Source: Magnetococcales bacterium
Lineage (GTDB): Bacteria > Pseudomonadota > Magnetococcia > Magnetococcales > Magnetaquicoccaceae
Length of the DNA: 64,000 nucleotides
Direction of reading: 5' to 3'
Assembly: GCA_011089965.1 (NCBI GenBank)
Contig: JAANAU010000017.1
Coordinates: 1-64,000, forward strand
Part shown: piece after piece, positions 1 through 64,000 of the stretch
Numbering within the stretch: position 1 is the stretch's first letter
Layout of the letters: every line of letters begins with the position of its first letter
Made by a program: the position numbers and the translations under genes
Notes under the pieces: model-generated
What the model was told of the DNA's origin: nothing
Database searches by the model: none
Seen by the model: the letters and a program-made list of their open reading frames with translations, nothing else

Positions 1-870
1 CCGCCGTCACCGCCCAAGGAGACCCCTCCGCCGCCACCGCCGCCCAAGGAGACCCCTCCGCCGCCACCGCCCAAGGAGACCCCTCCGCCGCCCAAACCGC
101 CGGAGCCGGAAAAACCCGCGCCCAAAAAACCGGAACCACCACCCCCGGAGCCGCCCAAGCCGCCGGAAAAACCGGTTGAAAAGATCGCGGAAAAGAAACC
201 ACCGGAAAAACCGGTCGAAAAAACACCGGAAAAACCGGTCGAAAAACCACCGGAGAAAAAACCACCGGAAAAACCGGCAGAAAAACCACCGGAAAAACCG
301 ACGGAAAAACCACCGGAGAAAAAACCACCGGAAAAACCGGCAGAAAAACCGCCGGAGAAAAAACCACCGGAAAAACCGGCAGAAAAGAAACCGACTGAGG
401 AGACGCCTCTGGATCTGAGCAAGGCCATTGCCAAGCATCAGAAGAGCAAGAGCGAACCAGCGAGCGAAGAGACCCCCTTGGATCTGAGCAAGGCGATTGC
501 CAAGCATCAGAAGGAGTCCAAACCCGAGGCTGCCGTGCGTGGCGAAAGCCATCCGACAGCCAGCAACGAGCCAACGGTCTCCTCTTTTGCCATGTCACGC
601 TGGCAGGCCGGGGTGACCAACAAGGTGCGAGACAACTGGCGCAAACCGGGTGGATTGCGGGGCGAAGCCGCTCTGGAGGTGATCGTGCATGTTCAGGTGG
701 GGTTGGATGGCACACTGCTCAACCCCCGTGTGGTTCACTCTTCGGGCAATGCCGTGTATGACGAGTCGGTGATGCGCGCCATCAGCAAAACCATCTCCGT
801 GGATCCGCCGCCGCCCGGATGCGGGGAGTGTCGGGAACTGGATCTGCGGTTCCGTCCCGAAGTGGATTGA
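1..870 (+). CDS. TolA/TonB-family envelope protein, C-terminal part (5' end outside window)
   Basis: The reading frame is open from base 1 and stops at 870, so the gene begins upstream. The first ~135 codons are almost entirely Pro, Glu and Lys (PPEKPAEK-type repeats), a periplasm-spanning rod. A 16-codon segment ending DLSKAIAKHQK then occurs twice. The last ~95 residues form a TonB/TolA C-terminal domain: an NWRKPGG segment, VHVQVGLDGTL, VVHSSGNAVYDESV, and a final strand LDLRFRP. Such domains couple the inner-membrane TolQR or ExbBD motor to the outer membrane. The SSGN..YDESV pattern and the C-terminal Cys pair (CGEC) fit TolA slightly better than TonB. tolB and pal do not follow; the next gene is convergent. 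The exact paralogue is therefore uncertain. Confidence 0.85.
   Translation, partial: PPSPPKETPPPPPPPKETPPPPPPKETPPPPKPPEPEKPAPKKPEPPPPEPPKPPEKPVEKIAEKKPPEKPVEKTPEKPVEKPPEKKPPEKPAEKPPEKPTEKPPEKKPPEKPAEKPPEKKPPEKPAEKKPTEETPLDLSKAIAKHQKSKSEPASEETPLDLSKAIAKHQKESKPEAAVRGESHPTASNEPTVSSFAMSRWQAGVTNKVRDNWRKPGGLRGEAALEVIVHVQVGLDGTLLNPRVVHSSGNAVYDESVMRAISKTISVDPPPPGCGECRELDLRFRPEVD
397..513 (+). repeat. Duplicated 16-codon segment in the TolA-like gene
   Basis: Codons at 397-444 and 466-513 both encode EETPLDLSKAIAKHQK. They differ at several synonymous positions and are separated by a 7-codon spacer, so the duplication is in frame and old enough to have diverged silently. It sits between the Pro/Lys rod and the globular C-terminal domain. 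Confidence 0.9.
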
Positions 871-871
871 C

Positions 872-907
872 CCGCACCCGGTTGGACATGGTCCAGACCG
901 GGTGCGG
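872..907. terminator. Hairpin between convergent genes, likely bidirectional terminator
   Basis: CCGCACCCGGT at 872-882 pairs perfectly with ACCGGGTGCGG at 897-907. The stem continues inward as TGGAC/GTCCA around an ATG loop with one bulged G. It starts one base after the stop at 870 and ends five bases before the convergent stop at 913. There is no clear T-run, so termination is inferred from position and stability. Confidence 0.6.
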
Positions 908-912
908 CATGA

Positions 913-1605
913 TCAATCGCGCGGATGGCGCCAGCGGCGCTCCCCCCATCCCCGGTCATCATGTCGGTGCGGCCTTTGATAATACCGTTCCGTGCGGCGC
1001 TCGCGATACACCACCACCGGATTCGGATAATAGAGCGGAACCGGATAGACCACTGTGGGAACCGAATAGACCGGAGCCGGTTCCACCACCGTATACCGGG
1101 TGACCGGACGGGAGACCACCACAGGGGAGAGTGGCGCGGGCGCGGTCACCACCGATACCCGATCCACCAGACGCCAATGCCCTGCCCCATCGCGACAGGC
1201 CAATCCAGTCAGAGTATCGCGCCGGGCATCGATCACCCCCTGGATCTCCACCTCCCGGCACACCCGACCATCCAGGGTGGAGGCCGGACGCGGCGTCACG
1301 ACATACGCAACCCGACTCTCGGGATGGACCCAGGTTGCCGTCTGATAAGACGGGGCATATTCCAGCGACTGCTGCACCACCACCGGTCCATGGTATGCCC
1401 GTCCGGAACCGATGGCCGACCCCAGCAACCCTCCGGCCACAGCACCAATCAACGAATTCTCCACCCGATTCTTGACCGGACCGGACAAAGAACCGATCAA
1501 AGCACCGCTCAACGCACCCACCGCAGCCCCGGAATCGGCCCCAAGCGGCATCGGAACAGCAACCCATCCGGTCACGACCAACACAACCACCCCATAGCGT
1601 TTCAT
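913..1605 (-). CDS. Glycine-zipper envelope protein
   Basis: About 230 residues. The start is ATG at 1605 because GGAGGGG lies 9-15 bases upstream. A GTG at 1614 in the same frame would sit on top of that SD site. Residues ~1-25 look like a signal peptide (MKRYGVVVLVVTGW...). Residues ~26-70 are a glycine-zipper 2TM-type segment (GAAVGALSGALIGSL, GAVAGGLLGSAIGSG) of the kind found in outer-membrane and surface-antigen proteins. The middle is a small beta-rich domain with two cysteines (VCREVEIQG, LACRDGAGHW). The C-terminus is Pro/Tyr/Val-rich, then Arg/His-rich. It is probably exported to the outer membrane or periplasm. The function is not known. Confidence 0.75.
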   Translation of the reverse strand: MKRYGVVVLVVTGWVAVPMPLGADSGAAVGALSGALIGSLSGPVKNRVENSLIGAVAGGLLGSAIGSGRAYHGPVVVQQSLEYAPSYQTATWVHPESRVAYVVTPRPASTLDGRVCREVEIQGVIDARRDTLTGLACRDGAGHWRLVDRVSVVTAPAPLSPVVVSRPVTRYTVVEPAPVYSVPTVVYPVPLYYPNPVVVYRERRTERYYQRPHRHDDRGWGERRWRHPRD

Positions 1606-1641
1606 GAAACACACCCCTCCCCGGTCAGGCCATCGGAAAAA

Positions 1642-1671
1642 TTGACAACCGCACCATCATTTTTGTTAAAT
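1642..1671 (+). promoter_or_regulatory. Candidate sigma70 promoter for the macAB-tolC-like operon
   Basis: A perfect -35 TTGACA at 1642-1647 is followed after 18 bases by TTAAAT at 1666-1671, a 4/6 match to the -10 consensus. The predicted transcript would start near 1678, leaving an ~80-base leader before the first gene at 1759. Confidence 0.45.
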
Positions 1672-1758
1672 GAAAGAATCGATCAACACCTCCCACAGCC
1701 ACTGCGATCTTGACACATCGGATCCTGGCCAGTCAACAACGAGGCCAACAACTCCCCC

Positions 1759-2973
1759 ATGTCGTGGAAACGGATTGTGCTCATCACGGTTCTGCTGTCT
1801 GCCTTGAGTGGTGGCGGGTGGCATGTCTGGCAACAACGCACCAACGAGGAGCAGGGACGCCTGATCACTGCCAAGGTGACACGGGGCACCATCGAAGAGA
1901 CCACCACAGCCCTGGGGATCCTGCACCCTTTGACCTATGTGGATGTGGGCACCCAGGTCTCAGGTCAAATCAAAAAGATCCATGTCGCACTCGGTGCCAC
2001 GGTCCGGGAAGGGGAACTGCTGGCTGAAATCGATCCCACGGTCTTTGCCACCAAAGTGGAGTCGGATCGGGCACAGATCCAGGCACTGGAGGCGCAACTG
2101 GAAGAGAAAAGCGCCCAACACACCCTGGCGCGCAACCAACTGGAACGTCAAAAAAAGATGCTGGCTGCCAATGCCACCAGCCATGAGGCCCTGCAATCTG
2201 CCGAAACCTCTACCCGCACCACAGCTGCACAAATGGCCCAACTCACCGCACAGATCCGCCAGATCACCGCATCCTTGCGGGCCAATGAGGCCAATCTGGC
2301 ATTCACCCGCATCCTGGCTCCCATGAGTGGCACCGTGGTCACGCTGCCAGCCCGCCAGGGCCAGACCCTGATCGCCAATCAACAGGCTCCACTCCTGATG
2401 CGCGTTGCCGACCTGACCACCATGACGGTCTGGACCCAGGTCTCCGAGGCCGACATCTCCCGCCTGCAACTGGGGATGCCCGCCTGGTTCACCACCCTGG
2501 GACGCCCGGAAAAACGCCATCACGGCCAGTTGCGTCAGATCCTGCCCACACCCGATGTGGTCAACAATGTGGTTCTCTACAACGCCTTGTTCGATGTTTC
2601 CAATCCGGATCTGGAGTTGGCGATTCAGATGTCGGCACAGGTCTCTTTCGTGCATGCTGCGGCCACGGATGCCTTGCTGGTTCCGGTTTCGGCTCTGGGC
2701 AATGCCGCGTTGGACAAAGATAAAGATAAAGATAAAGATAAAGAAAAACGTGCCCACCGCACCCCCGGCACCACGGTCCGTCTGATGATCGATGGCAAAC
2801 CGGAATCCCGAACCGTGGAAGTGGGTGTCAAAAACCGCTTGCAGGCCCAGATTTTGAGCGGACTGGAAGAAGGGGACGAAGTGGTGATCGCCGCACCCGA
2901 AAAACGTCCCAGCTCCGGCAACTCTCCGCTGCTCATGAAACGGCCCTCCTCAGGCGGCAGAGGCCGACCATGA
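1759..2973 (+). CDS. macA: MacA-type periplasmic adaptor of a tripartite efflux pump
   Basis: 404 residues. An N-terminal membrane anchor ([13 protein letters not shown]) is followed by the HlyD/RND-adaptor layout: a barrel-sandwich half ([14 protein letters not shown]), a long coiled-coil hairpin (~residues 95-185), the returning lipoyl half ([18 protein letters not shown]), and beta-barrel plus membrane-proximal domains. MacA bridges the inner-membrane ATPase MacB and an outer-membrane TolC-type channel, exporting macrolides, peptides or lipopeptides. It overlaps macB by 4 bp (ATGA), so the two are translationally coupled. A lysine/aspartate insert encoded by a hexanucleotide repeat lies at ~residues 319-330, within the membrane-proximal region. 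The substrate cannot be told from sequence. Confidence 0.9.
2713..2748 (+). repeat. In-frame hexanucleotide microsatellite in macA
   Basis: Four exact GATAAA units (2719-2742) are flanked by the one-base variants GACAAA (2713-2718) and GAAAAA (2743-2748). Together they encode an alternating Asp-Lys tract. The unit is a multiple of three, so copy changes by slippage would alter loop length without shifting frame. Confidence 0.9.
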
Positions 2974-4904
2974 CGCCAATGCCATTGATCCAACTGGAGC
3001 GTGTCGACAAAAGCTATATCTCCTCCACACTGACGGTCGATGTGCTGCACGATCTCTCCTTGAACATCTGGCCCGGTGAATTCGTGGCCATCATGGGGGC
3101 TTCGGGTTCGGGCAAATCGACCTTGATGAATCTGATCGGCTGTCTGGACCGCCCCACACGCGGACGCATGCTCCTGGAAGGGCGCGATCTGTCCGGTTGC
3201 GACCGCAATGCCCTGGCAGAACTGCGCCGCCACGTTTTCGGTTTCATTTTCCAGCAATACAATCTGCTGCCCACGGCCACGGCAGAAGAGAACGTCGAGA
3301 TGCCGGCCATGTATGCCGGACTGCCCAAAGCCACCCGGACCAAAAAAGCCGGAGAACTGCTGGCATCCTTGGGATTGGAAGAGCGCATTCACCACAAACC
3401 CAGTCAACTCTCCGGAGGCCAGCAACAGCGGGTGGCCATTGCCCGCGCCCTGATCAACGGCGGACGCATCATCCTGGCCGATGAACCCACCGGCGCATTG
3501 GACAGCCGGGGAGGCCGGGAGATTCTCGCCTGGTTGCACCGGTTGAATGGAGCGGGTCACACCATCATCCTGATCACCCACGATCCCCAGGTGGCCCAGG
3601 AGGCCAAGCGGATCGTGACCATCGTGGATGGCCGCATCCAGTCCGATACCGGCTCATCTGACGACCATCCGGAGTCAGCCCCTCCACCTGTCAGCCCGCG
3701 CACAGGCCATGCCATGGAGCTGACCGAAACGGTCAAGACCGCCTTGCATGCGTTGCGCGCCAATCTGTTTCGCACGATTCTGACCCTGCTGGGGATCATC
3801 ATCGGCGTCGGATCGGTGGTGGCCATGCTCGCTTTGGGGGATGGGGCCAAACAGGAGGTGGTAAGTCGCATTCAGGCCATGGGCACCAATCTGCTGCTGG
3901 TGCGCTCCGGCGCCCCCAATCTGCGCGGCTCCGGCGGATCGACCGCCACCCTCACCATCGACGACGCCGACGAGATCACCCGCCTGCCCAACGTCAAACG
4001 GGCCGTTCCGGAGATGAACGGCTCGGTCACTTTGCGTCATGGCAGCAACGACTCCCAAACCCAGGCCACAGCCACCACCGCCGACTTTCCCGCCACCCGC
4101 GACTGGCACCCGGAACAGGGGATCTTTTTCACCGAGCAGGATGTGCGGGGGTTTGCCCCGGTTGCCGTCCTGGGCCAGACCGTGGTACAGAACCTCTTTC
4201 CGGACGATCTCCAGCCGGTGGGACAGATCATCCTGATCAAAAACATCCCGTTTCAGGTGATCGGCACACTGTCGGCCAAGGGAGCCACACCTTTTGGCAG
4301 CGACATGGATGATGTGGTTCTGATTCCCTTGTCCACTGGCAGCTTGCGCCTGTTTGGCCAGCGTCATCTCCGCACCATCAACGTGGAGGTGGACAATATC
4401 GCCGAAATCGATGCCACCCAGGAGGAGATCACCAACCTGTTGACCAAACGGCATCAGATCGTCGATTTCCAGGTGCGCAACATGGCATCACTCCTTGATT
4501 CCGCCAATGAGACCAGCAACACCATGACCCTGCTGCTGGGATCCATTGCCGCCATATCGCTTCTGGTCGGCGGCATCGGGGTGATGAACATCATGCTGGT
4601 GAGCGTCTCGGAACGGACCCGGGAAATCGGCATCCGCATGGCAGTCGGGGCACGCAGTCGCGACATCATGATCCAGTTTCTGGTGGAGGCATTGGTGGTC
4701 TGTCTGTTGGGTGGCGTGCTGGGTGTGGCCGGAGGTTTGTTGACCGCGCTGATTGCCATGCAGTTCGGGATTGCCGCCATCTTCTCCCCGACTCCGGTGT
4801 TGCTGGCCTTCGGGTTTGCCGTGGCCACGGGCCTGTTGTTCGGATTCATGCCCGCACGCAAGGCTGCCCGTCTGGATCCGGTGGTGGCCCTGGCCGACAA
4901 GTGA
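2970..4904 (+). CDS. macB: MacB-type ABC transporter, fused ATPase/permease
   Basis: 644 residues, the usual MacB length. The N-terminal ABC domain has Walker [10 protein letters not shown] at 43-51, signature [15 protein letters not shown], and Walker B/D-loop [11 protein letters not shown]. It is followed by a first membrane helix (~265-285), a large periplasmic MacB_PCD domain (~290-515), then three FtsX-type helices ([48 protein letters not shown]). MacB uses ATP hydrolysis to drive a mechanical stroke that moves periplasmic substrate through MacA and the outer-membrane channel. It overlaps the adaptor by 4 bp and the next gene's start by one base or more, making a three-gene operon. Confidence 0.95.
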
Positions 4905-6301
4905 TGCCCATGACCCGCTCTTTTTTCTCAACGATTGCGGCTGCACTCCTGCTGGGAGGCAGCATCACCGGCTGTGCGCCCCAGCCATCTGCGCCGCTGA
5001 CAGCACCTCTCGATCTTCCCAACCAGTGGCGTCGGGATTTGGGAACCACAGAAGATCGTGCCATGCAACCCGACTCCTGGTGGCAGGCCTTGGGCAGTCC
5101 CACGCTGAATCGGCTGCAAGAGAGTGCCCGCGCCCATCATCCCGACATCCAGGCGGTCACCGCCCGGCTGGCCCAGGCCCAGGCCCGTCTGAACATGGCC
5201 GCCAGTCCTTTGTGGCCCGCACTGGAGCTGGATGCCAGTCACCAGCGCGCCCAACGCAGCGGCACCACCTCCAAGGGTTCGATTGTCCAGACCAGCCAGG
5301 TCGCACTCCGCGCCAGTTACGAACTGGATTACCGGGGACGCAACCAGGCATTGACCGACAAGGCCTCTTCTGAACTGGAATCCAGCCGTCTGGAACAAGA
5401 GATCGTCACCTGGAGTCTGACCAGCGAGCTGGCCAGCGCCTATGTCCGCCTGCTGACCCTCAAAGCCAGACGCACCACCCTGCAACACTCCCGCATGACG
5501 GCTGACCGCATTCTGGAGATCACCACCCACAAGGTGTCAGTCGGCCATCTCTCTCCCCTGGATGAGATCCGCCAGAAAAACAACGTGACTGCCATTGCGG
5601 CCCAACAGGCCAACCTGGAGATGTTGCACGACCAGGCCGAACATGCCCTGGCACTGCTCTCCACACAACCTTTAACGCGCATCCAGGAGATCACCGACGC
5701 GTTGGATCAACTGCACATCCCGGCGATTGCTCCAGGAGTGCCCGCCACCCTTTTGACCCGCCGCCCGGACATCCGACAGGCCGAAGCCGATCTGGCCGCA
5801 GCCCGTGCCGATCTGCGCGCAGCCCGTGCCGCCCTGTTTCCCACCATCCAACTGACTGCCCAGCGGGGTTATGCCAGCTCAGACCTCTCCACCCTGCTCT
5901 CACCAACCGCCCTGTTCTGGAATTTGAGCAGCTCTCTGGTGGCATCCCTGTTTGATCACGGCAAGACCCAGGGCGCGACAGAGCTGGCCGAGGCCAAACA
6001 ACAGGCCGCTGTGGCTGCCTACCAGAAGACCATCCGGGCTGCGCTCAAGGATGTGGAGGATAATCTTTCCGCCCTTCATTGGCTGGCCGATCAGGAGCGC
6101 GCCCAACAGACCTCCCTTGCCACAGCCAGAGAGTCCCTGCGGCTGGTCGAGGCCCGCCACCAGGCCGGGGCCAATGATTTTATCAGTGTCCTGGAAGCAC
6201 AACGCACGCTGTTGCAGATACAGGACGAACTCCCGCAACTCCGCCAGGCCCGCCTGAACGCTGCCATCGGGCTGTTCAAGGCGTTGGGAGGACAGATCTG
6301 A
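4904..6301 (+). CDS. TolC-like outer-membrane efflux lipoprotein, NodT family
   Basis: 465 residues. A lipoprotein signal ends in the lipobox LGGSITGC, then DSWWQALGSPTLNRLQESA, the hallmark opening of NodT/OprM-type channels. Two outer-membrane efflux repeats rich in Ala/Gln/Arg coiled coil follow; LLTRRPDIRQAEADLAAARADLRAARAALFPTI spans the second. It forms the trimeric outer-membrane exit duct for the MacAB pump encoded just upstream. ATG at 4904 overlaps the macB stop (TGATG); a GTG at 4901 in the same frame is an alternative. The gene ends 184 bp before the cyclase gene, which differs sharply in base composition. Confidence 0.92.
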   Translation: MPMTRSFFSTIAAALLLGGSITGCAPQPSAPLTAPLDLPNQWRRDLGTTEDRAMQPDSWWQALGSPTLNRLQESARAHHPDIQAVTARLAQAQARLNMAASPLWPALELDASHQRAQRSGTTSKGSIVQTSQVALRASYELDYRGRNQALTDKASSELESSRLEQEIVTWSLTSELASAYVRLLTLKARRTTLQHSRMTADRILEITTHKVSVGHLSPLDEIRQKNNVTAIAAQQANLEMLHDQAEHALALLSTQPLTRIQEITDALDQLHIPAIAPGVPATLLTRRPDIRQAEADLAAARADLRAARAALFPTIQLTAQRGYASSDLSTLLSPTALFWNLSSSLVASLFDHGKTQGATELAEAKQQAAVAAYQKTIRAALKDVEDNLSALHWLADQERAQQTSLATARESLRLVEARHQAGANDFISVLEAQRTLLQIQDELPQLRQARLNAAIGLFKALGGQI

Positions 6302-6485
6302 ATTGCCCCCCCCTTCTTTCTTCGGTGCCCGCATATCCACACTGCGCGATCATCCTTGAAACAATTCCGGTTTCATGGCATGATTAAAATCTACAAAAAA
6401 AAGCCACCGAATAAACAAATTGTGGCTTGACGAGACACAAAGATGATTCATTGTGGCTAAAGACACCATTCAAGGATATGACACC

Positions 6486-7577
6486 ATGGAAACTTGCGCA
6501 ATCTTCTTTTCTGACATTTCCGGATTCAGTCAATTAAACGACCACCAACTCAAAGTCTATGCCGAAAAGATTATGCCTTTAATCGGTGAAATTGCGGATA
6601 AATACCGCAGCGACTTCAAAGATATCAATACGTGGGGTGATGCCATCATGGCGGTCTCCTCAGATCCGTATAAAATAAGCGATTTTGCACTGGATATCAG
6701 AGATTTTTTCAATAATACCAACTGGGAACAATACCATCTGCCCAACAATTTATCCATTCGGATCGCCTTGCATGCAGGTCCGGTTTTCATTGGTCCTGAC
6801 CCAATCCGCAAGACTGACAAAGGTTTCATTGGTAAACAGATGAACCTGGCATCCAGGATTGAACCGATTACGTCTCCTGGCGAAATTCATGTGACCGATA
6901 TTTTTTTCAACCTTGCCAAGATGAATGATAACAAAAAAATTACTTTCGATGATCTTGGCGAAAAAGAGCTGGCAAAAAAAGCCGGGGTTGCCCGCTTGTA
7001 CAGATTAAGACGCATCACTGATCCCAAGCCTGATATTTCCATGACAGCAACAGCAACAGCAACAGCAACAACAACAACACCAACCGATGCCCCAAAAAGC
7101 CCATCCAGTCCAAACCCAACCAACTCTGACCAAATCAAAAAACATGACAGAGCGATCATCGATCAATCACAAAAAATCATTTCCAGCGACGAAATAGAAT
7201 CCATCATTGAAGACCTCACCACAAACTGTCATTACTATTACGAAAAGTGGAAGATTTTGTCCAGATATGTTGATTTTTTCAATTCTGTCGACCATGCATT
7301 TATCGATACCCAACTGAAACAAAGAACGTCAGATCTAATAAGATCTTTTCATGCATTAAGCTCGTTCACTTCCACATATTTCTTCTCAGACAGAATGAGA
7401 AAAGATCGGTTCGTACTCATGCCAGCCTGGAATGTGGATCGCGGCGAATGGAATGGATCACCAGAGGACACTCTAAAATATCATGATCTTCATGAAAAAC
7501 TCAATACTTTTGGATCAAAATTTATAGAATCTTACAAATCCTACAGAATGGCAATCAAAGAAACACATTTCATCTGA
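6486..7577 (+). CDS. Class III adenylate/guanylate cyclase domain protein
   Basis: 363 residues from ATG 6486, chosen because AAGGA lies ~9 bases upstream. A GTG at 6453 would add 11 residues. Residues ~1-180 are a class III nucleotidyl cyclase domain with both metal aspartates visible (FFSDISGFSQ; NTWGDAIMAV) and the transition-state Asn/Arg (GKQMNLASRIEP), so it should be catalytically competent for cAMP or cGMP. A low-complexity Thr/Ala/Pro linker leads to an unrecognised helical C-terminal half (~230-363). There is no signal peptide or membrane segment, so it is cytoplasmic. Codon use is markedly AT-rich compared with both neighbours, and the 184-bp upstream gap is also AT-rich; recent acquisition is plausible. 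Confidence 0.85.
   Translation: METCAIFFSDISGFSQLNDHQLKVYAEKIMPLIGEIADKYRSDFKDINTWGDAIMAVSSDPYKISDFALDIRDFFNNTNWEQYHLPNNLSIRIALHAGPVFIGPDPIRKTDKGFIGKQMNLASRIEPITSPGEIHVTDIFFNLAKMNDNKKITFDDLGEKELAKKAGVARLYRLRRITDPKPDISMTATATATATTTTPTDAPKSPSSPNPTNSDQIKKHDRAIIDQSQKIISSDEIESIIEDLTTNCHYYYEKWKILSRYVDFFNSVDHAFIDTQLKQRTSDLIRSFHALSSFTSTYFFSDRMRKDRFVLMPAWNVDRGEWNGSPEDTLKYHDLHEKLNTFGSKFIESYKSYRMAIKETHFI
7043..7080 (+). repeat. CAACAG/CAACAA microsatellite in the cyclase linker
   Basis: A run of GCAACA units, then ACAACA units, encodes alternating Thr-Ala then poly-Thr between the cyclase domain and the C-terminal region. It is in frame and slippage-prone. Confidence 0.8.
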
Positions 7578-7604
7578 TTCGGAAATGCCACGAGCATCTT
7601 CCGT

Positions 7605-8534
7605 TCAATACTCCCCGCCCTGCACCCTGCGCAGCACGCTCACCTTGCCATCCTTGCGATGGAGCAGGCTGGTCAGACGGGTGCGGGCGCGGCCCAGACG
7701 GACCTCGCCTTCTGCCAGGAAATAACGACTGCCCACCCCAAAACCGGCAGACAACACATCCTTGCCTTGCAGGACCGGATTGGCCAGCAACGGGGCCAGA
7801 TCGCTCAACCCCTTGTCCGAACGCCGCTTCTCCTCCAAAATCGCGGCATCGGTTTGACTCATATTTTCAACCAAAGTCATCAATATCTCCACGGGTGCGG
7901 TGTTGATATTCAGCTCCGTGCGCTCGGGCAGGGCAGTGACCAACGGCAGCAGACGCTCCAATCCCTCGCCGGAAAAACCCTCAATCAAACGCAACTCCGA
8001 TGGCGAGACCATCTTCTGATTGGCCGCACGATAAGGCGGGTTTTTACTGGTATAACTAACATCCTCGGCCCCACCCGGTCCTGCCACCACATCATCCGCA
8101 TCGATCCAATCGATCACCGCCACCGCCAACCCCCGATTCAACCCCACCACACCCAACAACCGCTCAAACCGGAGCCGGTCCACCGGACTCTGCTTGCCGT
8201 CCACCAACAGATTATTGAGATTGAAACGGCCTTGCAGATCATGAATCCGGCCTGTTGCCGAGCCGCCGGTGATGGGCATCGGGGGGGGAGTGGCAGCCCA
8301 GATCTCATTCAAGTGGTCGATGTTGCCTTCTGTCGCATCCCGGGTCAAAATCCCCATGGCCCAGGCCTCACCCCCCAAAGCAAACTGCATGGCCCGATCC
8401 CGATTGAGAATCGTTGCACTCTTGCGGATCTCCAGATGCTGGGCCGACAGCATGGCAGCAGTCACGGCCACTGCCACCGAGACGATCAACAAAGCGGTCA
8501 ACAAAGCCGCCCCGCGCGCCCTGCCCATGTTCAC
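7605..8534 (-). CDS. gspK: T2SS minor pseudopilin GspK
   Basis: 309 residues. The prepilin-type N-terminus RGAALLTALLIVSVAVAV lacks the Glu at +5, as is normal for GspK. It is followed by the large GspK globular domain (RFNLNNLL; VIDWIDADD; the helix-hairpin-helix-like ELNINTAPVEILM). GspK caps the pseudopilus tip with GspI and GspJ. A GTG start at 8534 overlaps the gspJ stop (GTGA); ATG at 8528 is the alternative. It is the last gene of the gspF-K run and is convergent with the cyclase gene. Confidence 0.93.
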   Translation of the reverse strand: MNMGRARGAALLTALLIVSVAVAVTAAMLSAQHLEIRKSATILNRDRAMQFALGGEAWAMGILTRDATEGNIDHLNEIWAATPPPMPITGGSATGRIHDLQGRFNLNNLLVDGKQSPVDRLRFERLLGVVGLNRGLAVAVIDWIDADDVVAGPGGAEDVSYTSKNPPYRAANQKMVSPSELRLIEGFSGEGLERLLPLVTALPERTELNINTAPVEILMTLVENMSQTDAAILEEKRRSDKGLSDLAPLLANPVLQGKDVLSAGFGVGSRYFLAEGEVRLGRARTRLTSLLHRKDGKVSVLRRVQGGEY

Positions 8535-9190
8535 CTGGCCCCTGCCATCTCAAACAGCCGCCGCACCCGGCCCCACCCCTCTTTCCGCACCACGATCTCC
8601 ACCGCCCGAGGCACTGCCACCACCGGATCGTATGGCGGCTGACCGCCACCCCCTCCCCCAGCCGGGGCCACAACCGGTGGCCAATCGCCACGCCACTGTC
8701 CATCCCCTCCCATGAACCGGATTTCGATCTCGCTCACCTGTTCCAACAGGATTTCGGCTTCGGGCACGGCATCGCTCACCCGGTCCAACGCTGGCCAGGC
8801 ACGCCGCACCAGCTTCCCCTCTTCCAGGGCATAACCGACCCGCTCCAAACCACTCCGGGGCAAGGCACGCAGATTGGGCCGACCACTCCGGGTCAACTCC
8901 AGAAACTGGCTCGCCCCATCCCGCCCCACCAATGCCGGAGCCAGACGCCGACTCCCATCCCACGCGCCCCGGGCAATCAACTGCTCAACATCCTTGGAAA
9001 AAAACAGAAAAAAAGTGCGCAGCTCACCCAACTCCTCCATCTTCTGCATCCCCTGCGCCCGCGCCTGCAACAACGCATTCAACCCCCCATACGCCATGGC
9101 CGACATGACCGCAAATACGGCCAAAGCAGCCAAAACCTCCAACAACGTAAAACCGCGCTGTTTCACTTGCATCAAAAGGGGGGAATTCAT
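8531..9190 (-). CDS. gspJ: T2SS minor pseudopilin GspJ
   Basis: 219 residues. The class III leader is cut before FTLLEVLAALAVFAVMSAMAYGGL (Glu at +5 present), giving one membrane helix and then a GspJ-type beta domain (SRRLAPALVGRDG; LELTRSGRPN; VGYALEEGKLVRRAWPALDR). It forms the pseudopilus tip complex with GspI and GspK in the inner membrane/periplasm. It overlaps gspI by 4 bp (ATGA) and gspK by 4 bp, so translation is coupled through the operon. Confidence 0.93.
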   Translation of the reverse strand: MNSPLLMQVKQRGFTLLEVLAALAVFAVMSAMAYGGLNALLQARAQGMQKMEELGELRTFFLFFSKDVEQLIARGAWDGSRRLAPALVGRDGASQFLELTRSGRPNLRALPRSGLERVGYALEEGKLVRRAWPALDRVSDAVPEAEILLEQVSEIEIRFMGGDGQWRGDWPPVVAPAGGGGGGQPPYDPVVAVPRAVEIVVRKEGWGRVRRLFEMAGAR

Positions 9191-9567
9191 GGCTTGACCA
9201 GAAACGCTTCCAGACGGGCCAAAGGCTCACTGCTCTCTTTCGGGGTGGTTCGCACCAGAATCTCCATCCGACGCATGTGACTCTCTGGTGTGGTCGAGAC
9301 CAGAACCGTCCAATGCCACTCCTGTTCGGCCAGCGACTCCATGCCCCGCACCACCCCAGGCTCCGGCCACTCCCGACGCACGCGACGCTCGGCAGCCTGA
9401 TTCAAGGCCACCCAGTGGGCCAAAGTGCGATCCCGCAGATAGGCCGCATTGCGGGTCTGCTCGGCAGCCACCCGCAACGACGCTGCCAAAGCCACGGCCA
9501 GCACAGCCAGGGCCGCCACGGTCTCCAGCAAGGTAAACCCCTGGATCTGTCCAGCCCTCCGGATCAT
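9187..9567 (-). CDS. gspI: T2SS minor pseudopilin GspI
   Basis: 126 residues from ATG 9567, which overlaps the gspH stop as ATGA. The frame extends further upstream but only through gspH coding sequence. The prepilin motif GFTLLETVAALAVLAVALAASL has Glu+5. It is followed by the typical short GspI domain (RTLAHWVALNQAAERR; WHWTVLVSTTPESHMRRMEI). GspI initiates pseudopilus tip assembly. The length matches the family. Confidence 0.92.
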   Translation of the reverse strand: MIRRAGQIQGFTLLETVAALAVLAVALAASLRVAAEQTRNAAYLRDRTLAHWVALNQAAERRVRREWPEPGVVRGMESLAEQEWHWTVLVSTTPESHMRRMEILVRTTPKESSEPLARLEAFLVKP

Positions 9568-10097
9568 GGCTGGGTCACCGGCTCGATCCGGACCCGCCCG
9601 GTCAAACCCGCCAACAGACGATACCTCACCCGCTCCGCCCGACTGGCCAGCACCTTCACCTCCCAACTGAACGGCGTTACCGACCCGTCGGCAGCCAACA
9701 CCACATGGGGAGGATCCTCGGGTTGAAAAGGCCGGTTCCAAACCATCCCTTCCACCTGCAATTCGGCCTGCCACCCCTCGGGCAGATGATACGGTTGCCA
9801 CATGCGCTCTGCCTCCACAACCGGCTGCCACTGTTTCTCTTCATCCAACTGCACAAACTCATAACCCGCAGCAGCAAACCGAATCCCCCACTCCTGGGCA
9901 GCGATCACCGCCTCATGACGCGCCAGATCCATGCGGATCTTGAGCTGACTCAACTCCTCCCGTACCTCTTTATCCAAAGAACGCGGAACAATGGAAAGCA
10001 CTGCCATGCCCATCAGAATGCCGATGATCAAAAGGACCACCAACAACTCCAACAGCGTGAATCCCCTCTCGGTCCGGAAACCTTTTGGAAGGTTCAA
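9564..10097 (-). CDS. gspH: T2SS minor pseudopilin GspH, start uncertain
   Basis: The C-terminal ~165 residues are clearly GspH: prepilin motif RGFTLLELLVVLLIIGILMGMAVLSI, then a domain containing MDLARHEAVIAAQEWGIRF and GYEFVQLDEEKQWQPV. No ATG or GTG occurs close to the motif. The nearest start codon is TTG at 10097, giving a 10-residue leader (NLPKGFRTER), and it lacks an SD. The frame stays open upstream through a GC-palindromic repeat (10101-10184) and on across gspG. I infer that the repeat inserted in the gspG-gspH spacer and that a TTG is used, or that translation depends on coupling. It overlaps gspI by 4 bp. Confidence 0.8.
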   Translation of the reverse strand: MNLPKGFRTERGFTLLELLVVLLIIGILMGMAVLSIVPRSLDKEVREELSQLKIRMDLARHEAVIAAQEWGIRFAAAGYEFVQLDEEKQWQPVVEAERMWQPYHLPEGWQAELQVEGMVWNRPFQPEDPPHVVLAADGSVTPFSWEVKVLASRAERVRYRLLAGLTGRVRIEPVTQP

Positions 10098-10100
10098 TCT

Positions 10101-10184
10101 GTTTTGTTGGGGCGTTGCCCCAAACCCCACCAGGGGCGTTGCCCCTGGACCCCACCAGGGGGGTAACCCCCCTGGACCCCTGAT
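10101..10184 (-). repeat. GC-palindromic interspersed repeat, short form, copy 1
   Basis: Three nested short inverted repeats occur in series: GGGGCGTTGCCCC, AGGGGCGTTGCCCCT and CCAGGGGGGTAACCCCCCTGG-like, joined by ACCCCACC. The edges are TGTTTTGTT on one side and CCCCTGAT on the other. It lies between gspG and gspH within the operon. The same unit recurs at 11945-12030 and, in longer forms, near 34.6 and 57.7 kb. Confidence 0.9.
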
Positions 10185-10185
10185 A

Positions 10186-10656
10186 TCAGCGTCCGCCCGT
10201 GCCACGCCCGCCTTCCAGATTCCAGTTGCCGATATCGGCCTGATCCCCATCCCCGCCCTCAACGCCATCCGCACCCAAGGTATACAGATCAAACTCCCCA
10301 TGCACGCCAGGGCGCAGATACAGATAAGGCCGCCCCCAGGGATCGCGCGGGGAACGCGCCAGATACCCCCCATCCCGCCAGTTCTGGGGAACCGGCTCCA
10401 CATTCGGTTTGCGCACCAATGCATCCAATCCCTGATCCGTACTGGGATAGACATAGTTGTCCAGCTTGTAGAGATTCAAGGCCGATTCCAAAGCCAGAAT
10501 ATCCTGTTTGGCCTTCACCAACCGGGCCTCGCCCGGACGACTCATGATCTTCGGCGCCACCAAAGTGGCCAACACCGCCAGAATCACCACCACCACCATG
10601 ATCTCAATCAACGTGAAACCGGCCTGCGCACTCTTGTTCATCGTCACTCTTCTCAT
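10186..10656 (-). CDS. gspG: T2SS major pseudopilin GspG
   Basis: 156 residues. Leader ~MRRVTMNKSAQAG, then FTLIEIMVVVVILAVLATLVAPKI (Glu+5). The signature GspG domain follows: LYKLDNYVYPSTDQGL, DPWGRPYLY, FDLYTLGADG, and the Ca-binding loop GGDGDQADIGNW. GspG polymerises into the pseudopilus that drives substrate through the GspD secretin. ATG 10656 overlaps the gspF stop (ATGA). ATG 10641 is an alternative that would shorten the leader by five residues. A GC-palindromic repeat starts directly after its stop codon. Confidence 0.95.
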   Translation of the reverse strand: MRRVTMNKSAQAGFTLIEIMVVVVILAVLATLVAPKIMSRPGEARLVKAKQDILALESALNLYKLDNYVYPSTDQGLDALVRKPNVEPVPQNWRDGGYLARSPRDPWGRPYLYLRPGVHGEFDLYTLGADGVEGGDGDQADIGNWNLEGGRGTGGR

Positions 10657-11870
10657 TGAATCAACTGGTTTAAATTGAAAATCGGCAACAGAATCGCCAC
10701 CACAATGGTCAAAACCATTCCACCCATCAGGAAAATCAACACCGGTTCCATCAGGCCGGTCAAAACCCCGATCAAGGTCTCCACCTCCTGCTCCTGGGCC
10801 TCAGCCGCCCGATCCAGCATATTGGCCAGATTGCCGCTCGCCTCGCCGCTGGCAATCAGATGCACCACCAGCGGAGAAAAAATGCGACTCTCGCCCAATG
10901 CCTGATGGACACTCCCCCCCTCACGCACCCGCTCGGCAGCCCGCTGGACCGCTGCACGCATGGGCAGATTGGCCACTCCGCGTCCGGTGATGCGCAACCC
11001 ATCGAGAATCGGTACACCACTGCCGGTCAAAATCCCCAATGTGCGAGCAAACCGGGCCGTATTGATCCCGCGCACCAACGCCGCACTGACTGGCAAATGC
11101 AACAACACCCGATGCCAGAAATAACGCACCGGCTCGCGGCGCATCAACAACCGCACCCCCACCCAAGCCACCCCCACTCCCAACAACAACCAATGGCCAT
11201 AAAAGCGCAAGAAATCAGACAAGGCAATCAAACCACGGGTGAGTGGCGGCAGCTCCTGACCAAAATCACTAAATACTTTTGTTATTTCAGGAACTACATA
11301 AGCAACCAATGCCCCGGCCACGAGCAGGGAGAAAAACACCACCACACCAGGATAGATCAACGCCAGACCCACTCCGGATTTCAGTTTGTGCGCCTTTTCC
11401 AGATAATCGGCCAACCGCTCCAGCACGCTGTCCAGACGACCGGAGCTTTCGCCGGCAGCCACGGTTTCCCGATAGAGATCCGAAAACAGGGTGGGAAAAT
11501 CGCCCAAAGCCTGGGCCAGAGAACGCCCTTCCAACACCCGGGCACGCACAGCCAACAGAATGACGCGCAATTTCTTGTGATCGGTTTGCTGGGAAACGGT
11601 ATGCAACGCCTCTTCCACCGGCAAGGCCGCCTTCAACAAGGTGGCCAACTGCCGGGTGGCCAGGTTCAGATCTGCCCCGCCCACACCGCGCGTTGGGGAG
11701 AGCAACGGGGCATGGGATTGAGGGATGCCCTGTTGAATCTCCCGCATGGTCACAGGCGTCAACCCCAACTCCCGGAGCCGGTCACGCACCTCACGGGCCG
11801 ACTCCCCCTCCTCGACGCCTTTCCGGGTGCGGCCCCGACCATCCAGGGCAGAATACTCAAAAGTACCCAT
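10653..11870 (-). CDS. gspF: T2SS inner-membrane platform protein GspF
   Basis: 405 residues with two T2SSF domains, each ending in paired membrane helices (LIYPGVVVFFSLLVAGALVAYVVPEI and a C-terminal GVLTGLMEPVLIFLMGGMVLTIVVAILLPIFNLNQLIQ). GspF links the GspE ATPase to the assembling pseudopilus. ATG at 11870 is preferred over an in-frame GTG at 11876 because the purine run GGGGGTGGGG lies directly upstream. It is the first gene of the gspF-G-H-I-J-K operon. gspC, gspD and gspE are not in this window, and the region upstream of gspF is a repeat followed by ppdK. Confidence 0.94.
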   Translation of the reverse strand: MGTFEYSALDGRGRTRKGVEEGESAREVRDRLRELGLTPVTMREIQQGIPQSHAPLLSPTRGVGGADLNLATRQLATLLKAALPVEEALHTVSQQTDHKKLRVILLAVRARVLEGRSLAQALGDFPTLFSDLYRETVAAGESSGRLDSVLERLADYLEKAHKLKSGVGLALIYPGVVVFFSLLVAGALVAYVVPEITKVFSDFGQELPPLTRGLIALSDFLRFYGHWLLLGVGVAWVGVRLLMRREPVRYFWHRVLLHLPVSAALVRGINTARFARTLGILTGSGVPILDGLRITGRGVANLPMRAAVQRAAERVREGGSVHQALGESRIFSPLVVHLIASGEASGNLANMLDRAAEAQEQEVETLIGVLTGLMEPVLIFLMGGMVLTIVVAILLPIFNLNQLIQ

Positions 11871-11944
11871 CCCCACCCCCGCATTGAGTCTGACCTCTGC
11901 TGGTGCCCGGGGGAATCAACCGCAACCAGTTTGGAATGTGTAAC

Positions 11945-12030
11945 TTGTTTTCTTGGGGCTTTGCCCCAAACCCCACCAGGGGCTTTGCCCCTGGACCCCA
12001 CCAGGGGGGTAACCCCCCTGGACCCCTGAT
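11945..12030 (-). repeat. GC-palindromic interspersed repeat, short form, copy 2
   Basis: Nearly the same sequence as 10101-10184, with GGGGCTTTGCCCC and AGGGGCTTTGCCCCT in place of the CGTT loops. The edges (TTGTTTTCTT...CCCCTGAT) and orientation are the same. It lies between ppdK and gspF. Compensated loop changes keep all stems paired, which suggests selection on structure or recent spread. Confidence 0.9.
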
Positions 12031-12065
12031 GGTTGGGTATTGAATGGTCGCGGTATATTTCCGTA

Positions 12066-14726
12066 TCACTCCGCGATCACGGCCTGGGCAGCAGCCAGAC
12101 GGGCCACCGGCACCCGGAAGGGGGAACAGGAGACATAATCCAGACCCACTTTTTCAAAGAAACCAATGGAGGCCGGATCCCCGCCATGTTCGCCACACAC
12201 CCCGATCTTGATCGACTTGCGCGCCTCACGACCACGCTTGACCCCCATCTCCACCAACTGGCCAACCCCGGTCTGATCCAACGAGACAAAGGGATCCTTG
12301 GCCACCAATCCCTTTTCCAGATAGGCCGAGATGAACGGAGTGGCATCGTCCCGCGAAATACCCAAGGTGGTCTGGGTCAGATCATTGGTGCCAAAGGAGA
12401 AGAATTCCGCATCTTCGGCCAACAGATCCGCAACCAGGGCCGCACGGGGCAGCTCGATCATGGTGCCGATGAGCAGATCGATCTTGACACCTGTGCTCTC
12501 CATCACATTCCGGCACACCTCGAGACAGCGGACTTTCAGGAATTTCAACTCCTGAGGCAGACCCACCAGAGGAATCATGATTTCCGGGATAATCGTGAAC
12601 CCTTCATTTTTGACCAGACCACAGGCCGCCTCCATGATGGCACGCACCTGCATCTCGTAGATTTCGGGGTAGGTGATGCCCAATCGACAGCCGCGATGGC
12701 CCAGCATGGGATTGAACTCCTTGAGCGCCGAGACCCGGCTTTGGATCTCTTTCAGTTCCACGCCCATGGCTTCGGCCACATCGGTCTGTTCCTTGACCTC
12801 GTGGGGGAGAAATTCGTGCAGCGGCGGATCGAGCAGGCGAATGGTGACCGGACGCCCTTTCATGACCCGGAAGATCTCTTCAAAGTCGGACCTCTGCATG
12901 GGCATGATCTTGTCCAGAGCCGTGCGACGACCGGCCTCGTCCTGGGCCAGGATCATCTCGCGCACGGCCAGAATGCGGTTGTCCTTGAAGAACATGTGTT
13001 CGGTCCGGCACAAACCGATCCCTTCGGCACCGAAACGCACGGCATTTTCCGCATCGGTCGGAGTATCGGCATTGGCACGCACTTTCATATGGCGCACCAC
13101 ATCGGCCATTTTCATGAACTGGTCAAAATCACCGGTCAACTGCGGTTCGATCATCGGGATGCGGCCCTGCAACACCTGACCGGCATCGCCATCGATGGTG
13201 ATCCAATCGCCTTTGCGCAGCACCACCCCTTTGACCGTACAGGTTTCGGCTTTCATATCGATTTCCAGGTCATGACAGCCGGAGACGCAGGGGCGTCCCA
13301 TGCCGCGCGCCACCACTGCCGCATGCGAAGTGGCCCCACCCCGCGCCGTGACAATGCCCTGGGCAGCATGCATGCCGTGGATATCCTCGGGGCTGGTCTC
13401 TTCACGCACCAGGATCACCTTGTGTCCTTCGGAGACCCATTGCACCGCATCTTCCGGGGTGAAGACCACCTCACCGACCGCCCCGCCCGGCGAGGCTGCG
13501 ACACCTGTGGCCAGGATCGTCCGTTTGGCTTTGGGATCGAGGGTGGGATGGAGCAGTTGATTGAGATCTTCGGGCTTGACGCGCATGATCGCTTCCCGTG
13601 GGGTGATCAGCCCCTCTTTGACCATATCCAGGGCAATGCGCAGTGCAGCCTGCACGGTCCGTTTGCCGTTGCGGGTCTGCAACAACCACATTTTGCCCTG
13701 CTGGACCGTGAACTCCAGATCCTGCATGTCGCGGAAATGGCCTTCCAGCCGTTTGTACAGGGTCACCAGCTCCTGGTAGAGCGCGGGCATGACCTCTTCC
13801 ATGGCGGAATGGGGAGAGCGTGCCCGATTTTTGCCATCGATGGTGATCTCTTGCGGGGTCCGGATGCCGGCCACCACATCTTCGCCCTGGGCATTGATCA
13901 GGAATTCGCCAAAGAAACGGTTGTCCCCCGTGGCCGGATCGCGGGTGAAGGCCACACCCGTGGCACTGTCCATCCCCATGTTGCCAAACACCATGGCCTG
14001 GACATTGACCGCTGTTCCCCAATCCTCCGGGATGTTGTTGAGCCGCCGATAGGTGATGGCGCGATCCGCATGCCAGGAGTTGAAGACCGCCCCAATCGCA
14101 CCCCAGAGCTGCTCCAGAGGATCCTCCGGAAAGGGTTTGCCGGTCACTTCCAGGACAATGGCCTTGTATTGTTCGGCCAGGACGCGCCAGTCATCGGCGC
14201 TCATTTCCACGTCCTGCTGTTTGCCGAGCCGTTTCTTCTCGTGGGTCAGGGTCTCTTCAAACCGTTCGTGGGGCACATCGAGCACCACATTGGCATACAT
14301 ATGAATAAAACGACGATAGCAGTCATAGACAAACCGGGCATCGCCGGATTGGGTCAGAAGCCCCTGCAAGGTCTCTTCGTTCAACCCCAGATTCAGCACG
14401 GTATCCATCATGCCAGGCATGGAGACCCGGGCACCGGAACGCACCGACAGCAGCAACGGTTTGCGGGGATCGCCAAAGCGGCTTCCCATGGCTTTGCCCA
14501 CCTTGGACAACGCCTTGTCCACCCCGGCACGCAATTCGTCCGGATAGTGACCATTATGTTTAAAAAAATAGGTACACACTTCGGTACTGATGGTAAAGCC
14601 TGCCGGAACCGGAATCCCGATACGCGACATTTCCGCCAGATTGGCACCCTTGCCACCCAGGATGGCCTTCATGGTCGCCTTGCCATCTGCGGACCCATTG
14701 CCGAAGAAGAAGATCTTTTTTTTCAC
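12066..14726 (-). CDS. ppdK: Pyruvate, phosphate dikinase
   Basis: 886 residues, the family's usual length. The start is GTG at 14726, with AAGGGA 8 bases upstream; an ATG 42 bases earlier has no SD. The N-terminal ATP-grasp nucleotide domain opens with KKKIFFFGNGSADGKATMKAILGGKGANLAEMSRIGIPVPAGFTI. The central phosphohistidine domain holds the swivelling His in TARGGATSHAAVVARGMG. The C-terminal PEP/pyruvate TIM barrel contains LGHRGCRLGITYPEIYEMQVRA and the catalytic Cys region IKIGVCGEHGGDP. The enzyme interconverts pyruvate + ATP + Pi with PEP + AMP + PPi in the cytoplasm, working as a reversible glycolytic or gluconeogenic step. It appears to have its own promoter. Confidence 0.97.
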   Translation of the reverse strand: MKKKIFFFGNGSADGKATMKAILGGKGANLAEMSRIGIPVPAGFTISTEVCTYFFKHNGHYPDELRAGVDKALSKVGKAMGSRFGDPRKPLLLSVRSGARVSMPGMMDTVLNLGLNEETLQGLLTQSGDARFVYDCYRRFIHMYANVVLDVPHERFEETLTHEKKRLGKQQDVEMSADDWRVLAEQYKAIVLEVTGKPFPEDPLEQLWGAIGAVFNSWHADRAITYRRLNNIPEDWGTAVNVQAMVFGNMGMDSATGVAFTRDPATGDNRFFGEFLINAQGEDVVAGIRTPQEITIDGKNRARSPHSAMEEVMPALYQELVTLYKRLEGHFRDMQDLEFTVQQGKMWLLQTRNGKRTVQAALRIALDMVKEGLITPREAIMRVKPEDLNQLLHPTLDPKAKRTILATGVAASPGGAVGEVVFTPEDAVQWVSEGHKVILVREETSPEDIHGMHAAQGIVTARGGATSHAAVVARGMGRPCVSGCHDLEIDMKAETCTVKGVVLRKGDWITIDGDAGQVLQGRIPMIEPQLTGDFDQFMKMADVVRHMKVRANADTPTDAENAVRFGAEGIGLCRTEHMFFKDNRILAVREMILAQDEAGRRTALDKIMPMQRSDFEEIFRVMKGRPVTIRLLDPPLHEFLPHEVKEQTDVAEAMGVELKEIQSRVSALKEFNPMLGHRGCRLGITYPEIYEMQVRAIMEAACGLVKNEGFTIIPEIMIPLVGLPQELKFLKVRCLEVCRNVMESTGVKIDLLIGTMIELPRAALVADLLAEDAEFFSFGTNDLTQTTLGISRDDATPFISAYLEKGLVAKDPFVSLDQTGVGQLVEMGVKRGREARKSIKIGVCGEHGGDPASIGFFEKVGLDYVSCSPFRVPVARLAAAQAVIAE

Positions 14727-14804
14727 GGTTGAGATCCCTTGCTGAGCGTAAAAATAGAGTGGGAGCATCCTATCGAAGTGCGGCCATCAATACCGCAACG
14801 CAAA

Positions 14805-14833
14805 ATTATAGTCCAGCAATCATCCAAACGCAA
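14805..14833 (-). promoter_or_regulatory. Candidate sigma70 promoter for ppdK
   Basis: On the minus strand a perfect -10 TATAAT (14810-14805) follows TTGCGT (14833-14828) after exactly 17 bases. The predicted start near 14798 gives a ~70-base leader to the GTG at 14726. Confidence 0.5.
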
Positions 14834-14899
14834 CCCATTTTGCCGAAGCGTGCCGATCCGCGCCGATCAACACGCCAACCAGCCCCATTTCCCGCGCCA

Positions 14900-16372
14900 T
14901 TATTGCACCGGAGGCACACCGCCTTTGCGTTTCATGCCGGTTTGAATGCGGAAAATGTCCGGAATATTGATGCGGCCATCCGAGATTCTCCACAAAACGG
15001 CCAACTCCTCCAGATCATCGATGAGCGCCATGGGATTGCCGGCCCGCACCGGGTCGCTGGTAAAACGTCGTGGCGGCAGTTTTCCAGCTTTTTTCATCCG
15101 CTGCAATGTTGTTCCATCCCAGCGACTGGTCAACTCTTCAGCCGGACAAGGAACCAACAGACCGGACAATGCCTCCACCAGAGGTTTGATCCAGGGATAA
15201 TCCTCGGCCAACTCATCCACCCGGGTCTCGGATGCGGTCGCCACACCCGTACGTATGGCCTCGTAATGTAATGGCTGTGGATGGGCAGGAAATCTCTCCC
15301 CGGTAACACGCGCTGCCGCACCCATGGCCAACAACAGGCTGCGCGGACTCACCCGTCCTTTGGCATCGGCAAGGTGGTTGGGAATCCAGGTATGGGTATT
15401 CCCACGCCGCCGGTTACTCCCCATGTAGGCCCCGGCCATGGCATGAATCGCCTCATTCACCCGTTCCTCTGTCCGAAAGTCGCCAGGCAACCCATAACCG
15501 CGCACAGGGTCCGGATCACCATCCGGCATACCCAACCCCGCCCGAATCTCTGCACCGTGATCCGGATCATTGATCAACCGTTGCAGAAGCAATCCATACA
15601 GATCCACGGACGACCAGGACAACTCCACACGGCTCTGCTTCAATTTGGAGCTGTCCGCAAAGGTCCACAAATCATCATCCTCATACATGTCAGGCCGCAA
15701 AAACAGCTTGCCACGCATGGAGGTTGTCATGCGCAAGGTCTGGGTGAAACGGAGCGCACCCCTGGCCAGAAGCCGCATACGGTTCCAATCATCGGCCAAA
15801 AGATCCAAGGCATCCCAAACCACCAACAGCTTACGGCCCCGCCGGCTCCACTCCTGATCAAAACGTTGCAAAAGACCATTACTGATTTCCACCTGATCCC
15901 GGACCCACTCCACCCGCGCACGCCAACTGGTCAAGGCCATGAACGCCTCACAGCTGCCCATCTCCTCCACGACCCGTTTGAACAGAACGGTTTTCCAAAG
16001 CACCACCGGATCGAGGCTCGGCATGACACGCCACAACTCTTCCAAGGTCGAAGAGGCCGGGAATCCCCCCTCCGAGAGATCCTGTCCAAAGGCCACATGA
16101 ACATCCAGATGGTTCCACAGATCCACCCCCCATTCCCGCGCCATGATGGTACGGATGCCAGGATTGTTCAACGCCGCGGTCCACAGGCTCTTGCCTGCTC
16201 CGCGCATGCCGATCACCACACTGACATCCCAGTGCAAAGCCTCTTTGTGGCGCACCGGAAAATACAAAATACGCGGATCCTCCAGTTTCAGGTTGGCCTG
16301 TGCCTTGACCGGCTCCGCACCCAACCGACGGATGGCGCTGCGTGTCTGCTGACACGGGAGCATCCTCTTCAT
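14900..16372 (-). CDS. P-loop ATPase paired with a ParA-type ATPase
   Basis: 490 residues. ATG 16372 overlaps the upstream stop (ATGA). Walker A GMRGAGKS lies at 55-62, with a Walker B-like KLLVVWDALDLLADDW in the middle. A later block, GKLFLRPDMYEDDDLWTFADSSKLKQ, ends in VELSWSSVDLYGLLLQRLIN. That arrangement resembles STAND-like P-loop ATPases such as the Sll1717 type, in which the block follows the core and precedes a lid. The C-terminal ~170 residues are unassigned and include a possible helical winged-helix-like part (LQRMKKAGKLPPRRFTSD). There is no signal or membrane segment. It is the last gene of the long minus-strand run. The role is unknown; a conflict or partition-like function is inferred from partners only. 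Confidence 0.8.
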   Translation of the reverse strand: MKRMLPCQQTRSAIRRLGAEPVKAQANLKLEDPRILYFPVRHKEALHWDVSVVIGMRGAGKSLWTAALNNPGIRTIMAREWGVDLWNHLDVHVAFGQDLSEGGFPASSTLEELWRVMPSLDPVVLWKTVLFKRVVEEMGSCEAFMALTSWRARVEWVRDQVEISNGLLQRFDQEWSRRGRKLLVVWDALDLLADDWNRMRLLARGALRFTQTLRMTTSMRGKLFLRPDMYEDDDLWTFADSSKLKQSRVELSWSSVDLYGLLLQRLINDPDHGAEIRAGLGMPDGDPDPVRGYGLPGDFRTEERVNEAIHAMAGAYMGSNRRRGNTHTWIPNHLADAKGRVSPRSLLLAMGAAARVTGERFPAHPQPLHYEAIRTGVATASETRVDELAEDYPWIKPLVEALSGLLVPCPAEELTSRWDGTTLQRMKKAGKLPPRRFTSDPVRAGNPMALIDDLEELAVLWRISDGRINIPDIFRIQTGMKRKGGVPPVQ

Positions 16373-17721
16373 GGCTCTTCCTGGATGAACATCAGCATCT
16401 GTGCCTGCTCGACAAATCCCTGAAAGGCGGGGAACAACAGATCCCATTGCTCCCGGATCTCTTTGTGATTCAAGGCTGTTTTCCGGACAAACGGCGTAAA
16501 TCCGACCACCAGAGGGTGATGGGGTGCCGCGTCATCCGTGGCAGAAAAGCCGTAGGGTGTATCGTCTGCGCGATCATACAGGCAGTTCCAGACATCATAG
16601 GCCCGCTCCTTCCAGACGCGCAGGGATGTACCAAAATCTTCCATCATGGAGGCCACCATTTTCATGCGCAGACGCAGATCAGAATCTTCATCCCGGATCC
16701 CGATCTGACGAGAGCGTTGCAAATGCACCAACAGATACTCAAGGCTGCGCCAGGATTGGGCGTCATCCCGACTGAACAAAAAGACCTGGGCACCCAACTG
16801 GGTCACGACGGCTGCGCCCATGTCATGCAGCCCGGCCCGCGCATCCAGCAAGACCACATCCGGGTGCAACCGCTCTGTGATCTGCCCGAGCAGTTGATCC
16901 AGTCGATACGCCAACCGCTGCATCCGACCGCTTCCAGGGTCATAGGTCGGCATGTACACACGTCCCAGTTTATTCATGTATTCCCGTGTCTTGACTCCAG
17001 CAGCCGGAATGACCCACAGTTTGCCAAATGTGTCAAAATATTCCCGCGCCGTGGCTTCACCCACCATATCCTCAAGCAGATGATCCAGATTGCCGATCAA
17101 GGCTTCGCTCAACCAGTCGATCACCCCACGCTCTGGCCGATCCGGCTCTGCCAGCAGCATCTCGCCGATCCCCGGAGCCTCCAGATCCAGATCCAGCACC
17201 ACCACCTGCCGTCCTGCGCGCGCCATGGCCAGAGCCAGCATGGCCAAGGCCGTACTGCGCCCCACCCCGCCCTTGATGCTGTAGCCCACCCCCAACGGCA
17301 CCACCGGTTGAGTACGCAACGGTGAAACCAGCCACTCCTGATTGGTCTGCAACCGGTCCAACAACCAAAAACAGCCATCCTCCCCCACCCTCACCAGGGC
17401 AGGATCACTCCAGACGGCATGCGCTGCCACATGTTCCGCTGGAGTCAACAACACCGCCTGATCTGGCAGGGCATGCGGACCCAAAGCCTGACGCAACCTT
17501 TCGCGCAGAGTATCCAAAGAACCCATCCGTACACCGCGGTCGGACAACACCACTCCGCAACGACCATGAACATCCCGAACCAGGATTGCCAACGCTTCCT
17601 TAATATTCGGGCAGGAGAGTTCGCCCGCCTCCTCACGCCACTCCTGCAACACCTCCAGGGCACGACTTGATGCCTCATCAAACCATAATGTTCCGGGTGC
17701 CACCAGGCAATCATCCCACAT
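16369..17721 (-). CDS. ParA/MinD-type ATPase with variant KGGVGR Walker motif
   Basis: 450 residues from ATG 17721, with GGGGAGGAAG directly upstream; an earlier in-frame ATG would lie inside the preceding gene. The deviant Walker A is KGGVGRST at 150-157 (normal ParA: KGGVGKT), so the catalytic Lys position carries Arg. Next come VVVLDLDLEAPGIG (Walker A'), PDVVLLDARAGLHDMGAA (switch II) and VFLFSRDDAQSWRSLEYL. The ~140-residue N-terminal domain is unassigned. The KGGVGR variant defines a recognised but functionally unassigned ATPase family, often found in accessory gene clusters. It overlaps both neighbours by 11 and 4 bp, so it works with them. Soluble, cytoplasmic. Confidence 0.85.
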   Translation of the reverse strand: MWDDCLVAPGTLWFDEASSRALEVLQEWREEAGELSCPNIKEALAILVRDVHGRCGVVLSDRGVRMGSLDTLRERLRQALGPHALPDQAVLLTPAEHVAAHAVWSDPALVRVGEDGCFWLLDRLQTNQEWLVSPLRTQPVVPLGVGYSIKGGVGRSTALAMLALAMARAGRQVVVLDLDLEAPGIGEMLLAEPDRPERGVIDWLSEALIGNLDHLLEDMVGEATAREYFDTFGKLWVIPAAGVKTREYMNKLGRVYMPTYDPGSGRMQRLAYRLDQLLGQITERLHPDVVLLDARAGLHDMGAAVVTQLGAQVFLFSRDDAQSWRSLEYLLVHLQRSRQIGIRDEDSDLRLRMKMVASMMEDFGTSLRVWKERAYDVWNCLYDRADDTPYGFSATDDAAPHHPLVVGFTPFVRKTALNHKEIREQWDLLFPAFQGFVEQAQMLMFIQEEP

Positions 17722-18136
17722 GGTCTTCCTCCCCAGCTGTCCCCAAAAGCTCCGCCATCCGCCGCACACAATCCCGGCGTCTCTCCCACAATGCCACCCC
17801 CGCCTCACACCTCAACAATGCGCTCTCCAACTCCCTGGTCCCAATGTAACGATCCGAAGCACGCCACTCCGCAAACGAAGCTCTACACACAGACCACACG
17901 GCCAACAGGTCTGGAAACCGGGCCGCATCGATACAGGATGCCATATCACTCCTCAACTGATCGATATGCTTTTTTGGAATGCTGTTCCCGGATTGGACCA
18001 TCGCATGTTTCAAAAAACACTCCGCAGCAAAACCATTCAGGTGATCGGCTGTCAGCAGACGTTGATGCTCCTCCAACAAGCGCGCCGCTGCCAGATGACG
18101 ACAGGCAGCAGAATAATAATCTTCATTGCGTTCCAT
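17711..18136 (-). CDS. Small all-helical protein, possible HEPN-like domain
   Basis: 141 residues from ATG 18136. I prefer it to ATG 18154 because a strong SD (GGAGGAG) lies between the two. The sequence is predicted all-helical. NEDYYSAACRHLAAARLLEEHQ, then ADHLNGFAAECFLKHAM, resembles the first two helices of HEPN domains, which are often RNases or toxin-like partners in conflict systems. An Rx4H pattern (RLLEEH) is present but is not at the usual C-terminal helix. The HEPN assignment is therefore weak. It overlaps the ParA-type gene by 11 bp and follows the repeat protein by 33 bp. Confidence 0.65.
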   Translation of the reverse strand: MERNEDYYSAACRHLAAARLLEEHQRLLTADHLNGFAAECFLKHAMVQSGNSIPKKHIDQLRSDMASCIDAARFPDLLAVWSVCRASFAEWRASDRYIGTRELESALLRCEAGVALWERRRDCVRRMAELLGTAGEEDHVG

Positions 18137-18169
18137 GATCTCCTCCGACTCCATGCCAGACAGAGACGA

Positions 18170-20542
18170 TCAGACAGGTTTCAACCCCTTGTGGAGCTGT
18201 TGCATGTTCTCCTCCAAACGGTGTCGATAACGGTTGAGCATCTCCTGCAAATCCCACAGACTGACATGCACCAGAGAGTTGGCCCGGCAACTGGCGCTGC
18301 GGCCCGTCACCACCCGCACGGTCGCAAAGGCCGCATCCGCTTCCGGGATCCGTTCCAATCGCACCAGATCACCGGTCTGCAATGAACACTCCTCGTTGGA
18401 TTGGGTTTCCGTTGCCTCCAGGGAGTCTGCCACCTGAAAGATATACTCCCTCCCCCTGGAGCTGTTGATCAGATCGGCCAGAGAGAGCGGTTGATTGTGC
18501 TGATGGGCATTCAGATCCTCTTGCACCTGCTGGCGGAATTGACGCCGCACCGGCGCCGGAACCGGCATGGGAATCTCCTCCTCCTCCTCCTCAGCGTCCA
18601 GACGGGCCTGCAAGGCATCCAACTGCTCCTGTTGATCGGCCAGCTGGGCACGCAGATCCGCATCCGTATGGGCCGCTGCCGCCACCTCGGCCTGAAGTGC
18701 GGACACGGTCGCTGACAAGCCTCGGATCTCGGCATCCTGCTCAGCCAGACGCATGCGCGTGCCATACCCCTCATCCACGGCACTGGCCAGAATCCGATCC
18801 GACAACAAATCCACCGGCTCCCGATAGACGGTCACCGGCTCCTGAAACAGTACCACCGGCGGCGGACACAACAGACAACTGGAACCGACCACCACCGGAG
18901 TCGCCAACGGCATCAAAAACAAAGAATAATAGGGCCGCTCATACCAGGTCGGACGATAACTGTAAACCACGGTGTTGCGCACCGGAACCATCACATAGGT
19001 CTGGACCACCGGCTGTGGCAACACCACCAACTCCCGTTGCACCCGCGTCACATAGACGGTCCGCTCGATCACACGCTGCTCCACGCCATGACGATCACGC
19101 CGCACGGCAAAGCTCTCGTGAAAATAACGCCGCCGATCCGGCAGATAGGCCTCACGCAAACCATTGCCAAAGGTGGTCACGGTCGGACGCCCCGGGGCCG
19201 AACGGGTCACAAAATCCGGTCCGGTCTCCACCCGACGCCCATCATGATAAAGCCGGGTACGGATCTTACGCTCCGGATCAAGGGTCGTTTGGTAGGCTTC
19301 CACCTGCTGGCGGCCATTGGGCAGACGCCGCGAAAAAACCCGCACTTCGGATCCAGACCCGGTACGATGCTGAATCGTGACCGCTGAACGGGAGGCATCC
19401 GGAATCACGGCAGTCTCCGGCGTCACCTGCACCCGGCGACGCCCGCTCTCCTCGGCACGCCGTTCGTCAGCACGCCGCTCCTGGGCACCGAATTTCCGCT
19501 GCGACGACCGCTGCGCGCCAGGATCCATCCCCGCAGCCGCAGGCGCTTGGATCCCAATCCCCGGAATCGTACCAGAAGAAGCATCCGGTCGCTCTTCCGG
19601 GCGCGACGGCTCAACACGCCCACCACGCCCGCGCTCCGGCGGGTGGGGCTGCGACCTGACCCCCTCGTCCCGAGGCGCAACCGGAGGTACGTCTGAACGC
19701 CGACTCCGCTCTTCCCGGATCGCTGGCACAGCTTCTGACGGTGGACGCGACTGCCGGATACGCAACTCCTCTTCCTGACGTTGCTGGCGCTGCTGCTCTT
19801 TTTGCTCTTGCATCTGCTGTTGCTGACGCTGACGCTCTTCCCGTCGCTCCCGCCGCTCCTGGCTGCTCTGCTCTTCCTGCTGCTGATCCTGTCTCTGACG
19901 CTGTTGCTGACGACTCTGCCCTTCCTGCTGCTCCTGTCTCTGACGCTGTTGCTGACGACTCTGCTCTTCCTGCTGCCGATCCTGTCTCTGCCGACGCTCC
20001 TGACGACTCTGCTCTTCCTGCTGCTCCTGTCTCTGACGCTGTTGCTGACGACTCTGCTCTTCCTGCTGCGGCTCCTGTCTCTGCCGACGCTCCTGACGAC
20101 TCTGCTCTTCCTGCTGCTCCTGTCTCTGACGCTGTTGCTGACGACTCTGCTCTTCCTGCTGCTGATCCTGTCTCTGCCGACGCTCCTGACGACTCTGCTC
20201 TTCCTGCTGCGGCTGCTCCTGTCTCTGACGCCGTTGCTGACGACTCTGCTCTTCCTGTTGCTCCTGTCTTTGTCGCTGTTGACGGATCTGCTCTTCCTGC
20301 TGCCGACGCAGCATCTCCTCTTTCTGTTGCTGCTCTCGCTCACCCGACTGCGGCTGAGGGGGACGCGCCGGCACCTCCTTCTGGCGTCGGCCACGCTCTT
20401 CGCCTGCCCCCCCCTCTGCCCGACACTGCTCTGCCGTCATGCCAGGAGGACACTCCTCCCGCGTCCACACCCCGGACGCACTGCCGGAGGTCATGACCAC
20501 ACCCATGCCGATCCACACTGCCCACAGTCGCCTGCTTTTCAT
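18170..20542 (-). CDS. Secreted Gln/Arg/Glu-repeat protein with SH3-like C-terminus
   Basis: 790 residues. A signal peptide (RLWAVWIGMGVVMTSGSASG) is followed by a Cys-containing stub (CPPGMTAEQC). Residues ~45-275 are tandem Gln/Arg/Glu repeats (EEQSRQERRQRQ...), probably an extended charged coiled coil. Next comes a Pro/Arg-rich linker, then a beta-rich region (~390-600) with YHDGRRVETG, FGNGLREAYLPDRRRYFHESF and Tyr/Val/Pro-rich strands. A second coiled coil (~620-680) precedes a compact final domain, CSLQTGDLVRLERIPEADAA...ASCRANSLVHVSL, which resembles a bacterial SH3 fold with paired Cys. It is exported to the periplasm or surface. It overlaps the FGE-fold gene by 4 bp, implying joint production. 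No family name is recognised. Confidence 0.8.
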   Translation of the reverse strand: MKSRRLWAVWIGMGVVMTSGSASGVWTREECPPGMTAEQCRAEGGAGEERGRRQKEVPARPPQPQSGEREQQQKEEMLRRQQEEQIRQQRQRQEQQEEQSRQQRRQRQEQPQQEEQSRQERRQRQDQQQEEQSRQQQRQRQEQQEEQSRQERRQRQEPQQEEQSRQQQRQRQEQQEEQSRQERRQRQDRQQEEQSRQQQRQRQEQQEGQSRQQQRQRQDQQQEEQSSQERRERREERQRQQQQMQEQKEQQRQQRQEEELRIRQSRPPSEAVPAIREERSRRSDVPPVAPRDEGVRSQPHPPERGRGGRVEPSRPEERPDASSGTIPGIGIQAPAAAGMDPGAQRSSQRKFGAQERRADERRAEESGRRRVQVTPETAVIPDASRSAVTIQHRTGSGSEVRVFSRRLPNGRQQVEAYQTTLDPERKIRTRLYHDGRRVETGPDFVTRSAPGRPTVTTFGNGLREAYLPDRRRYFHESFAVRRDRHGVEQRVIERTVYVTRVQRELVVLPQPVVQTYVMVPVRNTVVYSYRPTWYERPYYSLFLMPLATPVVVGSSCLLCPPPVVLFQEPVTVYREPVDLLSDRILASAVDEGYGTRMRLAEQDAEIRGLSATVSALQAEVAAAAHTDADLRAQLADQQEQLDALQARLDAEEEEEEIPMPVPAPVRRQFRQQVQEDLNAHQHNQPLSLADLINSSRGREYIFQVADSLEATETQSNEECSLQTGDLVRLERIPEADAAFATVRVVTGRSASCRANSLVHVSLWDLQEMLNRYRHRLEENMQQLHKGLKPV
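19880..20280 (-). repeat. 93-bp tandem coding repeat
   Basis: The block beginning CCGACGCTCCTGACGACTCT on the plus strand starts at 19991, 20084 and 20177, an exact 93-base period. Each unit encodes one 15- and one 16-residue variant of the EEQSRQ..RQRQ motif. Outer units are degenerate. Confidence 0.9.
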
Positions 20543-21363
20543 GGCTCTCTCTCCAGCTCCGCCGCATGCACCAGTCGCACACCAATCGTCACATGACGGT
20601 TGTCCGGCGTACTCCAGCCCCGATCCGCAGACCGCACATGCACATCTTCATCATACCACGATCCGCCCCGCAACACACGAAAACCGCTGGAGTCATCCAC
20701 ACAGAGCGGATTTTTATGGCGCGGCACAAGCAAACGATAAAACTCCTCACAATACCAATCCTGCACCCACTCCGACACATTGCCATGCATGTCAAACACC
20801 CCCCAGCGATTGGCCGGAAAACTCTCCACCGGCAGCGTATTCCCACGAAACAGACTCAAGGTCTGACCAGCACGCACCCTTTTGAAATTGGCCTCTCTGT
20901 CCGCATCCAATACCATACCAAACGCATATGCAGTCTGACTGCCAGCCCGTGCCACATACTCCCACTCCGCTTCGCTCGGCAACCGGAAGGTGCCCACCCC
21001 CAACCCGTTCAGCTTGCCGATGAACAGCTGCGCCTGCTCCCAACTCACCTTTTCCACCGGATGGTGTTCACTCAAGGCAAAGTGGGCCGGATTGCTCCCC
21101 ATCACCCGCAGCCACTCCCCCTGAGTCACTTCATGCCGCCCGATCCAGAACCCATCCAGACACACCTCATGCCGAGGCCCTTCATCGGCATCGCGCCCGG
21201 CCTCCTGTTCCGGACTGCCCATCTGAAAACAGCCCGCCGGAACCTGCACAAACGGCATACCCGCAAACTCCCGCTCCACAACAGGCCGGCTCTCCCCGGC
21301 CCGGCCCCAGGAGACCACCCCCAACAGCCCGATCAGCGCCCACCACGGCCCGCACCAGCGCAT
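20539..21363 (-). CDS. FGE/SUMF1-fold protein lacking catalytic cysteines
   Basis: 274 residues. Signal peptide (WWALIGLLGVVSWGRA), then the formylglycine-generating-enzyme fold: FVQVPAGCFQMGS, EVCLDGFWIGRHEVTQGEWLRVM, HPVEKVSWEQAQLF, RLPSEAEWEYVARAG, FDMHGNVSEWVQDWY, RVLRGGSW. True FGEs carry a CxxxxC copper-binding pair just after RGGS; here that stretch reads YDEDVHVRSADRGW with no cysteine. So it should not oxidise sulfatase cysteines and is more likely a binding or scaffold member (PvdO/C-type-lectin-like relatives). Periplasmic. The start lies 3 bp after the upstream gene and its end overlaps the repeat-protein gene by 4 bp. Confidence 0.88.
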   Translation of the reverse strand: MRWCGPWWALIGLLGVVSWGRAGESRPVVEREFAGMPFVQVPAGCFQMGSPEQEAGRDADEGPRHEVCLDGFWIGRHEVTQGEWLRVMGSNPAHFALSEHHPVEKVSWEQAQLFIGKLNGLGVGTFRLPSEAEWEYVARAGSQTAYAFGMVLDADREANFKRVRAGQTLSLFRGNTLPVESFPANRWGVFDMHGNVSEWVQDWYCEEFYRLLVPRHKNPLCVDDSSGFRVLRGGSWYDEDVHVRSADRGWSTPDNRHVTIGVRLVHAAELEREP

Positions 21364-21366
21364 CGC

Positions 21367-23424
21367 TCAGCCCCGTTTCCGCAAAAACTCCAACAATGCC
21401 TCCTCAGGCATGGGACGACCATAAAAATACCCCTGCACCTCGTTGCAGCCATGCACCTCCAGAAAATCAATCTGCTCGCGCAGCTCCACACCCTCGGCAA
21501 TGACGGTCAAACCCAGACTGTGGGCCAACCCGATCACCGCCCGAATGATCACCGCATCTTCCAGATCCTTGGCGCAGTTGCGCACGAACGACTGGTCGAT
21601 CTTCAAGGTATCAATCGGAAAACGCTTCAGATATTTCAAAGACGAAAAACCGGTGCCAAAATCGTCGATGGAGAGCCGTACCCCGACTTCGGAGAGCGAC
21701 TTGAGCTTGATCAAGGTCTCCACCGCATCTCCCATGGCAATGCTCTCGGTCAACTCCAACTCCAGCCACTGCGGCTCCAACCCGCTTGCAGCCAACACCT
21801 CGGTCACCCGTTGCACAAAATCGGGCTGCTCGAACTGCAACCCGGAGAGATTCACCGCCACCCGGAACGGTGTCACCCCGGCCGCAAACCAGCGCATGGC
21901 CCGTTGACAGGCATCGTTCAAGGCCCAGTTCCCCATGGCAATGATCAAACCGGTCTCCTCGGCCAAGGGAATGAACTCGCCAGGTGCCACCATGCCATGA
22001 CCAGGCCGTCGCCAGCGCATCAATGCTTCGACTCCTGCCAGATCGCCTGTGGCCAGATGGATTTGCGGTTGGAAAAACAGCTCAAACTCCTCACGCTCCA
22101 ACGCCAGGCGCAAGCTGGTCTCCATGCGCATGCGCGCCAGAGCGCGGGCATTCATTTCATTGCGAAAAAATTGAAAATTGTTCCGTCCGCGCTCCTTGGC
22201 ATGATACAGGGCGGCATCCACATTCTTCATCAAGGTTTTGGCATCCTCCCCATCCAAAGGATGCACCCCGATCCCGATGCTGGCCCCGACGAAAAACTCC
22301 ACGTCATGCAGGATGAACGGCACGCGCATGGCCTGCAACATGGCGTCGGCCAACTGGGCCACGGATTGGGCATCTTCGGTCTTGGGCAGGATCACGGCAA
22401 ACTCATCCCCGCCCAAACGGCTCAAACTCCCCCGCCCCCCCAGTGTGGCATCGAGACGACGCCCCACCTCCACGATCAAGACATCGCCAACATCATGCCC
22501 CATGGTCTCGTTGACCACCTTGAAGCGGTCCAGATCCAACAGCAACACCCAAACCATGGTCCCGGCCACACTGGCTTCGTTCAAAACAAAAGTCAAACGC
22601 TCATGAAACAGGTGACGATTCGGCAGTCCGGTCAAGGCATCGTGCCCGGTCACATACAACAGATTCTGTTCCGACTCGCGCAAGGCGGTCAGATCCGAAA
22701 ACACGGTAATGAAATTCTCGATCTGGCCGCCGGGGGCATAGACTGCCGAGATGCTGGACCATTGGGGATAGATCGAGCCATCCTTGCGACGGTTGTAGAA
22801 CTCACCCTGCCACTGACCACCGGTGGTCAATTCATCCCACAGCCTTTCATAAAATTCCAACGCATGGCGCCCGGATTTGAGCAGGTTCATGTTGCGGCCC
22901 ACGGCTTCGTGAGCGGCATAACCGGTAATGCGGGTGAAGGCCGGATTGATCGACAGAATCCTGCCATTGGCATCGGTGACGGCAATCCCTTCCCCGGTAT
23001 TGTCAAACACCCGTGCAGCCAACGAGAGCCGATGTCCGGCTTCGATGTTGGCCAACAGGTAATGAACCCGGTTGCGCAAAATCGCCCAATGGATCGGCTT
23101 GGTGATGAAATCCGTGGCCCCGATTTCAAACGCGCGATCCACCGATTCGTCATCATTCAGACCGGTGATCATCAAGACCGGAACATGTTGCGCATCCACG
23201 CGCGTCTTCAACTGTCGGCACGCCTCGAAACCGTCCATGACCGGCATCTTGGCATCCATCAACACCATATCGGGTTTTTCCCGCTCCAGGGCGTCCAGCA
23301 CCAGGGCGCCATTGGCAAATCCCCGCGTCACATGGCCATTGCGCTCCAGAAAACGGCAAAGCATCAACCGCGTCACCGGATCATCATCCACCACAAAAAA
23401 CAGAGCCTTCCGCGCCAATTCCAT
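21367..23424 (-). CDS. REC-PAS-GGDEF-EAL cyclic-di-GMP response regulator
   Basis: 685 residues. Receiver domain (DDDPVTR; phosphoacceptor Asp in VLMDAKMPVMDG; Lys in FITKPI), one PAS domain (~150-265: GEGIAVTDANGRILSINPAFTRITGY), an intact diguanylate cyclase motif LGGDEF, and an intact EAL phosphodiesterase domain (VEALMRWR, LELTESI, DDFGTGFSSLKYL, VIAEGVE). Both opposing activities look possible, so the net output is unknown. Cytoplasmic, with no membrane segment. It lies inside the gspL-to-ATPase run, 33 bp after the phosphoesterase and 3 bp before the FGE-fold gene. It could couple c-di-GMP level to the secretion genes or the downstream module. Confidence 0.93.
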   Translation of the reverse strand: MELARKALFFVVDDDPVTRLMLCRFLERNGHVTRGFANGALVLDALEREKPDMVLMDAKMPVMDGFEACRQLKTRVDAQHVPVLMITGLNDDESVDRAFEIGATDFITKPIHWAILRNRVHYLLANIEAGHRLSLAARVFDNTGEGIAVTDANGRILSINPAFTRITGYAAHEAVGRNMNLLKSGRHALEFYERLWDELTTGGQWQGEFYNRRKDGSIYPQWSSISAVYAPGGQIENFITVFSDLTALRESEQNLLYVTGHDALTGLPNRHLFHERLTFVLNEASVAGTMVWVLLLDLDRFKVVNETMGHDVGDVLIVEVGRRLDATLGGRGSLSRLGGDEFAVILPKTEDAQSVAQLADAMLQAMRVPFILHDVEFFVGASIGIGVHPLDGEDAKTLMKNVDAALYHAKERGRNNFQFFRNEMNARALARMRMETSLRLALEREEFELFFQPQIHLATGDLAGVEALMRWRRPGHGMVAPGEFIPLAEETGLIIAMGNWALNDACQRAMRWFAAGVTPFRVAVNLSGLQFEQPDFVQRVTEVLAASGLEPQWLELELTESIAMGDAVETLIKLKSLSEVGVRLSIDDFGTGFSSLKYLKRFPIDTLKIDQSFVRNCAKDLEDAVIIRAVIGLAHSLGLTVIAEGVELREQIDFLEVHGCNEVQGYFYGRPMPEEALLEFLRKRG

Positions 23425-23457
23425 TTTTCAACTGCATCCTCGCATCCTTGTTGCGAT

Positions 23458-23985
23458 TCACACACCCGGGCGAAAAGGATCGACCGGGGCAGCCTGCAAC
23501 TCCAACAGCTCGACCGCATGGGCGGCATCGTCATAGATCATGGCCGTGGCCTGCTGCCCGAAACCATGCAGGGTGCCAGGATTGAGCACCAGGGTCGATC
23601 CTTCCAGGTGGTTGACCACCTTGTGGGTATGACCGGTAATGACCGCACGATAGGTGCCACTGGCAATCAAGGCCGCGCGCAAACGGGGCACCGTGCCGTG
23701 ATACAGCGCCAGAGGCCCCAACCCGGCTGGCCCCTCCATTTCCAGAAACTCCCCTTCCAGACGGCCACCAATGGCGGCAAAGGCCCGCTGCAAACCGGCC
23801 CGTTCCCCGTCGTTGTTGCCAAACACCGCTGCCACATCACAACCGGTCATGGTCAAAACCGTGGCCGGACAGACCATATCCCCGGCATGTAAAATGCGCG
23901 TCACCCCGCGTTCACGAAACCAGACCATGACCCGTGCCAAATGTTCCAGATGGTCATGGGAGTCGGCAATCAATCCTATTTTCAT
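23458..23985 (-). CDS. YfcE/MJ0936-type metallophosphoesterase
   Basis: 175 residues with the full two-metal phosphoesterase set: IADSHDH (D-x-H), HAGDM, FGNNDGE (GN[HN]D), YHGT, and GHTHK. Small bacterial members hydrolyse phosphodiesters in vitro. The physiological substrate is unknown; a cyclic-nucleotide or general phosphodiester role is possible next to a c-di-GMP protein. Soluble. ATG 23985 overlaps the gspN stop (ATGA). Confidence 0.92.
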   Translation of the reverse strand: MKIGLIADSHDHLEHLARVMVWFRERGVTRILHAGDMVCPATVLTMTGCDVAAVFGNNDGERAGLQRAFAAIGGRLEGEFLEMEGPAGLGPLALYHGTVPRLRAALIASGTYRAVITGHTHKVVNHLEGSTLVLNPGTLHGFGQQATAMIYDDAAHAVELLELQAAPVDPFRPGV

Positions 23986-24758
23986 GGTTTCAACCCTTTT
24001 TGCAGAGTTCCAGACTCATCCACCAGCACACCACCCTGGGCATCGACCGCACCCATCACACGCAAAAGATTCTTGTGGCGTTCATCCGACAGCTGACGGA
24101 CGGAAAGACGGCCACGCACCCGATAGCGACCATCCGGTTTGATCCCGACCGTCAAGCGTCCCTGCCAGGGGCCAGCCCGATCCTCCAGACGCACCAGCAG
24201 CCCACGCCCCTCATCGCGCACCGCCTCACCGCGCCAGTCGCCCAGTTCCACCTCCAACGGCGCACCGATCCACCCCTGCACCAACTCCCCCTGGGCGCGC
24301 AATGCCAGCACACCTTCCGGATCCACCACAGCCTCAGTCACCTGCATCCGCACCAGGCCCCGACTGCCAGGCGGAATCCAGGGCAGACGGGTACGCCAAA
24401 GATCCACATTCAAGACGATTTCAGCCTGCTCCACCCAGGCGCGCATCCCGGTCATCACTCCGGCCTGACCATGCACCTGCCAACCGGAACCGGACGATCC
24501 CAGCGTATAAGCCACACCCATCTGCCCCTGCAACAGCCGTTCCGGCAACAGACGCCACTGCCCACCACCCAACGGGATGCCACCCCACTCCAGATTGACA
24601 AAGCTGCCCGACCACACGGTGCCACCAGGCCCGCTCACCCGCACCGGCCCCATCCAGGGGGTCAACCGCTCGAACAGCCACCAGACAGGCAGTTGCACCA
24701 CCAGGAACACCCCATAGCAGAGGAGGCCAAACGCCAACTGTCCACGCCAGGAGTTCAT
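23982..24758 (-). CDS. gspN: T2SS protein GspN
   Basis: 258 residues. One N-terminal membrane helix (LAFGLLCYGVFLVVQLPVWWLF) is followed by the GspN beta-rich periplasmic domain (VRVSGPGGTVWSGSFVNLEWGG, then GMRAWVEQAEIVLNVDLWR). GspN is an accessory T2SS protein found in some systems. It overlaps gspM by 4 bp and the phosphoesterase by 4 bp. Confidence 0.87.
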   Translation of the reverse strand: MNSWRGQLAFGLLCYGVFLVVQLPVWWLFERLTPWMGPVRVSGPGGTVWSGSFVNLEWGGIPLGGGQWRLLPERLLQGQMGVAYTLGSSGSGWQVHGQAGVMTGMRAWVEQAEIVLNVDLWRTRLPWIPPGSRGLVRMQVTEAVVDPEGVLALRAQGELVQGWIGAPLEVELGDWRGEAVRDEGRGLLVRLEDRAGPWQGRLTVGIKPDGRYRVRGRLSVRQLSDERHKNLLRVMGAVDAQGGVLVDESGTLQKGLKP

Positions 24759-25414
24759 CGCTCCAGGCCACGTGCAGCACCTGTTCCGGCCTCGGCGCCG
24801 AGCAGCACCAGACGCACCCGCACCTGACCGGGCTGCTCTTCGCGATCCACCACCAGGTTTTCCACCCGCACGCTGCGCTGCCCTTCCAGCTCACTCAACC
24901 AGGCCATCACCCCGGCAAACGGTGCCTTCTCGAACCACATGCGCACCCGCCCGGCCCCATCCGGCTCAACCCGACGCAACGCCCCACCCAATCCCTTCTC
25001 CTTGGCCGTTCGATCCGCCAAAGCCAACAACGATTCGCCCGATGGTGCCCGGGACGCTGCCGCAGCAACACCTGCGGACCTGAGCCGGGCCATCTCCTGG
25101 GCCGTTCGATCCGCCAAAGCCAACAACGATTCGCCCGATGGTGCCCGGGACGCTGCCGCAGCAACACCTGCGGACCTGAGCCGGGCCATCTCCTGGGCCG
25201 AACGTTGCATCCAGGCCAACGTGGCATTTTTCTCCTCCAACTGGCGACGCCGCTGCTCCAGCCACGCCAGCCCCGGCTCCACCACCGCCACCTGTCCCAG
25301 CACGACCAGCAACACGATCCCGCCACCGATCACAACCCGCTGCTCCCGGCGCCCCATGGCTGCCCAACGCCGGGACAACCCATCGATCCAACCCATACCG
25401 CGCATCATGGCCAT
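24755..25414 (-). CDS. gspM: T2SS protein GspM with internal tandem duplication
   Basis: 219 residues. Membrane helix at ~27-45 (VVIGGGIVLLVVLGQVAVV), a helical coil, then the ferredoxin-like C-terminal domain (MWFEKAPFAGVMAWLSELEGQ). GspM pairs with GspL in the inner-membrane platform. Within the coil a 32-residue block starting AQEMARLRSAGV is repeated exactly twice by a 96-bp perfect tandem duplication (25004-25200). Removing one copy would leave about 187 residues. It overlaps gspL by 10 bp and gspN by 4 bp. Confidence 0.9.
   Translation of the reverse strand: MAMMRGMGWIDGLSRRWAAMGRREQRVVIGGGIVLLVVLGQVAVVEPGLAWLEQRRRQLEEKNATLAWMQRSAQEMARLRSAGVAAAASRAPSGESLLALADRTAQEMARLRSAGVAAAASRAPSGESLLALADRTAKEKGLGGALRRVEPDGAGRVRMWFEKAPFAGVMAWLSELEGQRSVRVENLVVDREEQPGQVRVRLVLLGAEAGTGAARGLER
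25004..25200 (-). repeat. Perfect 96-bp tandem duplication inside gspM
   Basis: Bases 25004-25104 and 25100-25200 are identical over 101 positions, including all third codon positions, with period 96. The unit encodes 32 residues, so the frame is kept. Absence of any silent difference implies a very recent duplication or an assembly artefact. Confidence 0.95.
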
Positions 25415-26622
25415 TCCACCTTCAAACGGACCGCCACCCCATCGCTTTCACGACTGGCCGACTGGATCGCCACCCGCAATCCGCTCCCCTCCAGACGCTG
25501 TTTCAACCCATCCAGACGTTGCAGATCCGGCAGGCGCACCCGCAGCTCCAGTTTGTTCTCCCCATAGCTCAAACCGTTCAACACCCCTTCGGGTGTGGCC
25601 TGCAAGGCCGTTCCAGCCCGCCCCAACAAAGCCAGTCCTCCTCTGGCCCCATCGCTGCGGCCAGCCCCACGCATGACGTCCAGGTGTTGGCTCATCTGCA
25701 CCTTGGGGTTGACGATCCGTTTGACCTCGGGCACAGCCTGCCGGAACACCTGCTCGATACGTTGATCCAACTCCACGATCTGCTGCTCCATGCGCCACAG
25801 CTCCAGACCGGCCTCGGCCCCGCGCAGCAGCAGCCAGCAGCCGCACAACAGCAAGGTGGGACGCATGGCACCCAACCAGCCCGCAACCCGGCTTGCCGGG
25901 GCAAACCGGCCCTGGGCCAGGTTGATCGCCTCCCCTGGACGGTCATGGGCAGCCAGCAGGGTCAACAGCTCGCCCGCATGATGACGCCACTCCACGGCAA
26001 TCCCCAGTTCGCCCAATCCGGTCAGCCCGGCATCACCATCCGGTGGCAACCAGACGATCAGCCGCTCGGGACGCTCACCCCAGGCCGGATCCTCCAGTGC
26101 CAGACGCAAGGTAAAGAGCAGATGTTCCCGGTCCGTCGCCCAACCGGCATGGACACGGCAACGCACCCACACCTGATCCGCGCCCAGGGCGATACTCCAG
26201 GCTGCCCGTTCCAAGGGCACCAGCACAGGTGCGGGGATCACGGCCTCGGGCTGCACCCCTGCGGTCCGGGCCATCTCCAGCCACTCTTCCATCAACCGCA
26301 CCGCCACCACGGCCACGGCCATCTCCCGGGTGCCCGGTTCCGGTGCCACGGCAAAGTGCAACGACTCGACCGGTGCGGACAAGGACTCCTCCAACAGATA
26401 GGGCAATGCCTGCAACTGGTCATTGCGCGACCCTTTGGGCGGCGTGGTCCGGATCAGCAACACCTCTTCTCCGGGCACGACCAGCACCACCCGTCGGCCA
26501 GCCAGCCCGGCCACGGTCGCCAATGAATCACGGCGTGCCACCCGCGCTCCGTCACCCGGAGCAGCCCAGGTCACATGGCCCGCCGCATCCGGCGGCCACT
26601 GTATCAGCCAACGCTCCCCCAT
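25405..26622 (-). CDS. gspL: T2SS protein GspL
   Basis: 405 residues. A cytoplasmic actin-like domain (VVLVVPGEEVLLIRTTPPK, LPYLLEESLSAPVESLHFAV, then VIVWLPPDG-type strands) binds the GspE ATPase. One membrane helix follows at ~262-280 (MRPTLLLCGCWLLL), then a coiled segment and a periplasmic ferredoxin-like domain (GLSYGENKLELRVRLPDLQRLDGLKQRL). It anchors the secretion ATPase and interacts with GspM, encoded next with a 10-bp overlap. It is the first gene of the ten-gene run down to 14900 and is divergent from the FKBP gene across a 213-bp spacer. Confidence 0.92.
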   Translation of the reverse strand: MGERWLIQWPPDAAGHVTWAAPGDGARVARRDSLATVAGLAGRRVVLVVPGEEVLLIRTTPPKGSRNDQLQALPYLLEESLSAPVESLHFAVAPEPGTREMAVAVVAVRLMEEWLEMARTAGVQPEAVIPAPVLVPLERAAWSIALGADQVWVRCRVHAGWATDREHLLFTLRLALEDPAWGERPERLIVWLPPDGDAGLTGLGELGIAVEWRHHAGELLTLLAAHDRPGEAINLAQGRFAPASRVAGWLGAMRPTLLLCGCWLLLRGAEAGLELWRMEQQIVELDQRIEQVFRQAVPEVKRIVNPKVQMSQHLDVMRGAGRSDGARGGLALLGRAGTALQATPEGVLNGLSYGENKLELRVRLPDLQRLDGLKQRLEGSGLRVAIQSASRESDGVAVRLKVEWP

Positions 26623-26835
26623 GATCTTTCAATTCCACCCGATCCAACCATTCATCTGCGCGCTCACAACCCGATCCGGAGCCAACAATGGGGTCACATT
26701 AGCCAGCTATCATGGGTTTGTCGAGTCCATGCAGACCTTTTCGGTCTGTCCGGCATATCCTTTAAGGGCCAATCCGTGCATAATCCGTCCCACAGAATCA
26801 CGATGGATGGATCAACACCCAACCAAGGAAACGTC

Positions 26836-27540
26836 ATGAATCGATTTTCTTCTTCCCTGCTTGCCTGTTCCGCCCTGCTGGCCGGCTGGCTGGCCCTGCC
26901 GACCGCACTTGCAGCCAGCGAATTGAACTCTTCCAAGGAGCGTTACAGTTATGCCGTCGGTCAACAGATCGGATCACAGATTCAACAGATCAGCGACACA
27001 CTGGAGATGCAGGCCTTCATGTTGGGTCTGAACGATCTTCTGGCCAAAAAACCGGCACGCCTGACCCCGGAAGAGATCACCCAGGCCATGAACGAATACC
27101 GGAATGTGACCCAAAAGGAGCGGGAGCAGAAGATGCAAAACAGCGCCGAACAGAACCGCAAAAAGGGTACCGCCTATCTGGAAGAGCATGGCAAGAAAAA
27201 AGGGGTGGTGACCACGACCAGCGGCTTGCAATACGAAGTGCTCACCCCGGGCAAGGGTCCGAAACCCAAAGCCGAGGACAAGGTCAAGGTCCACTACCAT
27301 GGCACATTACTGGATGGTACGGTGTTTGACAGTTCGGTGGCACGGAAAGAACCTATTGTCTTTCCTCTCAACCGGGTGATCCCGGGGTGGACCGAAGGGG
27401 TGCAACTGATGCCGGTGGGGTCCAAGTACCGGTTTGTCATCCCGGCCAAGCTGGCCTATGGCGCAACGGGCGCACCACCCAAAATCGAACCGGAGTCCAC
27501 CCTGATCTTTGAGGTGGAACTCCTCGAAATCGTTCCATAA
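26836..27540 (+). CDS. FKBP-type peptidyl-prolyl isomerase, FkpA/Mip-like
   Basis: 234 residues from ATG 26836, with AAGGAAA upstream. Signal peptide MNRFSSSLLACSALLAGWLALPTALAA-type, then an N-terminal helical dimerisation domain (ERYSYAVGQQIGSQI, with a long helix to ~110). The C-terminal FKBP domain contains TTSGLQYEVL, VKVHYHGTLLDGTVFDSS, VIPGWTEGVQLM, and IPAKLAYG, the canonical active-site set. It is a periplasmic proline isomerase and chaperone for outer-membrane or secreted proteins. The frame is open ~260 bases further upstream, but that part has no leader features. Confidence 0.95.
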   Translation: MNRFSSSLLACSALLAGWLALPTALAASELNSSKERYSYAVGQQIGSQIQQISDTLEMQAFMLGLNDLLAKKPARLTPEEITQAMNEYRNVTQKEREQKMQNSAEQNRKKGTAYLEEHGKKKGVVTTTSGLQYEVLTPGKGPKPKAEDKVKVHYHGTLLDGTVFDSSVARKEPIVFPLNRVIPGWTEGVQLMPVGSKYRFVIPAKLAYGATGAPPKIEPESTLIFEVELLEIVP

Positions 27541-27559
27541 CCCCCCATCGATCCACCCG

Positions 27560-29338
27560 CTACACCGGATAGCCGCCCAATGGCAGGCGTCCATGCAGCA
27601 GATCCTGGAACGACTCCCGGCCCAAAGGCGGACTGAAGAAGAATCCCTGAACTTCATCTCCGCCCTGGGCCTTGAGGATCTGAATCTGGGCATCGCTCTC
27701 CACCCCCTCCACCACCACCCGCAAACCCAACTGCCGGGCCATGGAGAGAATCGCGGAGGTAAAGGCCGCATTGCGTCCATCCGGCGTAAGATCCCGGAGA
27801 AAGGAGCGGTCGATCTTGATCACCTGGATGGGCAGACGTTTCAACAGGGCCAGGGATGAAAAACCGGTTCCGAAATCGTCCATGGCAATGGAGATGCCCA
27901 AAGCGCGCAGTTGACGCAAGGTTTCGGAGGCCTGTTCGGTATTGCCCAGCATCATGGTTTCGGTGATCTCCAGCTCCAGGTTTTTGGCGGGGAAGCCGGT
28001 TTCCTGCAAGGTCTCTTCCACCATGCCTACCAGTCTTTCCCCATCCCGGAACTGCAAGGCCGACAGATTGACCGCCAGTTTCAAGTCAGAAAACCCTTCG
28101 GCAATCCAGCAGGTGGCATCCCGACAGGCGGTTCGCAACACCCAGGCACCCACCTCAACAATCAAACCGCTCCCCTCGGCCAAAGGGATGAACTGCTGAG
28201 GAAACAACACCCCTTCGCGGGGATGGTCCCAGCGGACCAACGCCTCCATGCCGGTCAACGACCCGGTGGACAGCCGCACCTTGGGTTGATAATCGAGAAA
28301 GAACTCATCCTTCTGAAAGGCCAACCGCATCTCCCCTTCCAGGGTCATGCGGCGATGGGCCTGACGGTCGATCTCTTCGGAAAAAAAACGAAATGTGTTG
28401 CGGCCCGACTGCTTGGCCAGATACATGGCCGAATCGGCATTGCGCGACAATTCGTGGGGAGTGGTGCCGTCAGCGGGATAGACCCCGATCCCGACACTGC
28501 CGGAGATGGCCACCTCCTGCCCTTTGAGGGTGAACGGCGTGATCAGTTGTTCCAGAATCTTGCGGGCCACCAGTTCGGCCATGGACTCATGCAGGATATC
28601 GGAGAGAACCACGGTAAACTCATCCCCACCCAGACGCGCCACGGTATCGGATTTGCGCACCACGCTTTTCAAACGGCGCGCCACCTCCACGAGCAGGGTA
28701 TCCCCGGCATCGTGACCCAAGGTGTCATTGACCCACTTGAAGCGATCCAGATCCACAAACAACAGAGCAAAACTGCGCTGCTTGCGCTCACCCATCAGCA
28801 CGGCCTGTTGCAGTCGGTCATGAAACAGTTTGCGGTTGGGCAGACCGGTCAAGGCGTCGAATTCGGCCTGTTCGCGCAACTGGAGTTCCAGACGTTTGCG
28901 CTGACGGATTTCGTCCTGAAGCAACCCATTGGCATGCGCCAGTTCATCGCGCTGTCTTTTGAGGGAGAGATGGGCTGCCACCCGTGCCCGCACCACTGCC
29001 GGATTGACCGGTTTGGTCAGAAAATCAACGGCTCCAACATCAAACCCACGGGTTTCGGCTTCGATATCGTTTATGGCGGTGACCAGAATGACCGGAATGC
29101 CCCGCGCCTGCTCCTGATCGCGCATCCAGCCACAGACCGCATAGCCATCGATCTCGGGCATCATCACATCCAGCAACACCAGATCCGGGCTGTTGGCCGT
29201 GACACTCTCCATGGCCTCACGTCCACCCGTGGCAAACAGCACCCGATACTCGCGCTTGAGGATGTTTCCCAGCAGACGAATATTGTCCGGTGCATCATCC
29301 ACAACCAGTATGGTAGGCATGGCGCTGGTCGCATCCAT
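27560..29338 (-). CDS. REC-GGDEF-EAL cyclic-di-GMP response regulator
   Basis: 592 residues from ATG 29338, chosen for the AAGGAG seven bases upstream; ATG 29359 is the alternative. The receiver domain (VVDDAPDNIR; Asp in LLDVMMPEIDG; FLTKPV) is followed by a short coil, an intact LGGDEF cyclase domain, and an EAL domain with MEALVRWD, LEITETM, DDFGTGFSSLALL and VVEGVE. Soluble dual-domain protein. It follows the hybrid kinase gene 29360-34006 by 21 bp, so that kinase is a likely partner. Confidence 0.94.
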   Translation of the reverse strand: MDATSAMPTILVVDDAPDNIRLLGNILKREYRVLFATGGREAMESVTANSPDLVLLDVMMPEIDGYAVCGWMRDQEQARGIPVILVTAINDIEAETRGFDVGAVDFLTKPVNPAVVRARVAAHLSLKRQRDELAHANGLLQDEIRQRKRLELQLREQAEFDALTGLPNRKLFHDRLQQAVLMGERKQRSFALLFVDLDRFKWVNDTLGHDAGDTLLVEVARRLKSVVRKSDTVARLGGDEFTVVLSDILHESMAELVARKILEQLITPFTLKGQEVAISGSVGIGVYPADGTTPHELSRNADSAMYLAKQSGRNTFRFFSEEIDRQAHRRMTLEGEMRLAFQKDEFFLDYQPKVRLSTGSLTGMEALVRWDHPREGVLFPQQFIPLAEGSGLIVEVGAWVLRTACRDATCWIAEGFSDLKLAVNLSALQFRDGERLVGMVEETLQETGFPAKNLELEITETMMLGNTEQASETLRQLRALGISIAMDDFGTGFSSLALLKRLPIQVIKIDRSFLRDLTPDGRNAAFTSAILSMARQLGLRVVVEGVESDAQIQILKAQGGDEVQGFFFSPPLGRESFQDLLHGRLPLGGYPV

Positions 29339-29359
29339 GGCGAAACTCCTTGAATTCAT

Positions 29360-32300
29360 TCACATGACCAGTTGCCGAATCAATCGATCCAGGGTGATGC
29401 GCGCATCTGTCATCTCCAACCGGTCCAATTGGGCATGCAGGCAGGCAAGCGGTTCCGAAAACTCCGATCTGGCTGCCAAAACCTGCCGGATCCGCTCGAA
29501 TTGTGCATCACAGCGCATATCTCTGCTGTCTATCAACATGCCCAACTCGTTAACCAATTGCAACAGATTTTTTTTATCATTGGACGGATCCGAACCTCCC
29601 CCACCGGAATGGCAGACAGAAGAGGATTGCAGATCAATCGCTTTCAGCAGTGTGGCCAGCGCATCCTGCAACTCCATCAGGCCATGGTGCACCTGGTCCG
29701 CAGCATGGTTGCGCAGCGTCTGCTCCAACTCTCCGGCTACACGCGCCAGGATGCGGGCATCGATATTGGCGGCTGCCCCTTTGAGTTTGTGGGCCAGGTG
29801 GAATGCGGGCATCCAGGCACCATCATCCAGCAGTTGACGCAGGTTCTGCTCCACACCCGCAAACTCCCGCACGAAGTTGTTCACCATGCGCCAATGCAAG
29901 GAGTCATCCCCCTCGCATCGGGCCAGTCCGCTCTCCCAATCCAGGACCGACACTTTCTGCGGACGCTCCGGTTCCGGTGCATCGACCACAGGAGCAGCCA
30001 AGACTCCCCTCTCGCCCCCGGTGCCACACCACTGCACCACCTTGGTCAACAGCAAACCGACATGGAGGGGCTTGGCCAGATGATCTTGCATGCCCGCAGC
30101 CAGACAGGCATCCACATCCCGGACCATGACGCTGGCACTCATGGCCAGGATGGGCGGGGGGTGGGGCATGGCCACGATACGGCGGGTTGCCTCCAGTCCA
30201 TCCATGAGCGGCATCTGCACATCCATCAAGACCAGGGCAAAATGGTCCGCAGGTGCTTCGGTCACCAGGGTCACGGCCTCTTGTCCATTGCTGGCCGTGA
30301 TCACGGTCACACCGCGCCGCTCCAGAATCTCGCGCACCAGCAACCGGTTGTCTTCCAGATCATCCACCACCAGCACCCGCTGTCCGCGGATGGTTTCGAT
30401 GCCCGGGGGATCCTCGGGCCGTGTCGCATTCAGAGCCAAAACCACACTCTGCCCAAACCGTTCCATGATGGCATCGAACAAGGCCGATGGGGTCACCGGC
30501 TTATGGAGATATCCGGCAATCCCCAACCCGGCCACTCGGGACATGATGTCTTCGCGCTCACAGGCCGAAACCATGACGATGACAGGAACTTCAGGAATGG
30601 TCGGATCCTCACAGATCCTGACCGCACACACCCCGCCATCCATGCCGGGCATGGACCAATCCAGCAACACCAGATCCACAGTCTGACCGGTGTGCGCAGC
30701 AGCGTGCAGATACTCCAGGGCTTCCGATCCGCTCGACACCGCATCCGCCGTGAAATTCCAGGCGTGCAAGATCTCCAACAGGATCTTCCGGGAGCTGACA
30801 TTGTCATCCACCACCAGGATCCGGCGGCCATGCAGATCCATGGGGAGTGGAAAACGGTGATGATGATCGTGGGGTTCGGCCAGTTCCAGATGAAGACGGA
30901 ATGAGAAACAACTGCCCACGCCAGGAGTGCTTTCCACCACCAGGGCACCACCCATCATCTCGATCAGATTGCGGCAGATCGCCAGTCCCAAGCCCGTGCC
31001 CCCGAATCGGCGCGTGGTCGAGCTGTCGGCCTGCTGAAACGGTTGCAGCAACTGTTCGGCCCGCTCCGGATCAAAACCGATGCCGGTATCGCGCACGGCA
31101 AAAGCCAACTCCACCGAGGCATCGTTTGCGCAGCGCCGCTCCACGGTCAACAGGATCTCCCCTCGTTCCGTGAACTTGATGGCATTGTCACACAGATTCA
31201 TCAACACCTGACCCAGGCGCACCGCATCCCCTTTCAGCGCCCGCGGCACCTCCACTGGAATCGACAACAACACCTCGATCCCTTGTTTGGCACAGGATTT
31301 GGTCAACAGACCATCCGTGACCCGCTCCAGCAGCTCACACAGATCAAACGGCACCTGCTCCAACTCCAGCTTGCCGGCATCGATCTTGGAAAAATCCAGG
31401 ATATCATTGATGATGCGCAGCAGCCCTTCGGCTGCGGCCTGGATCTTTTCCAGATACCCTTTCTGTTTGCCATCCAGCCCGGTCTGAAGGGCCAGATGAC
31501 TCATGCCGATGATGGCATTCATCGGGGTGCGCACTTCGTGGCTCATGTTGGCCAGAAACTCACCTCTGGCCTGGTTGGCCATGCGCGCCTGCTCTTCGCT
31601 GCGCCGCAACTCATCTTCCATCAATTTGCGATCCGTGCTGTCCCGGGAGACCACCACAATCCCTTCGACCGTACCATCCCGCCGAAAATGGGGAAAATAG
31701 GAGACATCCATCCAGCGGCGACCACAGACCTTGAAATCAAACCACGCCTGATAATTGATCGACTCCCCTTTCAGACAACGCTCCAGATTGTCGCGAATCC
31801 GGGCAAAGATCTCCGGACCCAGCAGTTCAGCCACCGAATGGCCCACGATCTCCTGACGACGCAGACCATGACTGAACAGATAGGCCTGATTGACTGCACG
31901 ATATATGAAATCCGACCCCAAAAAGGCCATGTGATCCCGGGATGCGGCCACAATGGCCGCATATTGACGCAGACTCTCTTCGATCCGACGCCGTTCGGTT
32001 TGATCCACCAGGATCAAACGGTGTTCGACGATGCGGCCATTTTCGTCGCATTTCGGAGTCACGGAGAGACTGGCGGAAATCGTCCCCCCATCCCGGCCAC
32101 GCAAGGCGATCTCCCGATCCTGTTCCCTTGGACCGGCCAGAAAAAAGGCCATGGCCGGATCGGCCACCAGATCGGCAAAGGTCATAAGACCCGGCACGGA
32201 AAAATCGTGTCCGAACATCTCCGAGGCGACCCGATTGCCCCGCACCACCCGTCCGGTGCCTGCATCCACGGACAGAAAGGCCACAGGGGCATTTTCATAC

Positions 32301-34006
32301 AGATCGCGGAGTTGTTGTTCCGACTCACGCAGGGCACGTTCCGCCACTGTTTTGGCGGTCAGATCATTATAAACCGCCACGATCTCCCCGCCATCCAGTC
32401 GATAGACATGATTTTCCAGCCACCCGCCATGGTTTTCATCCTGATACCAGTTCAGAGGATGACAGGCCGGCTCTCCGCTGCGATACACCCGTTGAAACAC
32501 CTCGAACAATCCAAACGCCCGCACCCCTGGAAACGCCTCGGTGACCCGTTGCCCGCGCACGGACTCCATATCGATATTGGAAATTTTTGCTCCTGCTGTA
32601 TTGATGTCTTGAATGATAAAATCCTCGCCATCATTCCAGGGCAGATAGACGGCCACGCCATTGCTGATCCGGTTGAACAGGGCGCGATAGCGCCGTTCGT
32701 TGACCTGCAACGCCTCTTCCAGCCGCTGTTGATCCAACCGGGTGCGCAGCTGCCGGATCCCGACCGCCATCTGTCCGGCCAGTTCCGTCAACAGTTCCAC
32801 TTCCGTGGCATCAAAGGCAGAGGTCTGGGCTGCAAACAGATTGAGCACCCCCAAAAGTCGACCCGGCTCTTTCAGGGGCAAAACAATGCAGGAGAACAGC
32901 CCTTTTCTGCTGATCACCTCCTCCCAGCCGACAAAAGCCGGATCCAGACGGATGTCATGCGTCACACAGGGGTGTCCGGAGTGACAGGCCAAGGCAATCG
33001 GTCCGGAGTCATGCTGGATCAGGGAGCACAGCATTTCGGTTCCCAGGACATGCTGACCATCCAGACCATGACTGGCCACGAGCTGCATGCGGGACGTTCC
33101 CTCCTTTCCTGCCAGCCCCACCCAGGCAAAACGGTATCCGGCCTCCTCCACCAACACCTGACAGAGCCGCTCCAGCATGTCGTTTTCCGCAACCGACAGA
33201 GCCAGGATTTCGGCAAAGCGCAAGCGGCTGCGCAAGGCCCGATTGACCAGGGCCAACCGTTGTTCATCTGCGCGTTTGCGGGTGATATCCTCCTGCACGC
33301 CGATAAACGAGCGCACCTCACCCGTATGGTCATACACCCGACTGATCGCAACCGAGGACCAATAGGTGGTGCCATTTTTGCGGCGATTCACCATCTCCCC
33401 GCGCCATGGTTTATCCACCCCTTTGCCAATCAGCGGAACCGGCAACCCCGCCACATCGTCCATGCCAAACCGGAAGAGGCCGGGATGTTGCTGACCGATC
33501 AGTTCGGTCCGTTCATAGCCAGTCAGGGCGCAATAACGGTCATTGACATAGGTGATGATTCCTGTGGCATCGGCGATGATCACCGCTGACGGACTCTCTT
33601 CCACGGCCACGGTCAATTTTTGCAATTCGAGTTTCTGCTCTTCCAGGGAAAAAAGGCTGTTTTTGGCCACCACCACAAAGCCGGTGACGCACCAGATCGC
33701 CAGCCAGGCATATACCCGGTTCAAAAACGCCATCCACTCGGGCACACCTCCTGACGGCGAGAAGAAATACCCCAATCCCACCAGCACAGAGAGGAACGCC
33801 GTCATCCATAAAATTTCTTTATTTCGATAGGGCAACCACCAACTCAGCAGCACCACCCCCACATACAGGACACCATCCGCCGACCCGAGAGGGATCACCA
33901 GGTCCATGACAAAGACTCCGGCGCACAGCAATACCATGGCCAGCACGATCCAGACACGCACATGACCATGACCCGGCTTCTCTGACCGGAGATGTGATAT
34001 CGGCAT
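29360..34006 (-). CDS. Membrane hybrid histidine kinase with two receivers and HPt (BarA-like layout)
   Basis: 1548 residues from ATG 34006 (GGGGAGG just upstream); the frame extends another 104 codons without leader features. Order: ~3-4 membrane helices (20-125), PAS, GAF (~275-430), three further PAS domains, HisKA with His823 in [16 protein letters not shown], HATPase (GTGLGLAIC), receiver 1 (Asp ~1116, [11 protein letters not shown]), receiver 2 (Asp ~1261, [11 protein letters not shown]), HPt with His ~1406 ([11 protein letters not shown]), and a final ~80-residue helical tail. It is a full phosphorelay in one chain. The many sensor domains suggest several inputs. The output is probably the GGDEF-EAL regulator 21 bp downstream. 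It has its own promoter at 34068-34096. Confidence 0.95.
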
Positions 34007-34067
34007 ACTCCTCCCCTCTTCCACCCGACAAGAAATCCGATTCTGATGACCAGAGCACGACACGTAC

Positions 34068-34096
34068 TTTATAATTGAAAAAATATTGCCAGACAA
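34068..34096 (-). promoter_or_regulatory. Candidate sigma70 promoter of the large hybrid kinase
   Basis: On the minus strand TTGTCT (34096-34091) and TATAAA (34073-34068) are separated by exactly 17 AT-rich bases. The predicted start near 34060 gives a leader of about 55 bases to ATG 34006. Confidence 0.55.
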
Positions 34097-34120
34097 AATT
34101 TTTTTTGTGGCATTTTTTTG

Positions 34121-34150
34121 TTGCCTCAAACACCCATTCTGCATTATGAT
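34121..34150 (+). promoter_or_regulatory. Candidate sigma70 promoter of the small membrane protein
   Basis: TTGCCT at 34121-34126 and TATGAT at 34145-34150 with 18-base spacing. It diverges from the kinase promoter 25 bp away, and an SD and ATG follow 37-51 bases downstream. Confidence 0.45.
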
Positions 34151-34200
34151 GCACTGCAATGATAACGACAAAGATAGCCCAATGACGAGGAGCCACACAC

Positions 34201-34452
34201 ATGAGACTCGCCCTGATCCATTCCCATCTGTTCTCCGCCAACCATTGGACCCTGTTGCGGGCGATCCGGCCTTCCGCCTTGATCCCGGCAGCACCGCGCG
34301 CTCTGCCCGCCATGTCAAAAGTTGTCAAGGAGACGTTCCATGCACGCCGTTTCATCCACTGGATGGAAAAGGCCTTGATTGGCGCTTTGATGACGGTATG
34401 GATTGCAGCAGGGTGTGCTTTGATCGATGGCCTGCGTCTGCTCCTGTTCTGA
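34201..34452 (+). CDS. Small hypothetical membrane protein
   Basis: 83 residues. Support comes from context more than homology: GAGGAG at 34187-34192 sits eight bases before ATG 34201, and a plausible promoter lies at 34121-34150. The N-terminal ~45 residues are basic and amphipathic. The C-terminal third ([24 protein letters not shown]) is one hydrophobic helix that runs to the end. It is divergent from the large hybrid kinase, so a role in modulating that sensor is conceivable but not shown. No family recognised. Confidence 0.5.
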
Positions 34453-34732
34453 TTGCCACTGCGATCCACCCTTCTCGCCCGAACATTTACCAATCCGCAA
34501 GAGGCTGTTTGGTGATTCTTACAAAGATCAGCAGAGAGTCAAGACACCATCATCAGGGGTCCAGGGGGGTAACCCCTGGGACTTTTATCTTTTTAAGTTT
34601 TTAATTTTTAACAAAAATATTAATAAATTATTTTTTTAAGCAATAAAACCCTGGGGGATGAATCCCCCAGACCCCCCTCTTTTCTTTCAATCATCATTCC
34701 GACTTCAGATTGAGTCATGCCAGGCCACAAAT
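34453..34732. other. Intergenic spacer holding the long-form palindromic repeat
   Basis: No convincing gene lies between the small membrane protein and the stop of the next hybrid kinase. The sequence turns very AT-rich in the centre (34585-34645) and is dominated by the repeat at 34552-34684. Confidence 0.6.
34552..34684 (-). repeat. GC-palindromic interspersed repeat, long form, copy 3
   Basis: On the minus strand it begins GAGGGGGGTCTGGGGGATTC, forming the stem CTGGGGG/CCCCCAG. A ~65-base A/T-rich stretch follows, then CCCAGGGGTTACCCCCCTGG and an end at ACCCCTGAT. It has the same architecture as 57645-57797 and shares its CCCCTGAT edge with the two short copies at 10.1 and 12.0 kb. Confidence 0.88.
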
Positions 34733-36982
34733 TCAACGCTCCAACGAACGATCCAGAAACGCATCCAACGCCTTGCGCACCGGCGCAAACTGCAACCTCA
34801 CCTGCTGCAACGCCTCCTCGGCATCACGCCAGGAATGCGCCTTGATATATTCATGCAATTGACGGGTATGGGTCTGCAATTGCGGAAAAATGGTATTGGC
34901 CATGCTGCCCTTGAGCACATGAGCCGTGGCACGGGCCGTCTCATGCTCCCCGGCCCTCAAATCACGCTCCAAACTCTCCAACAACTCCGGAATCTGATTG
35001 ACCAACAACCCCGCCACATCCCGGAAATCCTCCTCCGGCAAGCCAATCGACTCCATGGCCCCCATCAAGATCTCCAGGTCACTCTTCTCCGCAACCACCA
35101 CCTCCTCAACAGCCGATGATACACCCGCCGCCACTTCAGAAGTCAGAAAACGTTCCAATACCTTCTTCAACTCCCCCAAAGTGACAGGCTTGGACAGAAA
35201 CTCATTCATGCCCGCCACCTCCCCGCGCAAACGATTGCCCGAGGTGACATTGGCCGTAAACGCCACAATGGGGACCGACGGCAACTCCCGCTCCCGCTCC
35301 TTCTGCCGGATCTGACGGCTGGCCTCGTAACCATCCACACCCGGCATCTGACAATCCATGAACACCAAATCAAAATGCTGCTCGCTGTAACGCTCCACAG
35401 CCTCACGCCCATCCCTGGCCACCACCACATGCGCAGCATCACACCCCAACCGGGCCAGCATGCCGCGCGCCACGGTCAGATTGGCCGGATGATCATCCAC
35501 CACCAGTATGCGCCCACGATAATGCACCGGCTCCGGTTCACGCCGCACGGGCTGAGACGCTGACACCCGCATCGTCTGACCCTGATGCGCCGTGGCCAAC
35601 CACTCGATGGCCGAACGCAACCGCTCGGCATTCACCGGCTTTTTCAGACAAATGGCCATGCCCGGCAACTCGCTGGCATGATCCCACCCCTGATCCAGCA
35701 AATCCGTCAGCAGAATAAATTTCCAGGTGGCATCCCCATCCCGCAAGATCCGACAGGCCAATCGACTGTCCCGCCCGGGCCGCTGATTCAACAAGACCAG
35801 ATCATACGGTTGCCCCTGCTGCCTGGCCTGCTGCAACAAGGTCAAGGCAGTCCCGATCTCAGCCACCAGATCCAAACGGGAACCAAACAATTCAAACACA
35901 TCTTCCAAAAAGATCCGCTGCAACCCGTCGATCTCCACCCCCAGAACCCGCAATCCAGGAAACAGATTGCGCCCCGGATCAACACTCTCACCCTCCGGCT
36001 GCTGGGTCAGTTGGATGGTAAAATAAAAAATACTGCCGGTTGGAGCATAAGGATTGACATCCACGCCAATCCCCCCTCCCATCCGTTCCACCAGACGTTT
36101 GCTGATCGCCAGACCCAAACCAGAACCCGGAACCAACTTCTGATGCCCTTCAGCCCGGACAAACAGATCGAAAATCCGCTCCCGCTCCGCCTCGGGAACA
36201 CCAGGCCCCGTATCACGCACCTCAAACAGATACTCGGTACGCCCTTCACTCCCTGGACCAACCGGTCCACCGTGCAGCTCCACACTCCCCCCTTCCGGGG
36301 TGAACTTGATGGCATTACCCAGCAGATTGGTCAGAATCTGACGCAAACGATTGATATCACCACGCACCGCCGTATGCATGCCATGAGGAAAAAAAGGGGT
36401 CAGCTCGATCTCCTTGGTGTGGGCCAATGTGGCCAGGGTCAATGCCGACTCATCCACCAAAGCACGCAGATCAAAATCGACCTCATCCAGGACCAGACGG
36501 TCGGCCTCCATCTTGGAAAAATCCAACACATTGTCGATCAATGCCAGCAGGGTCTTGCCAGAACCATACGCCAAACGCACCTGCTCCTTGCGATCATGGT
36601 CCAGATGGGCCTCGCGCAACAACTCCAACATCCCCAACACCACATTCATCGGGGTGCGGATCTCATGACTCATGATGGCCAGAAATTCGCTCTTGCTGTG
36701 ACTCTCTGCCAAGGCACGATCCCGCTCCACCTGCAAAGCCGATGTGCATTGGGCAATGCGTTCGGCCACCCGGGCCTCGGATCGCTCCAGCTCCGCACGC
36801 AACCGCTCCACACGCGCCTGCAACTCCACAACCGGACGCCCACCCATGGATGCGCCCAGCCCAAATCCCAACCCGGCCACCAACACCGCCACACCCCAAG
36901 GCCAACCGCCAATCCCGCCAACCGCAACCCCAACCACCACCCATCCAAATAGCAGCAGGAGCTGCTTCGTCACGCCTTTCAT
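34733..36982 (-). CDS. Hybrid histidine kinase with pseudo-receiver, receiver and HPt
   Basis: 749 residues. Two N-terminal membrane helices with almost no periplasmic loop (GWVVVGVAVGGIGGWPWGVAVLVAGLGFGLG) and a coiled coil lead to HisKA, His106 in AIMSHEIRTPMNVVLG, and HATPase (GSGLGLAISKRLVERMGGG). A degenerate receiver follows (~330-455), in which the acceptor position reads LLNQRPG (Asn for Asp). Next come a complete receiver (DDHPANL, Asp543 in FMDCQMPGVDG, SKPV) and an HPt with His688 (AHVLKGSMANT). It probably senses a membrane or cytoplasmic cue and acts by phosphorelay to an unlinked regulator. Confidence 0.94.
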   Translation of the reverse strand: MKGVTKQLLLLFGWVVVGVAVGGIGGWPWGVAVLVAGLGFGLGASMGGRPVVELQARVERLRAELERSEARVAERIAQCTSALQVERDRALAESHSKSEFLAIMSHEIRTPMNVVLGMLELLREAHLDHDRKEQVRLAYGSGKTLLALIDNVLDFSKMEADRLVLDEVDFDLRALVDESALTLATLAHTKEIELTPFFPHGMHTAVRGDINRLRQILTNLLGNAIKFTPEGGSVELHGGPVGPGSEGRTEYLFEVRDTGPGVPEAERERIFDLFVRAEGHQKLVPGSGLGLAISKRLVERMGGGIGVDVNPYAPTGSIFYFTIQLTQQPEGESVDPGRNLFPGLRVLGVEIDGLQRIFLEDVFELFGSRLDLVAEIGTALTLLQQARQQGQPYDLVLLNQRPGRDSRLACRILRDGDATWKFILLTDLLDQGWDHASELPGMAICLKKPVNAERLRSAIEWLATAHQGQTMRVSASQPVRREPEPVHYRGRILVVDDHPANLTVARGMLARLGCDAAHVVVARDGREAVERYSEQHFDLVFMDCQMPGVDGYEASRQIRQKERERELPSVPIVAFTANVTSGNRLRGEVAGMNEFLSKPVTLGELKKVLERFLTSEVAAGVSSAVEEVVVAEKSDLEILMGAMESIGLPEEDFRDVAGLLVNQIPELLESLERDLRAGEHETARATAHVLKGSMANTIFPQLQTHTRQLHEYIKAHSWRDAEEALQQVRLQFAPVRKALDAFLDRSLER

Positions 36983-37040
36983 CCTGGTTCCCGATCTCCT
37001 TTGGTCACGGAACGCCCAAGCTCCGCTGTCAACCTCATCA

Positions 37041-37658
37041 TCACATCAGATACAACTCATCAAACCGCACCACATCTCCCAACATCTGCACCACCAGGCG
37101 CACCAGTTGTTCCGAATCACGCTCCTGCTCAATGGCACGCAACTGCCGTGCAATCGCCAGCCAGACATCCAGATGGGGATAATCGATCCGGGCAGCCACA
37201 CCAGACAATGCCTGCATGACCCCCACCATCTCACCCGCCACACGCCGTACCTGAGCCGCACGCTCCACACTCAATCCCTGACCTGCCAACGCATCGATCC
37301 CCGATTGCAAAGTGGCAGAGGGAAAAAACAGACTCTCCTCCCCCTCGATGGTGACCGTGACATCGGACAGACAACTCTGAACAAATTGTTCCAGAAAATG
37401 ACGCAACGTCAGTTTCCGCTCCCGCCGGGTATCCACAGTCGCACGTTTCTCATAAAAAGCAAACAATACCACCAGGAAACCACCCTGCATGCAAAACCCG
37501 ATCAACTGCGGCAACAGGGTGCGGGTGACACTGGTCTCCGAATAGAGCCACAAGGTCAAAAACGGAGCGGCCGCAAAAAAGATCACCAGAAAAAACAGAT
37601 AAAACAGAAAAAAACCCTTCAGCCAGGAGACCTTTTCCCCCAGGATCGGTATGCGCAT
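37041..37658 (-). CDS. Two-helix membrane protein of unknown function
   Basis: 205 residues from ATG 37658, with GAGG seven bases upstream; ATG 37700 would add 14 residues without an SD. Two membrane helices lie close together near the N-terminus (FFLFYLFFLVIFFAAAPFLTLWLY and LIGFCMQGGFLVVLFAFYE). A ~140-residue soluble helical region follows, with acidic and Leu-rich stretches (FLEQFVQSCLSDV; VAARIDYPHLDVWLAIARQLRAIEQ). It lies 58 bp upstream of the hybrid kinase on the same strand and may be its membrane partner. No family recognised. Confidence 0.75.
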   Translation of the reverse strand: MRIPILGEKVSWLKGFFLFYLFFLVIFFAAAPFLTLWLYSETSVTRTLLPQLIGFCMQGGFLVVLFAFYEKRATVDTRRERKLTLRHFLEQFVQSCLSDVTVTIEGEESLFFPSATLQSGIDALAGQGLSVERAAQVRRVAGEMVGVMQALSGVAARIDYPHLDVWLAIARQLRAIEQERDSEQLVRLVVQMLGDVVRFDELYLM

Positions 37659-37747
37659 CTCAAACCTCACGAAAAAACGTTGTATCCATGACCCGAGCAT
37701 CGTGCCAAACGTGTCACCCTTTGGCCATCAAAAACCGTGCCCATCCC

Positions 37748-38056
37748 TCACGAAAAATCCTGGCCCCGATCCAGCATCACCATCTGCACCCGCAGACCGT
37801 GCAGCAGCACAGCACCCTCGCGAATCCGATCCCCACCCTCCAGATACCGGAATCCATACATCCTGCGCACCCCCAGACGCCCCTCGGCATCGCGTTCCAA
37901 CCCCATGGAACGCAACTCCACGCTCTCATCCAACCACTGCACCTGTTGACTGGCGCACGTCAGACGGGCCTCCTCCATGGCCAACTCCCGCACGCGCATG
38001 GCCACATGCCACCCCCAACCCATGACCGCCAAAGACAGAATGGCCAATGTCTCCAC
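37748..38056 (-). CDS. DUF3301-type small membrane protein
   Basis: About 102 residues from GTG 38056, with GAAGGG seven bases upstream; the frame opens earlier at GTG 38095. One N-terminal membrane helix (TLAILSLAVMGWGWHVAM), then AMEEARLTCASQQVQWLDESVELRSMGLERDAEGRLGVRRMYGFRY, the typical DUF3301 core with conserved Ala-Cys, Leu-Asp and Arg-x-Tyr positions. The function is unknown. It is divergent from uup. Confidence 0.75.
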   Translation of the reverse strand: METLAILSLAVMGWGWHVAMRVRELAMEEARLTCASQQVQWLDESVELRSMGLERDAEGRLGVRRMYGFRYLEGGDRIREGAVLLHGLRVQMVMLDRGQDFS

Positions 38057-38175
38057 ATGAACACCCTTCAGCCCCTCAAACGGCCATGGAAGCACTCAAC
38101 CCATGACAAAATAATTTTCCTGACTGCGAACTTCGCGTATCATACCCCATTTTCCCCCCTTGCCCAAAAGGTTTC

Positions 38176-39984
38176 ATGCAGACCATGGCTGTGATCGGTA
38201 CACGCAGTGTCAAAATCTCCTTTGGCGGACCCGCAATCCTGGAAGATGCCAGCTTTTCCATGGACAAAGGGGAGCGGATCTGCCTGGTCGGACGCAACGG
38301 TTCCGGCAAATCCACCCTGTTGCGGCTGTTGTCCGGCCAGATCCAACCCGATGCCGGCGAGGTGGTGCGCGCCAAAGGGATCACCATGGCCTGGCTCGAC
38401 CAGGAGGTGCCGGGACAGATGCACGGCTCGGTACGCGAGGTGGCCACCCCGGACGCCTCGGCACGCCATGACGATGAAATGCCACGCCTGACCGCCACCG
38501 TGGATGGTCTGCTCGATCTGATGGGCGTACCACCGGAAAAGGGCTTCGCCGCCCTTTCCGGCGGTCTCAAACGGCGCGTCATGCTGGTGCGCGCCCTGGC
38601 TGCACAACCCGATCTTTTGCTGTTGGACGAACCCACCAACCATCTGGATCTGGCCACCATCGAAAAGGTGGAAGGAATCCTGAAGGGCTGGCGCGGGGCA
38701 CTGCTTTTCATCACCCATGACCGGATGTTTCTGGACCGACTGGCCACGCGCATTCTGGAGTTGGATCGGGGGCGTCTCACCGACTGGCCCGGCAATTATC
38801 AAACCTATCAGCTCCGCAAAGAGGCGGCACTGGAGTCGGAAGCCACCAGCAACGCCCTGTTTGACAAACGGCTGGCCCAGGAAGAGGTGTGGATTCGTCA
38901 AGGCATCAAGGCGCGCCGTACACGCAATGAAGGCCGGGTGCGCGCCTTGCAGAAAATGCGCGCCGAACGCCAGGCGCGCCGGGAACTGGAAGGGCGCGTG
39001 CGCCTGCGCGCCGAAATGGCGGAAAAAACCGGCAAACTGGTGGTGGTCGCCGAAGAGGTCGGCTATCAATACGATGGCATTCCCTATATCCAGAACTTTT
39101 CCACCGTGATCCAGCGCGGGGACAAGATCGGCATCATCGGTCCCAACGGCTGCGGCAAAACCACCTTGTTGAATCTGCTCCTCGGACATCTGACCCCACA
39201 CAACGGCACCATCCGCCCGGGAACCAATCTGGAAGTGGCCTACTTCGACCAACTGCGCGCCGGACTCGACGAAGAGAAAACCGTGGCCGACAACGTGGCC
39301 AATGGCCGGGAGATGATCACGGTCGCCGGTCAGACCCGACACGTGATCGGTTATCTGCAAGACTTCCTCTTCCCTCCGGCCCGCGCCCGCTCTCCGGTGC
39401 GCATCCTGTCCGGAGGCGAGCGCAACCGGCTGCTGCTGGCCAAGCTCTTCTTGCAACCCGCCAACATCCTGGTCATGGACGAACCCACCAACGACCTGGA
39501 CTCCGACACCCTGGATCTTTTGGAAGAACTTCTGGCCCAGTATAACGGCACGCTGCTGCTGGTCAGCCACGACCGCGCCTTTCTCAACAATGTCGTCACC
39601 AGTTGCCTGGTCTTTGAAGGCCAACCCGGAGAGATCCGCGAATATGCCGGTGGCTATGACGACTGGCTCAGACAACGCCCCCCACCCCCACTGCCAGCAG
39701 AAATACGACCCGCGGTCAAAAAAAATCCGCCCAAACCAGCTCCTGGCAGAAAAACCGGACTCTCTTTCAAGGAAAAACGCGAGTTGGAACAACTGCCTGC
39801 CCGCATCGAAACCCTGGAGTCCGAACAACAACAACTCCATGCCGCCATGGCCGATCCCGCCTACTTCCGACACCCCCCGGAGCAGCGCGCTGCCGACCGG
39901 ACCCGCCTGACAACACTCGAAGCAGAGCTGGAAAACGCCTACCTCCGATGGGAACATCTGGAAGCACAGGAAGGGATACGCTGA
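38176..39984 (+). CDS. uup: ABC-F ATPase Uup
   Basis: 602 residues with two ABC domains. The first has Walker A GRNGSGKST, signature LSGGLKRRVML and Walker B LLLLDEPTNHLDL. The second has GPNGCGKTT, LSGGERNRLLLAK and ILVMDEPTNDLD. A charged linker joins the two domains and a C-terminal coiled coil (~540-602: KEKRELEQLPARIETLESEQ) follows, as in Uup. There are no membrane helices. ABC-F proteins bind ribosomes, and Uup also affects transposon excision and branched DNA intermediates. It stands alone on the plus strand. Confidence 0.93.
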   Translation: MQTMAVIGTRSVKISFGGPAILEDASFSMDKGERICLVGRNGSGKSTLLRLLSGQIQPDAGEVVRAKGITMAWLDQEVPGQMHGSVREVATPDASARHDDEMPRLTATVDGLLDLMGVPPEKGFAALSGGLKRRVMLVRALAAQPDLLLLDEPTNHLDLATIEKVEGILKGWRGALLFITHDRMFLDRLATRILELDRGRLTDWPGNYQTYQLRKEAALESEATSNALFDKRLAQEEVWIRQGIKARRTRNEGRVRALQKMRAERQARRELEGRVRLRAEMAEKTGKLVVVAEEVGYQYDGIPYIQNFSTVIQRGDKIGIIGPNGCGKTTLLNLLLGHLTPHNGTIRPGTNLEVAYFDQLRAGLDEEKTVADNVANGREMITVAGQTRHVIGYLQDFLFPPARARSPVRILSGGERNRLLLAKLFLQPANILVMDEPTNDLDSDTLDLLEELLAQYNGTLLLVSHDRAFLNNVVTSCLVFEGQPGEIREYAGGYDDWLRQRPPPPLPAEIRPAVKKNPPKPAPGRKTGLSFKEKRELEQLPARIETLESEQQQLHAAMADPAYFRHPPEQRAADRTRLTTLEAELENAYLRWEHLEAQEGIR

Positions 39985-40089
39985 ATCGGCTCCACACGCA
40001 CGATTGCCTTATTGGCCTCCATGCGATACATTGCCCTTCAAAAGGCAGCATATTGTCCATACACCATATCCCGGACCAGAGCTTTGGCC

Positions 40090-41007
40090 ATGACCTCCAC
40101 ACATCCACAGCTTATGCCATGTGCCACCCCTCCTCTCCTCCCCGAATCGGCCCAGGATGAGATCAGTCTGCGAGAGATATGGCAACGCCTGATCGATCAA
40201 AAATGGTGGATCGTGGCAATCACTCTGCTCTGTACGTCTGGTGCCATCACCTATGCTCTGACTGCCACACCGATCTTCCAGGCCGATGTCCTGCTCGAAC
40301 CGGCTGGAGAGGATGCCAAAAAGGGTGGCGGGTCATTGGCCCAACTGGGCGGTCTGGCCGCCATGGCCGGCATCTCTCTGGGAGGTTCAGGTGGAACGAA
40401 AGACATGGCTATTGCCAAATTGAAATCCCGCATCTTCCTTGAAGAGTTCATCCGGGATGAAAATCTGCTGCCTGTCCTGTTTCACGAAAAATGGGATTCA
40501 GAAAATAAAAAATGGAAACCCGAAGACCCCAAAAAAATTCCAACCTATTTTCAGGGGGTCGATTATTTTCGTACCGATATTTTAAAAGTGAGCGAGGACA
40601 AAAAAACCGGACTTGTCACTCTCATTCTCGAATGGCAAGATAAGGAACAAACGACCCGTTGGGCCAATCTGCTGATCGAGCGCATCAATCGCCATCTGCG
40701 CACACAAGCCATTGAAGATGCCAAACGCAATATCGACTATTTGAACGGCGAATTGAACAAAACCACCATTACCGAACTCCGACAGGCCATCTCCACCATC
40801 CTGGAAGACCAGATCAAAAAAATCATGCTGGCCAATGGTCGACAGGATTTTGCCTTTCGGGTGATCGATCCTGCGGTTATTCCTGAAAAAAGAACAAGAC
40901 CAAAACGAGTCATAATCGTGATACTCGGAGGAATCACAGGCCTGTTCCTGGGTATGGTCACAGCCTTCATACGCGGCTCCACACTCACCAACAGCAAAAA
41001 AAATTGA
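40090..41007 (+). CDS. Wzz-like polysaccharide chain-length determinant
   Basis: 305 residues from ATG 40090; earlier in-frame starts at 40021 and 40012 add unstructured sequence. Typical two-helix Wzz layout: N-terminal helix WWIVAITLLCTSGAITYAL, a periplasmic domain with coiled coil (to ~270), and C-terminal helix VIIVILGGITGLFLGMVTAFI. The Wzz N-terminal motif EISLREIWQRLIDQKWW precedes the first helix. It sets O-antigen or exopolysaccharide length in the inner membrane. The central part is somewhat AT-richer than flanking genes. The following LPS genes suggest a surface-polysaccharide role. Confidence 0.88.
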   Translation: MTSTHPQLMPCATPPLLPESAQDEISLREIWQRLIDQKWWIVAITLLCTSGAITYALTATPIFQADVLLEPAGEDAKKGGGSLAQLGGLAAMAGISLGGSGGTKDMAIAKLKSRIFLEEFIRDENLLPVLFHEKWDSENKKWKPEDPKKIPTYFQGVDYFRTDILKVSEDKKTGLVTLILEWQDKEQTTRWANLLIERINRHLRTQAIEDAKRNIDYLNGELNKTTITELRQAISTILEDQIKKIMLANGRQDFAFRVIDPAVIPEKRTRPKRVIIVILGGITGLFLGMVTAFIRGSTLTNSKKN

Positions 41008-41063
41008 TTCACACGATATGGAATAACAGATCACGTCAATTATCCAAATAATGTCTGACACCC

Positions 41064-42572
41064 ATGTTCCATGATCCCACTCATGTTCTGTCCGTCCTGC
41101 ATGCCGGATTCCACGGCCACGGTGTGCTGGTGGTCGGAGATCTGATCCTCGACCGCTATATCTGGGGGGATGTGACACGCATCTCCCCCGAAGCCCCGGT
41201 TCCGGTGGTGCGCATCCTGCGCGAAGAGGCACGCTGTGGTGGGGCTGCCCATGTGGCCGTCAATCTGGCCAATCTGGGACTCAACCCCCGCGTCTGCGGC
41301 CTCATCGGCACAGACCCCCCGGGCGATCAACTGCGTACGCTCCTTGCGGCAGCAGGCGTTGACACCCAAGGGGTCCAACATCTGGCCGACCGCCCCACCA
41401 TCACCAAAACCCGCATCATCGGTGGACGCCAGCAGATGCTCCGGCTCGATCAGGAACGCACCGATCCCTGCCCGGAAATCACCTGCACCGCGTTCATCTC
41501 CCAGATCATCCGGGAGATGCAACGCCCACCCGCCCCACAGGCCGTGATCCTTTCAGACTACGGCAAAGGGGCACTCTCCGAGCCGGTCTGTCAAGCCATC
41601 ATCCAGGCGGCCCGTCATGCCCGGATTCCGATCCTGGTCGATCCCAAAGGAACCCAATATTTCAAATATCAAGGTGCCACGGCCCTGACGCCCAACCGGC
41701 GCGAACTGGCCGAGGCCATTCCCATGGAACCGTCTGACCTGGATCGTTTGCTGTACGCTGGGGAAACATTGCGCCAAAAGATCAACGTCGATTTTCTGGC
41801 CGTCACCTTGAGCGAACAGGGAATCGCCCTGCTGGAGCCGGAGCACCCTCCGATACGCATACCGGCCACAGCCCGGGAGGTGTTCGATGTCTCAGGTGCC
41901 GGAGATGCCGTGATTGCCGTTCTGGCTGCCGGACTGAGCGCCGGACTTGAGCGCAACGACGCCTTGCAGCTGGCCAATGTGGCAGCGGGCGTGGTGGTCG
42001 GCAAGGTGGGCACCTCGCCCATCGAACGCCACGAACTCCTGACCGCCCTCTCCTCGGAAGCGGCTTTGGCCCAGGCCGATAAAATCTGCTCTTTGGCCAC
42101 AGCCAGCGCCCGCGTGGCAGAGTGGCGCGCCAAAGGAGAACGTTTGGTCTTTACCAATGGCTGCTTTGACCTGCTCCACGCCGGACACGTCACCTATCTG
42201 GAAAAGGCCCGCCTGCTTGGTCAGCGCCTGATCGTCGGCCTCAATACGGATCGTTCGGTGCAGGAACTCAAAGGACCAACCCGTCCCGTGATCCGCGAAC
42301 AGGACCGGGCGCGGGTTCTTGCGGCGCTGGCCTCTGTGGATCTGGTGATTCTGTTCGACGAATCCACGCCATTGACCCTGATTCGCGCCCTGCAACCGGA
42401 TGTGCTGGCCAAAGGGGCGGACTACCGCCCGGAACAGGTGGTCGGCGGCCAGGAGGTCGAATCCCGGGGTGGCCAGATCGCCTTGATCCCCCTGGAACCA
42501 GGACGCAGCAGCAGTACGATCTTCCACCACATCCAGTCCACCAGGGGAGTCGAGAACAGATGTACATCGTGA
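41064..42572 (+). CDS. hldE: Bifunctional heptose-7-phosphate kinase / heptose-1-phosphate adenylyltransferase
   Basis: 502 residues. The PfkB-type kinase domain (1-~335) has VVGDLILDRYIWGDVTRISPEAPVPVV and the catalytic FDVSGAGDAVIAVLAAG. The cytidylyltransferase-like domain begins at ~360 with FTNGCFDLLHAGHVTYLEKAR and carries the HxGH motif, then GLNTDRSVQELKGPTRP. HldE makes ADP-D-glycero-beta-D-manno-heptose from heptose-7-phosphate in two of the steps that feed LPS inner core. Its 3' end overlaps hldD by 13 bp. Confidence 0.97.
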   Translation: MFHDPTHVLSVLHAGFHGHGVLVVGDLILDRYIWGDVTRISPEAPVPVVRILREEARCGGAAHVAVNLANLGLNPRVCGLIGTDPPGDQLRTLLAAAGVDTQGVQHLADRPTITKTRIIGGRQQMLRLDQERTDPCPEITCTAFISQIIREMQRPPAPQAVILSDYGKGALSEPVCQAIIQAARHARIPILVDPKGTQYFKYQGATALTPNRRELAEAIPMEPSDLDRLLYAGETLRQKINVDFLAVTLSEQGIALLEPEHPPIRIPATAREVFDVSGAGDAVIAVLAAGLSAGLERNDALQLANVAAGVVVGKVGTSPIERHELLTALSSEAALAQADKICSLATASARVAEWRAKGERLVFTNGCFDLLHAGHVTYLEKARLLGQRLIVGLNTDRSVQELKGPTRPVIREQDRARVLAALASVDLVILFDESTPLTLIRALQPDVLAKGADYRPEQVVGGQEVESRGGQIALIPLEPGRSSSTIFHHIQSTRGVENRCTS

Positions 42573-43513
42573 CCGGAGGTGCCGGATTCATCGGTGCCAA
42601 TCTCATCGCCACGCTCAACCAACGGGGGGATACCAATATCCTGGTGGTTGACGACCTCAAACAGGGGGACAAATTCCTGAACCTGCGCGATCTGGAGATC
42701 GCCGACTACATGGACCGGACCGAATTCCGCGAACACCTGCGCGCCGGTCACTTCCGCAACACCCGGGTCCGGGCCGTTTTCCATCAGGGGGCCTGCTCCG
42801 ATACCATGGAGTATGACGGCCACTACATGATGGACAACAACTTCACCTACTCCAAGGAGCTGTTGCACTTTGCCCTGGAACGCAACACACCGTTTGTCTA
42901 CGCCTCCAGTGCCGCAACCTATGGCGGCTCCACAACCTTTGTCGAACAGCGTGAGAACGAACACCCCCTGAATGTCTATGGCTACTCCAAACTGCTGTTC
43001 GACCGCTATGTGCAGGGGTTGATCCCCAGAACCATCATGACGGTCGCCGGTTTGCGATATTTCAATGTCTATGGTCCGCGCGAAGAGCACAAGGGGCGCA
43101 TGGCCTCGATGATCCACCAGATGTATCACCAACTCCGCACCACCGGCGTCGTGAAACTGTTCACCGGCAGCGGCGGGTATGGGGACGGAGAGCAACGCCG
43201 GGATTTCATCCATGTGGATGATGTGGTCAAGATCAACATCTTTCTGGCCGACAGCGGCAACGTGCATGGGATCTTCAATGTGGGCACCGGCAAAAGCCGC
43301 AGCTTCAACGATGTGGCCCGCACCCTGATCCGCATCGCAGGAGGTGGCGACATCCACTATGTTCCGATGCCGGAAGGACTGAAAGCCAAATATCAAAGCT
43401 TTACCGAAGCCGATATCACGGCATTGCGCGCCACCGGATACGATGCCCCGATGCACTCTCTGGAACAGGGGATCGAGGCGTTTGTCAGCGCCCAACAGAG
43501 CCGCACCCCATGA
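42560..43513 (+). CDS. hldD: ADP-L-glycero-D-manno-heptose 6-epimerase
   Basis: 317 residues, the normal length. Rossmann NADP-binding start YIVTGGAGFIGANLI, VVDDLKQGDKFLNL, FHQGACSDTMEYDG, a SDR Tyr/Lys pair in VYGYSKLLFD, and RYFNVYGPREEHKGRMAS, all HldD hallmarks. It converts the D,D to the L,D heptose nucleotide used by WaaC and WaaF. It overlaps hldE by 13 bp and waaF by 4 bp. Confidence 0.97.
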   Translation: MYIVTGGAGFIGANLIATLNQRGDTNILVVDDLKQGDKFLNLRDLEIADYMDRTEFREHLRAGHFRNTRVRAVFHQGACSDTMEYDGHYMMDNNFTYSKELLHFALERNTPFVYASSAATYGGSTTFVEQRENEHPLNVYGYSKLLFDRYVQGLIPRTIMTVAGLRYFNVYGPREEHKGRMASMIHQMYHQLRTTGVVKLFTGSGGYGDGEQRRDFIHVDDVVKINIFLADSGNVHGIFNVGTGKSRSFNDVARTLIRIAGGGDIHYVPMPEGLKAKYQSFTEADITALRATGYDAPMHSLEQGIEAFVSAQQSRTP

Positions 43514-44514
43514 CCTCGGACCAGGCCATCCTGATCATCGGCCCCTCCTGGGTTGGGGATATGGTGATGGCACAGGCGCTGTTCAAAACCGTGCAAACCC
43601 TCCAGCCCCACACCCCCATCGATCTGGTGGCACCGGCCTGGGCCTTGCCCCTGGCCCAACGCATGCCGGAGATCCGCCAGGGAATCCCACTGCCCCTTGG
43701 TCACGGGCAGTTGGGCCTGGCCACACGCTACCGGTTGGGCCGCCAGTTGCAGGGCCGCTATCAACAGGCCATCCTGTTGCCCAACTCCTTCAAATCCGCC
43801 CTGCTGCCCCTCTTTGCCGCCATTCCCAAACGCACCGGTTTTCTGGGAGAGTGGCGCTGGGGGCTGCTCAACGACATCCGTCGTTTGGACAAACAACAAC
43901 TCCCCCGCACCGTGGATCGCTTCGTGGCCCTGGGTCTGCCGCCCGAGACCCGGCTGCCGGCTGCCATCCCTCTGCCCGCCTTGTCCGCACACCTGGAACA
44001 GGGCGCAGCCATCCTCAAACACCATGGACTGCCCTCCTCCGGACCACTGCTGGCACTCTGCCCCGGAGCCGAATATGGAGCGGCCAAGCAGTGGCCTGTA
44101 CGCCATTTCGCCACTCTGGCAACCGGCAGGATCAACTCCGGCTGGCGTGTCGTCGTCCTCGGATCCGCCAAAGAGCAGGAGTTGGGCCAGGCCATCCTGT
44201 CTGACCTCCCCCCGGCACAAGCACTCAATCTGGCTGGCCGCATCCCGTTGGAGCAGGCTGTTGATGTATTGGCTCTGGCCGATGCGGTGGTCACCAACGA
44301 CTCTGGCCTCATGCATGTGGCAGCCGCCTTGAACCGTCCTGGCGTGGCCCTCTTCGGCTCTTCGGATCCACGCCACACCCCGCCGTTGGGATCAAGCCTG
44401 CGCGTGGTCTCCTTGAATCTGCCCTGCGCCCCCTGCTTTGCACGTCGCTGCCCCGAGGGTCATACCCGCTGTCTGGAACAGATCACTCCGGAACAGGTCA
44501 ACCAGTGGCTGTGA
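43510..44514 (+). CDS. waaF: LPS heptosyltransferase II (GT9)
   Basis: 334 residues. The GT9 start ILIIGPSWVGDMVMAQALF is the WaaF signature (PSWVGDxVMxQ), followed by LPNSFKSALLP, CPGAEYGAAKQWPVRHFA and VVTNDSGLMHVAAAL. It transfers the second L,D-heptose to the inner core on the cytoplasmic face of the inner membrane. ATG overlaps the hldD stop. Confidence 0.95.
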   Translation: MTSDQAILIIGPSWVGDMVMAQALFKTVQTLQPHTPIDLVAPAWALPLAQRMPEIRQGIPLPLGHGQLGLATRYRLGRQLQGRYQQAILLPNSFKSALLPLFAAIPKRTGFLGEWRWGLLNDIRRLDKQQLPRTVDRFVALGLPPETRLPAAIPLPALSAHLEQGAAILKHHGLPSSGPLLALCPGAEYGAAKQWPVRHFATLATGRINSGWRVVVLGSAKEQELGQAILSDLPPAQALNLAGRIPLEQAVDVLALADAVVTNDSGLMHVAAALNRPGVALFGSSDPRHTPPLGSSLRVVSLNLPCAPCFARRCPEGHTRCLEQITPEQVNQWL

Positions 44515-45482
44515 ACACCACCTCCCCTCCCCGGCTCAAACACCGCCTGGAGGCTTTGCTGTTGCACGGCATGATCGGCTGGATCCGGCACGGCAGCCTG
44601 GAATCGGCTTATCGCAAAGGATACGCACTGGCCCGCATGGCCCGTCCATTGTTACAGTCGGAGTGGGCCTGGACCCATGCCAATCTGGCCATGATCTATG
44701 GGGATTTCCTGACCGCAAGCCAGCGCACCACCCTGGCACGCCTGGCCTTTGAAAACATCTTTTACAGCTACATGGAGTCGTTGCGCGTCCATGAAATCGC
44801 CTTTCAGGACCAGAACATCGCACGATTGTTGGAGGCACAGGCTCTGGGACGCGGAGTGATCGTCTGCGGCATTCACCTCGGGTGCTGGGAACCGGGGCTG
44901 AAACGTCTCGGCACCCACATCCCAGCTCCGGTCATTCTCTATCGCCAGGCCAACAACCCCCTGAGCGAACAACGGTTCATGGAGCTGCGTGCCGATTACG
45001 GGGTGGAGTGGATCGCCCGACACAACACCCGCGCCATTGTCCGGGCCATGCACGAGCGCAAGGTCATGGGCTTCATGACCGACATCAACACCCGCAAAGG
45101 GGGGGTGACCGCCCCGTTTCTGGGGGTTGCGGCCCAGTGTCCACCAGGTCCGGCCCGCCTGGCCATGCGCTTCCAGACCCCGCTGCTGCCGGTTGTCATC
45201 ACCCGCGAAGCCCCGGGAAAAGCCACCTTCCGGGTGGGCGAGGTGATCGAACCTTTGACCGGAGCCATCACGGACGAACGGGTGGCCGCACTGACCACAC
45301 ACATCAATGGGGCGTTCGACACCTGGCTGCACGAATACGCGGAACAGTACAACTGGTTGCATGCCCGCTGGCGCGCCCGACCGGACGGGTCATTGTGGCA
45401 ACCCGAAGATCTGGCGCGCCTCAACCCTGCCCCGATCCCGCCCTCTGCACGCATTCGGCAACGGTTGCAGGAGTTGACATGA
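44505..45482 (+). CDS. LpxL/HtrB-type lipid A acyltransferase family protein
   Basis: 325 residues. The Hx4E catalytic motif is visible in VCGIHLGCWEPG, preceded by AFENIFYSYMESLRV and followed by FMTDINTRKGGVTAPFLG and PGPARLAMRFQTPLLPVVI, all typical of the lauroyl/myristoyl acyltransferase family. It would add a secondary acyl chain to lipid A, or a related lipid, at the inner membrane. GTG 44505 and GTG 44511 are both possible starts; the gene overlaps waaF either way. Its position between waaF and waaC supports an LPS role. Confidence 0.9.
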   Translation: MAVNTTSPPRLKHRLEALLLHGMIGWIRHGSLESAYRKGYALARMARPLLQSEWAWTHANLAMIYGDFLTASQRTTLARLAFENIFYSYMESLRVHEIAFQDQNIARLLEAQALGRGVIVCGIHLGCWEPGLKRLGTHIPAPVILYRQANNPLSEQRFMELRADYGVEWIARHNTRAIVRAMHERKVMGFMTDINTRKGGVTAPFLGVAAQCPPGPARLAMRFQTPLLPVVITREAPGKATFRVGEVIEPLTGAITDERVAALTTHINGAFDTWLHEYAEQYNWLHARWRARPDGSLWQPEDLARLNPAPIPPSARIRQRLQELT

Positions 45483-46504
45483 AGCTTCTGCTGGTCAAGA
45501 CCTCCTCTCTGGGTGATCTGCTCCACACCCTGCCAGCCCTGCGCGATCTGGCCCGCCACCGACCCGAGGTGCGGGTCCACTGGGTGGTGGAGGAGTCGTT
45601 TCAACAGATTCCCACCTGGTCCGAACCGGTGGAACGGGTCATTCCCGTGGCCTGGCGGCAGTGGCGGCGCACACTCTGGACCTCCTGGCGCAATCACGCC
45701 ATCCAGGAGTTTCTGCACACCTTGCGGGCTGAAACATATGACCAGATCCTGGATGCCCAGGGGCTGTTCAAAAGTGCCATCATGGCCCGCCTGGCACGGG
45801 GAACGCTCCATGGTCCGGACCGCCATTCCGCACGAGAACCATGGGCCACCCTCTTGTACCAGCACACCCATCGGGTGCCGGTGGAGCGCCATGCCGTCGA
45901 ACGGCTGCGGCTGCTGTTCGCTTCCGCCCTGGATCTGCCCACCCCGCACGGAACCGCTGATTTCGGCCTGGATCCCCAACGCCTGCGCCCTCCACCAGAG
46001 AGCCGCACCGATTCCAACCATCTGCTCTTTCTGCACGGGACGACCTGGGAATCCAAATTGTGGCCGGAGACCCACTGGTACGCACTGGCCCGACTGGCCC
46101 ATCAGGCCGGTTTGACCATTGAACTCCCCTGGGGCAATGCCGAAGAGCTGCGCCGTGCCCAGGCGATCCGTGACGCCGCGCCCCCGGATGCCTGCCGCAT
46201 CCTGCCCCGCTCCACCTTGGAACAACTGGCCGCGCGCCTTGCAGGTGCCCGGGCCGTCATTGCCACGGATACCGGGCCAGCCCATCTGGCCTCTGCCCTG
46301 GCCATCCCCACCATTGCCCTGTACGGTCCCACACCCACCGAGCGCATCGGCATTGTCGGCCCCAAGGCGTTCCGGCTCATCGGCGCCTGTCCTCTGGCCC
46401 CATGTCGGCAACGCATCTGTCCATTGACCACGCATCGCAACGCCTGCATGCACTCCTTGACCCCGACCGAGGTCTGGAACACGGTTCTGGAGGTCATATC
46501 CTGA
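45479..46504 (+). CDS. waaC: LPS heptosyltransferase I (GT9)
   Basis: 341 residues from ATG 45479, which overlaps the upstream stop (ATGA). The frame extends far upstream only as a shadow of the acyltransferase gene. WaaC signature LLLVKTSSLGDLLHTLPALRDL, then RVHWVVEESFQQIP, LDAQGLFKSA, LLFLHGTTWESKLWPE and VIATDTGPAHLASAL. It adds the first heptose to Kdo2-lipid A. The C-terminal Cys cluster (GACPLAPCRQRICPL...NACMHSL) is common in the family. Confidence 0.95.
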   Translation: MKLLLVKTSSLGDLLHTLPALRDLARHRPEVRVHWVVEESFQQIPTWSEPVERVIPVAWRQWRRTLWTSWRNHAIQEFLHTLRAETYDQILDAQGLFKSAIMARLARGTLHGPDRHSAREPWATLLYQHTHRVPVERHAVERLRLLFASALDLPTPHGTADFGLDPQRLRPPPESRTDSNHLLFLHGTTWESKLWPETHWYALARLAHQAGLTIELPWGNAEELRRAQAIRDAAPPDACRILPRSTLEQLAARLAGARAVIATDTGPAHLASALAIPTIALYGPTPTERIGIVGPKAFRLIGACPLAPCRQRICPLTTHRNACMHSLTPTEVWNTVLEVIS

Positions 46505-47256
46505 TGCCGCACCTGCTCTCCGTGGTCCTGATCACCCGGGATGCCGAAGCCCAACTGCCCACCTGTCTGGAGAGTGTCCGATTTGCCGACGAAATCGTGG
46601 TGGTCGATTCCGGCAGCCGCGACCGCACCACCGCCATTGCCGCCCACCATGGTGCCCGGGTCATCTCCCAACCCTGGCTGGGTTTTGGTCCGCAAAAACA
46701 CCTGGCCGTCACCTGCGCCAGCCACGACTGGGTATTGTGTCTGGATGCGGACGAATCCCTGACCCCTGCTTTGGCAGCCGCCATCCAGCACGAACTGCAT
46801 GCCCCCCGTTTTCATGCCTACCGTTTTGCTCGCTGCAACCGGTTTCTCGGACGCTGGCTGCGCCATGGCGAGGGGTATCCGGACCATCAGTTGCGGCTGT
46901 TCCACCGTCACCACGCCCAATGGCGCACGGATCCGGTCCATGAAGGGGTGGAGACCACAGCTCCGGTCGGCACCTTGCCTGGTGACATCCTGCATGAGTC
47001 CGCCCCCTCACTGGCCAACTACCTCGACAAACAGAACCGCTACACCACGCTGCAAGCCCAAATATTGCTCACCCAAGGCAAAAAAGCCAGCCTCCTGCGC
47101 CTGGTGTTCAGTCCTGTTTTCCGCTTCATCAAATTCTATATCGTGCGTCTCGGCTTTCTGGATGGTTGGCCTGGTCTGGTCCACATCGCCATCGGATGCT
47201 TCAACAGTTTCATCAAATATGCCAAGGTGATGGAACACCGTCACAACAGCTCATGA
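46504..47256 (+). CDS. WaaE/KdtX-like family 2 glycosyltransferase
   Basis: 250 residues from ATG 46504, one base overlapping the waaC stop. Classic small GT2: LSVVLITRDAEAQLPTCLESV, FADEIVVVDSGSRDRT, WVLCLDADESLTP (DxD), RCNRFLGRWLRHGEGYPDHQLRLF, and VHEGVE. Family members add a glucose or similar residue to core heptose. A C-terminal amphipathic/hydrophobic part (LVFSPVFRFIKFYIVRLGFLDG) fits membrane association. It ends the hldE-to-GT2 operon and overlaps the convergent GT4 gene by 16 bp. Confidence 0.9.
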   Translation: MPHLLSVVLITRDAEAQLPTCLESVRFADEIVVVDSGSRDRTTAIAAHHGARVISQPWLGFGPQKHLAVTCASHDWVLCLDADESLTPALAAAIQHELHAPRFHAYRFARCNRFLGRWLRHGEGYPDHQLRLFHRHHAQWRTDPVHEGVETTAPVGTLPGDILHESAPSLANYLDKQNRYTTLQAQILLTQGKKASLLRLVFSPVFRFIKFYIVRLGFLDGWPGLVHIAIGCFNSFIKYAKVMEHRHNSS

Positions 47257-48407
47257 TACAGCGCCAACAGTTGCGCACTCATCGCCTCCAGACTCAATCC
47301 CGCCACCGTGGCCCGGGCATCGGCTCCCATGGCAGCCCGTAACGCCGGATCCCCCAATCGCTCCAGCATGCCAGTCAACCGCTTCAGATCCAAAGCATCC
47401 ACCAAAAAACCGTTGCGTCCAGACTCGATCAGATCCGCAGCACCACATTTGAAGCTGGTCACCAGGGGCAATCCCATGGCCATGGCCTCCAGAGCCACAT
47501 TGGGAAACGGATCATACAATGTGGGCAACACCACACCATCGGCTGCGGCATAAAACGGCACCACATCCCGACGCCCCCCCACGAACAGAACCCGATTGGC
47601 CACTCCCAACCGCCGGGTCAAAGCCTGCATGGCCGCCTGCTCCTTGTCCTGTCCCACCACCAGCAACCGTGCCGGAACACCCATCCGTGCCACGGCATGC
47701 AACACCATCGGCAACCCCTTGCGCGCAAAACCCGATCCCACGAACAACAACAACAGCTCATCGGCTCCGATACGCCACTCGGCCCGCACCCCGGCACCCA
47801 GGTGCGCCTTGTGATCCGGATGAAACCGCTCCAGATCCACACCACTGTAGATCACCCGCAGCTTGTCCGGTGCGATCCGAAACCTTTGCGCGATCTCATC
47901 CCGGACCATGCGCGAATTGCAAATCACGGCGCGCAATCCCGGGTGCTCAAACAACCGCTGCTCCATGGTCAACAGATAATGGTGATAGGGATTGACAGCC
48001 ACCAGCCAGCGTGCGATCCGGCCTTGCACGCGCCTGCGCTGCGCCAGCCACTCGGCATGCACCCCGTCCCCGGCACGATAGAGATCACAACCGGGGATCC
48101 GTTCGTGGCTCTGCACCAGGTCATAACGGCGCGGTGTCAGCAGACGACGCACACACCAGGCAAAACCGGCATCCCGGATCAGTCGGCCCAGATGAAACGG
48201 ATCACACCGCTGGAGCGCAAACCCCTTCTGCTCTTCCGTTTCCCAGGCGCGCGCGATCACGGTGATGGCCACACCTTGGGCCTGCAAGGCGCCCATGGCC
48301 CGTTCCAGAAAACGTTCCGCCCCGCCAAACGGGGTGTAACGCTGCCGGATCAAGGCCAATGTCAGGGCCTGCTCCTGCTTCCGTACCATCTCCATACCCA
48401 CAGCCAC
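47241..48407 (-). CDS. GT4 glycosyltransferase, WaaG-like
   Basis: 388 residues. LALIRQRYTPFGGAERFLERAM is the WaaG-type donor-site start. Then YDLVQSHERIPGCDLYRAGDGVH, AVICNSRMVRDEIAQRF, VIYSGVDLERFHP, FVGSGFARKGLPMVLHA, and YDPFPNVALEAMAMGLPLV with the GT-B Glu. It probably adds the first outer-core hexose. The frame opens with GTG 48407; ATG 48395 is an alternative. It is convergent with the GT2 gene. Confidence 0.88.
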   Translation of the reverse strand: MAVGMEMVRKQEQALTLALIRQRYTPFGGAERFLERAMGALQAQGVAITVIARAWETEEQKGFALQRCDPFHLGRLIRDAGFAWCVRRLLTPRRYDLVQSHERIPGCDLYRAGDGVHAEWLAQRRRVQGRIARWLVAVNPYHHYLLTMEQRLFEHPGLRAVICNSRMVRDEIAQRFRIAPDKLRVIYSGVDLERFHPDHKAHLGAGVRAEWRIGADELLLLFVGSGFARKGLPMVLHAVARMGVPARLLVVGQDKEQAAMQALTRRLGVANRVLFVGGRRDVVPFYAAADGVVLPTLYDPFPNVALEAMAMGLPLVTSFKCGAADLIESGRNGFLVDALDLKRLTGMLERLGDPALRAAMGADARATVAGLSLEAMSAQLLALYHELL

Positions 48408-48492
48408 TTTCCTTTTTGCCGATGGTAGCGTTTAATAAGGGTGTGAACCGCACAACCTTGCAACCTGCGCACGAGTTTCCAAATCCATCCCC

Positions 48493-49599
48493 ATGACCAG
48501 ATCCTGGCATATTGTCCATACCGAATCCTCTTTGGGCTGGGGCGGACAGGAGATCCGCATCCTGACCGAATCCATTGGCCTGCTCCAACGGGGGCACCGC
48601 GTGGAGCTGCTCTGTCCCGAGGAGGCCAACATTTTCCAGGAGGCCACAACCCGGGGAGTTCCAGTCACAGCCACACCGATTGCCAGAAAAAATCTCACCG
48701 GCCTGCTGGCCCTGCGTGCCCGTCTGAATGCGTTGCGGCCCGACATTCTCATCACCCACAGCTCCACCGACAGCTGGTTGAGCGCCCTGGCCACCCGGTG
48801 GCTGGAGCCATCTGTGCCTCTCATCCGGCTGCGCCACATCTCAGCCCCTGTACCCGTGAATCCCGCCAATCGCTGGCTGTATGGCTCGGTCAGTCGCTTG
48901 GTGATCACCACCGGGGAGGGAATCCGCAACCGTTTGATTGCCGTCAATGGCATCCCGGCCCATCAGGTACGTTCCATACCCACAGGTATTGATCTGACCC
49001 GGTTTACCCCCGGAGAGCGCCAGTCAGCACGCATGAAACTCGGCTTGCCCCTTGACCGCCCGCTCATCGGCATCATTGCCACCTTGCGCAGTTGGAAAGG
49101 GCATCATGAACTGGTCGAAGCCTTTGCCCGCATCAACCACCCGACAGCACATCTGGTTCTGGTCGGCGACGGCCCCCAGGAGGTCGCGCTGCGGGAACGG
49201 ATCCAGCGTCTGGGCCTGCCACCCGAACGCATTCCAATGGTCGGACGCCAGAACAACATTCCAGAATGGCTGCATGCCTTGGATCTCTTTGTCCTGCCCT
49301 CCCTGGCCAACGAAGGGGTGCCGCAAGCCCTGATTCAGGCCATGGCGTGTGGTCTGGCCATTGTATCCACCCCTGTTGGCGGCATTCCGGAGATGATCAC
49401 CCATGATGTCAGCGGTTTACTGGTGGCTCCAGGCGACATCCTGGCATTGGGTCAGGCCATGGAACGACTGCTGGCAAACCCCACACTCTGCCAGCAACTC
49501 GGGGCAGAGGCCCGACAGGTGGCCCTGGAACGTTGTTCAGACCAGATCATGCTGGATCGCATGGAAGAGGCCATTGGCCAAGTCATCTCAGGGCGCTGA
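48493..49599 (+). CDS. GT4 family glycosyltransferase
   Basis: 368 residues, GT-B fold. IVHTESSLGWGGQEIRILTESIGLL, SIPTGIDLTRFTP, IGIIATLRSWKGHHELVEAF, LVLVGDGPQEVAL, MVGRQNNIPEWLHALDLFVLPSLANEGVPQALIQAMACGLAIV (catalytic Glu region). A retaining transferase for LPS core or surface polysaccharide; donor and acceptor unknown. Its 3' end overlaps the convergent YbhN-type gene by 12 bp. The 85-bp gap to the divergent GT4 gene may hold both promoters. Confidence 0.9.
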   Translation: MTRSWHIVHTESSLGWGGQEIRILTESIGLLQRGHRVELLCPEEANIFQEATTRGVPVTATPIARKNLTGLLALRARLNALRPDILITHSSTDSWLSALATRWLEPSVPLIRLRHISAPVPVNPANRWLYGSVSRLVITTGEGIRNRLIAVNGIPAHQVRSIPTGIDLTRFTPGERQSARMKLGLPLDRPLIGIIATLRSWKGHHELVEAFARINHPTAHLVLVGDGPQEVALRERIQRLGLPPERIPMVGRQNNIPEWLHALDLFVLPSLANEGVPQALIQAMACGLAIVSTPVGGIPEMITHDVSGLLVAPGDILALGQAMERLLANPTLCQQLGAEARQVALERCSDQIMLDRMEEAIGQVISGR

Positions 49600-50619
49600 A
49601 CGCATCGCATCCTGAACCCCCTTGCGATCAAACAAAAAAAGCACCAATCCAGGCAGGGTGGCCAACATGGTCAGGATCCGATAGACCAGAAGAATGGTGC
49701 CATAGGCTGCCCCGGAGGGTGCGGACTCGATCCAGCGACAGAGTTGATCAAATGCGGCTTCGCCCACACCGATGCCACCCGGGGTCAACGGGAGAAAATT
49801 GGCCATCCAGGCCCAGGGTGTGGCAAAGGCATACTCCAAAGGGGTCAATGAACCCACAGCCAGAGCCATGGCAATCAGCACCACCCCCCACAACAGCAGC
49901 ATCTGCGTCACGACCGAGATGGTCAAAGCCAGCATAAGCTGCGGCAGCGCATGGCGATACAGGCGGGCAATATCGATCAGTCTGGTCAACAAACGCCCCA
50001 CGCCTCCCCACTGCAACAGACGCCCAAACCAGGGCTGCCCGGAGAGTCGGCCCACCAGATGATAGAACAACACCGCCACCACAGGCGCACCAATCACGAT
50101 CAACACGACACCGGTTGCCATGATGCGCAACGGCGCACTGCCCATGGCCAGTTCGGGATGGACGATGATGGCCAGCAAGGCAATGAACAGCATGGCATAC
50201 AGTCCGATCAACCGATCCACGAACAGACTCAGAAAGGCTTCCAGACGATGGCAGGGGGCAGCACGCAACGCATGGGCCAGACGCACGGCATCACCGGCCA
50301 TGTTGCCCCCCGGCAACACGAGATTGCAGAAAATCCCCAGATAGTTGACCCGGTGACCCCAGGCATACGAGAGCGGAATCTTTTGGGAGTGCAGCAGAAT
50401 CACCCAGCGCACCCCCACTGCGGAGTAGCTGATCAGACTGAACAGAAGGACCGCCAGGATGGTTCCCGGCGAGTCGTACAGGACGGTCAGGGCAGACAGA
50501 TCCAATCGACCCTGTTCAAAAAGCACCACAAACAATCCAACGGTCAATGCCAGTTTGATGAATGGCATCAACCGCCGCCAGGCAGGCGTTTGCTGTTCAG
50601 ACACGTCAGATGGTCCCAC
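49588..50619 (-). CDS. YbhN/AglD-type multi-pass membrane protein (LPG_synthase_TM family)
   Basis: 343 residues with about eight hydrophobic helices. Family marks: VNYLGIFCNLVLPGGNMAGDAVRLAHAL, FLSLFVDRLIGL, and FLPLTPGGIGVGEAAFDQL. Relatives are the flippase-like part of MprF and uncharacterised proteins next to glycosyltransferases. A role in moving lipid-linked sugars or phospholipids is inferred from the neighbouring LPS genes. It starts 10 bp from the pilus-like genes at its other end but points away from the plus-strand LPS operon. Confidence 0.88.
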   Translation of the reverse strand: MGPSDVSEQQTPAWRRLMPFIKLALTVGLFVVLFEQGRLDLSALTVLYDSPGTILAVLLFSLISYSAVGVRWVILLHSQKIPLSYAWGHRVNYLGIFCNLVLPGGNMAGDAVRLAHALRAAPCHRLEAFLSLFVDRLIGLYAMLFIALLAIIVHPELAMGSAPLRIMATGVVLIVIGAPVVAVLFYHLVGRLSGQPWFGRLLQWGGVGRLLTRLIDIARLYRHALPQLMLALTISVVTQMLLLWGVVLIAMALAVGSLTPLEYAFATPWAWMANFLPLTPGGIGVGEAAFDQLCRWIESAPSGAAYGTILLVYRILTMLATLPGLVLFLFDRKGVQDAMRSAP

Positions 50620-50628
50620 AAGCAGAAA

Positions 50629-50940
50629 CTATTCCGACCGGATCGCCGGTTCTGCGCTCCCGGTATGCGCGGCAGAAAAACCAAAAATTCTCAATTGAAT
50701 GGGATCATGCACCCGGGCTGGGGGCACACGCAGTTGTCCCAATTCCGGCAACACCTTCTGCATGGTGCGCCGGGCGGCCTGATCCACGACCGGCAGGGTG
50801 CTTTTCTCCGGATTGGCAGGCAACGTAAAGAGCGGTTTGGTCTCCGCACCACCACCCGCCAACAGCCAATAACCGCTCGTGACCACCACGGCTGCCCCCA
50901 CCAGCCACAAAGAGATCAACCCCTGATGTTTGGCTTTCAT
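50629..50940 (-). CDS. Small pilus-assembly-associated membrane protein (PilP/MshK-like position)
   Basis: 103 residues from ATG 50940. One N-terminal membrane helix (LISLWLVGAAVVVTSGYWLLAGGG), then a short periplasmic tail ending in QLRIFGFSAAHTG..., with a small beta motif LRVPPARVHDPIQLRIFG. It lies 8 bp after the PilM/PilN-like gene. In MSHA and type IV pilus loci this position is held by MshK or PilP, small proteins contacting the secretin. Sequence alone does not settle which. Confidence 0.7.
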   Translation of the reverse strand: MKAKHQGLISLWLVGAAVVVTSGYWLLAGGGAETKPLFTLPANPEKSTLPVVDQAARRTMQKVLPELGQLRVPPARVHDPIQLRIFGFSAAHTGSAEPAIRSE

Positions 50941-50947
50941 CGCTGGT

Positions 50948-52342
50948 CTACTCCCGCTCCAGTTTGAGGGTGAAAAGCAATTCGGTGACATCGGTGGCCA
51001 GATCACTTTTGACCACACGCAAACGGTTGGCGATCAGGTTGGCAACCAGGGTTTCGTGATCCTGGCTGGCCTGGGAGAATTCCGCCTGGATGCGCCCCTT
51101 CAGGGTGATCTGGATTTTGGAGCGTTCATCATACTCCACCACCACCTGATCCAACCCGATCCGATCCCCTGGCACAGACCTGGAGAGATCATGGAGCAGA
51201 GCCTGCAAAGTGGGGGCATTTTTCAAATGCAGCAGTTGATCGGCAAACTGCACGATTTTGGGATAGGAGGAATCCAGAGGTGCCACTTTCAATGGGGAAC
51301 GTTGTTTCAGGGTCTCCAGACGTTCGGCCTCGCTGGAGAGCAGACCCGCCCGGAGCTGCAAACCCAGTCCCATCAAAAAGAGGAGGGCCACGATCCCCAC
51401 CGCCACCGGCAACACCATCGGCAACCACTGCCGGGCCTGATAGCGCAGCCGGTCCACAGAAGAGGATACCGCATCGGCAACCGTCAGATGAGACAGTGCC
51501 TCCGGCAGGGAGGTGACGACAAAACCCCGGCCTTCCAGGGTATAGGTACGGCCTGGCAAGGGGCGAAACGGGACATTCAGATTCTTGCCCAGATTGTGCC
51601 CCCACTCCACGGCCAACAATCGGGCCTGTTCCACTCCCATCGGATCGGCATTGCGGGTTTGACCGGAAAAGGCGACCCCGCGTCCTTTGCCACCCTCCTC
51701 CTCTTCACTGCCGATCAGCCAACCAAAGTGGATGATCTCGTCGAGTCTGGCCTGGGATTCTGCCAGCAGGGCGCGGATCTCCTGGGCCACGGTATCGGTT
51801 TGATTCTCTTTGGCCTCGCGGGTGACACCATAACTGGAGACCCGACTGGCTGCCAACACCTGTCCGGAACGGCCCAGCAAAAGATCGACATGGCGGTCAT
51901 GTTCAAACAGCACCACAATGGTCTTGTCTTTGGAAAATGCGCGCAAACAGGCATACAACAGAGCATGTACCGAAAAAAGCAGGTGATGATCCGGGTCATC
52001 GTGGGCACGATCCTCATAAGCGGCCAACCTTTCCCCTTCGACCACGGTAAAGAACAGCTCGGTCGAGGTTTTGCCGCGCGCCCGTTTCCAGTGGGTGCAG
52101 ATCCGGGCATGTTCGCGGGCATCGCCGCTTTCCAGAAGGCGGCGTTGCGCCACCACCTCGGCATACCGGGCCGGGGCATCGACCGTGAGGAACCGGGCTG
52201 CTGCTCCGGCAAAATCGGTGATGATCCATTTACTGCCCGCAACCGCTGCAAACTCCTCCACCCGGACAGCCGCCCTTTCCTGCATGTGGCAGGCCACGCC
52301 ATCCACATCCACGATCCATTGGTCCTGCGCGGATTTTTTCAT
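50948..52342 (-). CDS. Pilus assembly protein with cytoplasmic domain, one helix and PilN-like periplasmic part (MshI-like)
   Basis: 464 residues from ATG 52342 (GGAGG nine bases upstream). Residues ~1-290 form a cytoplasmic domain reminiscent of PilM/GspL actin-like folds (TSTELFFTVVEGERLAAY; TIVVLFEHDRHVDLLLGRSGQVLAASRV). One membrane helix follows at ~305-330 (VLPVAVGIVALLFLMGLGLQL). The last part is a PilN/GspL-like periplasmic coil and ferredoxin-like domain (LKNAPTLQALLHDLSRSVPGDRIGLDQVVVEYDE, KIQITLKGRI). This fused architecture is like MshI or GspL rather than separate PilM and PilN. The adjoining genes are a PilO-like and a PilP-like protein. Confidence 0.75.
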   Translation of the reverse strand: MKKSAQDQWIVDVDGVACHMQERAAVRVEEFAAVAGSKWIITDFAGAAARFLTVDAPARYAEVVAQRRLLESGDAREHARICTHWKRARGKTSTELFFTVVEGERLAAYEDRAHDDPDHHLLFSVHALLYACLRAFSKDKTIVVLFEHDRHVDLLLGRSGQVLAASRVSSYGVTREAKENQTDTVAQEIRALLAESQARLDEIIHFGWLIGSEEEEGGKGRGVAFSGQTRNADPMGVEQARLLAVEWGHNLGKNLNVPFRPLPGRTYTLEGRGFVVTSLPEALSHLTVADAVSSSVDRLRYQARQWLPMVLPVAVGIVALLFLMGLGLQLRAGLLSSEAERLETLKQRSPLKVAPLDSSYPKIVQFADQLLHLKNAPTLQALLHDLSRSVPGDRIGLDQVVVEYDERSKIQITLKGRIQAEFSQASQDHETLVANLIANRLRVVKSDLATDVTELLFTLKLERE

Positions 52343-52357
52343 GGCGTACACCCTCCA

Positions 52358-52915
52358 TCAGCTCCGGGGGAAGAGCAGATAGTGGCCGGTCAAAGAGAGA
52401 AGAACCGCCGCACCCGGCTGTGGGATCGGTTCTGTCACCTGGGAGGGACCACCCGTACTGCTTTTGCCATGGAGCCGATTCAATACACGCGCGGGCAGCA
52501 GATCCTTGGCAAACAGCGAGGTGATCTCCAGACGTTTAGGTTTGAAGTAGTACCGGTCGGTTGGTCCAGCCTGTTCAAGCATGGTGCGCAGTTCGCTGGC
52601 TGTAACGATTTTTTCCTTGATATCGACCGTATAGGTGATCCAGCCCTGCCCTTCGGCCAAACGATGGCCTTCCGCAGCCTGGACAAACTGGTGCACCTCA
52701 TCGGCAAAGCGTTGATACTCCTGCATCTGTGCCTGTTGCTGTTCCAGTTCGGCACGTTGCTGGCGCAGCCGCTCCACCCGCTCATGCGCGGTTTGATAAT
52801 CCTGATACCCGCTTTTGGCCCACCAGGCACCCAAAGGCATGGCCAGCAGCACGCCCATAGCCACATACAAGGGAAATCGTCCCATGAGGGCGATCAGTGG
52901 ATGCAAGGCATTCAT
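52358..52915 (-). CDS. PilO/MshJ-like pilus assembly membrane protein
   Basis: 185 residues from ATG 52915 (AAGGAG ~9 bases upstream). One helix near the N-terminus (FPLYVAMGVLLAMPLGAWWA), a coiled coil (HERVERLRQQRAELEQQQAQMQEYQRF), then a small mixed domain with YTVDIKEKIVTASELRTMLEQAG and LEITSLF. The layout matches PilO, MshJ or GspM. It lies 15 bp upstream of the MshI-like gene in the same operon. Confidence 0.72.
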   Translation of the reverse strand: MNALHPLIALMGRFPLYVAMGVLLAMPLGAWWAKSGYQDYQTAHERVERLRQQRAELEQQQAQMQEYQRFADEVHQFVQAAEGHRLAEGQGWITYTVDIKEKIVTASELRTMLEQAGPTDRYYFKPKRLEITSLFAKDLLPARVLNRLHGKSSTGGPSQVTEPIPQPGAAVLLSLTGHYLLFPRS

Positions 52916-53106
52916 AGTGGACTGCTCCTTGGGATGAACACACGAACACGGACAACCGATGATCGTATAATCATGAAGAAAAAGCAATCCCCGCGCAACC
53001 TTGTTCAAAATATTCGCACACCCTTCACCCGTCAACCTATCAACCGCACCGGATCCCAACACCCGCACCCACCCGAAAAACCGGAAATCCGGCTGCTTTT
53101 TTCCAG

Positions 53107-53134
53107 TTGACAAGGCCAACGTGTCCACTAGAAT
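53107..53134 (+). promoter_or_regulatory. Candidate sigma70 promoter of the pilin gene
   Basis: TTGACA at 53107-53112 and TAGAAT at 53129-53134, 16 bases apart. The predicted start near 53141 gives a ~45-base leader before ATG 53187. No sigma54 -24/-12 motif was noticed. Confidence 0.55.
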
Positions 53135-53186
53135 AGTTTGTCGAAATCTGAATAAACCTTTACCCTATTCAAGAGAAATATATCCC

Positions 53187-53693
53187 ATGAATACCATGCG
53201 CGCTGTTGTCCGGCAACGTCGGGAAGCTGGCTTCTCCCTTGTGGAAATGGCCATCGTTCTGGTCATCATCGGCTTGATCGTCTCGGCCATCGCCGTGGGC
53301 AAAAGCACCATGGCCAAGGGTGAAGCCACCAAAGCCTTTCAGCAGTTCATCAATCCCTATATCCAGGCGGTCCTGAGCACCTATCAGGGAACCGGCACCG
53401 TGGCCTTGAGTCCCTCCACCCAGAAAGAGTTGATGACCTCTTATAAATATGGCGACGGCACCATTGAACTGGATGGAGCCACCACCAAAGCCACGGCTTC
53501 CGGTCAACTGACCGTGGCCTTCAAGCTGTCAGGCCTTTCCGGCGATCAGGGGGTGGAGCTGGCCAATGTGTTCCGCAACGCCCTCTCCGGCACCACACTG
53601 GATGCCAATGGCAGCAGCACGGTCAATGCCAGCAACACTTCGCTCTCGGCCACCTTCCGCGTTCCGGCTGTCAATATTCAAAGCGGATCGTGA
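53187..53693 (+). CDS. Type IV pilin-like protein (major pilin candidate)
   Basis: 168 residues from ATG 53187. A basic leader (MNTMRAVVRQRREAG) is cleaved before FSLVEMAIVLVIIGLIVSAIAVGKS (Glu+5), one long hydrophobic helix. The soluble part is Thr/Ser/Ala-rich (TIELDGATTKATASGQL; LDANGSSTVNASNTSLSA) and without cysteines, unlike many type IV pilins with a C-terminal disulfide. It has its own promoter and is followed by a strong hairpin, consistent with high-level single-gene expression, so it may be the main subunit of the flanking pilus system. Confidence 0.85.
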   Translation: MNTMRAVVRQRREAGFSLVEMAIVLVIIGLIVSAIAVGKSTMAKGEATKAFQQFINPYIQAVLSTYQGTGTVALSPSTQKELMTSYKYGDGTIELDGATTKATASGQLTVAFKLSGLSGDQGVELANVFRNALSGTTLDANGSSTVNASNTSLSATFRVPAVNIQSGS

Positions 53694-53710
53694 ATTGTAC
53701 CTGTCAACCA

Positions 53711-53755
53711 GAACAGCCTGCTCGCAACGTTCAGGTCGTGGCGAGCAGGCTGTTC
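53711..53755 (+). terminator. Perfect 15-bp hairpin after the pilin gene
   Basis: GAACAGCCTGCTCGC (53711-53725) is exactly complementary to 53741-53755, with a 15-base loop. It lies 17 bp past the pilin stop. No T-run follows, so it may attenuate or stabilise the pilin mRNA instead of terminating it outright. Confidence 0.6.
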
Positions 53756-53806
53756 GGTTGTGAGAAGAGCTGTTCCCAGGATGATTGACATACAAAGGAT
53801 CTGCTC

Positions 53807-54754
53807 ATGCGCACGCTTTGGGTTTTATGCGTTCTGTTCATAACTTTCGCAAGCCCTGCCACTGCTGCCCCGGACAAAGACAAATCCTGCAAAAAACTGC
53901 CCAAAGAGATGGCCAGCGCACTGGGCAGTGCCATCCATCAAAAAGATGAATTCGTGGTTCATTACCATGCCACCGGTCCCAATGCCATCCAGGAAAAGGC
54001 GGACCTCAATGGCAACACAATCCCGGATGCCGTGGAAGATGTGGCCACCAAATTGATCGCCATGCGCGAGATGCTCACCAGCAACGGCTTTGTTCACCCT
54101 TTCAAACAGCCCCGTTATCAGCAGGTCCGACAGATTCATGCCATCATGCTCCCGGTCAAAGGCAATGGCGTGGCGTATGAAAGTCCCCGCACCATGCCGG
54201 ATGGCACCTGCGCCCTGATCATCCATGTGGACAACGATGTCAGCTCTGAAAACATCACCCCTGCTCATGAGCTGTTTCATCTGTTTCAGTACGGCTACAC
54301 CATGTTCAAGCGGCCCTGGTATCTGGAAGGGATGGCACGCTGGTCCGAGTCGATGTTGCGGGCCACTCCGCCGAAAACCGCTCCCCTCCCCAAGAGCAAT
54401 GCGGAACTGACCGCATTTTTCGACAAAAAATATGATGCCGTTGGCGTCTGGTATGCCCTGACCACGGGCGTGGATCCGGTAGGTCAGATCAAGGTGCCGG
54501 AATCGGCAGCCAATCTGCGGTATGTGTCGGGCAAAAAAATGGTACAGGATGACAAACTGCCCGGTGTGGCTTTCATGCGCGCGGTTCTGGAAGGATTGGA
54601 CAAACTGGACGATCAGATCAGTACAGCTCAGGGATTGACTCCTTTTGGCTGGTCCGAATCCATGCAGAGGGATCAGAAACATGACCTGCCCATGTGGAAG
54701 TTGATCGAAACACTTTATCACACCCATGGACCGACCGGCAGAGCCGCACCATAA
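53807..54754 (+). CDS. Secreted zinc metalloprotease-like protein (HELFH)
   Basis: 315 residues; AAGGA eight bases before ATG 53807. Signal peptide LWVLCVLFITFASPATA. A Ca-binding-type loop DLNGNTIPDAVEDVATKL precedes the core, as in bacterial secreted proteases whose annotations mention a PD(Y/A)VE segment. The zinc motif HELFH occurs in TPAHELFHLFQYG, followed ~20 residues on by EGMARWSE, which would supply the third ligand Glu in a gluzincin. Exported, probably via Sec and possibly the T2SS encoded nearby. The substrate is unknown. It lies between a pilin and the ATP-grasp fusion gene. Confidence 0.82.
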   Translation: MRTLWVLCVLFITFASPATAAPDKDKSCKKLPKEMASALGSAIHQKDEFVVHYHATGPNAIQEKADLNGNTIPDAVEDVATKLIAMREMLTSNGFVHPFKQPRYQQVRQIHAIMLPVKGNGVAYESPRTMPDGTCALIIHVDNDVSSENITPAHELFHLFQYGYTMFKRPWYLEGMARWSESMLRATPPKTAPLPKSNAELTAFFDKKYDAVGVWYALTTGVDPVGQIKVPESAANLRYVSGKKMVQDDKLPGVAFMRAVLEGLDKLDDQISTAQGLTPFGWSESMQRDQKHDLPMWKLIETLYHTHGPTGRAAP

Positions 54755-54805
54755 CTGCATCATTATTTTTATTCTCTCAAGACGCTCTCACGGACCGAAC
54801 GCGGC

Positions 54806-57616
54806 ATGTCCCTACCTCTGCTCATCACCCAGGCCAAGGCGCAACTGTCGACCCATTTTCAAAACGCTCCACCTGGTCTGAATCCATCTCATCCGGCTTA
54901 TACGCTCTTTTTTTCACTCAGCGACAAAAAAAACCGCGCAACGGTTTGCCATGTCTCCGGTGCCGACTTTGCAAGCGCCTGGAAGGCGGGAGTCACCCAC
55001 TGCCTGCAACTGGCCAAGCGTTTGAAGCTCACGGTTCACTGGCTGCGGATCGACTGGATCACCCAGGTCGAGGCGACCACCTGGCATGGTGTTCATCAAC
55101 GTCTGGCCAAAACCAAGCGCAACTATTTCCGTTATGGTCTGGCCTTGGATCCAGGGTTCCGTTTGGCTTTTCTGGAGATGGAACTCAACGCCAATGCCAT
55201 GCTGTACGGTGGCGACGCCATGGACGAAGCCCACTTGAACACCGGCAACTTCAACCGCTATGGCATTCATCGCTTTGGCAACAACTACACGGTTGACTTC
55301 TCTCCGGACCAACCGGTTTATCTTTTGACGACTGAGGGGTATTTTTTCTCCAGGGACCAGGCCTTGAATGGCCTGCCTGGCGGCAACACGCCGCAATGGC
55401 TTCCCTTTGATCGGCTGGCGGGCGGGCGCCGTCAATTGGATCCGCTCACACCCGAGGCCGTATGGGCACTGATCGACTCCAGCGCCAATTTTCTGGCCCG
55501 GCAGGTCAAAGAGAGCGGGGAGTTCATCTATGGTCATTTTCCCTGCTTTGGTCGTTTGATCCCCACCTACAACGCCTTGCGACATGCCAGTTCGGTCTAT
55601 TCCATGCTGGAGGGGTGGGAACTCACCCGACGTGAGCCGTTGATGACAGCCATTCAACGCGCACTGCATTATCTCACCCATACCCTGATCCGTCCCTGCA
55701 CCCTGCCTGACGGAACCCGGGCTGCTTTTGTCGTGGATCTGGGTGAGCAGATCAAGCTGGGGGCCAATGCGGTAAGCATTCTGGCTTTGGTCAAGTATCA
55801 GGAGTTGACCGGTGATCTCCAGTATCTCCCCATGATGGAGCAACTTGCTTTGGGCATTGCCCACATGCAGGATCCGGTCACCGGACGGTTTGTTCATGTA
55901 TTGCATGCTGCGGATCTTTCTGTTCACAGTCAGTTTCGCATCATCTACTACGATGGCGAGGCGGCCTTTGGTCTGATGCGGCTGTATGGGCTGACGCGGG
56001 ATCCACGCTGGCTGGCTATCGTGCAGAAAGCCTTTGACTATTTTCTTCAGGTCGATCACTGGAAAGCGCACGATCACTGGCTCTCCTACTGTTCCAATGA
56101 GCTGGTGCGTCATCTGCCGGAGGAGCGTTATTTTCGTTTTGGCGTACAGAACATTGTTGGCCATCTTGACTTCATCCTGCACCGTGAGACCACGTATCCC
56201 ACCCTGTTGGAACTCTCCATGGCCTTTGAGCAGATGCTGGTGCGTTTGGAAGAGTTCCCGGATCACAAGCAGGTGTTGCAGGGATTAAGCCTCAAAAAAT
56301 TCTTCCGCGCCATGCACCATCGCGCCCACTATCTTTTGAATGGTTTTTTCTGGCCTGAAGTTGCCATGTACTTTGCCAAACCGTCCAGAGTGGTTGGCAG
56401 TTTCTTCATTCGCCATCACGTCTTTCGGGTGCGCATTGACGACATCGAGCACTATCTGTCCGGCTATGTGGCCTATTGGAAGTATCTGACCAAGGAGCGC
56501 CGTCTGGAGAGCACGCTTGACGATCAACCTGAAGTGGAGCTGTTGGAGACCGCAACCAACGTATTGTTGGGACCGGTTGCTTTGTTGCGCTACCCGGAGA
56601 AGCCCTATCCGGAGATGACTCTGTTGGCTCAGGCGTGTCTGGCCAAGGGGATGGCTGTCTGTTATCTTTCACTCAACAATTTCCGGATGCAGCAGGATGG
56701 ACTGTTGCACGGTTATCGTTATGACAGCGGCAAGTGGCACCAGGAGAGCTTTCCCATTCCGGTTTTGATCGACAACCCCAGCCCGCGCGATGACAACGAC
56801 CGGGCCATTACCAGCCAGTTGGAAAAGAGTGCCACGTTGTTGTTTCACCGTTTGGGCGGCAAAAAGAAGATCCTGCCCATTCTGGCCAGGGATCTCCGCA
56901 CCCAACAGTGGGTCATCCCCTCGCAGCCCCTCTCCATTCAGGCTTTGCGTGTTGAGCTGGCGGCCATGGGGTGTGCCATCATCAAGCCGTTTGCTGCCAA
57001 TCGGGGCCGGAACGTCTTCCTGATCACTGTTCTGTCAGAGGGGCAGTTCACTGTGGCCACCAACGAATCGACAACTTCTGTCGATGAGGCTGGATTGGAC
57101 GCTTTTATTGCCGATCAGCCTGCCGGGAGTTACATGCTTCAGCGTTATGTGGCCAGTGTGGATGCTGAAGGTTATCCGTTTGATATTCGCGTACCGGTGT
57201 TTCGTGGTCGGGCCGGGGCCTGGGCCATTCCGAAGAGTTATGTACGCAGTGGCACGGGTCGTGTCACCTCGAACCTGGCCACGGGTGGATCCACGCACGA
57301 CGTGGTTCCGTTTCTGGCGCGTCTCTATCCGGAACCGGTTGCACGCGAGATCGCCATCCAACTGGAAGCAGCCGCTCTGACTGTGGCTGAGGTGTTGCAA
57401 GCCCATTATGATTTTGTCATCGATGCCATTGGATGCGATTTTGCCGTGACCAATGGTCAACTTTATCTCTTTGAAGTCAACGACTATCCTGGGATCAAGG
57501 GATGTTTGGAGCCGGCGGTGGCTGTCCGCACCGACTATTATCGACATTGTCTCGAACAGCTCGCACTTCCGGATCAGGCGGATCAGACGGATCAGGCGGA
57601 TCTGGAGGATGATTGA
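54806..57616 (+). CDS. Three-part protein: unknown N-domain, probable alpha/alpha-barrel, YheC/D-type ATP-grasp
   Basis: 936 residues. Residues ~1-200 are unrecognised (LTVHWLRIDWITQVEATTWHGV, YFRYGLALDPGFRLAFLEMELN). Residues ~225-600 read as repeated helical hairpins (NALRHASSVYSMLEGWEL; KLGANAVSILALVKYQELTG; YYDGEAAFGLMRLYGLTRD), like a six-hairpin alpha/alpha toroid of glycosidases or cyclases. Residues ~650-930 are an ATP-grasp ligase of YheC/YheD style (IIKPFAANRGRNVFLI; FDIRVPVF; VTSNLATGGSTHDVVPF; CDFAVTNGQLYLFEVNDYPG with the metal-binding Glu/Asn). It ends in a DQADQTDQAD repeat tail. Soluble, with no signal peptide. Third positions are less C-biased than in neighbours. The function is unknown; ATP-dependent ligation is inferred. 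Confidence 0.85.
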   Translation: MSLPLLITQAKAQLSTHFQNAPPGLNPSHPAYTLFFSLSDKKNRATVCHVSGADFASAWKAGVTHCLQLAKRLKLTVHWLRIDWITQVEATTWHGVHQRLAKTKRNYFRYGLALDPGFRLAFLEMELNANAMLYGGDAMDEAHLNTGNFNRYGIHRFGNNYTVDFSPDQPVYLLTTEGYFFSRDQALNGLPGGNTPQWLPFDRLAGGRRQLDPLTPEAVWALIDSSANFLARQVKESGEFIYGHFPCFGRLIPTYNALRHASSVYSMLEGWELTRREPLMTAIQRALHYLTHTLIRPCTLPDGTRAAFVVDLGEQIKLGANAVSILALVKYQELTGDLQYLPMMEQLALGIAHMQDPVTGRFVHVLHAADLSVHSQFRIIYYDGEAAFGLMRLYGLTRDPRWLAIVQKAFDYFLQVDHWKAHDHWLSYCSNELVRHLPEERYFRFGVQNIVGHLDFILHRETTYPTLLELSMAFEQMLVRLEEFPDHKQVLQGLSLKKFFRAMHHRAHYLLNGFFWPEVAMYFAKPSRVVGSFFIRHHVFRVRIDDIEHYLSGYVAYWKYLTKERRLESTLDDQPEVELLETATNVLLGPVALLRYPEKPYPEMTLLAQACLAKGMAVCYLSLNNFRMQQDGLLHGYRYDSGKWHQESFPIPVLIDNPSPRDDNDRAITSQLEKSATLLFHRLGGKKKILPILARDLRTQQWVIPSQPLSIQALRVELAAMGCAIIKPFAANRGRNVFLITVLSEGQFTVATNESTTSVDEAGLDAFIADQPAGSYMLQRYVASVDAEGYPFDIRVPVFRGRAGAWAIPKSYVRSGTGRVTSNLATGGSTHDVVPFLARLYPEPVAREIAIQLEAAALTVAEVLQAHYDFVIDAIGCDFAVTNGQLYLFEVNDYPGIKGCLEPAVAVRTDYYRHCLEQLALPDQADQTDQADLEDD

Positions 57617-57644
57617 GCCAGAACCTATATCCAATTATTGAAAA

Positions 57645-57797
57645 AAAAGAGGGGGTCTGGGGGATTCATCCCCCAGGGTTTTAATACTTTAAAAAATAAT
57701 TTTTAAATATTTTTTGTTTAAAAGATTTAAAAGATTTAAAATCCCAGGGGCCTTGCCCCTGGACCCCACCAGGGGGGTAACCCCCCTGGACCCTTAA
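57645..57797 (+). repeat. GC-palindromic interspersed repeat, long form, copy 4
   Basis: Same order as the minus-strand reading of 34552-34684: GAGGGGGTCTGGGGGATTC, an A/T-rich core of about 60 bases, CCCAGGGGCCTTGCCCCTGG, then the ACCCCACC joint and CCAGGGGGG/CCCCCCTGG stem seen in the short copies. It therefore joins features of both size classes. Confidence 0.88.
57657..57686 (+). terminator. Rho-independent-type terminator supplied by the repeat
   Basis: CTGGGGGATTCATCCCCCAG (57657-57676), a 7-bp stem with a six-base loop, is followed by GGTTTTAAT. It lies 40 bp after the ATP-grasp gene and points the right way to end that transcript. Confidence 0.6.
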
Positions 57798-57804
57798 TGT
57801 TGTG

Positions 57805-58818
57805 CTACTCTCCAGGCCGGGAGAGACGACCACTTCCTGATAGCTTGACCTCCGGGTCGCCATGGTCCGTCACACTCTTTTTTACGATCCATTGCAATAA
57901 CCGCACAGCCTGATTTCCGACACTGTCTTTCAAAAATAAACGCACATCATACCTTTTTCCGGCAGGCATACCATCATCACGATCCAACTCGGAATCACCC
58001 GCCAAAGTCAAAACCGAAGAGTCCCGGGATGCCAAACCAGAAGTACACATGCCCACCGCCACCACCGGCACATCCCCAGGCGCAACCACCACCAGATCAT
58101 GATGCAACGCCCCACCCAACACCATGGCACTACTCTCCACACACCACTGATAACCCGTACCACTGCCTCCCAAAGCAGTCAACGTGACACTCCCAAACCG
58201 CTCCCCCTCAAAACCCACCGGCACACCATCCACGGCAATCCCCAACCGCTCACCATCCGGACATCCGGCACGCTGCTGCAACACATCCAACGTCACCCAC
58301 TCCAAAAGATCATCCCAATCATCAGAACTGTCATCCGGAGTATTCTGATTGCTGAACGGTGGATTCGGAAAACGTACCACCCCCTCCACCACACCCGACC
58401 TTTTGTCCGGCTCACCAGAAGAAAGACGATTCACCCGCCCGTTGCGACCCGAACTCCAAATGACAAACGCCACATTCCCCTGATCCGCAACCGCCATCAA
58501 AGTGTCCGAAAACCCACACAACGCATCCCGACCGGTCAAACGGCCATCATAGGCATATTGTATGGGATTGCGATAACCATCCAAACTGTTGGGCACCAAC
58601 GTGGCAAATTCACTGACATCCGGCAAACGACGCTGACGCGCGGCAAAACCCAACAAAGCATTCTTGTCCGCCCGCAAATTGGCCACCGTGACCATGCGCC
58701 CCACCCGCTCCAGATCAGGCAACAACAGAATCAAGGCCGTGGAGATAACCACACCCAACACGGTCAAAAACAGAGCCATGCCGATCAAACTGAATCCAGC
58801 AGATCTTTCCAGTTGCAT
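57805..58818 (-). CDS. Prepilin-like minor pilin without Glu5
   Basis: 337 residues. Short leader MQLERSAG, then FSLIGMALFLTVLGVVISTALILLL. The usual Glu at +5 is Gly, which in other systems marks a tip or initiating minor pilin (compare GspK). Large soluble domain with RNPIQYAYDGRL, VAFVIWSSGRNG, and CVESSAMVLGG, paralogous in layout to the next gene (which has NPLQYAFDADL, VAFVIWSRGYDG, CVEFPDVTRSG). It probably caps the pilus. It is the last gene of the minus-strand pilB-pilC-prepilin operon, 34 bp after its paralogue. Confidence 0.82.
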   Translation of the reverse strand: MQLERSAGFSLIGMALFLTVLGVVISTALILLLPDLERVGRMVTVANLRADKNALLGFAARQRRLPDVSEFATLVPNSLDGYRNPIQYAYDGRLTGRDALCGFSDTLMAVADQGNVAFVIWSSGRNGRVNRLSSGEPDKRSGVVEGVVRFPNPPFSNQNTPDDSSDDWDDLLEWVTLDVLQQRAGCPDGERLGIAVDGVPVGFEGERFGSVTLTALGGSGTGYQWCVESSAMVLGGALHHDLVVVAPGDVPVVAVGMCTSGLASRDSSVLTLAGDSELDRDDGMPAGKRYDVRLFLKDSVGNQAVRLLQWIVKKSVTDHGDPEVKLSGSGRLSRPGE

Positions 58819-58852
58819 CCCCCCCTTCCTTGCACCATGGCCTGTGTCGGCC

Positions 58853-59767
58853 TCACGGGGTCACGAACAAACTGAACCGACGATTGACCGCATGAATTTT
58901 ATGGTTGCCATCCTTAAGATGAACCACGAAATCATAAGGACCACCCTGATCGGTCGAAACAAACGGACGCACACCGCTCATGGTCAAAACCGCCCCAACC
59001 ACCGGAAACTCCCGACACCCCCCAAAAGCGGCTACCGGGGTCAATACCACATCCCCACTGGCAAACTGCACCTTGCCAGACCGGGTGACATCCGGAAACT
59101 CCACACACCAGGCATAAGGAGGCCGCCCCCCATCCGGAGTGAAGGTAACCACACCATACTTCAAACCCACACTGCCCGCAGGCACAGCATCCGCCAGAAT
59201 ACTTACCCCACTGCCCCCACAGCCAACCGCTGCCTGCAACTCCGAAAGCGTGGCCCACCCCACCAGATCATCCGCCTGCCCCTCGGCATAAACCGGCACC
59301 GAGTAACGCACCGCACTCTCCACAGCACCAACCGCCTTGTCCGGCAAACTCTTGCCATCGTAACCGCGACTCCAGATCACAAACGCAACCTGACTTACAC
59401 TAAATGCAACCGACCCGTCGGATTTCAACACTTCCACCGTCAAACGGGTCTCATCCTGCCGACAGATGGAGTTGACCGCGGTCAAATCAGCGTCAAAAGC
59501 ATATTGCAAAGGATTGAGCTGGGCATCCTGCACACTGTTGACCACACCGGTATTCAAAATGGCTCCCGGCAAACTCTTGTGCGCACCGGCAAAACCGATC
59601 AAGGTCTCCACCGCATGCCGGACAATGGTTTCGTTCTTGTTCTTGAGCGTCTGCTTCATGGAGGGTTCATACACGCTGATGCTGCCGGCAATGATCAACC
59701 CGATGATGATCATGACAATCGACAGCTCGATCATGCTGAAACCAGCGCACTGACGATTTGGTGTCAT
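58853..59767 (-). CDS. Type IV prepilin-like protein
   Basis: 304 residues from ATG 59767 (GAGGA about 9 bases upstream). Leader MTPNRQCAG, then FSMIELSIVMIIIGLIIAGSISVYE (Glu+5). The large soluble domain shares NPLQYAFDA, VAFVIWSRGYDGKS and a VGCGGSG/CVEF cysteine-bearing module with the adjacent downstream minor pilin, so the pair arose by duplication. It is longer than a usual major pilin; a minor or tip pilin is likely. It lies 10 bp after the PilC-like gene. Confidence 0.85.
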   Translation of the reverse strand: MTPNRQCAGFSMIELSIVMIIIGLIIAGSISVYEPSMKQTLKNKNETIVRHAVETLIGFAGAHKSLPGAILNTGVVNSVQDAQLNPLQYAFDADLTAVNSICRQDETRLTVEVLKSDGSVAFSVSQVAFVIWSRGYDGKSLPDKAVGAVESAVRYSVPVYAEGQADDLVGWATLSELQAAVGCGGSGVSILADAVPAGSVGLKYGVVTFTPDGGRPPYAWCVEFPDVTRSGKVQFASGDVVLTPVAAFGGCREFPVVGAVLTMSGVRPFVSTDQGGPYDFVVHLKDGNHKIHAVNRRFSLFVTP

Positions 59768-59777
59768 GGCTCTGTCC

Positions 59778-60998
59778 TCACCCCACCATGCTGTACAACG
59801 GCATGAACATACCCACCAACAACAACACGAACAACCCACCCCCCAAAACCAAGGCAATCGGTTCGATGCTCTTGCCCAAAGTCTTGATGAGATCATCCAA
59901 ACGGCGTCCATACTCTTCGGCAGCAAAATCCAACTGCCGGGGCAACGCCCCGCTCACCTCGCCAATGCCGATCATGCGCACCACAAACGGAGGGAAAATC
60001 CCGGCATCGGCAAAAGAGGTGCGCAACCCCAACCCGTTGACCAGCCCGACGCGCACCTCTTTCATTTTCTCCTTGTAAATCTCATGACTCAACGCACCAC
60101 CGAGAATGTCAAGACTTTTGATCACATCCACCCCGGCATTGAGCAACAAACTGAAATAGGCGGTGATGAAAGCCAGATTGGAGGCATGGATGATGGTGCC
60201 GATGATCGGCATGTGCAACAGGAAACCATGCACCTGACGCCGGAATCCATACACCCTCTGCATCAAAGTTTTGAACACCACCACCACCACCACGCTCCCC
60301 ACTGCCAACAGGCCAAGATGCGCTTGCAGAAAGTTGGCCGTGGCAATGATCCCCTGGGTCAAGGCAGGCAACTCCTTGCCGGTCGCCTTCAACAGGGGCA
60401 GCACCATCGGCACCACGGCATACAACCAGAAAGCCATGGCCAGAAAGATCACGCTGAACATGATGGCCGGATACATCAGGGCACCTTTGGTCTCACGGGC
60501 AATCCTGTCAACTTTGATCATGTGCCGTGAGGCATCCTGAATGGTGCGATCCAAAGAGCCGGTCTCTTCGCCAATACGCATCAAAAACAAGGTGGTATCG
60601 GGAAAATAGCGCCCCCAGTTGCGGGCCGACTCGGAAAGGCTGGAACCGGCATGGATGCGACTGACCAGATCCCTGCCCACCTTGGCCAGGGTGGGGTTGT
60701 CGTTGTCGGCCATGGCATCCTGAATGGCAGCGACCACCGGAATGCCGGACTTGAGCATGATCGCGACATTGTTCAAGGCCTCGGCCATGGTGGCGGTTTC
60801 GATGCGGACTTCAAAAAAACGTTCCACCCCTCCGTACAGATTGCCCATCCAGGCGGGCAGAGGCTTGACAAAGATCACCGCCCCGCCCTGACGCTCCAGA
60901 TAGGCCGTGGCCGACAGGGGGCTGTCAAACGGCAGATCGACCACACCACCCTGCATGATGCCCTGTTTGGTGATCAGCTTGTAATGAAAATGCGCCAT
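59778..60998 (-). CDS. PilC/GspF-type pilus platform protein
   Basis: 406 residues from ATG 60998; an in-frame GTG lies at 61004. Two T2SSF domains with ALNNVAIMLKSGIPVVAAIQDAM, LFLMRIGEETGSLDRTIQDA and GEVSGALPRQLDFAAEEYGRRLD. Membrane helices are AIMFSVIFLAMAFWLYAVVPMVLPLL, LLAVGSVVVVVVFKTLM and the terminal IEPIALVLGGGLFVLLLVGMFMPLY. It is the inner-membrane platform through which the PilB-like ATPase drives pilin polymerisation. It is a distinct paralogue of gspF at 10.7-11.9 kb. Confidence 0.93.
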   Translation of the reverse strand: MAHFHYKLITKQGIMQGGVVDLPFDSPLSATAYLERQGGAVIFVKPLPAWMGNLYGGVERFFEVRIETATMAEALNNVAIMLKSGIPVVAAIQDAMADNDNPTLAKVGRDLVSRIHAGSSLSESARNWGRYFPDTTLFLMRIGEETGSLDRTIQDASRHMIKVDRIARETKGALMYPAIMFSVIFLAMAFWLYAVVPMVLPLLKATGKELPALTQGIIATANFLQAHLGLLAVGSVVVVVVFKTLMQRVYGFRRQVHGFLLHMPIIGTIIHASNLAFITAYFSLLLNAGVDVIKSLDILGGALSHEIYKEKMKEVRVGLVNGLGLRTSFADAGIFPPFVVRMIGIGEVSGALPRQLDFAAEEYGRRLDDLIKTLGKSIEPIALVLGGGLFVLLLVGMFMPLYSMVG

Positions 60999-61018
60999 AC
61001 CCACCCCCGCCGTGGATG

Positions 61019-62671
61019 TCAGTGTCCCAACACCCGGATCACTTCCCGGACCGTTGTCACGCCCAGTTTCACCTTGCGCACGGCATTCTGGAAAATGGTA
61101 CGAAAACCCGCATGCAATGCCGCCTGTTCCATGGTCTCCATATCCACATCGCGCCCGATCATCCCAGCCAGTTCCCGATTGGAACGCAGGATCTCATAAA
61201 TCAAGGTCCGCCCCATGTATCCCGAATCATGACAATGCTCGCACCCCCGTCCGCGCCACAAGGTTTCGATGGCCGGATCCTTGAGATAGACCAACTCATC
61301 GGCTGTCGGGGTATAAGACTCCTTGCACCCCGGACAGATCTTGCGCACCAGACGCTGACTGACCACACCCACCAATGAATCGGCCAGCATGAAATTGGGA
61401 ATGCCCAACGAACGCAAACGGGGAATGGCACCAAAGGCGGTATTGGTGTGCAGCGTGGACAGGACCAGATGGCCGGTCTCCGAGGCCGAAACCGCAGTCT
61501 GGGCCGTTTCGGTATCGCGAATTTCGCCCACCAGGATCACATCCGGATCATGACGCAGAAAATAACGAATGGCATTGGCAAAATTGTAACCCGCCTTGAC
61601 ATTGATCTGGGTCTGCCGGATCAGGGGAATGCGATACTCGATGGGATTTTCCACGGTCACGATATTTTTTTCGGTCAGATTCAACCGGCGCACCGCTGCA
61701 TACAGGGTGGTGGTCTTGCCCGAACCGGTCGGACCGGTCAACAACACGATCCCAAAAGGTTCGTTGAAGATCTCCGTGAGCAGATCCAGATCCTCGTCAA
61801 ACACCCCGAGCTGGGGCATGCTCATGAAATCCCCCTTGGCGGGCAGCAGGCGCAACACCAGATTTTCGCCATAGGGACAGACAATGGAGGAGACCCGGAA
61901 ATCATACTGGGTATTCAGGATGCTCTCGGAAAAGCTGCCATCCTGGGGCAGACGCTGCTCGGCAATATCCATGCCGGCCTTCATCTTCAAGGTCGAAATC
62001 AACCGCTTGAAGGTCATGGGCAAGGCGAATTGCGCCCGCATCACCCCATCCACGCGAAATGCAATGCTGATCGACATATCCATGGGCCGGATGTGGATAT
62101 CCGAGGCGCGCGCCTTGACCGCCAGTTGCATGAGATGCAAAACGAACGAATCCAGCGCGCGGACCCCATCCCGATCCGCTGCCAGAAGCTGGATCTCCTT
62201 CTGGATCAATTTCTCTACCGGATTTTCAAGAAAATAATAATAATATTGAATGGCATTGATGATCTTGCCTTTTTCCCCCTGACGGATGCGCGGTTTCAGG
62301 CCCGTGGCACGGGCGATGAATTTTTCCAGCCCTTCCACATCATCCGAAAAGGTGACGACGATCACCTCTTTGTCGTCGTTGAAATAGGGCAGAAACTTGT
62401 TGTTCAGACAGGCCTGGATATTGAACAGGCGCAGACTTTCGAGGGCAGGCCGTTTCTGGTCCACATCGACATATTTGCGGCCATCCTGGGCTGCGATGGT
62501 GGTGGCAATATCATACTGGGAGATGAATCCCAATCTCTCCAGGATCTCGCCGACCCGCTCCCGGGTCACCTTCTGATCTTGCAGGGCCAATTCGATGTGG
62601 GCGCTGGTGATCAGCCCCTTCTCCTTGAGGAGTTCACCGATCTGTTTGGTCACTTTTTCCGCTTCGGCCAT
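61019..62671 (-). CDS. PilB/MshE/GspE-type pilus assembly ATPase
   Basis: 550 residues from ATG 62671 (AGGAGG about 9 bases upstream). An MshEN-like N-domain (LLKEKGLITSAHIELALQDQ, ILERLGFISQYDIATTIAAQ) precedes the secretion ATPase core: Walker A GPTGSGKTTT, the Asp-box region HDPDVILVGEIRDTETAQTA, and HLVLSTLHTNTAFGAIPRL. A zinc-binding CPGC...CEHC pair lies near the C-terminus. The MshEN module binds c-di-GMP in known members, and GGDEF/EAL proteins are encoded elsewhere in the window. It heads the pilB-pilC-prepilin-minor pilin operon. Confidence 0.94.
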   Translation of the reverse strand: MAEAEKVTKQIGELLKEKGLITSAHIELALQDQKVTRERVGEILERLGFISQYDIATTIAAQDGRKYVDVDQKRPALESLRLFNIQACLNNKFLPYFNDDKEVIVVTFSDDVEGLEKFIARATGLKPRIRQGEKGKIINAIQYYYYFLENPVEKLIQKEIQLLAADRDGVRALDSFVLHLMQLAVKARASDIHIRPMDMSISIAFRVDGVMRAQFALPMTFKRLISTLKMKAGMDIAEQRLPQDGSFSESILNTQYDFRVSSIVCPYGENLVLRLLPAKGDFMSMPQLGVFDEDLDLLTEIFNEPFGIVLLTGPTGSGKTTTLYAAVRRLNLTEKNIVTVENPIEYRIPLIRQTQINVKAGYNFANAIRYFLRHDPDVILVGEIRDTETAQTAVSASETGHLVLSTLHTNTAFGAIPRLRSLGIPNFMLADSLVGVVSQRLVRKICPGCKESYTPTADELVYLKDPAIETLWRGRGCEHCHDSGYMGRTLIYEILRSNRELAGMIGRDVDMETMEQAALHAGFRTIFQNAVRKVKLGVTTVREVIRVLGH

Positions 62672-62811
62672 TGCTGACGCCTCCTGCTTTGCTCGCCTCC
62701 ACCCCGATTGCCCGCAGCACCCGTACCACAAGGCGCATGCTCAGGAAATCATAAACCATTGCCACCCGTTTTCAACCCTTGACGCCGGAAAAACCATGAA
62801 AAAGCCTCTCC

Positions 62812-64000
62812 TCACAGACTGCGACCGTTCGTCCAGGCTTCCGGCACGCCGTTTTCATGACCAGCAGGTTCCATTCCTTCATCCAGGCCATCCAGAGGGA
62901 TCTGCAAGGCCAGATTGATCGCCCGGAAGACCTGGGCGCGCCGGATCGGCTTGGGCAGGATCTGAATGTTGGCCAGATCCTCCAAAGGACGGGGATCATC
63001 CCCGCCGAACAACAGAATGGGTGCCATGGCCATGCCCGGAATGGCACGCAAACGCCGGATCTCTTCCAGACCACCCGACGGCGACAGGGAACAGTCCAGA
63101 CAGATCAGATCAAAATCCACCGCACCGGTCTCTTCGGCCATGTTTTCCACCACCTGACACTGACTGGCCTCGCTCACCTCCATGCCGCGCGCCAGAAGCA
63201 GTTTTTTCAAGATCAGGCGGTTGACCGGATGTTTTCCCGCCACCAACGCCTTGCGTCCCGGCAAGGCGCAAGCTGGTGAGGCATCCGGCTCCACGGACTG
63301 ATGATACGGCAGATCCTGTCTGGGCAACTCCAGAGGGATGGAAATGATGAAGACACTGCCCTCATTCACCTGGCTCATCATGCGGATGGACCCCCCCATC
63401 AACTCGATGATGCGCTTGGTGATGGCCAACCCCAAACCCGATCCGCCATAGGGACGCGACATCGAGGAGTCGGCCTGGGTGAATGGATCGAAGATCGCGG
63501 TGTGCAACTCCTCCGGAATGCCGATGCCGGTATCGGCAATGGTGATGATGATGGTCCCCGGATCGGCCGGAGGTGGGGCCGGTTCCACCAGCAAGGTGAC
63601 CTTGCCGTGAGGCGTGAACTTGATGGCATTGCCCAACAGATGCAACAAGGCATGCCGCAACCGCACCGGATCGCCACGCAACCGCACGGGAGTGCGGGGG
63701 TGGATCTGACAGGTGAACTCCAGATTTTTGGCCATGGCCTCGCTGGCCACCATGGCCGCGGCCCCTTCGACCAGCCCCCGCAGCTCGAACATCTGCTTTT
63801 CCAGGATGAACTGCTTGGTATCAACCTGGGAGATGTCCAGCAGATCATCGATCATCACGGTCAACCGGTCGGCCCCGGTCAAGACCTCTTTCAGGTATTT
63901 ACGCTGGGTTTTGTTCAACTCGCCGCAGGTCTTCTCCAACACCAGATTGGTGCAGCCGATGATGGTGTTGAGGGGAGTGCGCAACTCATGGCTGATGTTG
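62812..64000 (-). CDS. Hybrid histidine kinase, C-terminal part (5' end outside window)
   Basis: About 396 codons are visible; the gene runs off the window at 64000. The HisKA phosphoacceptor His is encoded at 63988-63990 in NISHELRTPLNTIIG. Then HATPase (LLGNAIKFTPHGKV, IADTGIGIPEEL, GGSGLGLAITKRIIELMGGS). The C-terminal receiver-like domain keeps an Asp in LICLDCSLSP and a Lys in LPKPI, but the usual N-terminal acidic pair is replaced (VAGKHPVNRL), so phosphotransfer is doubtful. It lies 140 bp upstream of the PilB-like gene on the same strand and may control pilus function. The sensor part is not visible. Confidence 0.93.
   Translation of the reverse strand, partial: NISHELRTPLNTIIGCTNLVLEKTCGELNKTQRKYLKEVLTGADRLTVMIDDLLDISQVDTKQFILEKQMFELRGLVEGAAAMVASEAMAKNLEFTCQIHPRTPVRLRGDPVRLRHALLHLLGNAIKFTPHGKVTLLVEPAPPPADPGTIIITIADTGIGIPEELHTAIFDPFTQADSSMSRPYGGSGLGLAITKRIIELMGGSIRMMSQVNEGSVFIISIPLELPRQDLPYHQSVEPDASPACALPGRKALVAGKHPVNRLILKKLLLARGMEVSEASQCQVVENMAEETGAVDFDLICLDCSLSPSGGLEEIRRLRAIPGMAMAPILLFGGDDPRPLEDLANIQILPKPIRRAQVFRAINLALQIPLDGLDEGMEPAGHENGVPEAWTNGRSL

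Follow-up and report, generated by a model that had tools for sequence, protein, structure and literature searches.

The closest described counterpart of the protein analyzed here comes from Staphylococcus aureus, in which the 538-aa GtfC lacks a CAZy assignment and is encoded directly downstream of the SD-repeat protein Pls, whose full Ser-HexNAc glycosylation requires GtfC together with the glycosyltransferase GtfD (PMC5230774). Dipeptide repeats have also been described in the Paracoccus denitrificans adhesin BapA, which carries 891 Asp-Ala repeats, is exported by a type I secretion system (T1SS), and is required for biofilm (PMC5588039), in Listeria Lmo1799 with 226 Ala-Asp repeats (PMC8687577), and in Acinetobacter BAPs (PMC4647330); none of these three reports ties the repeats to the protein module described below. 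Many bacterial surface adhesins contain long Asp-X dipeptide repeats, and chemical decoration of such repeats is reported, in the literature cited here, only for Ser of the staphylococcal SD repeats. Literature searches on YheC with ATP-grasp, or on Mur ligases with dipeptide-repeat adhesins, returned no description of the system proposed here.

The window, a 64,000-nucleotide stretch of the Magnetococcales bacterium contig JAANAU010000017.1, encodes a 936-aa fusion protein (Table 1) that probably decorates giant Asp-X adhesins prior to their export. The frame is not a chance ORF because it is kept at full length with 63-65% identity in a second species of the genus. The first-pass annotation had proposed a three-part protein consisting of an unrecognized N-terminus, a central helical toroid, and a C-terminal YheC/D ATP-grasp domain, and this architecture was borne out by Pfam (PF14398), AlphaFold2, and Foldseek. 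A Pfam scan of the 936-aa protein recognized the C-terminal ATP-grasp domain alone, neither Pfam nor NCBIfam has a model for residues 1-565, and phmmer and HMM comparisons of the whole protein and of the ATP-grasp part with solved structures gave no usable match. AlphaFold2 modeled residues 1-565 with a pLDDT above 90 over most of their length, and its confidence was low in the ATP-grasp part. Codon use, thought in the first-pass annotation to set the gene apart from its neighbors, was unexceptional, with a KL divergence of 0.060 per codon that ranked among the lower values of 12 neighbors and a GC fraction of 0.551 against 0.54-0.62.

The combination of this module with a YheC/D domain was found in four genomes, namely that of the window, another Magnetococcales species of the same genus (L011), Agrobacterium tumefaciens (plasmid locus L075, 48% identity to the window protein over 890 aa), and the unrelated genome G102 (L145), where the gene adjoins a partial Ig/cadherin-repeat adhesin. 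In the window protein the C-terminal domain matched PF14398 with an E-value of 1.3e-30 and 107 bits against a cut-off of 26.8, and the model was also matched in L011 and L145. The motifs quoted earlier were located as IIKPF at residue 725, FDIRV at 792, SNLATGG at 822, and FEVNDYPG at 889. The predicted catalytic residues K727, Q779, D793/R795, N823, D878, E890, and N892 were invariant in an alignment of the four proteins, the roles of these K, Q, D-R, N, D, and E-N positions being presumed to be those they have in ATP-grasp enzymes generally.

Table 1. Features of the 936-aa fusion gene and its neighbors, in window coordinates.
Feature	Coordinates	Strand	Remarks
Module + YheC/D ATP-grasp fusion, 936 aa	54806..57616	+	Single open frame
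Module N-terminal domain, residues 1-210	54806..55435	+	No sequence family; marginal AMMECR1-like fold
Module alpha/alpha toroid, residues 211-565	55436..56500	+	About 100 near-invariant residues
Linker and pre-ATP-grasp region, about residues 590-681	56573..56848	+	Collinear with L011, L075, and L145
YheC/D-type ATP-grasp domain, residues 682-904	56849..57517	+	PF14398, motifs, alignment
Predicted secreted HExxH metalloprotease, 315 aa, HELFHLFQYGYT	53807..54754	+	Recurrent module partner
Type IV pilin-like neighbor (N_methyl)	53169..53693	+	PF07963

Fold comparison of the central region agreed with the suggestion that it is a helical-hairpin toroid of the kind used by glycan-active enzymes, as Foldseek matched it to (alpha/alpha)6 toroids. 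The best structural neighbors were GH76 mannanases and cellobiose/glucose 2-epimerases (E-values of 6e-7 to 2e-6), and the (alpha/alpha)6 fold of the AGE enzymes was present with target-based TM scores of up to 0.65. Profile comparison by hhalign related the toroid to the GlcNAc 2-epimerase family (probability 73%, E-value 3e-5) against approximately 0-1% for unrelated controls. Membership of the AGE family was rejected, as the 936-aa protein had no Pfam match to PF07221, no AGE-type histidine motif was seen within the stretch aligned to the 2-epimerase profile, and the profile link denotes a remote toroid relation only. The protein likewise had no Pfam match to the GH76 alpha-mannanases, to which the similarity was confined to the fold, and no C5-epimerase family member was present in the searched genomes. 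The N-terminal domain was indeed unrecognized by sequence, and it was predicted as a separate domain (pLDDT 91) that forms one conserved unit with the toroid. Its best fold match was the marginal 1zq7 (E-value 2.2e-3, TM 0.35), which we take to be an archaeal AMMECR1 protein; the link to AMMECR1 goes no further than this fold hint, and the comparison with the AMMECR1 profile (hhalign E-value 0.03) was not significant and no better than the control.

A genome search with the window protein yielded 64 loci, in which the homologous span was residues 1 to approximately 565, except in L011 where it covered the full length. The N-terminal domain and toroid behave as a single conserved unit that is joined to differing transfer domains. 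The C-terminal extensions of the relatives comprised one large group and several singletons: the large group, and the commonest fusion, was a MurF-like ligase, preceded by PGA_cap in some proteins and accompanied in some by S11 or VanY peptidase domains, and the singletons included an SdgA/SdgB-like GT4, a GT2, a methyltransferase, and a possible Asp/Asn hydroxylase that scored below threshold. Approximately 25 of the relatives were standalone modules, and in the Listeria and Acinetobacter loci no neighboring ligase or glycosyltransferase was found, so that the module must act alone in some way there.

Several loci showed more elaborate arrangements. The A. tumefaciens protein (L075 7926-12908; plasmid pAt, CP048491) has 1660 aa comprising the module, YheC/D, and RimK/ATP-grasp-type domains, that is, three ATP-dependent ligase regions, and adjoins a BapA adhesin with (DA)169 and T1SS genes. 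In Lampropedia hyalina a 2391-aa protein (L017 10001-17173) joins the module to PGA_cap and two Mur regions and also contains acylphosphatase and VanY carboxypeptidase domains. Two standalone modules that are 46-51% identical to the query lie in tandem in L062 (8536-11865), and L029 contains a PGA_cap-Mur fusion plus a standalone module. One cluster of genome G028 (L008, L009, and L010) holds three remote toroid paralogues of approximately 630-670 aa each, with 27-29% identity in the toroid portion only.

Staphylococcal relatives connect the module to the described glycosylation system. A 538-aa staphylococcal protein aligned with the window module at 36% identity over 542 aa (E-value 2e-110), and the module seems to belong to the same family as staphylococcal GtfC; we infer the membership of GtfC itself (SACOL0051) from its length, position, annotation, and a 69% S. 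epidermidis paralogue. The genes of these 538-aa relatives come directly after those of repeat adhesins. On two plasmids an SdrD-B-like adhesin, the 538-aa module, and a MurF-like ligase are encoded by consecutive genes, the last two corresponding, as separate genes, to the fusion seen in Gram-negative bacteria. The module and MurF-like ligase genes lie 9 bp apart, after the repeat adhesin, in L150 (6001-9687) and L151 (3371-7039), and on S. aureus pN10CSA27 the Mur ligase is in short fragments and looks broken (L148 10104-10493) beside an intact module.

The module loci shared a recurrent surface-protein context. Neighboring families included TolC, the T1SS ABC transporter, HlyD, and BapA_N adhesins, the Listeria module adjoined an LPXTG protein, and the staphylococcal modules adjoined SdrD-B-like adhesins; the adhesins beside modules were type-I-secreted BapA/RTX or LPXTG proteins with very long Asp-X dipeptide repeats. 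Separate searches for module and repeat across 397 genomes of the phylum showed that 10 of the 12 genomes with the module, and none of the 385 lacking it, contain 40 or more overlapping repeat sites (Fisher p 2.8e-18, an optimistic value, as are the other p-values, because the genomes and loci tested are partly related). The two module-positive genomes below this threshold were draft assemblies, 11 of the module-negative genomes had 1-29 repeat sites, and a sample restricted to relatives gave the same trend. A distance of 1-9 kb separated repeat and module within one contig in G260, G401, G365, G162, G084, and G014.

The genome of the window (G000) contains D(A/G/S) repeats on three other contigs, C16, C28, and C64, where they lie exactly at the contig ends (C16:1, C28:1, and C64:1; L128-L130), which suggests that the assembly broke inside the repeats. 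RTX repeats accompany the repeat on C16, and TolC/ABC/HlyD genes come after the one on C28; a single adhesin gene may have its two ends on C28 and C64. Two observations count against the adhesin reading: the window module gene has no adjacent repeat gene, and Asp-X repeats are absent from the sequenced part of the adhesin beside the module-ATP-grasp gene of G102. The window protein nevertheless very probably belongs to a dipeptide-repeat adhesin system.

The composition of the repeats followed the chemistry of the module's partner. At loci with glycosyltransferase-type modules, fused or adjacent, Ser plus Thr made up 0.62-0.99 of the repeat X residues (n = 4 loci), compared to no more than 0.38 in 25 of 27 ligase-type loci, where the fraction was mostly near zero and the remainder Ala or Gly (p 0.002, uncorrected for relatedness of the loci). 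The exceptions were the Mur-linked L019 and L136, which have Ser-rich repeats. In genome G260 a standalone module (L134) adjoins a near-pure (Asp-Gly)88 repeat free of Ser and Thr. ATP-grasp and Mur enzymes activate carboxylates to form amide bonds. The ligase versions would act on Asp, because its carboxylate is the sole reactive side chain in (Asp-Ala)n and these enzymes activate carboxylates, and the methyltransferase and weak hydroxylase fusions fit an Asp target while proving nothing. That the window protein modifies an adhesin repeat is considered likely, and that its ATP-grasp domain forms amides on Asp side chains is given close to an even chance.

Both neighbors named in the first-pass annotation, a pilin (PF07963 N_methyl) and an HExxH metalloprotease, are real. 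The protease, predicted to be secreted and encoded immediately upstream of the fusion gene, matched no Pfam model. Its match to NF045524 (MXAN_6640; E-value 2e-13, 50.6 bits against a cut-off of 140, HExxH present) stayed below the cut-off and makes it a distant relative of that family. Its homologues were identified in 16 module loci, mostly less than 2 kb away and beside glycosyltransferase-type and ligase-type modules alike. The pilin and the GspE/GspF genes surround the module-protease pair only in the window and in L011 of the same genus, and the pilin is thought to be a neighbor outside the module system. The proposal that a ligase on a glycan-type fold modifies a surface polymer or protein was supported, and the pilus as its substrate was not, as the pilin and GspE/GspF neighbors are limited to this genus.

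The best overall explanation, held at an even chance, combines a module that grips adhesin repeats with ATP-grasp amide formation on Asp. The 936-aa protein would work in the cytoplasm and modify a giant surface adhesin post-translationally: its GtfC-like module (residues 1-565) would grip the unfolded, polyanionic Asp-X repeats of an RTX/Bap-type adhesin that has yet to be exported by type I secretion. With ATP, the YheC/D domain tethered to the module would activate a carboxylate and form an amide bond, most likely attaching an amine or amino acid to the side-chain carboxylates of Asp within the (Asp-Ala/Gly) repeats. A MurF-like ligase would take the equivalent role in related systems, and a glycosyltransferase would replace it where the repeats are Ser-rich. 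The modified adhesin would then be secreted, and the adjacent protease, which has a signal peptide, may process it at the surface or release it.

Other explanations differ mainly in the role they give to the module. It may itself be a sugar enzyme of the GtfC type with an (alpha/alpha)6 active site that glycosylates the repeats or matures their glycan; an amino acid would then be added by the ATP-grasp or Mur domain to this glycan and not to Asp. The glycan-enzyme relatives of the toroid, the GT4 and GT2 fusions, and the resemblance of the approximately 100 near-invariant residues to an active site all speak for such an enzyme, as does the dependence of full Pls glycosylation on GtfC, although in S. 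aureus COL GtfD alone gave weak glycosylation and GtfC alone gave none (PMC5230774). Moreover, the (DA)n and (DG)n repeats that accompany standalone or ligase modules lack Ser and Thr and so offer no O-glycosylation site, and the aligned stretch showed no AGE-type histidine motif; a sugar enzyme is considered unlikely, if with an appreciable probability. The pairing of a single module with many chemistries, its standalone occurrence beside adhesins without any transferase, and its many conserved basic and aromatic residues are compatible with a module that only binds or chaperones the long acidic repeats, as a scaffold that prevents their folding and keeps them in solution and competent for export, while the chemistry resides solely in the swapped C-terminal domains. 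Such a scaffold-only role is regarded as about equally unlikely, and the acidic, histidine, and tyrosine residues of the module, among them E126, D423, H424, E469, E518, D545, D546, and H549, are conserved at enzyme-like levels.

Two further alternatives dispense with the adhesin. The pilin or a pilus might be the substrate, given that pilin and GspE/F genes lie next to the fusion gene, an arrangement that a second species of the genus shares, but module loci outside the genus match no window pilin and their recurrent context is T1SS or LPXTG repeat adhesins, and this alternative is held to be very improbable. YheC/D ATP-grasp and toroid folds are both found in metabolism, which favors a soluble enzyme producing a small peptide or amino-sugar conjugate with an accidental link to adhesins. 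An accidental link would have to accommodate the co-occurrence of module and repeat (10 of 12 against 0 of 385 genomes) and their direct adjacency in many genomes, and only a very small probability is assigned to it.

If the adhesin-modifying explanation is right, a repeat-marking module with interchangeable ligases and glycosyltransferases that track repeat composition predicts a general decoration system spanning Listeria, staphylococci, Agrobacterium, and Magnetococcales, in which the ligase versions would modify Asp. Genes annotated as "hypothetical," "tagE," or "Mur ligase" would be united in one testable, biofilm-relevant system. More speculatively, and with clearly less than even confidence, the modification could be widespread and hitherto overlooked: ATP-grasp or Mur ligases on repeat-gripping GtfC-like modules would attach an amine or amino acid to Asp side chains at hundreds of positions in each ribosomally made poly-(Asp-Ala) adhesin and so create a genetically templated, cyanophycin-like branched surface polymer.

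Compared to described systems, the module resembles GtfC (SACOL0051) in its size, its lack of a CAZy family, and the dipeptide-repeat surface protein alongside. It differs in that GtfC is paired with the glycosyltransferase GtfD and serves staphylococcal S-D repeats, whereas the window module is fused to an ATP-grasp ligase in a Gram-negative host with T1SS adhesins and D-A/G-rich repeats. The SD-repeat O-glycosyltransferases SdgA/SdgB act on the same kind of repeat and are the closest match of the module-fused GT4 domains in L072 and L079, but the window protein has no glycosyltransferase domain. Its C-terminal domain scores far over the cut-off of the YheC/D family and retains the predicted catalytic residues; the known members are spore-associated Bacillus proteins, whereas the window domain is tethered to an adhesin-repeat module. 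BapA of P. denitrificans represents the likely substrate type for proteins like that of the window, and a modifying enzyme was not reported for it (PMC5588039). Finally, cyanophycin synthetase, which pairs ATP-grasp with a Mur-like ligase, offers an analogy of function in its ATP-dependent formation of amides on poly-Asp side chains (PMC9262961); the two are not homologous overall, and in the window system the acceptor would be an (Asp-Ala)n adhesin repeat produced on the ribosome.
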